The notes beneath the pieces are model-generated. The model ran no database searches, was not told the origin of the DNA, and saw only the letters and a program-made list of their open reading frames with translations. Shown in pieces: positions 1-42,858 of a stretch of 42,858 nt of DNA. Position 1 is the stretch's first letter. Every line of letters begins with the position of its first letter. Source of the DNA: Fibrobacter succinogenes (GTDB taxonomy: Bacteria; Fibrobacterota; Fibrobacteria; Fibrobacterales; Fibrobacteraceae); NCBI GenBank assembly GCA_902762795.1, contig CACWPM010000036.1, positions 1-42,858 on the forward strand, given 5' to 3'. The position numbers and the translations under genes were made by a program.

Positions 1-1446
1 CTCGGCGGACGCATTCCGAAGGGAGCATTGCTCGTCGGTCCTCCGGGTACCGGTAAGACGCTCCTCGCCCGTGCTGTTGCAGGCGAAGCAGGCGTGCCAT
101 TCTTTAGCATGTCCGGTTCTGACTTTGTGGAAATGTTCGTAGGCGTGGGTGCTAGCCGCGTGCGCGACCTCTTTGAAACCGGCAAGAAGAACGCCCCGTG
201 TATTCTGTTCATCGACGAAATCGACGCCGTAGGTCGCCAGCGTGGCGCAGGTCTCGGTGGCGGTCACGATGAACGCGAACAGACTTTGAACCAGTTGCTG
301 GTGGAAATGGACGGCTTTACCGCCAACGAAGGCGTGATTTTGATTGCCGCCACGAACCGTCCTGACGTGCTCGACAAGGCGCTTTTGCGTCCGGGACGCT
401 TTGACCGCCAGATTGTAGTGGGACTCCCCGACCTCAAGGGCCGTGAAGAAATTTTAAAGGTCCACTTGAAGAAGCGCAAGGTTCCTCTGGGCGATGATGT
501 CGATGTAAAAGCCGTTGCCAAGGGAACGCCTGGACTTGCCGGTGCGGACCTCGAAAACTTGGTGAACGAAGCAGCACTCCTTGCCGCAAGGTTCAACAAC
601 AAGAAAGTGACGATGCTTGACTTCGAAGAAGCCCGAGACAAACTCAGCATGGGTGCCGAACGTCGAACGCTCCTCATGACCGACGAAGAAAAGCGCCACA
701 CGGCTTACCACGAAGCGGGCCATGCCCTCATGACTTTGCTCTGCAAGCATTCCGACCCGCTCCACAAGATTACGATTATCCCGCGCGGACGCGCTCTCGG
801 CGTGACCATGAGTTTGCCCGAACGCGACCAGGTGAGCTACAGCCGCGAATACGCCGAAGAACGTATCATGATCATGATGTCCGGCCGCCTCGCCGAGCTC
901 ATTTTCTTCAACCACCAGAGCACTGGAGCCTCTAACGATATCCAGCGAGCCACCGAACTTGCACGCAAGATGGTGACGGAATGGGGCTTCGATGAAGATA
1001 TTGGACCAGTCTGCTACAGCCGCGCCGATGGCGAAGTGTTCCTCGGTCGCGAGATTTCCAAGCCGAAGGAAATGTCCGAAATGATGGCCGAAAAGATCGA
1101 CAACGCCATCAATAACCTGATCAAGCGCATGGACAACAAGGCCCGCAAGCTCCTTGAAGAGAACAAGGACAAGCTCATCGACCTTGCCGAAGCGCTATTT
1201 GAATTCGAAGTACTCGACCGCGAAGAAATCGACAAGGTCATGGCAGGCGAAAAGCTCACCGGAACAAAGAAGAGCCGCCAGTACAAGGCCATGGAAGAAC
1301 TTGCGAAAAAGCGCGAAGAAGAAAACACGCCGCCGCCAGACCCGGGTGACCAACCACCGGTAGCACCGATTGCAGATGTACAGCCGGCTCCCGCCTCTAC
1401 TACAGGCAACGAAACCGCAACAAACTCCGTCAAAGAAAACGAATAA
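1..1446 (+). CDS. ftsH: FtsH ATP-dependent zinc metalloprotease, 3' part (5' end outside window)
   Basis: The reading frame is open from base 1, so the start lies upstream of the window. FtsH is a membrane-anchored AAA+ protease that degrades misfolded membrane proteins and short-lived regulators. Visible here are the Walker A motif (GPPGTGKT), Walker B ([11 protein letters not shown]), the second region of homology ending in [10 protein letters not shown], and the peptidase zinc site HEAGH near base 709. The C-terminus after the protease domain is a charged, Pro-rich tail, as is common in FtsH. The N-terminal transmembrane part is not in the window. The stop is 13 bases before folP on the same strand, so the two genes are probably co-transcribed. 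Confidence 0.97.
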
Positions 1447-1459
1447 AGGTCGTTAAACA

Positions 1460-2374
1460 ATGCTCCGCTCTATTCTTGAATCCACTCGTGCAATCTCTTG
1501 GAAAATCGGAAACGATATCATTCCGGTTTCGAGGATGCCGCTTGTCATGGGTATCGTGAATGTTACCCCGGACAGTTTTTTTGATGGAGGCAAGCATAAC
1601 ACGCCCGAAGCCGCTTACGAGCACGCTATTTCGTTGGTGGAACAAGGGGCCGAGATTCTCGATATCGGCGGTGAAAGCAGCCGCCCCGGGAGCGCGCCGG
1701 TAAGTGTTCAAGAGGAACTCGACCGCGTTTGCCCCGTTGTCGAAGCTCTGGCTCAGACAGCGACGATTTCGGAAGACCTCGACAATCCGGGTTTTAGGAA
1801 GTTCTACATTTCAGTCGATACAGTCAAGGCTAAAGTGGCCGAGGAATGCATGAAGCTCGGTGCGCATATCATCAACGACATCAGCGCATGCATGATGGAC
1901 CCGAAGATGATCGAAACCGTTGCAAGCACAAAGGCAAGCGTGGTGTTGAACCACATGCGTGGGAACTTCGGAACGATGCAGCAGGACTTCAAGCCGTACA
2001 CAAATGTTGTTCAAGAAGTTCAAGAAGAACTCTTGGCACAGGTGAAGAAGCTCCTTGATGCAGGCGTCGAAAAAGAGCGCATTTGCATTGACCCAGGTAT
2101 AGGCTTTGGCAAGACCGTTCAAGACAACATAGACCTGATGAAGTCCGTGGACGTGATGCTCCAGGACGGCTACCCTATTTTGATAGGCTCGTCCAGAAAG
2201 TCCTACATCGGAAAAATGCCTGGGCTTGAAACGAGCGACAGACTTATCCCGACCGTGACCGCAGACATTATCGCAGCCCTTGGCGGCGCAAGCGTCATTC
2301 GCGTTCACGATGTTCGCGAAGCAAAAGAATCCCTTTTGTACTTGGAGGCTTTAAAGTCCCATGACCCTGTTTAA
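1460..2374 (+). CDS. folP: Dihydropteroate synthase
   Basis: FolP condenses p-aminobenzoate with 6-hydroxymethyl-dihydropterin pyrophosphate to give dihydropteroate in folate synthesis; it is the sulfonamide target. The protein is 304 residues, a little longer than the usual 270-290. Recognisable signatures are GIVNVTPDSFFDGG near the N-terminus, DIGGESSRPG, the central IDPGIGFGKT, GSSRKSYIG and RVHDV near the end. The start at 1460 follows an AAAGGT stretch that can serve as ribosome binding site. Its 3' end overlaps the start of cdaA by 14 bases, pointing to translational coupling. The ftsH-folP-cdaA order is one seen in several bacterial groups. Confidence 0.96.
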   Translation: MLRSILESTRAISWKIGNDIIPVSRMPLVMGIVNVTPDSFFDGGKHNTPEAAYEHAISLVEQGAEILDIGGESSRPGSAPVSVQEELDRVCPVVEALAQTATISEDLDNPGFRKFYISVDTVKAKVAEECMKLGAHIINDISACMMDPKMIETVASTKASVVLNHMRGNFGTMQQDFKPYTNVVQEVQEELLAQVKKLLDAGVEKERICIDPGIGFGKTVQDNIDLMKSVDVMLQDGYPILIGSSRKSYIGKMPGLETSDRLIPTVTADIIAALGGASVIRVHDVREAKESLLYLEALKSHDPV

Positions 2375-3209
2375 GTTATTCAACATCATCGATGTTCGAA
2401 TGGCCGACATTCTGGACGTTCTCCTCATATCGGTTATTCTGTACTACATCTTCTTGCTATTCCGCGGAACGCGTGCAGCCCAGATGATTTTCGGTGCGTT
2501 CCTGCTCATTCTCGCATGGCTCATTGCGCAGTGGTGGGAACTCCATACTCTCGTGTGGATGCTCAGCAACCTAGCCACACTCGGTATTATCGCTATCGTG
2601 ATTTTGTTCCAGCCAGAAATCCGAAGCGCCCTTACGCGAATTGGTCAAAGCGTGAGTAAAGTGGACTTGCGAAACATTCTCTTCCACGCTAGCGGTCTCG
2701 ACGATATCGCCCAAAAGATTTGCAGCGCAGTCCAGGACCTAGCCAAGACAAAAACCGGTGCGCTAATCGTGCTCGAAAAACGCGTGGGGCTCAAGAACTA
2801 CGCAGACACGGGTGAAATTCTCGATGCCCGCATCAGCTCCAGACTCTTACGCGCCCTGTTCTTCCCGAATTCAGCATTGCACGATGGTGCCGTAATCCTT
2901 AATTGCAGATCCATAGTCGCTGCAGGTTGCATTCTCCCCATGCCGACAGGTAACGCCGAAGGCGATGCTGGCTACGGAATGCGCCACCGCGCCGCAAAAG
3001 CGCTCGCAGCCGAAAGTGACGCCCTTATCATCATCGTCTCCGAAGAAACCGGCAAGATTTCGACCGCGTACAGAAACACTCTGAGGCGCGGCCTCACCCC
3101 GAAAGAACTCAAAGCAGAAATTTTCCGCCACTGGCACGATTTATTCAACGAAGTGATTGATGAGGAACCAGGCGAAGGCGAAAACGAAGTTGTAGAAAAT
3201 AAAATCTAG
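2361..3209 (+). CDS. cdaA: Diadenylate cyclase, CdaA type (c-di-AMP synthase)
   Basis: This 282-residue protein has three hydrophobic segments in residues 15-85 followed by a DAC domain. The catalytic DGA motif is at residues 175-177 (LHDGAVIL) and the RHR motif at 208-210 (MRHRAA), so both active-site elements are intact. CdaA-type enzymes make cyclic di-AMP from two ATP at the inner membrane; the messenger usually controls potassium and osmolyte transport and cell-wall homeostasis. The gene overlaps folP by 14 bases and is followed after 8 bases by the next gene. The usual CdaR regulator partner is not adjacent. Confidence 0.93.
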   Translation: MTLFKLFNIIDVRMADILDVLLISVILYYIFLLFRGTRAAQMIFGAFLLILAWLIAQWWELHTLVWMLSNLATLGIIAIVILFQPEIRSALTRIGQSVSKVDLRNILFHASGLDDIAQKICSAVQDLAKTKTGALIVLEKRVGLKNYADTGEILDARISSRLLRALFFPNSALHDGAVILNCRSIVAAGCILPMPTGNAEGDAGYGMRHRAAKALAAESDALIIIVSEETGKISTAYRNTLRRGLTPKELKAEIFRHWHDLFNEVIDEEPGEGENEVVENKI

Positions 3210-3217
3210 GATTATTT

Positions 3218-4450
3218 ATGGCAAATAACGAAAAAAAATCTACGCAGGGCGTACAAAACAACGCGCAGGGTAATCAGCAGAAAAAGAAAAACGGGAAACG
3301 CAATCTCGTCATCTTGATTTTGATGTTCCTTTTGCTCGTGTGCCTGTTCATTGTACAATGTCAGTTGAACAAAATAAAACAGCAAGCGATCGAAGAACAA
3401 AAGCTTTCGGAACTGGCGCTGCGCGAGCAACAGATTCTCGATAGCCTCCGCGCCGAACAGGCAAAGGCAGATAGCTTGAAAGCTCTTGAAGAAGCAAGAA
3501 TTGCGGACAGTTTGCGCCTTGCCGATAGCCTCCGCCTTGCAGACTCGCTCGCCAATTTGCCGAAGATCAACAAGGATAGTCTCAAGAATGTCCGCGACAG
3601 CATCCGTGCCGAAAGAAAGGCCCGCAGAGATAGCCTAGACGCCCTTGCAAAAATCGAAAAAGCAAAGCAGGATTCTTTGAACAAATTGCGCGCCGCCGAC
3701 AGTCTCCGCAATTCGGACAAGGTCCCGCCCACCGCAGAAATTACGCCGCCCGCAGGTCGCTATTACTCTCCCATCAAGCTCAAGGTCAGATGCGACGAAA
3801 TAAAGTGCAAGACATTCGTCTCGATTGGCGATACGCTCTCCCCGCAAGATGCGAGCAAAGCTATTGATTACAACAAGACCGGTTCAGTATTCTTCTTTGC
3901 AGAAGATTCCGTCGGAAATCGCACCGCTTGGGAAGAAGCCAAGTACGACATGGCTAGCGATAATGTTTGTGGAAAGAACGCCTACCCCGTCCCTGTCGGA
4001 GGAAAGACAGTCTGTGTTGATGCCTACGAATACCCGAACCAGCCGGACGCAACGCCCAAAGACATGGTCTCGCAAGAAGAAGCAGCCCGCATTTGCCAAA
4101 ACGAAGGCAAGCATCTCTGCTCCATCGAAGAATGGCAAGCCGCCTGCCGTGGTAAGGACGGTTTCAAATTTTCTTACGGCAACAGCTACAAGCAGAGCAA
4201 GTGCAACACCAACACAAAATCAGCCAAAAGAAGCGGACGCAAAACGCAGTGCCGCAGCTGGTTCGGCATGTACGACATGAACGGCAACCTCTGGGAATGG
4301 ACCTCTTCGACAAGCAAGCAGCATCCGGACAAGTACTTGGTTGCCGGAGGAGCATGGAACACCAATAACGAAAGTGGCTGTTCCGAAAGCAAATTCAGTT
4401 TCTATCCGCAAAACCAGTACCCGAGTGTCGGTTTCAGGTGCTGTAAATAG
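3218..4450 (+). CDS. Membrane-anchored coiled-coil protein with C-terminal formylglycine-generating-enzyme-like (SUMF1) domain
   Basis: A 410-residue protein with a mosaic build. Residues 1-27 are polar and basic; residues 28-48 form a single transmembrane helix; about 55-165 is an Ala/Asp/Ser/Leu/Arg-rich coiled coil with repeats of the type DSLRLA. Around 175-245 lies a beta-rich segment (PPTAEITPPAG onward) that resembles the small C-terminal domains of chitobiases. Residues from about 250 match the FGE-sulfatase fold (KHLCSIEEWQAAC, GMYDMNGNLWEWTSS, GGAW, GFRCC). Many such domains are not real sulfatase activators but bind ligands or act in envelope proteins. The topology puts the C-terminal domain outside the inner membrane. 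It sits 8 bases after cdaA, probably in the same operon. Confidence 0.8.
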   Translation: MANNEKKSTQGVQNNAQGNQQKKKNGKRNLVILILMFLLLVCLFIVQCQLNKIKQQAIEEQKLSELALREQQILDSLRAEQAKADSLKALEEARIADSLRLADSLRLADSLANLPKINKDSLKNVRDSIRAERKARRDSLDALAKIEKAKQDSLNKLRAADSLRNSDKVPPTAEITPPAGRYYSPIKLKVRCDEIKCKTFVSIGDTLSPQDASKAIDYNKTGSVFFFAEDSVGNRTAWEEAKYDMASDNVCGKNAYPVPVGGKTVCVDAYEYPNQPDATPKDMVSQEEAARICQNEGKHLCSIEEWQAACRGKDGFKFSYGNSYKQSKCNTNTKSAKRSGRKTQCRSWFGMYDMNGNLWEWTSSTSKQHPDKYLVAGGAWNTNNESGCSESKFSFYPQNQYPSVGFRCCK

Positions 4451-4515
4451 CTGCGTTAAAACAACATTACATAGAATAGCTAACCCAAACCGCAAAAAAT
4501 TATTAATTTAAAGAC

Positions 4516-4893
4516 ATGAAAACAAAACTTTTACTCTCTGCACTTTTTCTTTCTTCGTTTACGTTCTTCGGCTGCAGTAATGAGAAGCCCAATTACACAG
4601 GCTATTGGAAAGGCGAAGCCGACATGATTTTCGAAGTTTTCACCGAAAATAACATCGACTACACCATCAGAAACGTGAACGGGGATTTAACAGCCAAGTA
4701 CGAAAACAATGCTCTCCGTGGCAAGAATTCACTCAACATGGATATCTTGATGCGCGTGAAAGGCGACTCCGCCTACTATGAATTTGGCGAAGACGAATCC
4801 GGCAAGATCGTTACGGGCTATATGAGAATTTCCAAGGACGAATACGATAGAATTTTCAAGGCACAATCCGAAGCCAAGAATAACTATAACTAA
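4516..4893 (+). CDS. Small lipoprotein of unknown function
   Basis: A 125-residue protein with a signal peptide ending in a lipobox (FTFFGCS), so the Cys near residue 20 is probably lipidated. The mature part is a short, beta-rich domain starting with YTGYWKGEADM, reminiscent of small lipocalin-like sheets, but I do not recognise a family. It lies 65 bases after the FGE-like gene on the same strand and is followed by a strong terminator, so it may be the last gene of the ftsH-folP-cdaA unit. Confidence 0.75.
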   Translation: MKTKLLLSALFLSSFTFFGCSNEKPNYTGYWKGEADMIFEVFTENNIDYTIRNVNGDLTAKYENNALRGKNSLNMDILMRVKGDSAYYEFGEDESGKIVTGYMRISKDEYDRIFKAQSEAKNNYN

Positions 4894-4946
4894 GCGCAGA
4901 TACTCTGGCCCAGGTGCCGTGCGGAAAGTCCGCGATTTTAAGCAAG

Positions 4947-4973
4947 AAACCCCGGTTTGAATGCCGGGGTTTT
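4947..4973 (+). terminator. Rho-independent terminator after the lipoprotein gene
   Basis: AAACCCCGG pairs with CCGGGGTTT around an 8-base loop, followed by T-rich sequence (TTTGTTG). This perfect 9-bp stem is placed correctly to end the plus-strand operon. Confidence 0.85.
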
Positions 4974-5002
4974 GTTGTAGCGGGAGAGCCGCAAAATGTA
5001 TA

Positions 5003-5060
5003 GATCCTTCGACGCCCCCGTCGCTACGCTCCAGGGTTGCTCAGGATGACACTTCGTGTC
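5003..5060. repeat. Dispersed palindromic repeat with hairpin over the end of the ABC ATPase gene
   Basis: The segment begins AGATCCTTCGAC and ends CTCAGGATGACAC, the same end words as the repeats at 27615-27653 and 28353-28393. Its right edge carries a perfect hairpin GACAC-TTC-GTGTC (5048-5060) that reaches into the stop codon of the minus-strand ATPase gene ending at 5059. Confidence 0.7.
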
Positions 5061-5805
5061 ACTTTTTCAGTGCAGACAAAAATTCCTTGAGACGGGTGTC
5101 CTTGGGGTTATCGAAAACTTCTTCGGGGCTTCCGTCTTCCTTGACGTAGCCATCGGCAAAGAACAGCACGCGGTTCGCGACTTCACGGGCAAAGCTCATT
5201 TCATGCGTCACGACGACCATCGTCATGCCAGACTTCGCAAGGTCCTTCATGATCTTGAGCACCTCGCCCACCATCTCCGGATCCAAGGCACTCGTCGGTT
5301 CGTCAAAGAGGATGGCTTCGGGTTGCATCGCCATAGCTCGTGCAATTGCGATACGCTGTTGCTGACCGCCCGACAGTTGCGCAGGATAATGATCCGCACG
5401 GTCCCAAAGGCCCACGCGCTTCAAGAGTTCTCGTGCACGCGTTTCGGCTTCAGCCTTGGACAGGCGCCCGAGTTTCACAGGCGCAAACATGATGTTCTTG
5501 AGAGCAGTCATGTTCTTGAACAGATTGAACTGTTGGAACACCATGCCCACACGTTCGCGAATTTCAGGCTTCGAAACGCCCTTCGCCAAAATGCTCTTGC
5601 CATCTAGAAGGATATCGCCGCTCGTAGGCATTTCGAGCAAATTCAACTGGCGCAAAAAAGTCGATTTACCGCAGCCCGACGGACCAATAATCGCAATCAC
5701 GTCTCCACGATGGATGTCAAGCGAAATCCCCTTGAGAATTTGCTTATCGCCATAAGACTTGCAAAGGTTCTTGACCTGGATTAAAGTTTCTGCATTAGCG
5801 TTCAT
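5059..5805 (-). CDS. Amino-acid ABC transporter ATP-binding protein (GlnQ type)
   Basis: A 248-residue ATPase of the polar amino-acid importer family. All motifs are present: Walker A (GPSGCGKST), Q-loop (FQQFNLF), signature (LSGGQQQR), Walker B ([11 protein letters not shown]) and the switch His (VVTHEMSFA). It energises import of a polar amino acid, likely glutamine, glutamate or similar; specificity cannot be read from the ATPase. Its start overlaps the end of the fused binding-protein/permease gene by 11 bases (stop codon inside its second to fourth codons), so the two are translationally coupled. The stop codon lies in a dispersed palindromic repeat. Confidence 0.95.
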
Positions 5806-7291
5806 TTTTCTTCAACCTCTTTTCAAGTTTTGCAACGCAAGCCGAGAGTCCGGCGACAATGATAAAGTAAATGGCAGCCACAGCAAGGAGCGGGAGCATG
5901 GCTTCGTACGTCATGCTGCGGATGATATCGCCACCGCGAGTGAGATCCGTAAGGCCGATATAACCGCAAATGGATGTTTCCTTGATGAGAGAGATAAATT
6001 CGTTCGTGAGTGCCGGTAACGAGTTCTTGAACGCCTGCGGATAAACTATATAATAAAGAATTGTGCGGAACCTGAGCCCGAGACTACGACCCGCTTCGAC
6101 TTGCCCCGGATCCACGCCCTTGATGCCGCTGCGGATGATTTCAGAAACGTATGCACCCGAATTGATACCGAAAGCGACTATCGCGACAAAAATTTTGTTG
6201 ATGTTCACCGACGAAAAAACGATATAGTAAATGATGAGGAGCTGGATCATCATCGGCGTGCCACGAATCACGGCCAGGTACGCCTTTGCAAACAAATTCA
6301 AAATCTTAAAACGTCCATTAAATTCATTGTTCGTGCGGATTTGCGCAATGATAAATCCAATCAGAATACCGAGGAGCGCAGCAAAGAACGAGATTACAAG
6401 CGTATTGCGGAGACCTTCGGCAATAAACTTCCAGCGGGCATCCTTCACAAAATTTTTATAGACATGGTCACCAAAGCTTTCCTCATTTTCAAGCGCCTCG
6501 TCACCGCGAACGATAACGACAATTTTCGAAAGAGTATATGGTATCGTAAAATTGATGGACTTTTTGCGTTCTTCCGTAACGGTGAATCCAGCGAAGCCGA
6601 CATCGGCCTTGCCCGACGCGACGGCATTGATAATGGCATCAAATTCGATGTCCTGAACTTCGACTGTGCGGTGCAAATAGTCGGCAATGTAATTGACAAT
6701 TTCGATATCGAAACCGACAATCTTTGAGTTCTCGTAGTATTCGTACGGTGGAAACTGCGCATTGGTCGAAAGCACAAGTTTCGGACCTTCGGTCACTTTT
6801 TTTTGATAGTGGTAATTACCTGTACGATAGATGTAGGTATTGAAGAGAGAATCGTAAACGCCATCCTTCCGCATTGCGTCAAGCGCCAGGTTCACGGAAT
6901 CGAGCAGCGATTCATTGCCCTTCGCGACAACGCCCGCATACATCTCTTCGACAAAAACTTCTTCGAGAATACGTAATGACGGATTTTGACGCACGAAGGC
7001 CTTCGCCGGTTGGTCATCGCTCATGACCGCATCAACCTTTCCCTGCATCAAGGCCTGCACAGCATCGGCAAGCTTCGTGTATCGTTCGACATCGATTTTT
7101 GCCGTATCGCCACCAAAATCCGATGCATAGATGTCGGCAGTGTTACCTATCTGCACACCCACTTTTTTATGGCCGAGATCGCTAATCGAATGGACTTTGT
7201 TAGGGATAACGCTCTTCGACTCGCTTCCGCACGAAGCCAACGCAAACGAGAAAAGCGCAACGAGTAGAGGGAAATACAACTTTCGGATCAT
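5795..7291 (-). CDS. Fused substrate-binding protein and permease of an amino-acid ABC importer, with swapped lobe order
   Basis: A 498-residue lipoprotein-permease fusion. Residues 1-21 are a lipoprotein signal with lipobox ALAS-C21. Residues 35-155 match the second half of a family-3 solute-binding protein ([16 protein letters not shown], then [15 protein letters not shown] and the [11 protein letters not shown] end). Residues 171-263 match the first half ([62 protein letters not shown]). Normally the first half comes first, so the order here is permuted. Residues 285-498 are a His/Glu/Gln-type permease with several membrane helices and the EAA-like loop [26 protein letters not shown]. Both lobes remain tethered to the inner membrane. 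It is co-transcribed with the ATPase. Confidence 0.9.
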
Positions 7292-7354
7292 TTTCTAACC
7301 TCAATAGAAAAGTTAGTTAAAAGCCGAAAGTTTTGAAACCCTCGTCAGTTTTAT

Positions 7355-9151
7355 TTAATAAATCAACCTCATTTCGTCAACCACGAGAGTTGCACCCGTT
7401 GTCCCCTCGTAATGGTTTCCGTCGGCACTCGAAGCAAAGACCACGCGGATATGCGTCACCGGCTCGTCGCCTGTTCCCTGCACCAAACCGTTGTTGATAG
7501 CAGATTTGTTCGAAGATTTAAGTTTCATATCGAACGTCGAAGAATTTTCAATCGGAGACCCCGCCAGCGGTTCGCCATACTTGAACTTGAGACGGAGCGT
7601 GCGCATCTTGTTTTCATCGGGCTCGGAGATGCTCACGACATCTGGATTACTGCGTCCAGAATCGTCCGCCTTCGTGGAGCGGAACCACGCCGAAGCCACC
7701 AGCTTGTTCACGTCACTCGACTTGCGGTTTACATTCTTGTCGCCCGTGCGATTCTCAAGTAGAATGTAAATGTCGCAACTGTCGCCCTTACCGTCGTAAC
7801 TGAACTTGACTTCCATGAATTCAGGGCGTGCCGCAAACGGTTTTCCAAAATCCAAAAGTTCGTTGCCATCGGGCCATGTTTTAGCATTCGCCATCGAAAG
7901 CAGTCCGACACCATTGGGGTTGAAAACAGCCGTATAGAGGCTTCCACTCGCCGTTTTGGTAAGAGCTGTACTCGTCTGGATTTTTGCGCCAATCATCGAA
8001 CCCGAAGTTATTTTTACCGTCGTCGCCACAAGCGTGTTAGCGCTACCCCAAATGGAATCCGGCATCACGTCATCGCCTTTCCAAGAGTTGAAATTCGAAC
8101 CCGGCAACTGATAGCCTGCCTTGACAGAAAATGTCTCGTTTTTTCCCTCCGCATTCGTGACGGTCACTTGGACGCCTGCGCCAAAATCGTAAGCCTCACC
8201 CACTTTGATATTTGCCGAAGCCCCTTCCGAAAGTTCCAATTCCGAAAGTTCAAGCGCAGTCAAGTCCATGCGAAAATCAAGATCGTCAACGTGGATCGCT
8301 TTGCGTTCAGCATCTATAACGGCCGGCTTCCCGGCTATGGAAAGAGAAAGAATTTTTGGAGAGGGAGCATCGTGAGAATCGCTAGATTCACGGGATGCGC
8401 TGGATTCCTGAGAAGCGCTGGATTTCGAAGAATCGCCGGAAACTGAAGAACTGCCAGGCCCACTTTTTGCGGAACTGCTGGACGCAGATAATTTCTCGGT
8501 ACTGCTGGACGATACGGACTTCGCGGAGCTACTTGAAGCCGCATTTTTCGCAGAACAGCTCGAAGATGCCGGTTTTGCGGAACTGCTGGACGCATCATTT
8601 TTCTTCGAACTGCTGGAGGCTCCATTTTTTGAAGAAGAGCTAGACTTCACAGAAGAACTGGTTTCCGGCTCAACATTAGGAATGTTGAATTGTAATTGCC
8701 AAATAGATTTCATTCCACTTTCAGAAATCACAACAACATAAACAACATGGCTAGAAGGCACGCTAATTTTTTCACCTTCCTTAATTGCATTTTTGGAATA
8801 AGAAACCTTTTGCGCAAGAGAATCCAGTTCCAAAGAATCCGTCGGGAAATCCGATATTTTTTCAGATACCAAGTGTAGCGATGCAAAATGGCTCATATCC
8901 ATATTTTCGATCGTCACCGAATCCCAAGTTTTATGCGATTTCAACGGCTCCACTAGATCAAATTCCATGCGGTGCTCAACCGCATTCACCATGGGTGATG
9001 CATCCTGTTCCGCAAGAGTCAACTCGTTCAAATGGCGATAATCCGAAGCGCCAAACGTATCATAATCCGCAGAACATCCATTCAAAACAGCAAGTGTCAA
9101 AACACCAAGGAACACTGCGCATATTTTATTTAAATTCTTTTTGAACAACAT
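7355..9151 (-). CDS. Surface lipoprotein with Ser-rich linker and C-terminal PCMD-like domain
   Basis: Start chosen at ATG 9151, preceded by AGGGG; an in-frame GTG lies one codon upstream. The protein has a lipoprotein signal (LAVLNGCSADYD), an N-terminal domain of about 140 residues with an Ig-like character, a Ser-rich linker of about 85 residues built from SSSSAK-type repeats (roughly residues 165-255), then two beta-rich parts. The C-terminal part (LPGSNFNSWKGDD to LVVDEMRLIY) resembles the putative carbohydrate metabolism domain (PCMD) known from Bacteroides surface proteins, with typical WGSAN, GKPFAARPEFMEVKFSY and final VDEMRLIY blocks. A carbohydrate-binding role at the cell surface is plausible but not shown. 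It follows the beta-barrel gene by 9 bases. Confidence 0.78.
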   Translation of the reverse strand: MLFKKNLNKICAVFLGVLTLAVLNGCSADYDTFGASDYRHLNELTLAEQDASPMVNAVEHRMEFDLVEPLKSHKTWDSVTIENMDMSHFASLHLVSEKISDFPTDSLELDSLAQKVSYSKNAIKEGEKISVPSSHVVYVVVISESGMKSIWQLQFNIPNVEPETSSSVKSSSSSKNGASSSSKKNDASSSSAKPASSSCSAKNAASSSSAKSVSSSSTEKLSASSSSAKSGPGSSSVSGDSSKSSASQESSASRESSDSHDAPSPKILSLSIAGKPAVIDAERKAIHVDDLDFRMDLTALELSELELSEGASANIKVGEAYDFGAGVQVTVTNAEGKNETFSVKAGYQLPGSNFNSWKGDDVMPDSIWGSANTLVATTVKITSGSMIGAKIQTSTALTKTASGSLYTAVFNPNGVGLLSMANAKTWPDGNELLDFGKPFAARPEFMEVKFSYDGKGDSCDIYILLENRTGDKNVNRKSSDVNKLVASAWFRSTKADDSGRSNPDVVSISEPDENKMRTLRLKFKYGEPLAGSPIENSSTFDMKLKSSNKSAINNGLVQGTGDEPVTHIRVVFASSADGNHYEGTTGATLVVDEMRLIY

Positions 9152-9160
9152 CACACACCC

Positions 9161-9970
9161 CTAAAAGAAATAGACTAGCGAGAAATCAAGAGCTAGCAAA
9201 TTTATCTTAAAATTCACAATGTTATAAGAAACTTCACTCCGAGATTCGCCATTTTCTTCGATAACCAACCACGAAGAATTCAAGCCCAAGAGTCCAACTG
9301 ATGTTTCAAATGCCAAGCGGTCCAACACCATAATGCAAAGGCCCGGATTAATACCAAATTTGAATGTCCATCCGTGATTTCGCGTTTTCGAAACATCTTC
9401 GCCATCATCCGACTGTGAAATTCCATAGGAATATTCAACTGTAATCGACGTTTCATTAAAGAAGTAAATCGTTCTCGAATCAAAAACCTTCAAATAATTT
9501 TTAAGGAGCGGTTGCACAAAAAATCCATTGCTCACGTACTTGCGGTGCTCCTTGATATCGGCCAAATCTTCGAGAAGCGAATAATCAACATCGACATAAG
9601 TGCGGCTATAACCGGCACGCAAACCAAGCGCCATTGCATTGCGAACAAAATATCCGCCAAAAGCCTCTGCCGTAAACGTGTATCCTTCGGCCTTGTAAAT
9701 ATCGCCAAAGAGAATGTTCAACGCATCGTCATCAGAATTTGCTTGAAGCAAAAAGAGCGTTGCACCCGTGAGAAAATTTCCTCGATGGATTGCTTCATCT
9801 TCTTCCACTGGGAACAAGCTTCCGAGAAGTCCGCCTTTTTTCGCCGGTTTCGACTTTACAGAATCCGTTGCAGCAGGCTTTTCCGGCAACGAAGATGCGA
9901 GATATACAGAATTTGCAGCATTTGCAAACGCCACCAAGGACATCACCATAAAAATCAATCGATAAATCAT
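9161..9970 (-). CDS. Probable outer-membrane beta-barrel protein
   Basis: A 269-residue exported protein: signal peptide MIYRLIFMVMSLVAFANA, a short Pro/Lys-rich segment, then alternating hydrophobic strands (GATLFLLQ, GYFVRNAMALGLRAGYS, TYVDVDYSL, IYFFNETSITVEYSYGIS, WTFKFGINPGLCIMV, FETSVGLLG) and a final aromatic LDFSLVYFF, the usual end for an outer-membrane barrel. I recognise no named family. It is directly upstream of the PCMD lipoprotein gene, suggesting that the two work together at the surface. Confidence 0.72.
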   Translation of the reverse strand: MIYRLIFMVMSLVAFANAANSVYLASSLPEKPAATDSVKSKPAKKGGLLGSLFPVEEDEAIHRGNFLTGATLFLLQANSDDDALNILFGDIYKAEGYTFTAEAFGGYFVRNAMALGLRAGYSRTYVDVDYSLLEDLADIKEHRKYVSNGFFVQPLLKNYLKVFDSRTIYFFNETSITVEYSYGISQSDDGEDVSKTRNHGWTFKFGINPGLCIMVLDRLAFETSVGLLGLNSSWLVIEENGESRSEVSYNIVNFKINLLALDFSLVYFF

Positions 9971-10031
9971 AATAATAAAGATAAAAAAAACATTCTGTTA
10001 ATTAAATGTTTTATTAAATCAATAAAAAATT

Positions 10032-10068
10032 CCCATGCGAAGAATCACATGGGTAATGCTTATTTTTT
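10032..10068 (-). terminator. Weak hairpin between two envelope genes
   Basis: CCCATG and CATGGG pair around a 10-base loop. On the minus strand the hairpin is followed by GAATTTTTTATT, a plausible terminator for the CAP-domain lipoprotein gene that ends at 10082. Confidence 0.6.
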
Positions 10069-10081
10069 TACTATCTCATTT

Positions 10082-10996
10082 TTAGAAGAAATTTATATTC
10101 AGCCAGCCCTTCTTGCCGTCTTCAGTGAGGGAGATGCCGCAGGCGACAGTTTTGTAGTCGCCTTTCATGTTGAGGTAATGTCCGATGTAGGGGTAATCAT
10201 CTTTTTTATCAGGATCGCGTTCGCCACTCGTAACGAGGGCTTTTTCGTCTTCCCACATCATCTTGAGATAGGCATCGGACACTTCGATAGCAGTTTTTCT
10301 CCAAGACGTATTGAAGTTCGGACCGCTGTTCTGCGCCCATTCCCCGCAAGCGCCAAAGTGGCCGTGCGCCTTGTTTTCGGCAAGGTCGTCACCCGCTTGC
10401 TTGTCGGTGCAAGTCTGTTTTTCTTCGGGGGCAAGCGTCAAAGGTCCAAGGTTTTCGGTAGCACGGTATTCATTGATTTTGTCGAGGCAAGCTTGACGCC
10501 AGTTGTCGCTGAAGAAATTGTTCGTTGCTGCAGAAGATGATGGAACCTTCGCAGAAGAACTAACCGTGACCGTAGAAGAAGATGATGGCGGAAGAGCCGC
10601 TGAAGAACTGCTCGCGACTTTCACCGAGGAACTGCTTACGACCGCAGAGGAACTCGCCGGATTTTTTTCAGAAGAAGAGCTCGCCGGAGTTTTAACAGAA
10701 GAGCTCGCGGGTTTCGCGGAGGAACTTGAATTTTTTTCAGAGCTACTCGAGAGTGCAACCGAAGAGGAACTCACGCGCTTTGCAGAAGAACTGCTCGCCA
10801 ATTTTTTTGAAGACGAACTCTTCGCTTGCTTTACCGACGACGAGGATTCGGAAAGTTTCACCGAAGAAGAGCTATCGTCCTCGAATTCGCTATCAACAGC
10901 ATTAACAGACACCACATGTCGTTCATCGGAGCAACCGAACAAGGCCAGCGCAAGAGATGCGGCGGCAGCAAATTTTGCAGATTTTTTTAATAACAT
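10082..10996 (-). CDS. Lipoprotein with Ser-rich linker and C-terminal CAP (SCP/PR-1) domain
   Basis: A 304-residue protein with lipobox LALFGCSDE, then about 110 residues of Ser-rich low-complexity linker with a unit of roughly ten residues (SSSSVK, SSSSAK variants), and a CAP-superfamily domain from about residue 165: WRQACLDKINEYRATENLGPL, the central AENKAHGHFG and CGEWAQN segments, MMWEDEKALV, and YIGHYLNMKGDYKTVACG. Bacterial CAP proteins are secreted and variously bind lipids, peptidoglycan or proteins; no catalytic role can be claimed. The linker is of the same type as in the PCMD lipoprotein nearby. Cys residues in the domain could form disulfides in the periplasm or outside. Confidence 0.85.
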   Translation of the reverse strand: MLLKKSAKFAAAASLALALFGCSDERHVVSVNAVDSEFEDDSSSSVKLSESSSSVKQAKSSSSKKLASSSSAKRVSSSSVALSSSSEKNSSSSAKPASSSVKTPASSSSEKNPASSSAVVSSSSVKVASSSSAALPPSSSSTVTVSSSAKVPSSSAATNNFFSDNWRQACLDKINEYRATENLGPLTLAPEEKQTCTDKQAGDDLAENKAHGHFGACGEWAQNSGPNFNTSWRKTAIEVSDAYLKMMWEDEKALVTSGERDPDKKDDYPYIGHYLNMKGDYKTVACGISLTEDGKKGWLNINFF

Positions 10997-11085
10997 AAAT
11001 ACCCCATATTCCTAAAAATTATTGTTCCATTTGAAATTATAACTATTTCGGGAAGGAGATGCCCGCCGCCCCTACAAACCCGACC

Positions 11086-11091
11086 TATAAT
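11086..11091 (+). promoter_or_regulatory. Possible -10 element close to the ABC-F start
   Basis: A perfect TATAAT lies 18 bases before the ATG at 11109. No clear -35 and no Shine-Dalgarno sequence are visible between it and the start, so transcription from here would give a leader of only about 10 bases. Confidence 0.4.
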
Positions 11092-11108
11092 TTACTATTT
11101 TTGGCGCC

Positions 11109-12704
11109 ATGCTTAATGTTTCTAATGTCAGTCTCCAGTATGGTAGCCGCGTCCTCTTCAAGGAAGTGAACCTTTCCTTCAAGAGAGGCAACTGCTACGG
11201 TGTCATCGGCGCAAACGGTGCCGGCAAATCCACATTCCTCAAAATTCTTTCGGGCGAACTCGAACCGAACACGGGTGAAGTCACGAAGGACCCTGGCGAA
11301 CGTATCGCCGTTTTGAAGCAAGACCACTTTGCTTACGAAAACAACACTGTCCTCGAAACCGTGATGATGGGTTTCCCGGAACTTTATGAACTTGGCAAGA
11401 AGCGCGACGAACTTTACGCGCTCCCTGAAATGACCGAAGAACAAGGCATGCAGGCCATGGAAATCGAAACGCGCTTTGGTGAAATCGGCGGTTACGAAGC
11501 CGACTCCAACGCGGCCGTGCTCCTCAAGGGCCTTGGCATTCCCGAAGAATTCCATTACAACTTGATGTCCGACCTCGACGGTGGCCAGAAAATCCGCGTG
11601 CTCCTCGCCCAGGCTTTGTTCGGCAACCCCGACATTTTGCTCTTGGACGAACCGACGAACCACTTGGATTTGGAAACCGTCGGCTGGCTCGAAGATTACC
11701 TCGAACGTTTTGAAAACATCGTGATCGTGGTGAGCCATGACCGTCACTTCTTGAACGCCGTCTGCACGCACACTTGCGATATCGACTACGGCAAGATTAA
11801 CATTTACGGCGGTAACTACGAATTCTGGTACGCAGCAAGCCAGCTCGCCCAGAAACAGCGCAAGGACCAGAACCGCCGCGCCGAAGAAAAGATTGAAGAA
11901 TTGAAGGCGTTCATCCGCCGCTTCGCATCGAATGCCGCTAAGGCAAAGCAGGCCACCAGCCGTAAGAAGCTTTTGGACAAGATGACCGTCGAAGAAATGC
12001 CGGCATCGAGCCGTAAGTTCCCGTGGGTGAACTTCAAGATGGACCGCGAACCGGGCAAGATTGTGCTCGAAGTCAAGAACGCCACCGTTGATGGCGGCGA
12101 CGGCATCGTCTGCAAGGGATTCGACTTCTCGCTCGGCAACCAGGACAAGGTCGCGCTCGTCGGTGAATTCGACACGCTCAAGACGGCGTTCTTCCAGCTC
12201 ATTGCCGAAGAAATCAAGGCACCGGATGGCGTGCTCAAATGGGGCAACACCATCAGCTACAACTACTTCCCGAAGAACAACGATGCATACTTCAAGACGG
12301 ACCTCTCCCTCGTAGATTGGCTGCGCCAGTACAGCAAGGAACAGGACGAAACGTTCATCCGCGGATTCCTCGGCCGTATGCTCTTTACCGGCGAAGAAGC
12401 TTTGAAATCGGCGAATGTCCTTTCCGGTGGCGAAAAGGTGCGTTGCATGCTTTCGAAGATGATGCTCTCGAACGCAAACTGCTTGTTGCTCGACGAACCG
12501 ACGGCCCACCTCGACTTGGAAGCGATTACCGCTTTGAACAACGGCCTCAAGGCGTTCCCGGGACCGGTCATCTTCTGTTCGCAGGACCATGAATTTGTTC
12601 AAACGATCGCGAACCGCGTTCTGGAACTCACGCCGAACGGTGTTGTCGATCGCAGCATCACCTTCGACGAATGGCTCGAAACCAAGAAGACGAAGAAGAA
12701 GTAA
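11109..12704 (+). CDS. ABC-F family ATPase (YbiT-like)
   Basis: A 531-residue protein with two ABC domains and no membrane segment, the build of ribosome-associated ABC-F factors. Domain 1 has Walker A GANGAGKST, a variant signature LDGGQ, Walker B LLLDEPTNHLD and switch VVSHDRHF. A basic linker around residues 235-300 separates the domains. Domain 2 keeps the signature LSGGEKVRC and Walker B LLLDEPTAHLD, but its Walker A is degenerate (GEFDTLKTAFF, lacking the usual Gly pattern) and the switch reads CSQDHEF. The overall match, including the VLELTPNGVVD end, is to the YbiT branch. Expected role: ATP-dependent action at the ribosome. Confidence 0.9.
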   Translation: MLNVSNVSLQYGSRVLFKEVNLSFKRGNCYGVIGANGAGKSTFLKILSGELEPNTGEVTKDPGERIAVLKQDHFAYENNTVLETVMMGFPELYELGKKRDELYALPEMTEEQGMQAMEIETRFGEIGGYEADSNAAVLLKGLGIPEEFHYNLMSDLDGGQKIRVLLAQALFGNPDILLLDEPTNHLDLETVGWLEDYLERFENIVIVVSHDRHFLNAVCTHTCDIDYGKINIYGGNYEFWYAASQLAQKQRKDQNRRAEEKIEELKAFIRRFASNAAKAKQATSRKKLLDKMTVEEMPASSRKFPWVNFKMDREPGKIVLEVKNATVDGGDGIVCKGFDFSLGNQDKVALVGEFDTLKTAFFQLIAEEIKAPDGVLKWGNTISYNYFPKNNDAYFKTDLSLVDWLRQYSKEQDETFIRGFLGRMLFTGEEALKSANVLSGGEKVRCMLSKMMLSNANCLLLDEPTAHLDLEAITALNNGLKAFPGPVIFCSQDHEFVQTIANRVLELTPNGVVDRSITFDEWLETKKTKKK

Positions 12705-12720
12705 ATTAAGGTATGAGCAC

Positions 12721-12821
12721 GGGCTTCGCCCTTTGGGGTATGAGGTTGTGAGGTTGTGCCCAAAGGCACGTAGTGCCAACTTCATCACTCAAAGCGAAGC
12801 GTCCTCATAGCGCTTTAGCGC
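12721..12821. repeat. Hairpin-word cluster after the ABC-F gene
   Basis: Short perfect palindromes occur one after another: GGGC-TTC-GCCC (12721-12731), GGCAC-GTA-GTGCC (12765-12777) and GCGCT-TT-AGCGC (12810-12821). CTTTGGG pairs with CCCAAAG, and TATGAGG (12739) with CCTCATA (12803), enclosing them. The word GGGGTATGAGGT recurs at 26101. Confidence 0.7.
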
Positions 12822-12833
12822 GACCCATCCACC

Positions 12834-13370
12834 ATGTTCCATCCGATCCGGCATTTTATCACGATTACAAAACATCGAAACGAGGTCGTCAGACTTTGCT
12901 TTAAAGCCGGTATCGGGTTACAGGGACTGTTCCACGATTTGTCGAAGTACAGCCCTAGCGAATTTATTCCAGGCGCCAAGTATTACACGGGCAAGGAATC
13001 GCCAAACAACGGCGAGCGCCGCGACACGGGCATGAGCCTCGCATGGATGCACCACAAGGGCCGCAACAAGCACCACTTTGAATTCTGGTACGATTACGAC
13101 ATGAAGACAAAGAAAATCGTGCCGATGGACATGCCCGACCGCTACATCAAGGAGATGTTCTGCGACCGTGTTGCAGCCTCCAAGACGTACAACAAGGAAA
13201 CTTATACGCAGGAATCGCCGCTCCTGTACTTGACCAAGAGCACAGCACACGAGAAGATGACGGAAACGACTTACAAGAAGTTGTTGTTCCTGCTCCAAAA
13301 GCTCGCGAAAGACGGCGAAAAAGAAACGCTCCGGTTCATGCGGCATTGCAAGGAACTGCCGACGGAATAA
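12834..13370 (+). CDS. DUF5662 family protein
   Basis: A 178-residue soluble protein whose sequence fits the DUF5662 family: MFHPIRHFITITKHRN at the N-terminus, GLFHDLSKYSPSEF, HHKGRNKHHFEFWYD and MPDRYIKEMFCDRVAASK. The conserved His/Asp pattern (HDLSKYS and HHKGRNKHH) suggests an HD-like metal site, but no function is known. There is no obvious Shine-Dalgarno sequence before the ATG; the leader is made of small hairpins. It stands between the ABC-F and CvfB genes on the same strand. Confidence 0.85.
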   Translation: MFHPIRHFITITKHRNEVVRLCFKAGIGLQGLFHDLSKYSPSEFIPGAKYYTGKESPNNGERRDTGMSLAWMHHKGRNKHHFEFWYDYDMKTKKIVPMDMPDRYIKEMFCDRVAASKTYNKETYTQESPLLYLTKSTAHEKMTETTYKKLLFLLQKLAKDGEKETLRFMRHCKELPTE

Positions 13371-13504
13371 TACCGCATAATCGACTGTTCGCAATACAAG
13401 AAAGCGAGGGCCTGAGAATGAGCGCCCCCTTGTGACTACCAACGCAAAAAAGTATATTTGAAGTAAAAGTCCGCTGATACAAGATTGGATAAGAACTGTA
13501 TGAA

Positions 13505-13525
13505 TCCTCCTTCGGAGGATGACAG
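13505..13525. repeat. Short palindromic repeat CCTCC-TTC-GGAGG
   Basis: A perfect 5-bp hairpin ending in GGATGACAG, related to the dispersed ATCCT...AGGATGAC repeats elsewhere in the window. The rest of 13371-13613 shows no gene. Confidence 0.6.
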
Positions 13526-13613
13526 CTTGGTAGCGGGCATAACATTAATAATCCGCGATTGTTTGCGGCACATCACCCCGCTTCGCGGCATCACTTGAAC
13601 GGAAAGGCAAATT

Positions 13614-14447
13614 ATGGAACTTGGAAGAATCAACCGCGCACGCGTGGAATCCATCACACCGCAGGGTTACTACCTGGAACTTGAAACCGGCGGCAGCGTG
13701 CTCCTCCCCGGCAACCGCAACAAATTTACGCTCGTCGAAGGCGAGATTATCGACGTGTTCGTCTATACGGACTCCGAAGACCGCCCGATCGCAACGCTTG
13801 ACAAGCCGCTTGCGCAGGTAGGCGAATTCGCCGTGCTCACGGTCAAGGAAGTCAACCGCTTCGGAGCATTCTTGGACTGGGGACTCAACAAGGACTTGTT
13901 CCTCCCCTTCAAGCAGCAACTCGGCGAATTGCAGAAGGGCGACCGTTGCGTTGTTTTTGTGCTCGAAGACGAAAAGAGCGGACGCATTGTCGCGACCGAA
14001 AAAATCAAGAGTTTCATCGACCTGGATACGAACGATTTGCACATCGGCCAGCGCGTGGAACTCGCAGCTTACGAAGTCACGCCCGATTACGTCGATTGCC
14101 TCGTGGATTACCGCTACACAGGCCGCATCATGGTAACGCCAGGCATGGAACGTATCTACATCGGCGATACGATGCCTGGCTACATCCAGCGTTTCACGAG
14201 CGACGGAAAGATTACGCTCAACTTGACTCCGGTCGGCTACAAGGGCATGATGAAGAGCGAAAGTCCAAACGCCATCATGCAGAAGCTTGAAGAAGCGGGC
14301 GGGTTCCTCCCCTACGGCGACCACAGCGATCCGGAAACCATCCGTCGCGAATTCGGCATGTCCAAGAAGACGTTCAAGAAGATTATCGGAGCGCTATTCC
14401 GCGAAGAAAAAATCGTCATCGAAGAAGACGGAATCCGCGCGGTATAA
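13614..14447 (+). CDS. cvfB: CvfB-like S1-domain RNA-binding protein
   Basis: A 277-residue protein of the CvfB/YitL family. It begins with an S1-like barrel (MELGRINRARVESITPQGYYLEL), followed by a second S1 repeat (GEFAVLTVKEVNRFGAFLDWGLNKDLFLP), a third around residues 140-210 (GQRVELAAYEVTPDYVDCLV), and a C-terminal winged helix (DPETIRREFGMSKKTFKKIIGALFRE). CvfB proteins bind RNA and affect gene expression; in Staphylococcus the protein influences virulence regulation. The start is supported by GGAAAGG seven bases upstream. Downstream is the TTACGTAA dyad region and a terminator. Confidence 0.92.
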   Translation: MELGRINRARVESITPQGYYLELETGGSVLLPGNRNKFTLVEGEIIDVFVYTDSEDRPIATLDKPLAQVGEFAVLTVKEVNRFGAFLDWGLNKDLFLPFKQQLGELQKGDRCVVFVLEDEKSGRIVATEKIKSFIDLDTNDLHIGQRVELAAYEVTPDYVDCLVDYRYTGRIMVTPGMERIYIGDTMPGYIQRFTSDGKITLNLTPVGYKGMMKSESPNAIMQKLEEAGGFLPYGDHSDPETIRREFGMSKKTFKKIIGALFREEKIVIEEDGIRAV

Positions 14448-14551
14448 AAATGCAGAGTGTAAGCGCACGGTGAAAAGCACGCGGTGAAAAGCACGCATTT
14501 TAAAGCGAAAAATCGGGTTCTGCGATGCAAATTTTGAAAAAACGCCTAAAA

Positions 14552-14591
14552 TTACGTAAAAAAATTGATTTTACTCGGATTTTTTACGTAA
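14552..14591. promoter_or_regulatory. First TTACGTAA dyad
   Basis: Two TTACGTAA palindromes (14552-14559 and 14584-14591) lie 32 bases apart start to start. Each is the outer end of a 12-bp inverted repeat (TTACGTAAAAAA and TTTTTTACGTAA), so the pair is also a long hairpin. It lies between convergent genes. Confidence 0.55.
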
Positions 14592-14625
14592 AATTCCATA
14601 CAAACTAAGCAATTTTATTAAAAAC

Positions 14626-14661
14626 AAGTACCTCTGAAGGTGTTTACAAGGTACTTTTTTT
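14626..14661 (+). terminator. Terminator downstream of cvfB
   Basis: AAGTACCT pairs with AGGTACTT around a 15-base loop and is followed by a T run. The stem is symmetrical enough to work in both directions, but the T run favours the plus strand. Confidence 0.75.
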
Positions 14662-14740
14662 GAATTTTCCCCCTATTCAGGGCTTATTTCATAGCAAAAA
14701 AACAGCTTTTACCCAAAATCCAGCAGACAACATAAAAAAA

Positions 14741-14780
14741 TTACGTAAAAATTCGAGAGAATCCTCAAATTTTTACGTAA
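14741..14780. promoter_or_regulatory. Second TTACGTAA dyad
   Basis: TTACGTAA at 14741-14748 and 14773-14780, again exactly 32 bases apart. The arms form a perfect 13-bp inverted repeat (TTACGTAAAAATT and AATTTTTACGTAA). The 380-base spacer 14448-14828 holds nothing else but the terminator between the two dyads. Confidence 0.55.
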
Positions 14781-14828
14781 AAAAAGCGCTTTTTTCGATT
14801 TTTAATTTTTTCGCAGTTTTAGAATAAA

Positions 14829-15527
14829 TTAAAAATTCACTTCATCGGCGTTTAGCACCTTGAGTTCAATACGGCGGTTCGCACGGCGACCGACTTCGGT
14901 CGAGTTGTCTCCCCTCGGACGGCTTGGGCCATAACCCACGGCAGTCACTCGATCAGCCTCGATGCCCTGTTCTATCATGTAATCGCGGACGCTATTTGCA
15001 CGGTCTTCAGAAAGCTTCTGGTTCAGCTCTTCGCCGCCTTCACTGCTCGTGTGGCCTTCCACTTCAATTTTAGCCTTAGGATTACGCTTGAGGCCCGCAA
15101 TAGCAGCATTGAGCGTTTTAAGGGAACCGGGAACAAGTTCCGCACTACCTGCTTTGAACGTGACCCCTGTCAATTCCGAACGAGTATCGTCAAAAACGAC
15201 CGTGATGCCACCTGTACTCGCCGTACGCGAAACATACGGAGTTTCACCGCATTCGAACGGCCCCGTCAAGCTTTCGCAAAGGATCGTATAAGTATCTTCA
15301 CGCGGAATATGAAAACTAGCTTCTCCATAAACGTCCGTCGTGACGACAACCTTCTTACCCTTATTCTGCCCCACAAAAGTGAGTTTCTTTTTCGCATGTG
15401 GAACTTCCTCATTGTTTGTATAGGTTACGTTCAACACAGCATGAGTCTTATTCGGTGCAAGCTTACCGGCAGAGGAGAAAGACACAGCCAGCAAACTCGA
15501 AAGTGCAATACGGGAAACCAATCTCAT
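14829..15527 (-). CDS. OmpA-family peptidoglycan-binding protein
   Basis: A 232-residue exported protein (signal peptide ending near SFSSAGKLA). Residues 25-110 form a beta-rich domain resembling carboxypeptidase-regulatory or Ig-like folds. The C-terminal 110 residues are an OmpA domain: VTFKAGSAELVPGSLKTL, IEVEGHTSSEGG, LSEDRANSVRDYM, VGYGPSRP and RRANRRIELKVL. The Asp and Arg used by OmpA domains to bind diaminopimelate correspond to positions around LSEDRA and RRANRR. It probably links the outer membrane to peptidoglycan. No beta-barrel is present, so attachment to the outer membrane is unclear. Confidence 0.92.
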   Translation of the reverse strand: MRLVSRIALSSLLAVSFSSAGKLAPNKTHAVLNVTYTNNEEVPHAKKKLTFVGQNKGKKVVVTTDVYGEASFHIPREDTYTILCESLTGPFECGETPYVSRTASTGGITVVFDDTRSELTGVTFKAGSAELVPGSLKTLNAAIAGLKRNPKAKIEVEGHTSSEGGEELNQKLSEDRANSVRDYMIEQGIEADRVTAVGYGPSRPRGDNSTEVGRRANRRIELKVLNADEVNF

Positions 15528-15658
15528 TCTTTCACTCCAATCGTGATGTAATTATTGTACTCCAAAAATAAAAAATGAACAGAGGTGTTTCAAATAATCT
15601 TTAAATATTTCCCGAAATTTCTAGATTTGCGCGCGGACGACATAAATGGAGTAACCCA

Positions 15659-16717
15659 ATGAACTACAAAATAATCACAAGCGCACTTTTAGCAGCAGGC
15701 ATCGCCACCGCCGCCTTCGCAGCAGATGGAGAATTCAGCCTCAAAGGTAACGTCCAGACCCAAGCGACCAAGATGATCGCTGACCAAGACAACAACTTGA
15801 GTTCCTTCTGGATCCGAGCAAATGTCGGTGGACAGTACAAGAGCGACAACTTCGACGGACTCGTCATGTTGCGCATTTTTGCGCCGCAGTTCGGAAACTA
15901 TCTCTCCGATGGAGAAAAAACTTCCAGCTATGACAAAATTCTTGCGGACCTCTATTGGGCTAACTACAAGTGGACTTACGGCGACCATAAATACAACCTC
16001 AAGATTGGTCACTGGAAAACAGACTGGTCTCAATCCACCCACTTCGGTACATACATCGATAAGGCTCTTACAGCGCGCGGTCTCTGGATGCGCGATTACT
16101 CCCATAACGCAATCGAATTTGGATGGGAAACCGGCGTTTCGCAGTTCAACGCAATGGTTGCCACCCGTGACAACAAGTTCAATAGCGGCTATGTCCGTCT
16201 CGAAGAAGACCTGAACTTTAACAAAGTTGATTTTCCGCTCGAATTGAAGCTCGCCTATCGAGTCAACGCCATTGACAACATACAGAATACCGCCTTACTC
16301 ACCCATCGCTTTGCAACTTACCTCAGCTGCAACTTTTCACCGGCATTCCGCATTTACGGTGAATACGCCAACATCCACTCACAAAAAGGTAAAATAAAAA
16401 ATAGGCCCAGCAACTACCTTCCACCCGAAAGCAGCTACTTGATTCCAAATCGAACATACAATCCATTCTACATCGGTGCTGAATTCTCCCCAAAATCAGG
16501 TTTCTTGAATGCGCTCATGAGCAGCCTTTATATTGAATGGGAACACATCAGTGACCGTCAAAAGATCCACAACTCCAAGAAGGAAATGGATGAATGGGCA
16601 TGGACCGCAGCATGGGCCAAAAAGGTCGGCAAATCCAAGCTCCAGTTCAGCGTCTACAGCGGAAATGAAATAAGCGATGTTGGGCTTGCATTCCGCTTGA
16701 CCAGCACGATCAAGTAA
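15659..16717 (+). CDS. Probable outer-membrane porin-like protein
   Basis: A 352-residue protein with a clean signal peptide (MNYKIITSALLAAGIATAAFAAD) and many amphipathic strands: FSLKGNVQTQATK, SFWIRANVGGQY, FDGLVMLRIFAP, YNLKIGHWKTDW, AIEFGWETGVSQFNAMVA, LELKLAYRVNAI, FRIYGEYANI, LYIEWEHISDRQ, KLQFSVYSGNEIS and a closing LAFRLTSTIK. The pattern fits an outer-membrane barrel of the size of a porin. GGAG lies 9 bases before the ATG. It is transcribed divergently from the OmpA-type gene and ends in a strong terminator, so it is likely a single-gene unit. Substrate unknown. Confidence 0.8.
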   Translation: MNYKIITSALLAAGIATAAFAADGEFSLKGNVQTQATKMIADQDNNLSSFWIRANVGGQYKSDNFDGLVMLRIFAPQFGNYLSDGEKTSSYDKILADLYWANYKWTYGDHKYNLKIGHWKTDWSQSTHFGTYIDKALTARGLWMRDYSHNAIEFGWETGVSQFNAMVATRDNKFNSGYVRLEEDLNFNKVDFPLELKLAYRVNAIDNIQNTALLTHRFATYLSCNFSPAFRIYGEYANIHSQKGKIKNRPSNYLPPESSYLIPNRTYNPFYIGAEFSPKSGFLNALMSSLYIEWEHISDRQKIHNSKKEMDEWAWTAAWAKKVGKSKLQFSVYSGNEISDVGLAFRLTSTIK

Positions 16718-16785
16718 TTTAAACCGATAAAACGCGCGAGACATAAACAGCAATTTAAACCGCGCGAAGCCACTTAAAGCATTTG

Positions 16786-16813
16786 AAAGCCAGGGTAAAC
16801 GCCCTGGCTTTTT
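16786..16813 (+). terminator. Terminator of the porin-like gene
   Basis: AAGCCAGGG pairs with CCCTGGCTT around a 6-base loop and is followed by TTT. The 9-bp stem is perfect. Confidence 0.85.
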
Positions 16814-16814
16814 A

Positions 16815-17060
16815 CATTAATAAGTATAAAAGCGAGAATACTAATTACTTTAAAAAAGTTTTATCGTTGTGAGAATAGAGCGTCGTCCAAAGGCATGAGC
16901 GGCCTTCGCAAAAGTCTGCAAGGTGAGTGTTGCGACGGGCTGCTTGCAAACCGACATGACCGAACCGTAAGGTTGGCACATGCGCCAGGATGACGAAATA
17001 AGGAAAAAAGCCTAACCTTTTCGGTTAGACTTTTAGTCCCCCTTTAGCGGAAAATAAAAA
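16815..17060. other. Gene-free spacer with hairpins, before the tRNA
   Basis: No convincing ORF is seen. The segment contains AACC-GTAA-GGTT, a GGATGAC word as in the dispersed repeats (near 16987), and a plus-strand hairpin CTAACC-TTTTC-GGTTAG (17013-17029) followed by a short T-rich stretch. A small RNA ending at that hairpin is possible but cannot be shown from sequence alone. Confidence 0.4.
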
Positions 17061-17086
17061 CGACCAACTCTTCGTTGGTCGTTTTT
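17061..17086 (-). terminator. Terminator of the tRNA-Glu gene
   Basis: ACGACCAAC pairs with GTTGGTCGT around a 5-base loop. On the minus strand it is followed by TTTTA, directly after the tRNA. Confidence 0.85.
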
Positions 17087-17089
17087 AGT

Positions 17090-17162
17090 ACCCCCAAGCG
17101 GACTCGAACCGCTGTTGCGGGAATGAGAATCCCGAGTCCTGGGCCACTAGACGATGGGGGCA
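17090..17162 (-). tRNA. tRNA-Glu (anticodon CUC)
   Basis: The minus strand folds as a cloverleaf: acceptor GCCCCCA with TGGGGGT, D-arm GTCT...AGGAC as in other Glu tRNAs, anticodon stem CGGGA/TCCCG with loop TTCTCAT (anticodon CTC), and T-arm with GGTTCGAGTCC. CCA is not encoded. The first acceptor pair is G1-U72, a wobble, with A as discriminator base. Confidence 0.93.
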
Positions 17163-17265
17163 AGTGCGGCGCACATTATAGCAAATTAAGCGTATTCCGT
17201 CAACCAATAATTGAATTTATTTGCTGATGGTCTGCATTGCCGCATTTTCTAGAATCTTGCATTTC

Positions 17266-17331
17266 GTTATTAGTAGTTAGTCATTAGCGGATTGATCCAA
17301 GAAACAATCTCTAATGACTACTGACCAATAA
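17266..17331. repeat. Inverted pair of heptamer arrays between ppiD-like gene and tRNA-Glu
   Basis: Left array (17266-17293) has 7-base units of the type TTATTAG and TCATTAG; right array (17311-17331) has the complementary type CTAATGA and CTACTGA. The arms pair as an imperfect 20-bp hairpin around the loop near 17295-17308. Confidence 0.7.
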
Positions 17332-17344
17332 CATTGACTAAGAA

Positions 17345-19276
17345 CTAGTCCCTATAGAAAAGGTCGAGATTGCTTTCTACCGGCGTAGAAGCTTCAAGAG
17401 TCGTGACATAGTCATTGAATGCAGTCATCACACCAAAGCGGTAGGAGTTCTCAACATCCTGCTTGATGGCTTCTTCGACTTCTTCAACCTTAGGAGCCTT
17501 CTTGGATACAACCTTGAGCATCACGGCACCGTTTTCAGCAACAACCGGAGCAGTCCATTCGCCAACCTTGGCCTTACCTACGACTCTTGCAATTTGGGCA
17601 TTGGCATATCCAAAACCAGGGACAAAGCCATCGACAGAAGCGTTCTTAGTTTCAAGCTCGACTTTTTCGATCTTGGCAGCCGTATCTGCCGGATTCCAGG
17701 CCTTGACCTGAGCGGCGACAGAGTTCAAGTAAAGTTCGGCAGCCTTGCCAGCCTTTTGCTTGAGGAGCGTTTCCTTGATGTCATTGTAATAAAGCGGAAG
17801 GCTACGTTGGCCAGCCTTGTAAACACCGACCTTCTTGGCAATAGCTACCCACTTGTTGTTTCTCAACACACCGGAAATTTCGCTATCTTCCTTAGGCAAG
17901 TTTTCATTCGGCCAAGCGAAAGAGGCAAGACCCTTGAGATAGCCCAGAGAAGCTATGTTGCCATCACTTGCGACCCATTCCGACGTCTTGACATCCAGAC
18001 CGCGAGCGTTAGCTTCAGTCAACAAATCGGACCCGGCATCGACATCCTTCTTGATGCTCGTGAGGATTTTTTCAAGGCTATCGATGGTATTGGAAGAAGC
18101 CGTCACCGTGAGGAGGATGTGGCCAACCTTGACCTTTTCGACTTCGCCCTTGGCATTCTTCACATTACCGTAAGACTTGATGATGTGATAACCGAACTGA
18201 GAACGGACCGGTTCAGAAATTTTACCGGAATCAAGAGCGAAAGCAGCGTCTTCGAACGGCTTCACATAAGTGCCACGGCCAACAAAATCGTCGCTCAGGA
18301 TGCCGCCCTTTTCTGCACTGCCCGGATCTTCGGAAGAAACACGAGCCATATCTTCGAAGGTTGTCGTCGAAGAAGAATCCATGAGCTGGTAGTAAAGCGT
18401 CATGGCGTATTCGCGGATGCTAGCATCATCTGCAGCGGTCGCTTCGACCGGGATGGAAACATACTGGAACTGCGCCACATCTTTCTGCACAAAGAAGCTG
18501 TCCATGTGGGCTTTGAAATAGCCAGCGACCATAACGCTATCCACAGAGTTGCTATCCACAACAAACGATGAACTCGGGGCAACCGCCACTTGCAGTTCGT
18601 AATCCGTCAAACGGCGTTCAACACTCCACTTGGCTTCGAGGGACGTCGGATGGACAGAAGCGCCAACCAAAGTCTGGAGCTGACGGGCCGGAATGGTATT
18701 GTTCTTCATTTCTTCTTCGAGCATGAGCATGGCACTCCAGCGATATGCAGCCGGAGTTTCAATCCAAGCATCGTAATCGGCCTTGTTGAAAGTCGTATCC
18801 GTAAGGAACTTCGGGAGAGATGCGATGTATGCCTGAGAACGCTGCATCAAGTCTTCCTGAGATGTCGCCTGCTGCTGGATGGCATAAAGGCGAGCTTGAG
18901 CTTCCTGGACTAAACGACCACGAACGGCATCGGAATTGCGCTTGAACTCGTTCTTGAGTTCTGCAACCGAGGCTCTAAGTTCGGCCTTTTCGTACTGTTC
19001 TCCAAAGAGGGCCTGGCGGACAAAGCTCGAGAACACCTGTGCACGAAGCTGAGAATACTGTTCATCATCCAAGTGCTGGTTCTGATACTGGTTCTGCACG
19101 ATCATCTTCACGCGAGAATCAAAGTCCGTGTAGGAAATCTTGGTATCATTGACAACGCCGATAGGATAGCTACGTCCCTGATCCGGAACACGGTCCATGG
19201 CCAAAAGACCGATGGCGATACCGGCAGCAAAGATCACAATTACCCACTTGGCTTTTTCATTAATCCACGTTAACAT
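17345..19276 (-). CDS. SurA/PpiD-type peptidyl-prolyl isomerase, membrane-anchored
   Basis: Start chosen at ATG 19276 ([11 protein letters not shown]), which has GGAG eight bases upstream; a GTG ten codons earlier lacks this. The 643-residue protein has one N-terminal transmembrane helix ([18 protein letters not shown]), a SurA-N-like helical chaperone region to about residue 250, a parvulin domain around 270-380 ([46 protein letters not shown]) and a second partial parvulin-like segment after it (KVGHILLTV...). This is the layout of PpiD, which sits at the inner membrane facing the periplasm and helps newly exported proteins fold. Its stop is next to a heptamer array. Confidence 0.9.
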
Positions 19277-19574
19277 AGGGACAACTCCATTAAAATTTTG
19301 TCGCACCGAAAAATAGCAAAAAAAAATGTTTTCATTTTATTTTATCGCAATTTAAACCAAATATAATGCCCCAAAGCCTTATTTTTAAAATATCAATAAT
19401 AGCGATTATGCAATAAACTTATGTTTTCTACAAGCAATTTCTAATAAGACCGCTTTCGAATAGGAGCTCCGTCCGCATAAACTTCTTTCTCGAATTTCAA
19501 TAAAATACTTTGCAAGCGAAGCCTATTTTTTCTATTTATGGGATATCAAATACTAATTCCTTTGGAGTTTTATC

Positions 19575-21158
19575 ATGTACGATATTTTGGTTCTGGGTGC
19601 TGGTATTTCTGGATTGAGCGCAGCCCTCCATGCCGCAGAAAAAGGTTTTCACGTAGTCATCTTGACCAAAGGAGCTAAGCCGGACGGCTCATCAAACTAT
19701 GCACAAGGCGGGATCGCGACCGTCACCGAAAAAACAGACAAGTTTGAATTCCACATTGCGGACACACTCGAAGCGGGTGCCGGTCTCTGCAAAAAAGAAC
19801 CCGTCAACATTCTGACCAAGAGCGGTCCAGCAACCATCAAGCAACTCGTCAAGTGGGGCGTCCAGTTCACACCATCGCCCGAGGATAAATCACAATTCGA
19901 CCTCCACCTCGAAGGCGGACACAGCCACCACCGCATTTTGCACGCAGCCGACCTCACCGGTAAAGAGATCATGCGCGCGCTCCTCTGCGAGCTCCACAAG
20001 CAAAAGAACATCGATTATCTTGAGAATTGCTACATCAAGGACTTGATTTGCGAAGGCACTGGCAAGAGCAAGCGCTGTATCGGTGCGAAAGTCATTCACC
20101 AGAAGTCCGGCGATGTCGAAAGCATTTATGCGAAAGCGACCATTCTCTCGACAGGCGGTGCAGGCCGCATCTGGCAGTATACCGTCTGCCCGCCCGACAG
20201 TTGTGGCGATGGCATGGCAATCGCAGCCCGCGCAGGCGCCGCCCTCCAGGATATCGAGTTCATGCAGTTCCATCCGACAAGTTTGTACGCACCGAAGTTC
20301 AAGAAGCCCTTCCTCATTTCCGAAGCCGTGCGCGGTTTCGGCGGCATCCTGAAAAACGACAAGGGCGAAGAATTCATGAACCAGGTACATCCGTTGCATT
20401 CTCTCGCACCCCGCGACATCGTAGCTCGCGCTATCCACAGTGAAATGCAGCGTCTCGGCAAGGACCACATGTACATCGACCTTTCCGGACGTACCCCGAA
20501 GGACATCAAGAGCCACTTCCCGCACATTTATTCTAAATGCATGGACGCCGGTATCGATATCACCAAGGAATGGATTCCGGTGGTTCCGGCAGCCCACTAC
20601 ATGTGCGGCGGCGTTCTCGTCGATACATGGTCCCGCACCGAAATCAACGGTCTTTACGCCTGCGGCGAAGTTGCTGCAACGGGCGTTCACGGAGCAAACC
20701 GTCTCGCCTCGAATTCGCTTTTGGAAAGCGTTGTCTTTGCCATCCGAGCCGTCGAAAACATTGAAAAAAGCGGTATCATTAACGACAAAATAATTACTAG
20801 CAAGCCGGTCCAAAAAGAGACGATCAGCTTTGCCAAGGCCGCTTACTGGAGAAAACGCAAAAAGGCGCTCCAGGATATGATGTGGACTCACTGCGGTATC
20901 GTACGTACAGTCGCAGGCCTCAACCAAGGTCTCAAGGTCATCGAAGAACTCCAGAAAGACGTTGACACCGCCATCAAGAACAAAGAAACCGAAAACTTGC
21001 ATTTCCTAGAATTCCTGAACGCGCTCCAGGTTTCCAAGATGATTCTCATCGCCGCCCTCCGCCGCAAGGAATCTCGCGGACTTCACTATATCCTCGATTA
21101 CCCCAATCAGGACCCGAAGACGAAGCACCAGAGCATTTACCTGAGCGACAAGAAATAA
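19575..21158 (+). CDS. nadB: L-aspartate oxidase
   Basis: NadB oxidises L-aspartate to iminoaspartate with FAD, the first step of de novo NAD synthesis. The 527-residue protein begins with a Rossmann motif GAGISGLSAALHAAEKG and contains SSNYAQGGIA, EGGHSHHRILHAADLTG, STGGAGRIWQYTV, QFHPTSLY, LAPRDIVARAI, HYMCGGVLVDTWSRT and GANRLASNSLLE, all typical of the fumarate reductase/aspartate oxidase flavoprotein group. The succinate dehydrogenase-like C-terminal helical domain follows. GGAG lies 10 bases before the ATG. NadA and NadC are not next to it. Confidence 0.96.
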   Translation: MYDILVLGAGISGLSAALHAAEKGFHVVILTKGAKPDGSSNYAQGGIATVTEKTDKFEFHIADTLEAGAGLCKKEPVNILTKSGPATIKQLVKWGVQFTPSPEDKSQFDLHLEGGHSHHRILHAADLTGKEIMRALLCELHKQKNIDYLENCYIKDLICEGTGKSKRCIGAKVIHQKSGDVESIYAKATILSTGGAGRIWQYTVCPPDSCGDGMAIAARAGAALQDIEFMQFHPTSLYAPKFKKPFLISEAVRGFGGILKNDKGEEFMNQVHPLHSLAPRDIVARAIHSEMQRLGKDHMYIDLSGRTPKDIKSHFPHIYSKCMDAGIDITKEWIPVVPAAHYMCGGVLVDTWSRTEINGLYACGEVAATGVHGANRLASNSLLESVVFAIRAVENIEKSGIINDKIITSKPVQKETISFAKAAYWRKRKKALQDMMWTHCGIVRTVAGLNQGLKVIEELQKDVDTAIKNKETENLHFLEFLNALQVSKMILIAALRRKESRGLHYILDYPNQDPKTKHQSIYLSDKK

Positions 21159-21180
21159 ATCTTTTTCTATATAGGAAAGC

Positions 21181-22230
21181 ATGGAAGAGATCAAGGCAAC
21201 ACAGTCCAAAAAGAAAGTCAAGGATCAGCTTCCGTCCAAGATCGGCGGATACAAACCCATACAAGCCCTGAATAGTGGTGCCATGGGAAGCTTATGGCTT
21301 TGCAGGGACCCGTCGCTCGATCGTCTTGTCGTTGCCAAAAGACTCCACTCGAACCTGAATCAGCAAGATATATACATCAAGAGGTTCTTGCAAGAAGGGA
21401 GTATTCTCGCCCATTTGAACCATCCAAGCATCATCCAGCCATACGCCCTCTGGAAAGACAGCGACGGCAATTACACGATGTCGATGGAATACGTCCAAGG
21501 ATCAAGTCTCAAAGACTTGCTTTTAAGGAACAAGCGACCTCCTATTTGGGTCGTCGAGACCATTTTGTACGAACTTTTGAGCGCCTTGAGCCACGCCCAC
21601 CGTAACGGAGTCACGCACCGCGATTTAAAACCGGCCAATATGATGATCGACAAGGACGGACGCGTACGTCTCCTAGATTTTGGCATCGCCCACACGGACA
21701 CCCCTCTCGAAATTGGCAAGGAACTCACGCAGACCGGCTGCATCATCGGTACCGCCGCCTACATGAGCCCCGAACAAATCATGGGCGAAAAAGTCAATTA
21801 CGCAAGTGACCTCTATAGCGTGGGAATCATCGCAAGCGAAATGCTTATAGGCGAGAATCTTTTCCGCGGCAAGGACTTCGAAGAAACACGCGAAAACATC
21901 CTCAAGATGAAATTCAAGCTCGAGGTTTTCCCGGACGATGTCCCCAAGCCTCTCCGCAAATTTGTCTTGAAGCTTCTCAACAAGCGTGCGAGCAAACGCC
22001 CTTCCTCGGCTTGCGATGCAGCAAACGAACTTGCGGACATCATGAAGGAATACCCGCGCGACATGACGCCTTACATTGCCGAGTGGGCCGATACGGTAAA
22101 CGAAGACCAATCCGTTGATACGGTAATATCTCCCAAGCCGCAAAAAACTACATTTAAATATGGAATAGGCTTCTTACTAGGAGTGATAGTCACTGCAATA
22201 GCGTTTGTTGCCATTCAGTTTACTATCTAG
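21181..22230 (+). CDS. Hanks-type Ser/Thr protein kinase with C-terminal membrane anchor
   Basis: A 349-residue kinase. The glycine loop reads NSGAMGSLW, the ATP-binding Lys is in VVAKRL, the catalytic loop is HRDLKPANMM and the metal motif is DFG, followed by GTAAYMSPEQ in the activation segment; all catalytic residues are present. A single hydrophobic helix at about residues 327-346 anchors the C-terminus with almost no periplasmic tail, so it lacks PASTA or other sensor domains. It is 22 bases after nadB and 12 bases before the CvpA-family gene, likely one unit. The sequence gives no hint of its substrates. Confidence 0.95.
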   Translation: MEEIKATQSKKKVKDQLPSKIGGYKPIQALNSGAMGSLWLCRDPSLDRLVVAKRLHSNLNQQDIYIKRFLQEGSILAHLNHPSIIQPYALWKDSDGNYTMSMEYVQGSSLKDLLLRNKRPPIWVVETILYELLSALSHAHRNGVTHRDLKPANMMIDKDGRVRLLDFGIAHTDTPLEIGKELTQTGCIIGTAAYMSPEQIMGEKVNYASDLYSVGIIASEMLIGENLFRGKDFEETRENILKMKFKLEVFPDDVPKPLRKFVLKLLNKRASKRPSSACDAANELADIMKEYPRDMTPYIAEWADTVNEDQSVDTVISPKPQKTTFKYGIGFLLGVIVTAIAFVAIQFTI

Positions 22231-22242
22231 AGGATTTGTCCA

Positions 22243-22980
22243 ATGAATTGGATAGATATAGCATGCGCTTCTTGCTTGCTCGTGTTCACCATCCTTGGTT
22301 TATGGCGAGGATTACTGAGCAGTGTATTCAGACTGTGCGCATGGGTCGCAGCCCTTTTGGGTGCTTACTTTGCACAAGGTCTTCTCGGAGACTTTTTCGT
22401 ACGGAATTTCGCTTTTAGCAATTTCACGTCACACCTTATTTGCACATGCATCGGCTTTCTGGTTCCGTTTCTGTTGTTCTCGTTTATCGGGCACATTGTC
22501 GGAGATTCCATCAAGAACACGATTGTCGGGAAAACGAACCGCATTTTAGGAATGTTGTTCGGAATTATCAAAGCATCCCTCATCTGCTTTGTTCTGCTTT
22601 TCATTTTGCACCTGCTTCCTGTTGAAGGGAACCTCAAGAACATGAGGAACGAAGCCATTTCCTACAGCATCTTTAAATCATCCATTGAAAAGATGGGCTA
22701 TTCTTCGGACGAAGTCAATCTCCGTAAGATGGCAAAAGAAAAAGCTAGCGAACTTACAAAGACGATTACAGACAAAGCAAAAGGCACTACAGAACAAACT
22801 GCCGATAGCGCTAAAGCGGCAGTCAAAGACGCCGCAAAAGAGGTTTCAAACAAAGTTAGCGAAACCGCAGAAAAAGCGAAAGATGCGGCCATCGCCGCCA
22901 AGGACGCCGCTATAAAGACTTTTGAAGAAGGTAAGTCCAGTTCGTCTGTTTCTTCAAGCTCAACGAAAAAGAAACAATAA
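22243..22980 (+). CDS. CvpA-family membrane protein with Ala/Lys-rich helical tail
   Basis: A 245-residue protein with four hydrophobic segments in the first 130 residues (WIDIACASCLLVFTILGLWRG, VAALLGAYFAQGL, LICTCIGFLVPFLLFSFIGHIVG, GIIKASLICFVLLFILHLLP) that match the CvpA/colicin V production family. From about residue 160 a long charged helix follows with AAKDAA and KEVSNKV repeats like apolipoprotein or LEA proteins, then a Ser-rich end and KKKQ. CvpA proteins affect envelope homeostasis in other bacteria. AGAGGAT provides a ribosome binding site. It is directly downstream of the kinase gene, so it may be a target or partner. Confidence 0.85.
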   Translation: MNWIDIACASCLLVFTILGLWRGLLSSVFRLCAWVAALLGAYFAQGLLGDFFVRNFAFSNFTSHLICTCIGFLVPFLLFSFIGHIVGDSIKNTIVGKTNRILGMLFGIIKASLICFVLLFILHLLPVEGNLKNMRNEAISYSIFKSSIEKMGYSSDEVNLRKMAKEKASELTKTITDKAKGTTEQTADSAKAAVKDAAKEVSNKVSETAEKAKDAAIAAKDAAIKTFEEGKSSSSVSSSSTKKKQ

Positions 22981-23039
22981 TTTATTGTCTTGCTTGCAAA
23001 GTGTGCGAATGGAATACTACGTATTTCAAGCAAGACGCA

Positions 23040-24296
23040 TTATTTCAAAGCAAGACGCGCTGCGCATTCACGGGCATTACGGAGAATTTCTTCTTCACCA
23101 TCGATGTGACGGCCGCGCATCACGAACTTGCCGTTACACATAACAGAATCAATGACACTTGAATTTGCAGAATAGACCCAGTTGCTATAGACGTTATAAC
23201 ATGGTACCATGCGTTCGTTGTTCAAGTCTATCAGCAAACAATCCGCGAGATAGCATTCTGCAATTCGACCAGCCTTAAGGCCGAAGAAATTCGCCACATT
23301 GCAAGTCGCCATATCAAGAGCCTCGTGAGCCGGGAGCGTTTCGGCCGTTCCGAGATACTTTGCCAAAAGCGCCACCGTTTTCATTTCTTCTTGCATGTCG
23401 AGGTTGTTGTTCGATGAAGCTCCATCTGTTCCGAGTCCTATTTTTAAGCCGTCCTTGAGCATTTCGGCAATCTGAGGAATGCCGCTATTCAACTTCATGT
23501 TGGAGCATGGATTCAAAATCGCCGTAGCACCCGCTTCAGCAAAAATCTTGCGATCAGATGCCGTGAAATGCGTACAATGCGCCGCCGAGAAATTCGAATT
23601 TAATCCACCTAGACGCTTCCAGAATTCCACGGGCGTACATTTGTACTGAACCTCGCAATTCTTGACTTCAACTGTCGTTTCGGACAAATGCGTATGAATC
23701 TTATAATTCTCGGAATGAGCGAGTTCTATAAGCTCAGCCGTTTTTTCCTCCCCCACCGTGTAAATAGCATGAGGCATCACCACGAGCTGCACACGTTCCG
23801 TTTCGCCCGTGTGATTCTTCAAAAAATCAACATTCGCGGCCCAAGCTTCTGGAGACATCAACGATTCCGCAAACGTTACGCCAATCGCCGCACGGATTCC
23901 CATCTCTTCGACCACGCGCATCGTCTGTTCTCGATGCCAGTACATGTCCGCAAAGAAAACTGTACCCGACTTGATCATTTCAAGAATTGCAAGGCGGCTA
24001 CCGACGGCAATATCTTCAGGCGTCAGTTTCGCTTCAGTCGGCCAAATGTATTCCGAAAGCCACTTGTAAAGTTCCATGTCATCAGCAAATCCACGCAACA
24101 AGCTCATTGCCGCATGCGTATGACCGTTATAGAACGCGGGCATAATTGCAAAATGCGAACAATCGACAATTTCAGCGCCTTCGTAATCGACGGGTTCCAG
24201 CGGCGTGCGAACTTTTTCAAAGAGATTACCGGCAATCAAGATGTCGCGCTTTGCGCCATCAAAGAAAACATTTTTTAATACAGTTTTTTTATTCAT
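23040..24296 (-). CDS. Amidohydrolase of the SAH/MTA deaminase-like group
   Basis: Start chosen at ATG 24296, six bases after GAGG; another ATG lies two codons upstream without such spacing. The protein is about 418 residues. Metal-site motifs of the cytosine deaminase-like amidohydrolases are intact: HTHAAMSLLRGFADD, the HTHLSET motif, AHCTHFT and the final LGTDGASSNNNLDMQEE. Closest in style are the S-adenosylhomocysteine/5'-methylthioadenosine deaminases (MtaD) and related chlorohydrolases, which deaminate purine nucleoside derivatives. The exact substrate is not determinable here. Confidence 0.88.
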   Translation of the reverse strand: MNKKTVLKNVFFDGAKRDILIAGNLFEKVRTPLEPVDYEGAEIVDCSHFAIMPAFYNGHTHAAMSLLRGFADDMELYKWLSEYIWPTEAKLTPEDIAVGSRLAILEMIKSGTVFFADMYWHREQTMRVVEEMGIRAAIGVTFAESLMSPEAWAANVDFLKNHTGETERVQLVVMPHAIYTVGEEKTAELIELAHSENYKIHTHLSETTVEVKNCEVQYKCTPVEFWKRLGGLNSNFSAAHCTHFTASDRKIFAEAGATAILNPCSNMKLNSGIPQIAEMLKDGLKIGLGTDGASSNNNLDMQEEMKTVALLAKYLGTAETLPAHEALDMATCNVANFFGLKAGRIAECYLADCLLIDLNNERMVPCYNVYSNWVYSANSSVIDSVMCNGKFVMRGRHIDGEEEILRNARECAARLALK

Positions 24297-24302
24297 CGTC
24301 AT

Positions 24303-24625
24303 CCTCGAAGCGTAGGGACAACCTCAAAAAGCGAGTGTTGCAGCCATGCCTGCATGGATATAACCGAGCCTAAGAGGTTGGGGCTTGCCCCATTCACACC
24401 ATAATATAGACATTTATGGATTCTCCTTACGGAGAATGACATTGTTCGCTTAACGTTCTTCTAAAAGTTGCTTTACCGAACGAGCAAATTCTTGCAAGCT
24501 CGGGTCTCGCGCGCCATGATAAGACCGCACGAGCATTCCGCAATCATTAAACTTTATCAGGCTCGTGCTCTCGCCGACACGACTCGTTAATACGTGTCGC
24601 TTTCGACTCACGGCCCGATGGGCGC
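24303..24625. other. Spacer with palindromes and a duplicated ligase gene end
   Basis: It contains the perfect hairpin ATTCTCC-TTAC-GGAGAAT (24420-24437), a GCACGAGC/GCTCGTGC pair (from 24518) and a CGACACG/CGTGTCG pair. A copy of the 3' end of the downstream ligase gene lies at 24450-24516 and is listed separately. No intact gene is seen. Confidence 0.6.
24450..24516 (-). pseudogene. Duplicated 3' end of the MurC-like gene
   Basis: The minus strand encodes GARDPSLQEFARSVKQLLEER and a stop, nearly the same as the ligase C-terminus GARDPSLQAFALSVKKLLEER at 24626. About 65 bases are copied with scattered changes, 176 bases apart; the first 20 bases from the stop are identical. Upstream of the copy there is no ligase sequence, so it is a remnant and not a functional gene. 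Confidence 0.75.
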
Positions 24626-26053
24626 TTAACGTTCTTCTAAAAGTTTTTTCACAGAAAGCGCAAACGCTTGCAAGCTCGGGTCTCTTGCGCCCATCAGCAA
24701 AATCGTGTCGCCCGGTTCGGCGTACTCGAGCATTTTCTTGGCGCATTCATTGCGGTCGGCGATATAAATGGCTTCGCAGCCCTTGAGAATCAAGTCGTCC
24801 GCGAGGTCGCCCGCACTGATGTCTCGCGTGACCGTTCCGCCAGCGTAATAGATTTCGCTAAAGAACATCACGTCGTTCTTGCGGTCAAAATCCATGTCCA
24901 TCGGGCGGAGCGTTTTAGCGATAAAGTCCACCAAGTCCTTGCGTAAGAATCGCGTCGGGCCAAAGCCATGCGGCTGGAACCAAGCAATCACGCGACCTTC
25001 GGTAAAGTCCTGGGCGCTCTTGATGCTTGCCGCAATTTTTGCCGGATTGTGAGCAAAGTCATCGACAAGCGTGATACCGTTGAACGTTCCGAGAATCTGG
25101 TGACGGCGGAACACACCCGGGAAAGACGAAAGCGCATCGGCACATGTGTGGAGCGAAACGCCCGCGCGGAGCGCAGCTGCAGTGGCGGCCAAAGCATTTT
25201 CCATATTGTGCTTGCCCGGCAGCGGAATTTCGAACTTCACAAGTTCGTTGCCATGGCGCACGCGAAACTGGATGTGAGTCCCGACCGACTTAAAGTCAAT
25301 TCCCTGAACGCTCACATAGCTTTCATAACCAAAGTCAAATTCACGACCTGCGCTGAATTTTTTTGCGAGCGGATGAGCATCGTTCACAATCAAGACGTGC
25401 CCTGCACTCAAGACGTTCTGGCTGAACTTCAAGAAAATTTGTTCAAGCTCGGAGATTTCCTTATGGTCCTTATCGATGTTCAGAATGACGCCGATTTCCG
25501 GTTCATAGCGAACTAGCGTTCCATCGCTTTCATCGACTTCGGCAACGAGCCACTGCCCCTTGCCACTCACGGCGTTACCAATCTTGCCCTGAGCTTGCAA
25601 ATTCACGAGACCAGCACCCGTCATCACAGACGGTTGGAGACCAGCGTATTCCAAAATGTGGTAAACCATCGCGGTCACCGTTGACTTTCCGCTCGTGCCG
25701 CTAATCGCAATCGTGCGCGCTTCCTTGGAAATCTTTGCGAGCATTTCGCTGCGGTGCATCACCGGAACACCAAGTTCCTTGGCACGCTTCAAATCTGGGT
25801 TCGTATCTTCGATAGCGGTGCTCACCACGACTGCAGTAAGACCTTCGACAACGCCGGAACCATCCTGCGCAAAGCACTTGATTCCGCAATCTTCGAGTTG
25901 GCTCATGACAAGCGGTTTTTCGGCGTTCCCATTCAGGAACTCGCCGAACTGACGGTCGCTACCGCTCACGGCAACGCCCTTGCCCACCAAATACTGCGCG
26001 ATGGCACTCATGCCCACGCCCGCAACACCGATAAAGAAGTAAGATTCGTTCAT
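24626..26053 (-). CDS. MurC/Mpl-type Mur ligase, divergent
   Basis: A 475-residue three-domain Mur ligase. The N-terminal nucleotide fold reads GVAGVGMSAIAQYL and VVVSTAIEDTNPDL; the ATP site is GTSGKST where MurC normally has GTHGKTT; VAEVDESDGTLVRYEPEIGVILNIDKDH follows; the C-terminal domain has DDFAHNPAKI where HHP is usual, and AWFQPHGFGPTRF. This fits UDP-N-acetylmuramate:amino acid ligases (MurC) or the recycling ligase Mpl, but the changed residues suggest a divergent paralogue. It stands outside any division/cell-wall cluster. The leader next to the start is a heptamer array (26061-26088). Confidence 0.82.
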   Translation of the reverse strand: MNESYFFIGVAGVGMSAIAQYLVGKGVAVSGSDRQFGEFLNGNAEKPLVMSQLEDCGIKCFAQDGSGVVEGLTAVVVSTAIEDTNPDLKRAKELGVPVMHRSEMLAKISKEARTIAISGTSGKSTVTAMVYHILEYAGLQPSVMTGAGLVNLQAQGKIGNAVSGKGQWLVAEVDESDGTLVRYEPEIGVILNIDKDHKEISELEQIFLKFSQNVLSAGHVLIVNDAHPLAKKFSAGREFDFGYESYVSVQGIDFKSVGTHIQFRVRHGNELVKFEIPLPGKHNMENALAATAAALRAGVSLHTCADALSSFPGVFRRHQILGTFNGITLVDDFAHNPAKIAASIKSAQDFTEGRVIAWFQPHGFGPTRFLRKDLVDFIAKTLRPMDMDFDRKNDVMFFSEIYYAGGTVTRDISAGDLADDLILKGCEAIYIADRNECAKKMLEYAEPGDTILLMGARDPSLQAFALSVKKLLEER

Positions 26054-26060
26054 AATTGAA

Positions 26061-26088
26061 TAGGAAGTTAGAAGTAGGAAGTGGTTAG
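26061..26088. repeat. Heptamer array before the MurC-like gene
   Basis: Four in-register 7-base units of the type TAGGAAG and TTAGAAG, starting 8 bases from the start codon. In mRNA sense the words are of the CTA/pyrimidine type. Beyond it (26096-26205) are GCTATGGG/CCCATAGC and GTGC-GAA-GCAC hairpins and GGTATGAGG words. Confidence 0.65.
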
Positions 26089-26205
26089 TAATTCAGCTAT
26101 GGGGTATGAGGTCGGTCACCTTCGGTTCCCTTTGAGGTATGAGGTAATCTGCCCATAGCCCAAAGCGAAGCGACCTGAAAGTGCGAAGCACGCCCCCATA
26201 CCTGA

Positions 26206-27486
26206 TTATTCCAACAGCTCTGGATCAATTGTGGGTTCATAACCTGGTTCCACAAAATCTTCCGGAGCAATTCCCTTGCGGCGAGCGGCCTTCATTTGCT
26301 TGATGAGCTTGCGTTCGGCAGCGACAGCACGGCGCTTGGCGGCAGTCGCAGCTTTTTCCGCGAGCCGTTCGGCACGGGTCTTGCGGACCTTTACTGGAGC
26401 AGCTTCGTCCGGCGAAATTTCAAGCGGTTCTGCGTATTCGTCGAAATCTTCATCGCCCTCGTCAAAGCGAATTTGTGCGTCAAAGTCGCGGAAGCCTTCT
26501 TCTTCGTCATATACAGGCGCCGATGCCGGGCATTCCTTTTTCAAGAGCTTGAGCACATTTGCAAACGGCTCTTCCATCGGCACCTTGAACGTAAGCTTCT
26601 TGTTCGTGCGCGGATGGATGAGTTCAATCTTTACGGCCTGCAAAAGCTGCGCCGGAGCAATTTCAAGAACCTTCTCGGCCACCGGCTTCATCAGAGGCGG
26701 CACGCGGTTCAAACTTTCGTCGCGACCATCGTAAAGCGGATCGCCCACGACCGGATGGCCCGTATAGCGACTGTGCACGCGAATCTGGTGCGTACGGCCA
26801 GATTCCAACTGCAATTCCAAAAGCGTCGCTATTGCAAAGAACTGTTTGGCGACGTAATGCGTACGGCTTTCCTTACCGCCCTTCACCACCGCCATCTTGA
26901 GACGGTTTTTCGGGTTACGGCCAATCGGAGCGTCAATCGTTCCTTCGAGGTCACGCGGGCAACCCCACACAAGCGCATTGTACGTGCGATGGAGCGTGCG
27001 CGTTTCGAGCTGGTGCGCCAAATGCCTGTGAGCAGCATCGTTTTTTGCGACCACCATAAGTCCAGGCGTATCCTTGTCCAGACGATGGACAATTCCCGGA
27101 CGGAGCGGTCCGTTCACAGTCGAAAGATTTTCCTTAAAGTGGTACAAAAGCGCTGCGGCAAGCGTTCCCTTGCTAATACCATTGCCCGGATGCACTACCA
27201 AGTTGCGCGGCTTGTTGATGACCACAATATCGTCATCTTCGTAAACGATGTTCAGCGGAATATCTTCGGGTTCAAGCGTCGAAGATTCCTTCTCGATCAT
27301 CTTTTCAACGACAACCGCCATTCCCGTCTCTACGCGGAAGTTCTTCACGACCTTGCCACCGCCGACCTGGACTTCCCCCGCTTCAATCAGCTTCTGCACG
27401 TCCGTGCGGGAGACATTATCCATAACGCCGACAAGAAACTTGTCGATACGTTCACCATTATGTTTTTCTTCTACGATGTAATTCAT
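26206..27486 (-). CDS. RluD-family 23S rRNA pseudouridine synthase with long C-terminal extension
   Basis: Residues 1-75 are an S4 RNA-binding domain (ERIDKFLVGVMDNVSRTDVQKLIEAGEV); the catalytic domain follows with the active-site Asp in HRLDKDTPGLMVVAKND (the usual Ser after DT is Pro here), LETRTLHRTYNALVWG, and SGRTHQIRVHSRYTGHPVVGDPLYDG. Family members modify U1911/1915/1917-type positions in helix 69 or related sites. After residue 310 there is an extension of about 115 residues, first acidic (EEEGFRDFDAQ..., DEGDEDFDEYAE), then strongly basic and Ala-rich (RAERLAEKAATAAKRRAVAAERK), not found in standard RluD. No Shine-Dalgarno is visible because a heptamer array reaches the start codon. 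Confidence 0.9.
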   Translation of the reverse strand: MNYIVEEKHNGERIDKFLVGVMDNVSRTDVQKLIEAGEVQVGGGKVVKNFRVETGMAVVVEKMIEKESSTLEPEDIPLNIVYEDDDIVVINKPRNLVVHPGNGISKGTLAAALLYHFKENLSTVNGPLRPGIVHRLDKDTPGLMVVAKNDAAHRHLAHQLETRTLHRTYNALVWGCPRDLEGTIDAPIGRNPKNRLKMAVVKGGKESRTHYVAKQFFAIATLLELQLESGRTHQIRVHSRYTGHPVVGDPLYDGRDESLNRVPPLMKPVAEKVLEIAPAQLLQAVKIELIHPRTNKKLTFKVPMEEPFANVLKLLKKECPASAPVYDEEEGFRDFDAQIRFDEGDEDFDEYAEPLEISPDEAAPVKVRKTRAERLAEKAATAAKRRAVAAERKLIKQMKAARRKGIAPEDFVEPGYEPTIDPELLE

Positions 27487-27541
27487 TTTTAGGGATTAGG
27501 TTTTAGGTGTTAGGTAATAGGGATTGGTGGTTAGAGTTTAG
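27487..27541. repeat. Heptamer array forming the leader of the RluD-type gene
   Basis: About eight consecutive 7-base units ending in TAG (for example GGATTAG, GTTTTAG, TGGTTAG), beginning at the start codon. Only the last bases TAG or TGG are constant. On the mRNA strand the units read CTANNNN. Confidence 0.8.
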
Positions 27542-27556
27542 CGACATTCCGCATTC

Positions 27557-27653
27557 GTGTCATTCTGAGCGAAACGCCGCAAGGCGTGTAGTCGAAGAAT
27601 CTAAGTTTATTTCGAGATCCTTCGACTCCGTTACACGTCGCTCAGGATGACAC
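27557..27653. repeat. Large inverted repeat at the lspA 3' end
   Basis: GTGTCATTCTGAGCGA...GAAGAATCT (27557-27602) faces AGATCCTTCGAC...GCTCAGGATGACAC (27615-27653). The arms are about 75% complementary over 39-46 bases with a 12-base loop. The right arm encodes the last residues and stop codon of lspA. Confidence 0.8.
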
Positions 27654-28241
27654 CTTTTGATTTTCATCTACACGTTTTTCTTTAGCGTCTTTTTCTTCCT
27701 TAATCTGCTTATGCAACTTGCGTAAAAACACGGGAGACAAAATCACGAGGGCAACGCCGACAGTCACGAACGAGTCCGCCACGTTGAACGTCGGGAAACG
27801 CGTCATGATAAAATCAGGGAAATCGCAGTCGATAAAATCCACCACCTGCTGCATGCGCATGCGGTCAATGAAGTTTCCGACTGCACCACCGAGAATCATC
27901 ACGACACCCAAGCGGCTCAAGTAATCGCGCTTGTCTAAAGATCTATAGAACCACGCAAGCGCCACTGCAGCGACAATCGAAATCAGCAAAAAGAACAGCC
28001 ATGGCGGCAAGAACGGCATCAAATCTTGCGGACGGCTACTGAACGCCGCGCCCTTGTTGAACACGAGCTGGAACCGTACGAGTTCACCAATCACAGGAAT
28101 TTTCTCGTATGTAAAAGCACCCGTTTCATCGGTAAAACGCGAAAGAGCCCACAGCTTCGTCAGCTGGTCTGCAACAATGCTAAAAACAATTACCGCCACA
28201 TGGAACGGCCACTTATTATAAAATTTCATATTGTATTCCAT
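27642..28241 (-). CDS. lspA: Lipoprotein signal peptidase (SPase II)
   Basis: LspA removes signal peptides from prolipoproteins in the inner membrane. The 199-residue protein has the family motifs: DQLTKLW in the first helix region, NKGAAFS, the catalytic Asp in GGAVGNFIDR and the second in FNVADSFVTVGV, with four membrane helices. It is slightly longer than usual because of a charged C-terminal tail (KLHKQIKEEKDAKEKRVDENQ). The final VSS and stop are encoded by a dispersed repeat. AAAGGAAA lies 6 bases before the ATG. Several lipoproteins in this window are its expected substrates. Confidence 0.95.
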   Translation of the reverse strand: MEYNMKFYNKWPFHVAVIVFSIVADQLTKLWALSRFTDETGAFTYEKIPVIGELVRFQLVFNKGAAFSSRPQDLMPFLPPWLFFLLISIVAAVALAWFYRSLDKRDYLSRLGVVMILGGAVGNFIDRMRMQQVVDFIDCDFPDFIMTRFPTFNVADSFVTVGVALVILSPVFLRKLHKQIKEEKDAKEKRVDENQKVSS

Positions 28242-28261
28242 TAATATTTCCTTTAAAACTC

Positions 28262-28393
28262 ACTAGATTGTACATTCACTTCGTTCATGTACCAACTACT
28301 AGGCTCGGTCATGATTAAGCGTACTTGACCGCGACTCTCGCCTTACGTAGTTGTCTTCGACTTCGCGTTACACGCTCCGCTCAGGATGACAAG
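28262..28393. repeat. Hairpin words and a dispersed repeat before lspA
   Basis: GTACAT...ATGTAC forms a hairpin near 28271-28292, and a dispersed repeat of the CTTCGAC...GCTCAGGATGACA type lies at 28353-28393. No gene is seen in 28242-28422. Confidence 0.6.
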
Positions 28394-28394
28394 A

Positions 28395-28422
28395 CTCTCG
28401 TCTCTAGTCTCTCGTCTTTCGT
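28395..28422. repeat. Heptamer array touching the squalene-synthase stop codon
   Basis: Four 7-base units of the type CTCTCGT and CTTTCGT, ending at the stop codon at 28423. In mRNA sense these are purine words (ACGAGAG). Confidence 0.75.
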
Positions 28423-29511
28423 CTAAATGTTCCTTTTAATTTTCGCGTACGCCTCATCAATCCACTTGTCCGAATAGAAGTGCATCAACGTTTCCTTCAC
28501 AATCCGCTTCACAGTATCGCGAGTGATTTTCACCTTCTTGTCCGAAGCAAACACCGACACGCCATCGCCAATCAATCGCAAGTTTTCAGCCGCCATAAAG
28601 AGCGGCCAAAGGCAGAATAGCCTCGTGCGCCTCTTGATGTTCGGGATGAGTTTCGTGTACGCAATCGCATCGTCCAAATGATGCCAAGCTTTTTCGATTA
28701 GTTCCGCCAGCACCGCACCGCATTTTTGAGCGTCAGCCCCAGCAACAAAAAGCTCGCTCGGGTGCGCAAAACCATGACGCTTGCAAATCTCTTCTGGAAT
28801 AAAGCACACGCGGCGGCCAGAATCCTCGACGCAGTCCTTCACAATGTTCGTGACCTGCAAGGCAAGCCCAAAGCTCACGTCCAGTTTCGAAAGTTCCGCC
28901 TCGCGTTCTGCATTGATAAAACACGTGTCCACCGAGAAAAGTTTCGTCAAGAGCTTACCGACAATGCCTGCCACATAGTAGCAGTATTCATCCAGTTCGC
29001 CCACGTTTTCTAGCGTGAACCAACCCGCCGAAAGAGCGGCTTCCTGACGGAGCGCAAACTTCGCCATGCCACCGCACATTTCAATCACAACATCGCAAAC
29101 CGGTTTCTGGTAAGTCTTGGGGAGCGACATCAAAAGCGGCACCACAACTTCGGACTTTACGCAAAGATCCTTGTTCGGATCTTCGGAACCCAGCCAGGAT
29201 TCCGGGAGAGACTCCACGAACGCGCGAATTTTCTCGGTCTCGAGATTGCCCGTCTTGAACACGTCGGCAAACAGCGCAAGCACGCGGTCCTTTTCGGAAG
29301 CCTTCATGTCCGGGTCGTCCTCGACCGTATCGGCAATGCGCAAATAAAGGTACGCAAGCAAAATACTACGGTGCAACTTGCCTCGCAAAACCTGGATGTT
29401 CAGCGCAAACGTACGCGACACCAACTGCAAGATATCTTCGGCGTATTTCCACGCCGCCTTACCTTTGAGCACCTTCTCGCCCACATCTAAAGAATCCAAT
29501 TTATTTATCAT
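28423..29511 (-). CDS. Squalene/phytoene synthase family protein, squalene-synthase-like
   Basis: A 362-residue protein of the head-to-head prenyl synthase family. The first Asp-rich motif reads YLRIADTVEDD (D61 and E64-D66 region) and the second QVTNIVKDCVED, followed by GRRVCFIPEE. This resembles the eukaryote-type farnesyl-diphosphate farnesyltransferase (LRALDTVEDD and TNIIRDYLED) more than the usual bacterial HpnC/HpnD/CrtB pattern. The predicted reaction is joining two farnesyl diphosphates to squalene or a related product. No hopene cyclase or carotenoid gene is adjacent. Both ends are flanked by heptamer arrays. AAAGAG lies just upstream of the ATG. Confidence 0.83.
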   Translation of the reverse strand: MINKLDSLDVGEKVLKGKAAWKYAEDILQLVSRTFALNIQVLRGKLHRSILLAYLYLRIADTVEDDPDMKASEKDRVLALFADVFKTGNLETEKIRAFVESLPESWLGSEDPNKDLCVKSEVVVPLLMSLPKTYQKPVCDVVIEMCGGMAKFALRQEAALSAGWFTLENVGELDEYCYYVAGIVGKLLTKLFSVDTCFINAEREAELSKLDVSFGLALQVTNIVKDCVEDSGRRVCFIPEEICKRHGFAHPSELFVAGADAQKCGAVLAELIEKAWHHLDDAIAYTKLIPNIKRRTRLFCLWPLFMAAENLRLIGDGVSVFASDKKVKITRDTVKRIVKETLMHFYSDKWIDEAYAKIKRNI

Positions 29512-29523
29512 ACTTGCTCTTTC

Positions 29524-29551
29524 TAGTGATTAGTGGTTGGTGGTTAGTGGT
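29524..29551. repeat. Heptamer array before the squalene-synthase-like gene
   Basis: Four 7-base units (TAGTGGT type, with TAGTGAT and TGGTGGT variants), 12 bases from the start codon; CTA type in mRNA sense. Confidence 0.8.
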
Positions 29552-29590
29552 TTGAATTGCAATTAAAATGTTCTTTTTACATTCCTGTTT

Positions 29591-29646
29591 ACAATCCACT
29601 GTCTACCGCCTACTGCCTACTAAGTTCTAAGCTCTAAGTTCTGCCA
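29591..29646. repeat. Heptamer array after the small membrane-protein gene
   Basis: Eight 7-base units, first of the type ACTGCCT, then TCTAAGT; they end one base from the stop codon at 29648. The last part (29619-29649) matches 38466-38496 in inverted orientation with only a few differences. Confidence 0.8.
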
Positions 29647-29647
29647 A

Positions 29648-30226
29648 CTAATACACCTCAAACATTTCCGGGGGAACTTTCTTGGACGCGGCCATCGCCT
29701 TCACATATTTCCAAAAGCGATCATGATTTTCGGCATTGCGGAGTTTATGAGCAAAACTCAAACCCGCACGATCCCTAACATTTTCATCCGACATCGTAAT
29801 CCCTTTGCGTTCAATTTCGTAATTCACCCAGCGATATTCCAAGTAAAAAGCAGATTGGAACAAGTCCGTGAGCTTAAATTCCGTCCGACGCACCATCAAA
29901 TGCGCAAAGGCGAAGAACAGGAGAACCGTCAAGAAACCATAATTAGCGTATTCCCCAAACCCATGCATTTTCAAGATCCAGACAAGTACCGCAGCGGTTA
30001 CCACAGACACAACAAGCGTAAAGAGAAAATCGCAAAAACGCAAAAAACTCACGCGACCAGGGTGTTTAACATAGCCTCCGGAAACGTAAGCCCATTTTTC
30101 ACCCCGATTCATCTGTTTTTTCATAAAGACGACATACGAGATATTCCTAAACCAAAAAAACAATGCGACCCAAAAAAGAACTGGCACCCAAAAGCAATAT
30201 TCCATAAACGTATTCAATTCCATCAT
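29648..30226 (-). CDS. Small membrane protein of unknown function
   Basis: About 192 residues. Start placed at the tandem ATG codons (30226/30223); an in-frame TTG at 30250 is possible, with a GAGGGGG stretch 13 bases before it. Three hydrophobic segments are visible (YCFWVPVLFWVALFFWF near the N-terminus and two between residues 55 and 110: FLFTLVVSVVTAAVLVWIL, YGFLTVLLFFAFAHLMV). The C-terminal 90 residues are soluble and charged (EYRWVNYEIERKGITMSDENVRDRAG). No family recognised. It is divergent from dnaA. Confidence 0.7.
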   Translation of the reverse strand: MMELNTFMEYCFWVPVLFWVALFFWFRNISYVVFMKKQMNRGEKWAYVSGGYVKHPGRVSFLRFCDFLFTLVVSVVTAAVLVWILKMHGFGEYANYGFLTVLLFFAFAHLMVRRTEFKLTDLFQSAFYLEYRWVNYEIERKGITMSDENVRDRAGLSFAHKLRNAENHDRFWKYVKAMAASKKVPPEMFEVY

Positions 30227-30351
30227 ATAAAAAAAATAGAAATTTTGCAAAAAATCAAGGAATCCCCCTCATCACAAAAAAGCGTAAAACATCGATGTTA
30301 AATTTCATTTACATGCAAGTAAGAAAATTTTTAGGTTTATTTCGATTCAAG

Positions 30352-30404
30352 TCTATCAACATCCCGGATAATTAGCTAAATTATAACGCCTAGTTGTTGA
30401 TAGA
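30352..30404. promoter_or_regulatory. Inverted CTATCAACA boxes upstream of dnaA
   Basis: TCTATCAACA (30352-30361) and its exact inverse TGTTGATAGA (30395-30404) flank an AT-rich stretch with TTATAAC. The word is similar to the DnaA box TTATCCACA, so these could be DnaA autoregulation sites or part of an origin. The spacer 30251-30433 is AT-rich. Confidence 0.45.
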
Positions 30405-30433
30405 ATTCGAACCAATCGGATGAGGATTGAAGA

Positions 30434-31697
30434 ATGCAGGTTGAATGGGAAAGATGCTTGAACTACCTCCATGGAATGCTGTCGGATACGGTATTCAAGA
30501 CATATTTTGCACAGACCAAGCTCGTAAGCCAATAAAGACCTTATCCGTCTCGCCTGGAAAGACGTTTCGCATGACGAAGCTCCTGTAGAATTTGAATTCC
30601 AGCCGCAAGACGCCTACCAACCACAAGTTAGCGCCACAGAAAATTCTTTTCGCGAATTCATCAAGCCGAGCGTTCCGCTTTCGGGCAGTTTCCGTTTCGA
30701 AAACTTCGTCCCCGGAGACAAGGCACAGCTTGCATTCAACGCCGCTCTCGCCGTTGCAAGAAATCCTGATGGAACGCAGTATAACCCGCTATTTATTTAT
30801 GGGTCTTCAGGTCTTGGCAAGACGCACTTGCTCCAGTCCATCGGCAACTACATTCTCGAAGAAGATCCGACCAAGCGCGTCATTTACCTCACGTCCGAAG
30901 ACTTCTCGCAGCAGTACATGAAGTGCCTGCAAGAAAAGCGCATCACGGAAATGTCCGACTTCTACCGCAACGAAGTGGATATTCTCTTGATCGACGACAT
31001 CCAGAACTGGACAGGCAAGTACGAAACGCAAAACGAATTTTTCTTGATATTCAACGCACTGCACCAGGCAGGCAAGCAGATCGTGCTTACATCTGACGCC
31101 CCTGCCGCCGAAGTGAAAAACCTCTCCGACCGCCTCGTGAGCCGCTTTTCCTGGGGCCTTACCGTCGATATCCAGCCGCCTGACGTCGAGACGCGCGAAG
31201 CCATCCTTCACAAGAAGGCCGAAGAACGCCACCTCGAAATTAGCGACGAAGTCATCCGTTACCTTGCTGAAAATATTGCTAGCAACGTACGTTGTCTCGA
31301 AAGCGCCATCATCAAGCTCACATTGCAGTCGAGCCTCATGAGCCACGACATCGACATGAACATCGCTCAGAAAGTCGTCACCGAAATCGCACCGACGCTC
31401 CGCCGCCGCGTAAGCCTTGACGCCGTGCTCCATGCCGTATCGCAACACTACGAAGTTCCCGAGACCAAGCTCATCGAACCGGGCCGCGGCACCAAGGAAA
31501 TCTCGAAGGCCCGCCAGGTAGCCATGTTCCTGATGCGCGAGCTCTCCCCCATCAGCCTGCAGAGCATCGGTTCCCGTTTTGGCGGCAAGGATCACTCCAC
31601 CGTCGTGCACGCCATCAAGAGCGTCAAGAAAGAAATGGAAACCGACCCGAGCTTCGCACGCTTGATCGAAAGCTTGAAAAACACCATTCACGACTAA
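30434..31697 (+). pseudogene. dnaA: DnaA replication initiator, reading frame broken in domain I
   Basis: ATG 30434 (after GAGG) starts MQVEWERCLNYLHGMLSDT and continues to a stop at 30533. The remainder, ANKDLIRLAWKDVSHDEAP onward, is in the +1 frame from 30528 to 31697: linker, AAA+ domain with SGLGKTHLL, Walker B DILLIDDIQNW, and the DNA-binding domain (RQVAMFLMRELSP, GGKDHSTVVHA). Compared with other DnaA proteins about 24 residues of domain I are absent at the join. No ATG or GTG occurs in the second frame before TTG 30828, which lies inside the ATP site. Either a real deletion with frameshift or an assembly/sequencing error. Confidence 0.85.
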
Positions 31698-31827
31698 TTT
31701 GTATATTTGACGAACCCATCGACGACCCGGAAAAACATTCCGACAGCCGCCAGACGAGAACGGAAGCATTCACGCAGAATGAACCAGTGAAGAGCCCCGG
31801 CCTAAAAAGGCTAAAATAGGCAGAACG

Positions 31828-32523
31828 ATGGACATCAAGATTCTACAGCAGCCCGACGACGTAACGTGCGGGCCGACCAGCTTACAGGCGGTCTACAACC
31901 ACCTCGGCTACAAGATTTCTCTAAAGCAACTGATTTCTGAAATTGAATTTTTGGAAGAGGGAGGAACGCTTGGCGTGTTCCTCGGTATCGACGCTCTCAA
32001 GCGCGGATTCAAGGCGACCATACATTCATACAACCTCACGCTCCTCGACCCCACCTGGAGTTCGCTTTCAATGCAGGAACTCCGCGCAAAGTTGGAACTT
32101 TTGCACAAGGCTAAACACGCGCCCAAACTCCGCAAGGCCATAGAGGCGTACATCCGCTTTATCGATTTGGGCGGCAAGGTCGCTTTTGAAGACCTGCGCG
32201 CGGCGACATTTGAAAAATACTTCAAGAAAGGAGTTCCCGTTCTTTGTGGGCTTTCGGCCACATATCTGTACCGCAGCATGCGCGAGTTCACCGGAAAGGA
32301 CGACCGCTCCGTATTCGACGACATCCACGGCGAACCTATGGGGCACTTCGTGGTCGTTTACGGCATCGACAACAAGAAACAGTTCATGGTCGCTGACCCC
32401 GACGGCACCAATCCGCTCCATAAGAAACCCTACTACAAGGTCGACAAGTTCCGATTAATCCACAGCATATTGCTCGGCGTAATGACCTACGACGGGAACG
32501 TGCTTGTGATAGAAAAGAAATAA
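31828..32523 (+). CDS. C39-like cysteine peptidase of an amidoligase cassette
   Basis: A 231-residue soluble protein without signal peptide. The catalytic Cys14 is in QQPDDVTCGPTSL, the His in PMGHFVVVYGI and the Asp in FMVADPDG, the order of papain-like C39 peptidases. Between them is a helical insert of about 60 residues. Cytosolic C39-like proteins of this kind are found next to RimK-type ATP-grasp ligases, where they are thought to hydrolyse or trim the ligase product. Here the next two genes are exactly such ligases. The substrate is unknown. No export domain or transporter fusion is present, so it is not a bacteriocin exporter. Confidence 0.83.
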   Translation: MDIKILQQPDDVTCGPTSLQAVYNHLGYKISLKQLISEIEFLEEGGTLGVFLGIDALKRGFKATIHSYNLTLLDPTWSSLSMQELRAKLELLHKAKHAPKLRKAIEAYIRFIDLGGKVAFEDLRAATFEKYFKKGVPVLCGLSATYLYRSMREFTGKDDRSVFDDIHGEPMGHFVVVYGIDNKKQFMVADPDGTNPLHKKPYYKVDKFRLIHSILLGVMTYDGNVLVIEKK

Positions 32524-32550
32524 ATAGAAAACCAGTAAAGAAAAGCCCTG

Positions 32551-32584
32551 AATCCTTCCCCCTACGGGGTCAGGATGACGGGAG
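32551..32584. repeat. Dispersed repeat supplying a ribosome binding site
   Basis: AATCCTTCC...GGTCAGGATGACG with an inner CCCC-TA-CGGGG hairpin; its end runs into GGGAG, 9 bases before the ATG of the ATP-grasp gene. Confidence 0.6.
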
Positions 32585-32593
32585 CAAAGAATC

Positions 32594-34099
32594 ATGAAGA
32601 AACTTATAGTAGTAAACAATCCAAAAAATTGGAAGCTCCACGTTCCGGGAATAGATATCGTTTCGGCACAGGACTACCTGATTTCGAGCAAGTACACGAA
32701 TGAACGTAACCTGCGCGTATTCAACCTCTGTCGCGATTACAGCTACCAGAGCAAGGGTTACTACGTGTCGCTTCTGGCCGAGGCCCGCGGGCACAAGGTT
32801 ATCCCGGGCGTCAAGAACATGCGCGACTTCAAGGCTCCGGCAGTCATCAAGCACATCTCTGACGAAATCGATAATCTTATCCAAAAAAGTTTACATAAAC
32901 TAACAGGCTCCGAATTCGTACTTTCCATTTACTTTGGGCAAAACGTGAGTCCGCAATATTTGGAACTTTCGCAGGAACTCTACCGTTTGTTCCAGGCACC
33001 GCTGCTGCGCGCGAAATTCGTGTTCAAGCAGAAGTGGTTTATCCAAAGCATTCGCCCGATCTGCGTTGACGAAATTCCCGAATCGCACATGGAATTTGTC
33101 GATAAATTTGCGCAGGAATACTTCGAGAAGAGCCGCTATGCCTCCAGCAAGGAAGAGGATTACCTGTACGACCTCGCCATTCTCACGAACCCCGACGAAG
33201 TGGAGCCGCCGAGCAATGCCGTAGCCATACAGCACTTCGTAAAAGCGGCAGAAGACACGGGATTCCGCGTGGAGATGATTACCCGCAAGGACTACCCACG
33301 TGTGGGCGAATTCGACGCGCTGTTTATCCGCGAGACGACAAACGTAAACCACTACACCTACAGTTTTGCACGCCGCGCTCAGTCGCTGGGAATAGCGGTC
33401 ATCGATGACCCGGACAGCATCCTTCGCTGTTCAAACAAAGTTTATCTGCAGGAACTCATGCAGGCGGCCAAAATCCATTCGCCGAAGACAATTATCGCGC
33501 ACGCCGAAAACCGACACACGCTCGCAAAAGAAATCGGGTTCCCGATGGTCATCAAGTCGCCGGATTCGAGCTTTTCGATGGGCGTGAAAAAGGCGACCAA
33601 CAAAGAGGAACTCGAACAAATTCTAGACGAGATGTTCGAGCACAGCGACCTGCTGATTGCCCAGGAATTCACCCCGACGGAATTCGACTGGCGCGTGGGC
33701 GTACTCGACGGCAAGCCGCTTTACGCCTGCAAGTACCACATGGCGAAGGGCCACTGGCAAATCTACAACTGGGAAAGCGACGACAAGAAGAGCGAAGCTT
33801 TTTCGGGCAAATGCGAATGCATTCCCATCGAGATGGTGCCGCACGGAATCGTGAAGACGGCGCTCCGCATCTGCAGCCTCATCGGCAACGGGCTTTACGG
33901 CGTAGATTTGAAGGAATGGCACGGGCACCCGATTGTCATCGAAGTGAACGACAACCCGAGTATCGATGCGGGCATCGAAGATGGAGTCGGCAAGAGCAAG
34001 GTTTACCTCGCCATCATGAGGTCGCTGCGCCACCGCATCGAAGACCGCATGAACGCCGCCCAGCATAAACTGCAAATGCACGAGAGGGAATGGTTTTAA
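32594..34099 (+). CDS. RimK-type ATP-grasp ligase with RLAN N-terminal domain
   Basis: A 501-residue protein. Residues 1-190 match the RLAN domain (RimK-like ATP-grasp N-terminal: MKKLIVVNNPKNWKL, VFNLCRDYSYQSKGYYVSLLAEARGHKVIPG). The rest is an ATP-grasp ligase: KVYLQELMQAAKIHSPKTII, FPMVIKSPDSSFSMGVKKA (ATP-binding Lys and small Gly/Ser loop), LIAQEFTPTEFDWRVGVLDGKPLYACKY and the metal site VIEVNDNPSIDAG. Such enzymes join a carboxylate, activated as acyl phosphate, to an amino group. Family knowledge places RLAN proteins in predicted peptide or metabolite synthesis operons; the product is not known. The gene lies 70 bases after the C39-like gene and its stop touches a heptamer array. Confidence 0.9.
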   Translation: MKKLIVVNNPKNWKLHVPGIDIVSAQDYLISSKYTNERNLRVFNLCRDYSYQSKGYYVSLLAEARGHKVIPGVKNMRDFKAPAVIKHISDEIDNLIQKSLHKLTGSEFVLSIYFGQNVSPQYLELSQELYRLFQAPLLRAKFVFKQKWFIQSIRPICVDEIPESHMEFVDKFAQEYFEKSRYASSKEEDYLYDLAILTNPDEVEPPSNAVAIQHFVKAAEDTGFRVEMITRKDYPRVGEFDALFIRETTNVNHYTYSFARRAQSLGIAVIDDPDSILRCSNKVYLQELMQAAKIHSPKTIIAHAENRHTLAKEIGFPMVIKSPDSSFSMGVKKATNKEELEQILDEMFEHSDLLIAQEFTPTEFDWRVGVLDGKPLYACKYHMAKGHWQIYNWESDDKKSEAFSGKCECIPIEMVPHGIVKTALRICSLIGNGLYGVDLKEWHGHPIVIEVNDNPSIDAGIEDGVGKSKVYLAIMRSLRHRIEDRMNAAQHKLQMHEREWF

Positions 34100-34132
34100 C
34101 AGGTTACAGGTAATAGGTGTTAGGTATTAGGT
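34098..34132. repeat. Heptamer array after the ATP-grasp gene
   Basis: Five 7-base units of the type AATAGGT and GTTAGGT, starting at the stop codon. The matching inverted array is at 34181-34222. Confidence 0.8.
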
Positions 34133-34139
34133 TTTCTAT

Positions 34140-34178
34140 TGCGGCTTCGCCGCCCTATATATGAACGCACACAGTGCG
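34140..34178. repeat. Two perfect hairpins between the heptamer arrays
   Basis: GCGGC-TTC-GCCGC (34141-34153) and GCAC-ACA-GTGC (34167-34177) lie between the two arrays. Confidence 0.7.
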
Positions 34179-34180
34179 CG

Positions 34181-34222
34181 TTACAACCTATAACATACAA
34201 CCTATAACCTAACCCCTAAATA
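34181..34222. repeat. Heptamer array before the GCS2-like gene
   Basis: Six 7-base units of the type CTATAAC and CTAACCC, ending two bases before the ATG at 34225. No Shine-Dalgarno sequence is left in this leader. Confidence 0.8.
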
Positions 34223-34224
34223 TT

Positions 34225-35457
34225 ATGGCAAATTATAAATTGTGGCAAAAATACGGCATCGAGATGGAGTACATGATTGTGGATCGCGACTCCCTGAATG
34301 TGCTCCCCCGCGCCGATGTACCGCTTGGAAAAAATGAAAAGGGCGAACAGCTTTCGGACGTGGAACACGGCCCTATTGGACTTTCGAACGAACTCGTAAG
34401 CCATGTGCTGGAATTCAAGTGCGCTGAACCCGTCGAAAACTTCCACCATCTGGGAAAGACATTCCACAAGGAAATCCTGAAGGCGAACGAATCGCTCAAG
34501 AGCATCAACGCGATGCTTTTACCCACGGCGGCACACCCCTTCATGGACCCCGCCGAAATGAAGCTCTGGCCCTACGACTGCCTCGACATCTACGAGACTT
34601 ACGACCGCATATTCAACTGCAAGGGACACGGCTGGGCAAACCTGCAATCCACCCACATCAACCTTTCGTTCCACGGCGACGAGGAATTCGGGAAGTTGCA
34701 TGCTGCCATCCGCGCGCTTTTGCCGCTAATCCCTGCAGTAGCAGCCTCGAGCCCGTTTTTGGACAGCAAGTACTGCGGATTCCTGGACGGACGCATCGAG
34801 ACCTACCGCCACAACCAGGAGAAGATTCCGAGCATTACCGGCAAGGTCATCCCCGAAGCGGTGTTTACCTACAAGGATTACGAGGAGCAGATTTTCAACC
34901 GCGTGAAGGCGGACATCGCGCCATACGACCCGGAACATTTGCTCAACCATTTCTTCTTGAACAGCCGTGGAGCCATAGCCCGCTTCGACCGAGGAGCCGT
35001 GGAAATTCGCCTGGTCGACATACAGGAATGCCCCGATGCAGACATCGCGATTGCCGAATGGGAAGTCGCCGTGTTGAAGGGCCTTGCAGAAGGCGTTTTC
35101 GCAAGCGAAGCTGAAATCCGCGTGCTCGATACGGACGCTCTCGCCAAGATTTTGCTAGACACAACTCACGCCGCCGAGAAGACGGTAATTAGCGACCGCG
35201 ACTACCTGAAAATCTGGGGTATTGACGCTAGCGAAATCACCGCCGGAGAGCTTATCCAAAAAATCACAGACAGGGTAAAAAACAAAATTTCCTCGCACTC
35301 TCAAGCACTGCTCACCAGCATGTTCAAGCGCGGGACCCTCGCCAGCGCCCTCGTCAAGGCCGTCGGCGCCGACCCCGACCGAGACGATTTCGTGTATGAA
35401 TACGGCCGTCTCGCCCACTGCCTCGCAGAGAATAAATTGTACGGAGTGGAAGAGTAA
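34225..35457 (+). CDS. GCS2-type carboxylate-amine ligase
   Basis: A 410-residue member of the glutamate-cysteine ligase family 2 (YbdK-like) fold within the glutamine synthetase superfamily. It opens with YKLWQKYGIEMEYMIVD, whose acidic residues bind metal-ATP, and has NELVSHVLEFKCAEP, the THINLSFHGDEE block and a conserved Arg/Glu segment (GAIARFDRGAVEIRLVDIQECP). Enzymes of this family form an amide between a gamma- or alpha-carboxylate and an amine. It is the third gene of the C39 protease/ATP-grasp/GCS2 cassette, so probably acts on the same product. It does not have the length of classical GshA, and glutathione synthesis is not implied. Confidence 0.87.
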   Translation: MANYKLWQKYGIEMEYMIVDRDSLNVLPRADVPLGKNEKGEQLSDVEHGPIGLSNELVSHVLEFKCAEPVENFHHLGKTFHKEILKANESLKSINAMLLPTAAHPFMDPAEMKLWPYDCLDIYETYDRIFNCKGHGWANLQSTHINLSFHGDEEFGKLHAAIRALLPLIPAVAASSPFLDSKYCGFLDGRIETYRHNQEKIPSITGKVIPEAVFTYKDYEEQIFNRVKADIAPYDPEHLLNHFFLNSRGAIARFDRGAVEIRLVDIQECPDADIAIAEWEVAVLKGLAEGVFASEAEIRVLDTDALAKILLDTTHAAEKTVISDRDYLKIWGIDASEITAGELIQKITDRVKNKISSHSQALLTSMFKRGTLASALVKAVGADPDRDDFVYEYGRLAHCLAENKLYGVEE

Positions 35458-35500
35458 AAAGAGGCAGTCGAGAAAAGCGAAAAAATTTTCAAGTATAAAC

Positions 35501-36265
35501 TCACATTCGAACAATTGTAACGGCGGCGCCGATATGTTTGCCGTTCAGAGTGATATCGTCATCGTCTTGTTCACGGTTAGCATCAACACGGAACCCATCG
35601 ACCTTATCTGTACCACCGGCAAAGCCACCCGCCGCCTTTATAGAAAAGCCCACCCAAAAGCGTTCAGAAATCTTCCAGAGTTTCCCAATTTCAAACTCGA
35701 CTAAAGTTTCTGTATCCCCATAATTCATCCCATATTTGTTCCAAGCTTTCTTATTGCCAAATAGTGGAACACCTTTTAATGTAGCACCAATAAAAACTCC
35801 ATTAAATGGATTCTGTTCGTTTATAATGGGATACCACTTGAGGCCAAATCCCCAATAAGCTCTAAACCTTATATCACTCTCGGAAAATTCTTCACTATCG
35901 TGCGAATAAATCTTGTAGCGATATTCCCCGGCAGACCAAAAACAGCCAAAGCTCAAATACAAGGCAACCCTTCTTGCAAAACCAATTCCAATTTTAGAAT
36001 CAAGCAGAGGGCCGCCCCCCTCAAAAGAATAGATATCGTAATAAAGGTCCTTGTCATAAACCATTTCATCACGTTCTAAGTCATGATAATAGTTTGTCTT
36101 TGATTTGGTCTTGTAATCCATTACCGAATACATTCCACCAACGGAAAGTTCAAAATACGGATGAAGAATTTGGAGGAATTTTCGGTCCAGCGGAGAAAGT
36201 TCAAACAAACCCGCCACAGAATACGCCACTAAGCAAAAAATCAGTACGGCAACGCGCTTCATCAC
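35501..36265 (-). CDS. Probable outer-membrane beta-barrel protein
   Basis: A 254-residue exported protein: signal peptide MMKRVAVLIFCLVAYSVAG, then strands of a barrel (YFELSVGGMYSVMDY, KIGIGFARRVALYLSFGCFWS, FRAYWGFGLKWYPI, GVFIGATLKGVPLFG, ETLVEFEIGKLWKI, FWVGFSIKAAGGFAGG) and a terminal GAAVTIVRM. I recognise no named family. Its ATG overlaps the stop of the lipoprotein gene upstream by four bases (ATGA), so the two are translationally coupled. It converges on the GCS2 gene, with 43 bases between. Confidence 0.75.
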   Translation of the reverse strand: MMKRVAVLIFCLVAYSVAGLFELSPLDRKFLQILHPYFELSVGGMYSVMDYKTKSKTNYYHDLERDEMVYDKDLYYDIYSFEGGGPLLDSKIGIGFARRVALYLSFGCFWSAGEYRYKIYSHDSEEFSESDIRFRAYWGFGLKWYPIINEQNPFNGVFIGATLKGVPLFGNKKAWNKYGMNYGDTETLVEFEIGKLWKISERFWVGFSIKAAGGFAGGTDKVDGFRVDANREQDDDDITLNGKHIGAAVTIVRM

Positions 36266-36774
36266 TCCTCCTTGACATTGAGGACGGCATAGTTCACGAA
36301 CTTACCGCAAGCAGTATCTTCAGGAGCAAGGAAAGTCTCAAGCGAATAATCGCCGCTGACCTTTCTTTCGTCAAATTCAGCTATGTAAAATTTTACTTCA
36401 TCCGCTAATCCATTGGAATCAGTCTTTGTTTTCGCTATGTATGTGGGTAAAGCGACCTTTTTATCCCCGCAATAAAAACTGATAGCAATAGTTAAATCCC
36501 AATTTTTACCGGCATGTTCGTCACCTTCGCAATAATTCGCGAAAAAGAAAGTGGCTTCCCCACCATTTTCAGAGGAACGACTGTATTCGGAAACAATCAG
36601 CGAATCATTGCTGTAGACTCGCATTTCCAACGAATCCACGCCAGCCGGCTTAAGTGCTTTGACATACCCCGGATTGTAAACAAAATCCATGGGGCAACAA
36701 TCCATACAGCAACAACAAAGCCACACATAAGCAAGCAGTGCAAAAGTTGTGAATTTATTTCTGCACGGTTTCAT
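36262..36774 (-). CDS. Cys-rich lipoprotein of unknown function
   Basis: Start moved to ATG 36774, which has a strong GAGGAGAAT ribosome binding site; an upstream in-frame start at 36849 has none. The 170-residue protein has a signal peptide followed by an unusual run of Cys (LCCCCMDCCPMD) around the likely lipobox. The mature part is beta-rich (SLEMRVYSNDSLIVSEYS, WDLTIAISFYCGDKKVALPTYIAK, EVKFYIAEFDERKVSGDYSLET). No family recognised. It is coupled with the barrel gene, suggesting a surface complex. Confidence 0.75.
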   Translation of the reverse strand: MKPCRNKFTTFALLAYVWLCCCCMDCCPMDFVYNPGYVKALKPAGVDSLEMRVYSNDSLIVSEYSRSSENGGEATFFFANYCEGDEHAGKNWDLTIAISFYCGDKKVALPTYIAKTKTDSNGLADEVKFYIAEFDERKVSGDYSLETFLAPEDTACGKFVNYAVLNVKEE

Positions 36775-36849
36775 ATTCTCCTCAACCCAAACATTCTTGT
36801 ATCCAATGGATACGCTCTTGATAATATAATTTATTTTCACAAATTTCAA

Positions 36850-36884
36850 TAAAAAAAAAGAAAAACCTCGAGACTTACCCGAGG
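36850..36884 (-). terminator. Minus-strand terminator
   Basis: CCTCG pairs with CGAGG and the minus strand then has TTTTTCTTTTTTTTT. It would stop transcripts coming from ddh before the lipoprotein gene. Confidence 0.7.
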
Positions 36885-36927
36885 CGATTTACATTTTGCA
36901 TAGACATCGAACAGAATCGATTGTTTC

Positions 36928-36963
36928 AGGGCTATCGCCCTTCCTACTGTCTACTGCCTACTA
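36928..36963. repeat. Hairpin and short heptamer array
   Basis: GGGC-TATC-GCCC (36929-36940) is followed by three 7-base units of the type TCTACTG and CCTACTA (36943-36963). Confidence 0.65.
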
Positions 36964-36987
36964 TATTACAAGCTGTGAGCCGTAGAC

Positions 36988-37326
36988 GACTCGTATCAAC
37001 GAGTCGCCGAAGGGCGACCTTTGACCACTTGGCGCTTTAGCGCCTACGTGGGCATGGCGACCTTTAGGTGGGAGCGAGGCGAAGACGAAGGTTCTATCTT
37101 ACGATAGAGCCGAGCGGTCTCAGTGAGCAAAAAGCCCCTGTTATTGCGACTGCGTCGCATAAACCGGCGCCTCAACAATAGAAACAAGTAAACTTGTTTC
37201 TGCTGTACTCGGCTTAGGTTTATTTAAACAGGGGCGGTTGACGCCTACGGCGTCCGCGGCTTCACTCGGTCATGAAATTATGCAGGCATAATTTCGCGAC
37301 TCTCGTTTTGCACGCTTTTGCGAGAG
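36988..37326. repeat. Dense array of perfect hairpins downstream of ddh
   Basis: At least nine short palindromes follow each other with little between: GACTCGT/ACGAGTC (36988-37005), GTCGCC/GGCGAC (37003-37018), GGCGCT/AGCGCC (37031-37044), GGTTCTATC/GATAGAGCC (37090-37111), TGCGAC/GTCGCA (37145-37159), GAAACAAGT/ACTTGTTTC (37181-37200), GTTTA/TAAAC (37218-37229), GACGCC/GGCGTC (37240-37254), GAAATTATGC/GCATAATTTC (37274-37295), and CTCTCG/CGAGAG (37300-37326). GCCCCTGTT (37134) and AACAGGGGC (37227) enclose part of the set. No gene is seen in 36775-37376. Confidence 0.8.
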
Positions 37327-37376
37327 CGAGGGCCAGCCCTGAACTTGACATTCAGAATCTAGCCCGAGCAGTCTCA

Positions 37377-38360
37377 TTACAGGCAATGAGCTCGGAGGTC
37401 TTCGTCGCTCAGAGTGCTGAGATATGCAGGCGGCACATCGAGCACAGTCTTACAACCGGTCTCTCCGTTAGCCTTCATGCGGAGAGCGGCGCGGGCGTAA
37501 GCCACGAGAACGCTCGTCGTGAATTCCGGGTTGGAATCGAGCTTGAGGCTGTATTCGATCACGTGAGTGTGTTCCTTGTTCATGCCTGTCTTGCCGGTAC
37601 GGATCACGAAACCACCGTGAGCGAGCCCGCTGTGGTTCTTGTTGAATTCTTCTTCGCTGATAAAGTTGACCGTGGTGTCGTATTCGTCGAAGTAGTTCGG
37701 CATCGTCTTGATGGCGTTTTCGATGTAAGCCTTGTCGGCACCTTCTTCTGCAACAACGTAAACAAGACGCGTGTGCTTCTGGCGAGTCGTGAGTTCCGGC
37801 ATAGAACCGCTACGCACGGCTTCGAGAGCGGATTCCACCGGGCAGGTGTACTGCTTAGCGTTCTTCACGCCCTTGATGCGGCGGACAGCATCGCTGTGGC
37901 CCTGGGAAACACCCTTGCCCCAGAACGTGTAGTCCTTGCCTTCCGGGAGGATAGACTGTGCGTACACGCGGTTCAGGCTGAACATGCCCGGGTCCCAACC
38001 GACGGAGATCATGGCGATCTTGTTTGCACCCTTGGCAGCAGCGTCAACGGCAGCGAAGTGCTGCGGAATCTTGGCGTGCGTGTCGAAGGAGTCGATCACG
38101 TTGAACATGGAAGCGTACTTCGGGGTGAGCACCGGCAGGTCCGTAGCAGAGCCACCACAAATGATGAGCACGTCCACCTTGTCCTTCCAAGCTTCCATTT
38201 CGGAAACGTTCAAAACCGGAACGCCAGCCGTCTGGATCTTGACCGTCGACGGATCACGACGAGTGAAAACAGCGACGAGTTCCATATCCGGAGCCTGCTT
38301 CACGGCGCATTCCACACCACGACCGAGGTTCCCATAACCGAGAATAGCAATCTTTGCCAT
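37377..38360 (-). CDS. ddh: meso-Diaminopimelate dehydrogenase
   Basis: Ddh makes meso-diaminopimelate directly from tetrahydrodipicolinate, ammonia and NADPH, giving lysine and the peptidoglycan cross-linking residue. The 327-residue protein fits the family length and has the N-terminal Rossmann motif AILGYGNLGRGVE, VFTRRDPSTV, CGGSATDLPVLTPKYASMFNVIDSFDTHAKIPQH, SVGWDPGMFSLNRVY, WGKGVSQGHSDAVRRIKGV and the late LAHGGFVIRTG. AAGGAT precedes the ATG. It is flanked on both sides by repeat-rich spacers, suggesting an isolated gene. Confidence 0.96.
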   Translation of the reverse strand: MAKIAILGYGNLGRGVECAVKQAPDMELVAVFTRRDPSTVKIQTAGVPVLNVSEMEAWKDKVDVLIICGGSATDLPVLTPKYASMFNVIDSFDTHAKIPQHFAAVDAAAKGANKIAMISVGWDPGMFSLNRVYAQSILPEGKDYTFWGKGVSQGHSDAVRRIKGVKNAKQYTCPVESALEAVRSGSMPELTTRQKHTRLVYVVAEEGADKAYIENAIKTMPNYFDEYDTTVNFISEEEFNKNHSGLAHGGFVIRTGKTGMNKEHTHVIEYSLKLDSNPEFTTSVLVAYARAALRMKANGETGCKTVLDVPPAYLSTLSDEDLRAHCL

Positions 38361-38403
38361 AACAATATCCTTGTTAAAAATTTTTGCGTGGAAAATATAG
38401 GAA

Positions 38404-38497
38404 AGTAGGAAGTAGGAAGTAGGAAGTAAGAAGAGAAATTCATGTAAAATTAGTAGGAAGGAAAAAGTTGGCAGAACTTAGAACTTAGAGCTTAGAA
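38404..38497. repeat. Heptamer arrays upstream of ddh
   Basis: AGTAGGA repeated three times plus AGTAAGA (38404-38431), then CTTAGAA and CTTAGAG units (38477-38497). The block 38466-38497 is an inverted copy of 29617-29649 with few differences. Confidence 0.75.
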
Positions 38498-38760
38498 AAA
38501 GCCCCAGTAAGAGGCCGATGCAATCCTTAGTACAAAGGGGGACGTTTCCCGCACCACCTAAAGGTGGCCATGTACACTAAGGCCTAAAGGCCAAGTGTCC
38601 AAAGGTCGCTCCAGCCTTGGCGATTAGTAGAAAATAGACAGACCGAAGAGTCATTGCGAACCCCGAACAGGGGTGAAGCAATCTTCATCAAATATTCTCG
38701 CCAAGGCTTCCGCTACCCTCTCGCCTAGGGGCTCCACCCCTAAAACCCCAACGCAGAAGT
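38498..38760. repeat. Hairpin-word cluster upstream of ddh
   Basis: CCACC-TAAA-GGTGG (38554-38567), GGCC-TAAA-GGCC (38581-38592), CCCC/GGGG (38661-38673), TAGGGG/CCCCTA (38726-38742), and a 9-bp pair CCTTGGCGA (38615) with TCGCCAAGG (38698). TCATTGCGAA...GAAGCAATC is a further palindromic repeat. No gene is seen in 38361-38879. Confidence 0.75.
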
Positions 38761-38879
38761 TTATCAAATAAGAGAGTCCGCTTGTTTAATTTTTATTTTA
38801 CTTTCAAGGTATAAGCATAACTTTCATTTAAATGTTTTCGTGATAAAATGCGGTATTTCTTATAAAAAATTGGACTCAA

Positions 38880-39284
38880 ATGATTTTTATTATTATCGCT
38901 TTTTTGGCAAACGTAGCGTTCGCTAGTAGTCCATTAGGTCCACAAATAGCCGCTGGATTCTTAGAAAATTTTCTATCACAATTCATCCCAATCCTTATTT
39001 TCGGTGCTATAATATCTGTTGGACTAACAATCCTAAGCAAAAGGCCTGAATTTGTAGCCTACGGATGTGGCGGGGTATTCATACTAGCACTGATAATCGG
39101 ATTATTAACGACTTTAATACATTTTGTCAAAGCCCATAGCACAGCGTTTATCATTGCAGGAATAATTATCGTATTCATCATTTTAATTCTCATCGTTATT
39201 GCATATTTTGAACGAGATAAACAAGAACCTACCAAAATCGTTTATGGGAACGCGACAAGAATAACGGAGAAAAAGAATTTATAA
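38880..39284 (+). CDS. Small membrane protein preceding NERD remnant
   Basis: A 134-residue protein with a hydrophobic N-terminus (possibly a signal) and three further membrane segments (FIPILIFGAIISVGLTIL, FILALIIGLLTTLIHFV, FIIAGIIIVFIILILIVIAYF), then a short charged tail. No family recognised. Its last 50 bases overlap, in another frame, the conserved end of a NERD domain, so it may be the N-terminal piece of a broken membrane-NERD protein. Codon use is AT-rich relative to its neighbours. Confidence 0.55.
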   Translation: MIFIIIAFLANVAFASSPLGPQIAAGFLENFLSQFIPILIFGAIISVGLTILSKRPEFVAYGCGGVFILALIIGLLTTLIHFVKAHSTAFIIAGIIIVFIILILIVIAYFERDKQEPTKIVYGNATRITEKKNL

Positions 39285-39643
39285 CAAATCCAATAAAACA
39301 GAACGAAAGACATCTCAACGCCCTTTGCGTTTTCCTAAAACAAAATAAATATCAATTTAAAGCGTTCAACATGGTTGTATTCGGAACAAATGCACAACTG
39401 AAGCATATTCCAGAAAACACATCATTTACATCAACTCACGAACTATACAATTTAGAGTTGGATTTGATCAAAAAAATGCAATCGCAAGAAAATTTCTATA
39501 GCAAAGAAACCATAGACTCTTGGTGTGCTCGACTTCTGCCATGCATGACAATTCCCGAAAAAGAAAAGCAAAAGCATAAAGAAAATATATTACGAGACAA
39601 CGAAAAAATCCGCTTTGCAGAGCGCAAAAAGCGGATTCATTAA
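39227..39643 (+). pseudogene. C-terminal remnant of a NERD-domain protein
   Basis: In the frame of the 39371 ATG, reading can be extended upstream without stop to about 39212. This gives NGEKEFITNPIKQNERHLNA, then FNMVVFGTNAQLKHI. NP-KQN-RH followed by VVF is the signature at the end of NERD (nuclease-related) domains. The catalytic core (normally 80-100 residues before it, with QIDH and IETK motifs) is absent, and no start codon lies before ATG 39371, which is in the middle of the motif. Downstream, residues continue 75 positions to a stop at 39643. Best read as a decayed gene. Confidence 0.6.
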
Positions 39644-39646
39644 ACG

Positions 39647-39701
39647 AAAGAAGACAAATTCATAGAATCTATCGTCTTTCGTCAGTCTTTCGACTATAAT
39701 C
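39647..39701. repeat. Hairpin and degenerate heptamers near the purL 3' end
   Basis: ACGAAAGA and TCTTTCGT can pair, and weak 7-base units of the type GTCTTTC and GTCAGTC are visible at 39674-39701. They resemble the array at 28395. Confidence 0.5.
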
Positions 39702-39740
39702 TAATTTAGCCCACAAACCGTGAGCCAAAGCCCTAAAGCA

Positions 39741-42700
39741 TTAGCCCTTTTCGGCCACGAAGATGCGTCCATTGCGGAACAACTGCATCCACGGACCATC
39801 TTCGCCCCATTCCGCCGGATGCCAGGAGTACTGGCAGGTACGGAACACGCGTTCCGGGTGCGGCATCATGACGAGGGCGCGACCGTCTTCGGAGCAGAGG
39901 CCGTTGATGCCGAACGGAGAGCCGTTGGGGTTCAGCGGGTAACGTTCGGTGTATTCGTGCTTGCCGTCCACGTAGCGCAGCGCCACAAGACCGGTCTTGA
40001 GGCAGGCTTCGGCGGCTTCGCGGCTAGCGAATTCCGCGCGGCCTTCGCCGTGTGCGACCGCAATCGGGAGCACGGAGCCAGCCATACCCTTGAGGAGTAC
40101 CGCCGGAGTGTCTTCGACCTTGAGCGTGCAGAAGCGGGCCTCGAAGCGTTCGGAGAGGTTCTGCACAAAGCGCGGCCAGTGCTTGGCGCCCGGAATCAAG
40201 TCCTTGAGGTTGGAGACCATCTGACAGCCGTTGCAGACGCCGAGCGTGAAGGTATCCTTGCGGTTGAAGTAAGCCTCGAATTCGGCGCGGGCCTTCGGGT
40301 TGAAGAGGATGCTCTTGGCCCAGCCTTCACCGGCACCGAGAACGTCACCGTAGCTGAAGCCACCGCAAGCCACGAGACCGTTGAAGTCCTTGAGGCTTAC
40401 GCGGCCTTCGAGAATGTCGGTCATGTGAACGTCGATGGATTCGAAGCCGGCCTTCTGGAAGGCAGCAGCCATTTCGAGTTCGCCGTTGACGCCCTGTTCA
40501 CGGAGGATTGCCATCTTCGGGCGACTTGCGTAGTCCTTCACGACCTTTGCACCCGCCGCCACGTCGAAGGTGACCTTCGGCGTGATACCCGGATTGTCCT
40601 GTTCCAGCTTGAGCGTGTATTCACTTTCGGCACAATCCGGGTTATCGCGGAGGGCCGCGATGCGGCGGGTCGTGTCGCTCCAGATGGCGCGGAGATCCGA
40701 GAGGCCTTCGGCGTAGTCACCGATGACCAGGTTGTAAGAATCATTGAGCGTACCGATTTCAGAAACGGTATCGCCGAGGCCGACAGCTTCGAACGCTGCC
40801 TTGACTGCAGCGAGGTCAGAGTTCTTGACCTGCAGCACGGCACCTAGTTCTTCGTTGAACAAAGCGTCAATCACATTGCCCTTGAGAGATGCAGCGTCGA
40901 GCGTTACACCCACATGACCGGCAAAGGCCATTTCGACAACCGTCGTGTAGAGGCCGCCATCGCTCTTGTCGTGGTAGGCCATAATCTTGCCGGCGGCGTT
41001 GAGCTTCTGGATTGTTTCAAAGAAGGCGCGGAGTTCCTTGGCGCTGTCCACATCCGGAGCCTTGTCACCGAGGTTGCAGTAAACTTGAGCGGCGATGGAT
41101 GCGCCCATGCGGTTCTTGCCGCGGGCCAAGTCAACGAGCACGAGAGCGGAATCCTTATCCTGCAACAACTGCGGGGTGAGCGTCTTGCGCACGTCAGCGC
41201 ACGGAGCAAAGGCACTAATCACCAGAGAAATCGGAGCGGTCACGCGGTGGCTACCCTGAGCGTCAGACCACACGGTACTCATGCTCATGGAGTCCTTGCC
41301 CACCGGAATCGTGATGCCGAGATCCGGGCAGAGTTCCATACCGATAGACTTCACGGCTTCGTAAAGGTCAGCGCCATCGCCTTCGTAGTTCGGCGTAGCC
41401 ATCCAGTTTGCGGACAAATTGACGCGGCCCATATCAGGCACGCAAGCGGCAGCCATGTTCGTGAGGGATTCAGCCACCGTCATACGGGCAGCAGCGGCCG
41501 GAGAAATCAAGGCGATCGGAGCGCGTTCGCCCATGCTCATGACTTCACCTTCGTAAGTATCGAGAGTTGCAGAAGTCACGGCGCAGTCAGCAACCGGAAC
41601 CTGCCACGGGCCAACCATCTGGTCGCGGCAAATCATACCCGTCACAGAACGGTCACCGATAGAAATCAAGAACGTCTTGTCGGCGACGGTCGGGTTTGCA
41701 AGCACGCGGTGAGCCACATCCTTGATGGAGGCATCAGCCGGAACCACCGTGGAAGAAAGCGGGCGCTTCTGGCTCTTTTCGTTACGGATCATGCGGGGCG
41801 GCTTGCCGAGGAGAACGCCGAGCGGCATGTCAATCGGAGTCGTGCCGAAGTGCTTGTCGGTCAGCGTCAGGTGCTTTTCAGGAATAGCCTCACCCACCAC
41901 AGCGTACGGGCAGCGTTCACGCTTACAAATAGCGTCGAACACATCCAACTTATCGCCTGCAATAGCGATCACATAACGTTCCTGGGATTCGTTACTCCAG
42001 ATTTCGAACGGGCTCATGCCCGGTTCGTCGTTGGGAACGTTGCGGAGTTCAAACTTACCGCCGAGGCCGCCATCGTTCACGAGTTCCGGGAAGGCATTGG
42101 AAAGTCCACCTGCACCCACGTCGTGAATGAAGGTAATCGGGTTTTCTTCGTCCATCGCCCAGCAGCGGTCGATGACTTCCTGGCAACGGCGTTCCATTTC
42201 GGGGTTTTCGCGCTGCACGGAGGCAAAGTCGAGAGATTCGTTACCGGCACCGTTCTGCACGGAGCTGGCTGCACCACCACCGAGGCCGATAAGCATCGCC
42301 GGACCGCCCAAGACAATCAGGTGGTCACCCGGATCGATGTGGCCTTTCTCGATATGCTGGTGCTTGATGTTGCCGAGACCACCGGCCAACATAATCGGCT
42401 TGTGGTAACCGCGGACTTCCTTGCCGTTCTGGGCGTCGACTTCCTGTTCGAAAGTGCGGAAGTAACCGAGGATGTTCGGACGGCCGTATTCGTTGTTGAA
42501 CGCGGCACCGCCGAGCGGGCCTTCAATCATGATGTCGAGGGCGGAAGCAATGCGGGACGGGCTACCAAAGTCCTTTTCCCACGGCTGGACTGCACCCGGC
42601 AGTTTCAAGTTCGAAACGCTAAAGCCCGTGAGGCCGGCCTTCGGCTTACTACCCTTACCCGTGGCACCTTCGTCGCGGATTTCGCCACCACTACCGGTAG

Positions 42701-42858
42701 CGGCACCCGGGAACGGAGAAATAGCCGTCGGGTGGTTGTGGGTCTCGACCTTCATGAGGATGTCGACTTCTTCGTTGTGGAAGTCGTACTTGTTGTTGCG
42801 CGGGTCGGCGTAGTAGCGGCCAGCGACAGCGCCCTTCATCACGGCGGCGTTGTCCTTG
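39741..42858 (-). CDS. purL: Phosphoribosylformylglycinamidine synthase, long form (5' end outside window)
   Basis: PurL converts FGAR, glutamine and ATP to FGAM in purine synthesis. The frame is open to the right edge (42858); about 1,038 residues are present, and the missing N-terminus is estimated at 250 residues from the long Gram-negative form. Visible are [31 protein letters not shown], the GGLGNIKH and [17 protein letters not shown] segments of the two AIRS-like halves, and the C-terminal glutamine amidotransferase ([19 protein letters not shown], nucleophile Cys in GVCNGCQM, His/Glu in MMPHPERV). It is a single-chain enzyme, so separate PurQ and PurS are not expected. Confidence 0.96.

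Follow-up and report, generated by a model that had tools for sequence, protein, structure and literature searches.

A relocated amidoligase cassette of Fibrobacter succinogenes belongs to a conserved four-gene system that may build and trim a small glutamyl-type peptide

The window analyzed here, a 42,858-nucleotide stretch of Fibrobacter succinogenes DNA (contig CACWPM010000036.1 of assembly GCA_902762795.1), contains three genes in a row that encode a papain-fold thiol hydrolase (C39), an ATP-grasp amide ligase (RLAN) and a carboxylate-amine ligase (GCS2) (Table 1). An earlier note on this DNA had read these frames as a three-gene amidoligase cassette with intact catalytic motifs, and all three are present. 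By crude hydropathy, the only criterion used, neither a signal peptide nor a membrane-spanning stretch is apparent, which makes the note's description of the protease as cytosolic reasonable. Above curated Pfam cut-offs, the C39 protein matches Peptidase_C39_2 (E 2e-10) and Peptidase_C39 (E 1e-8) with no GNAT domain, the ATP-grasp protein matches RLAN (PF14401, 162 bits, E 1e-47) and the RimK domain (PF08443, 42.7 bits, E 6e-11), and the third protein matches GCS2 (E 7e-18). The catalytic residues are invariant in wide alignments: those of C39 in 57 of 57 sequences, those of the ATP-grasp enzyme (K282, K321, R367, D438, E450, N452) in 80 of 80, and those of GCS2 (E13, E15, E56, H60, E63, N139, N146, R190) in 61 of 61.

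Table 1. Features of the cassette region, in window positions.
Feature	Position	Strand	Length	Basis or comment
Interval from dnaA to DAP dehydrogenase holding the putatively acquired cassette	31698..37376			Bounds of the interval, not mapped ends of the acquired piece
Promoter-like TATATTTG box (-7/-10 type) preceding the leader element	31702..31709	+		Consensus match only
Conserved C39 leader element, CATCGACGA-hairpin-CCGCCA	31717..31755	+		Putative RNA control element or operator
Leader stem	31728-31732 with 31738-31742	+		Within leader element 31717..31755
C39-like papain-fold thiol hydrolase	31828..32523	+	231 aa	Pfam; Q8, C14, H173, D190 invariant; model pLDDT 92
RLAN-RimK-like ATP-grasp amide ligase	32594..34099	+	501 aa	Pfam; catalytic residues invariant; fold nearest LysX/ArgX, RimK
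GCS2-family (glutamate-cysteine-ligase-like) carboxylate-amine ligase	34225..35457	+	410 aa	Pfam; active-site residues invariant

The order C39-RLAN-GCS2, with genes touching or overlapping, recurs in more than 12 phyla. C39 lies upstream of the RLAN gene in 62 of 80 loci, and all three genes occur together in 58 of the 80, spread over many phyla, a linkage far above chance. The most constant member is C39, followed by the two ATP-using ligases. Divergence is correlated between every pair of members (r 0.75-0.86), and in Fibrobacter the members may lie apart yet are kept as a set. Profiling of co-occurrence, as the earlier note had suggested, found RLAN and GCS2 jointly present or jointly absent in 165 of 168 genomes of the Fibrobacter phylum; linked across phyla and co-present in genomes, the set is co-conserved.

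While the amidoligase cassette of the earlier note is thus real and strongly co-conserved, the unit has four genes, the note having missed an N-formylglutamate-amidohydrolase-like gene (FGase) that roughly half of the loci carry directly 3' of GCS2. The FGase proteins meet the PF05013 cut-off (82.5 bits for the copy at locus L113, 55.9 bits for that of the window genome) and, with conserved His, Glu and Arg residues, belong to the family of HutG-type N-formylglutamate amidohydrolase (structure 2odf). Unlike HutG, they form a subgroup coupled to the RLAN operon, and no histidine-utilization genes recur beside them. In the window genome, FGase is found on another contig (C53), adjoining the deleted remnant of a second C39. 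This contig may be contamination, although the genome holds each of the genes in a single intact copy, a pattern that argues against it. The window thus holds a relocated version of the four-gene operon with FGase elsewhere in the genome, and the cassette probably works with that genome's own FGase.

The window cassette looks horizontally acquired from another Fibrobacter clade, because its genes match clade 1 while its flanks match clade 2, and because dnaA lies directly beside DAP dehydrogenase, without the cassette, in the sister genomes G004 and G014. An apparent frameshift in the dnaA of the window falls at about 30430-30830. The plasmid hits give no case for plasmid carriage, since the Legionella record resembles a piece of chromosome (dapF, fur, bamE).

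Upstream of C39 lies a leader element with a mean identity of 96% across eight clade-1 loci, compared with 56% and 64% in its flanks. Its core also precedes C39 in clade 2, and a TAnnTTT-like box occupies the same place before it in nearly all Fibrobacter loci compared; beyond Fibrobacter, no such element was found before C39. The leader may control the system. An RNA structure is unsupported, because single-sequence folding is no better than that of shuffles (z between -1.0 and 1.5) and only one pair is changed on both sides; a DNA operator fits as well. Rfam gives no match to the element at thresholds as loose as E 10, which speaks against a known riboswitch. A coding leader peptide was dismissed from the frames read, since the changes track the stem and not the codons, and a stop interrupts one frame in some relatives.

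Known pathways do not explain the genes, a possibility that the earlier note had left open for products such as glutathione or a glutamylated cofactor. Against NCBIfam cut-offs for glutathione synthesis (GshA/GshB), the GCS2 protein reaches at most 38 bits of 176 and the ATP-grasp protein 28 of 299. The ATP-grasp protein likewise scores 72 bits against 143.4 for the RimK glutamate ligase (TIGR00768), whose fold is the same, and 67 against 276 for LysX/ArgX (TIGR02144), and scores against the models of F420-glutamylation enzymes are also far below the cut-offs. None of the four proteins has a PADLOC match that would indicate anti-phage defense. A graspetide or other RiPP is rejected as well: no precursor or carrier gene is common to the loci when recurrent neighbors are compared, and the tightly packed C39-RLAN-GCS2-FGase order, in which the gaps at the junctions have medians of 2, -4 and -7.5 nt, leaves no space for one between the genes, in agreement with the precursor-free arrangement described in the note. 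Beside the loci, no small-peptide family of at least 70 aa recurs, though a shorter or distant precursor may exist, and no LysW-type carrier occurs among the recurrent neighbors.

Since so many phyla retain these genes as a group, they probably make or recycle something useful. Our preferred reading, to which we give a probability of roughly 0.45, is that the four genes form a cytosolic, non-ribosomal system that assembles and trims a small peptide or conjugate of glutamyl type, with an overall logic like that of glutathione and phytochelatin making. GCS2 would convert a glutamate-like carboxylate to an acyl phosphate and couple it to an amine, after which the RLAN ATP-grasp enzyme would ligate a further amino acid at a carboxylate, its RLAN half probably assisting in the choice of acceptor. 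By way of a thiol acyl-enzyme, C39 would cleave or transfer the product, and FGase would remove an N-acyl (formyl- or glutamyl-type) group so that the compound is finished or recycled. The packed and conserved gene order, the correlated divergence, the co-presence of RLAN and GCS2 and the retention of the members as a set all favor this reading, and the lack of a shared precursor or carrier gene and the membership of FGase in a family of small-molecule amidohydrolases also appear to fit it. FGase was, however, not detected in about half of the tested genomes that lack a linked copy, many of the genomes being incomplete, which counts against a small peptide. Quite unlikely, in our estimation, is the bolder proposal that a widespread system writes and erases non-ribosomal peptide metabolites of a new class and that, in Fibrobacter, it is expressed under a new cis-regulatory leader, riboswitch or operator, which would sense the product or its precursor.

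Fold comparisons bear on the small-peptide reading from both sides. GCS2 and ATP-grasp represent both ligase folds of glutathione-type synthesis, and C39 ties in fold with Alr0975, a primitive phytochelatin synthase, also in the form of its glutathione acyl-enzyme (Z 15.2), so that by analogy the cassette may parallel the GCS2-type GshA, GshB and Alr0975 set of two ligases and a papain-like thiol enzyme. In contrast to that set, the sequences are all divergent, FGase is added, and the phytochelatin synthase family (PF05023) is not among the Pfam matches of the window proteins, the likeness being in fold only. Moreover, protein-processing C39 domains and the PeiR isopeptidase match the C39 fold just as well. 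It shares the catalytic domain and Q/C/H/D residues of the bacteriocin exporters PCAT1 and ComA (Z about 15), but is unfused to a transporter, has about 90 extra residues and is accompanied by no leader-peptide gene. By fold, the ATP-grasp half lies nearer LysX/ArgX (of the LysW system) and RimK (Z 26-28), which act on protein termini and with which it has catalytic residues in common, than glutathione synthetase (Z 22.9). The protein differs from LysX/ArgX and RimK in an extra N-terminal RLAN domain, and no carrier or target gene is seen nearby.

These likenesses point to the main rival, a cycle of protein or peptide tagging, in which the RLAN ATP-grasp enzyme, like RimK and LysX, would add amino acids to a common cellular protein or carrier at its C-terminus, GCS2 would extend or cap the tag, and C39 and FGase would remove it. 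The missing linked target is expected if the target is universal and otherwise weighs against tagging, as do the scores far below the RimK and LysX cut-offs and the action of FGase relatives on small molecules; we consider this rival somewhat unlikely. Least likely of all is a degradation or salvage module, with C39 and FGase degrading gamma-glutamyl or formyl-glutamyl compounds and the ligases re-using the pieces: both hydrolases show tight linkage with the ligases, and in one Fibrobacter clade C39 and FGase form a separate locus, but no conserved transporter or catabolic gene adjoins the loci, and the ATP-using ligases are second only to C39 in constancy.

Most gammaproteobacterial RLAN loci have a GNAT-C39 fusion in place of GCS2 and FGase (16 loci versus 4, none with both), and these fusions accompany a separate RLAN group. 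Their GNAT part is RimI-like, at 76 bits under a cut-off of 86, which is in keeping with tagging. The mutual replacement has also been weighed as a sign of an amine-protected pathway to lysine, DAP or arginine, in which GCS2 or GNAT would block the amine, the ATP-grasp enzyme would ligate at the carboxylate, and deblocking would fall to FGase or an M14/M20 hydrolase. DUF2817, M14 or acetylornithine deacetylase genes adjoin several GNAT loci, and lysine, DAP or arginine genes lie near RLAN in several lineages. Such neighbors nevertheless vary by lineage and are absent from most loci, and C39 would be without a clear role, making this pathway very unlikely. Together with the fourth gene, the swap narrows the likely chemistry to acylating an amine, ligating and deacylating.

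The RLAN neighborhoods have reportedly been predicted to make peptides by Iyer and colleagues, and the Pfam RLAN entry is said to give GCS2 and M20 peptidases already as neighbors. The papain-GNAT fusion is usual, not obligatory, in this family of neighborhoods, and to our knowledge FGase was not part of those that Iyer and colleagues described. A literature search found no experimental work on, or description of, the cassette. Both PMC10318531 and PMC4431377 cite the prediction of RLAN/GNAT-papain amidoligase neighborhoods (Iyer et al., 2009, Mol Biosyst 5:1636). The window shares with that type the RLAN-RimK enzyme and an adjoining papain-like partner, but in the present system C39 is a separate protein with no GNAT part, GCS2 is constantly associated and FGase makes a fourth gene. 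With its order the same in more than 12 phyla, its catalytic residues invariant and its product not known, the operon points to a gap in the picture of bacterial metabolism or protein modification. The RLAN model has no match in 14 control genomes, Escherichia coli included, and E. coli is therefore a clean host in which to search for the product.

The three cassette genes, encoding a papain-like protease (C39), an RLAN-RimK ATP-grasp ligase (RLAN) and a glutamate-cysteine-ligase-like enzyme (GCS2), lie at exactly the coordinates proposed in the earlier note, and all score above the curated Pfam cut-offs (Peptidase_C39_2/C39; RLAN plus RimK-type ATP-grasp; GCS2). NCBIfam assigns a named enzyme to none of the three proteins, with scores of 72 bits against a cut-off of 143 for the RimK family, 67 against 276 for LysX, 38 against 176 for the GshA-related family and 28 against 300 for F420 glutamate ligase. 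GCS2 and RLAN are each single-copy in the window's genome.

Among 41 related genomes, the distribution of C39, RLAN and GCS2 is nearly identical. Across 168 genomes of the phylum, RLAN is present in 94 and GCS2 in 93; matching the two lists by hand, with kinship ignored, gave 92 genomes with both, two with RLAN only, one with GCS2 only (69% complete, with GCS2 at a contig edge) and 73 with neither, which bears out the co-conservation that the earlier note had named as a check. An RLAN alignment scanned against about 85,000 species genomes recovered at least 581 confirmed relatives; in the best 80, which we analyzed, C39 adjoins RLAN in 62 loci and GCS2 in 69, in the same order and on the same strand. 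Junctions are tight (median gap 2 nt for C39-RLAN and -4 nt for RLAN-GCS2). The spacers between the window's cassette genes contain additional repeat-like sequence, whereas the corresponding junctions touch or overlap in most other loci. Phyla among the best 80 include Bacteroidota, Planctomycetota, Thermodesulfobacteriota, Nitrospirota, Spirochaetota, Verrucomicrobiota, Myxococcota, Omnitrophota, Uhrbacteria and Pseudomonadota.

Clustering all neighbors of the 80 loci without prior choice identified an N-formylglutamate-amidohydrolase-like gene (FGase) as by far the top neighbor family, in 43 loci and mostly immediately 3' of GCS2. All four genes occur together in 42/80 loci and the trio alone in 16/80; the three-gene cassette first described is thus real, but frequently has a fourth member. 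In 41 genomes, most of them picked for absence of a linked copy, FGase was found somewhere in 20 and not found in the other 21, many of which are incomplete, and FGase is therefore a frequent, not universal, partner. For every pair of the four families, sequence divergences correlate (r 0.75 to 0.86; as high in 0/1000 permutations), partly due to common descent. In each family the catalytic residues do not vary across wide alignments, in keeping with the intact motifs noted previously.

A second version of the system occurs in Gammaproteobacteria, where RLAN is present in 50/229 genomes. Here, 16 of 20 loci analyzed pair RLAN with a fused GNAT-C39 type gene and have neither GCS2 nor FGase, four carry the C39-RLAN-GCS2-FGase set, and none has both versions. 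The fusions scanned have the Pfam architecture GNAT plus DUF3335/C39; PMC10318531 credits DUF3335-GNAT fusions to Iyer et al. (2009). One change separates the two versions in the RLAN tree (SH-aLRT support 99), and an M14-type hydrolase (DUF2817 or M14) or acetylornithine deacetylase adjoins some GNAT loci. The swap and these hydrolases suggest comparable jobs for GCS2 with FGase and GNAT with a deacylase, namely putting an acyl group on an amine and taking it off.

The AlphaFold models of C39 (pLDDT 92) and the RLAN-ATP-grasp protein (pLDDT 88) are good. The nearest fold to the ATP-grasp half is LysX/ArgX (Z 28.0, 260 aligned, 2.0 A), followed by RimK (Z 26-27), D-Ala ligases (Z about 23) and glutathione synthetase (Z 22.9). 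For C39, Alr0975, a primitive phytochelatin synthase (Z 15.2, 155 aligned, 2.6 A), ties with the pseudomurein endoisopeptidase PeiR (Z 15.2) and the PCAT1/ComA C39 domains (Z about 15). We treat these likenesses as leads because a common fold proves no function.

Two amide-forming and two amide-cleaving enzymes, with no gene for a carrier, exporter, regulator or precursor (the earlier note had likewise seen no precursor peptide), point to a product that would be a cytosolic compound, made and then turned over. We prefer a small glutamyl-type peptide as the product (probability roughly 0.45), with protein tagging a less probable alternative. An amine-protected pathway linked to Lys/Arg/DAP is unlikely; as Lys/Arg-type neighbors of RLAN, Fibrobacter has DAP dehydrogenase, Pontibacter the arg operon, Gammaproteobacteria argE and argG, a Verrucomicrobium lysA/dapA/argG and Legionella dapF. 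Salvage appears more doubtful still. Such lysine/DAP or arginine biosynthesis genes adjoin RLAN loci in several unrelated lineages (L104, L225, L232, L233, L237, L243, L246, Pontibacter L070-L087 and the window).

Iyer et al. reportedly predicted in 2009 that RLAN neighborhoods with papain-like proteases make or modify peptides. GCS2 and M20 peptidases are reported as neighbors in the Pfam RLAN entry. A literature search did not find an experimental paper on the RLAN system, and RefSeq names for such genes are generic (RimK family protein, glutamate-cysteine ligase family protein, N-formylglutamate amidohydrolase). As far as we checked, the four-gene version with FGase, its mutually exclusive occurrence with the GNAT version in the loci analyzed, the proposed horizontal replacement in the window's genome and the leader element before C39 have not previously been described.

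Coordinates of the features discussed
Feature	Location	Strand	Remarks
Leader element	window 31717-31755		upstream of C39, right behind TATnTTT box; Fibrobacter-only
C39 remnant, 94 aa	L150 (contig C53) 4130-4414	-	residues 33-180 deleted, catalytic His among them
Spacers between cassette genes	window 32524-32593 and 34100-34224		repeat-like sequence
Frameshifted dnaA	window 30433-31697		break near 30532
Lysine/DAP or arginine biosynthesis	window 37377-38360		
Interspersed repeat	window 24296-24397		roughly 100 nt
Shorter repeat	about window 24567-24613		

Several genomes of Fibrobacter clade 1 have the order dnaA-C39-RLAN-GCS2-FGase-DAP dehydrogenase, and clade 2 has C39-FGase and RLAN-GCS2 as two separate loci. 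The window's backbone is of clade 2, with dnaA 99-100% and a squalene-synthase-like protein 93-94% identical to the related genomes G001, G004 and G014. Its cassette is closer to clade 1 than to clade 2 (C39 93-96% vs about 80-82%; RLAN 95-96% vs 77-82%; GCS2 89-93% vs 58-66%), and in G004 and G014 dnaA adjoins DAP dehydrogenase with the cassette absent, so that these genomes show the unoccupied site. On contig C53, a clade-2-like FGase, the sole match in the window's genome, adjoins the C39 remnant; the sequences flanking RLAN-GCS2 in G004 map to three different contigs of the window's genome, where a second RLAN-GCS2 copy was not found. In the simplest reading, a foreign, clade-1-type trio would have entered this genome, the native RLAN, GCS2 and C39 would then have been lost, and the foreign FGase would have been either lost or never acquired, leaving each of the four genes as one intact copy. 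The alternative to replacement is assembly contamination (2.8%). The window's dnaA is frameshifted, with 1 nt at the break vs about 63 nt in relatives (net -62 nt), reflecting either real damage or an assembly error; searching this genome at the DNA level did not turn up another dnaA.

In eight clade-1 loci, the leader element has a mean identity of 96%, vs 56% before and 64% after it. Its core, TYGACGA...CCGCC, also precedes C39 in clade 2, including the remnant on C53, but did not appear upstream of RLAN or FGase at separate Fibrobacter loci or ahead of C39 outside Fibrobacter. All six distinct rows of clade 1 retain a 5-bp stem in which one pair is altered on both sides, a weak signal, and an Rfam search gave no match. 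The element may be an RNA control element or an operator, and is a candidate new cis-regulatory element. Elsewhere in the window, the interspersed repeat is scattered in many copies through related genomes of Fibrobacter, with more than 15 in G004.
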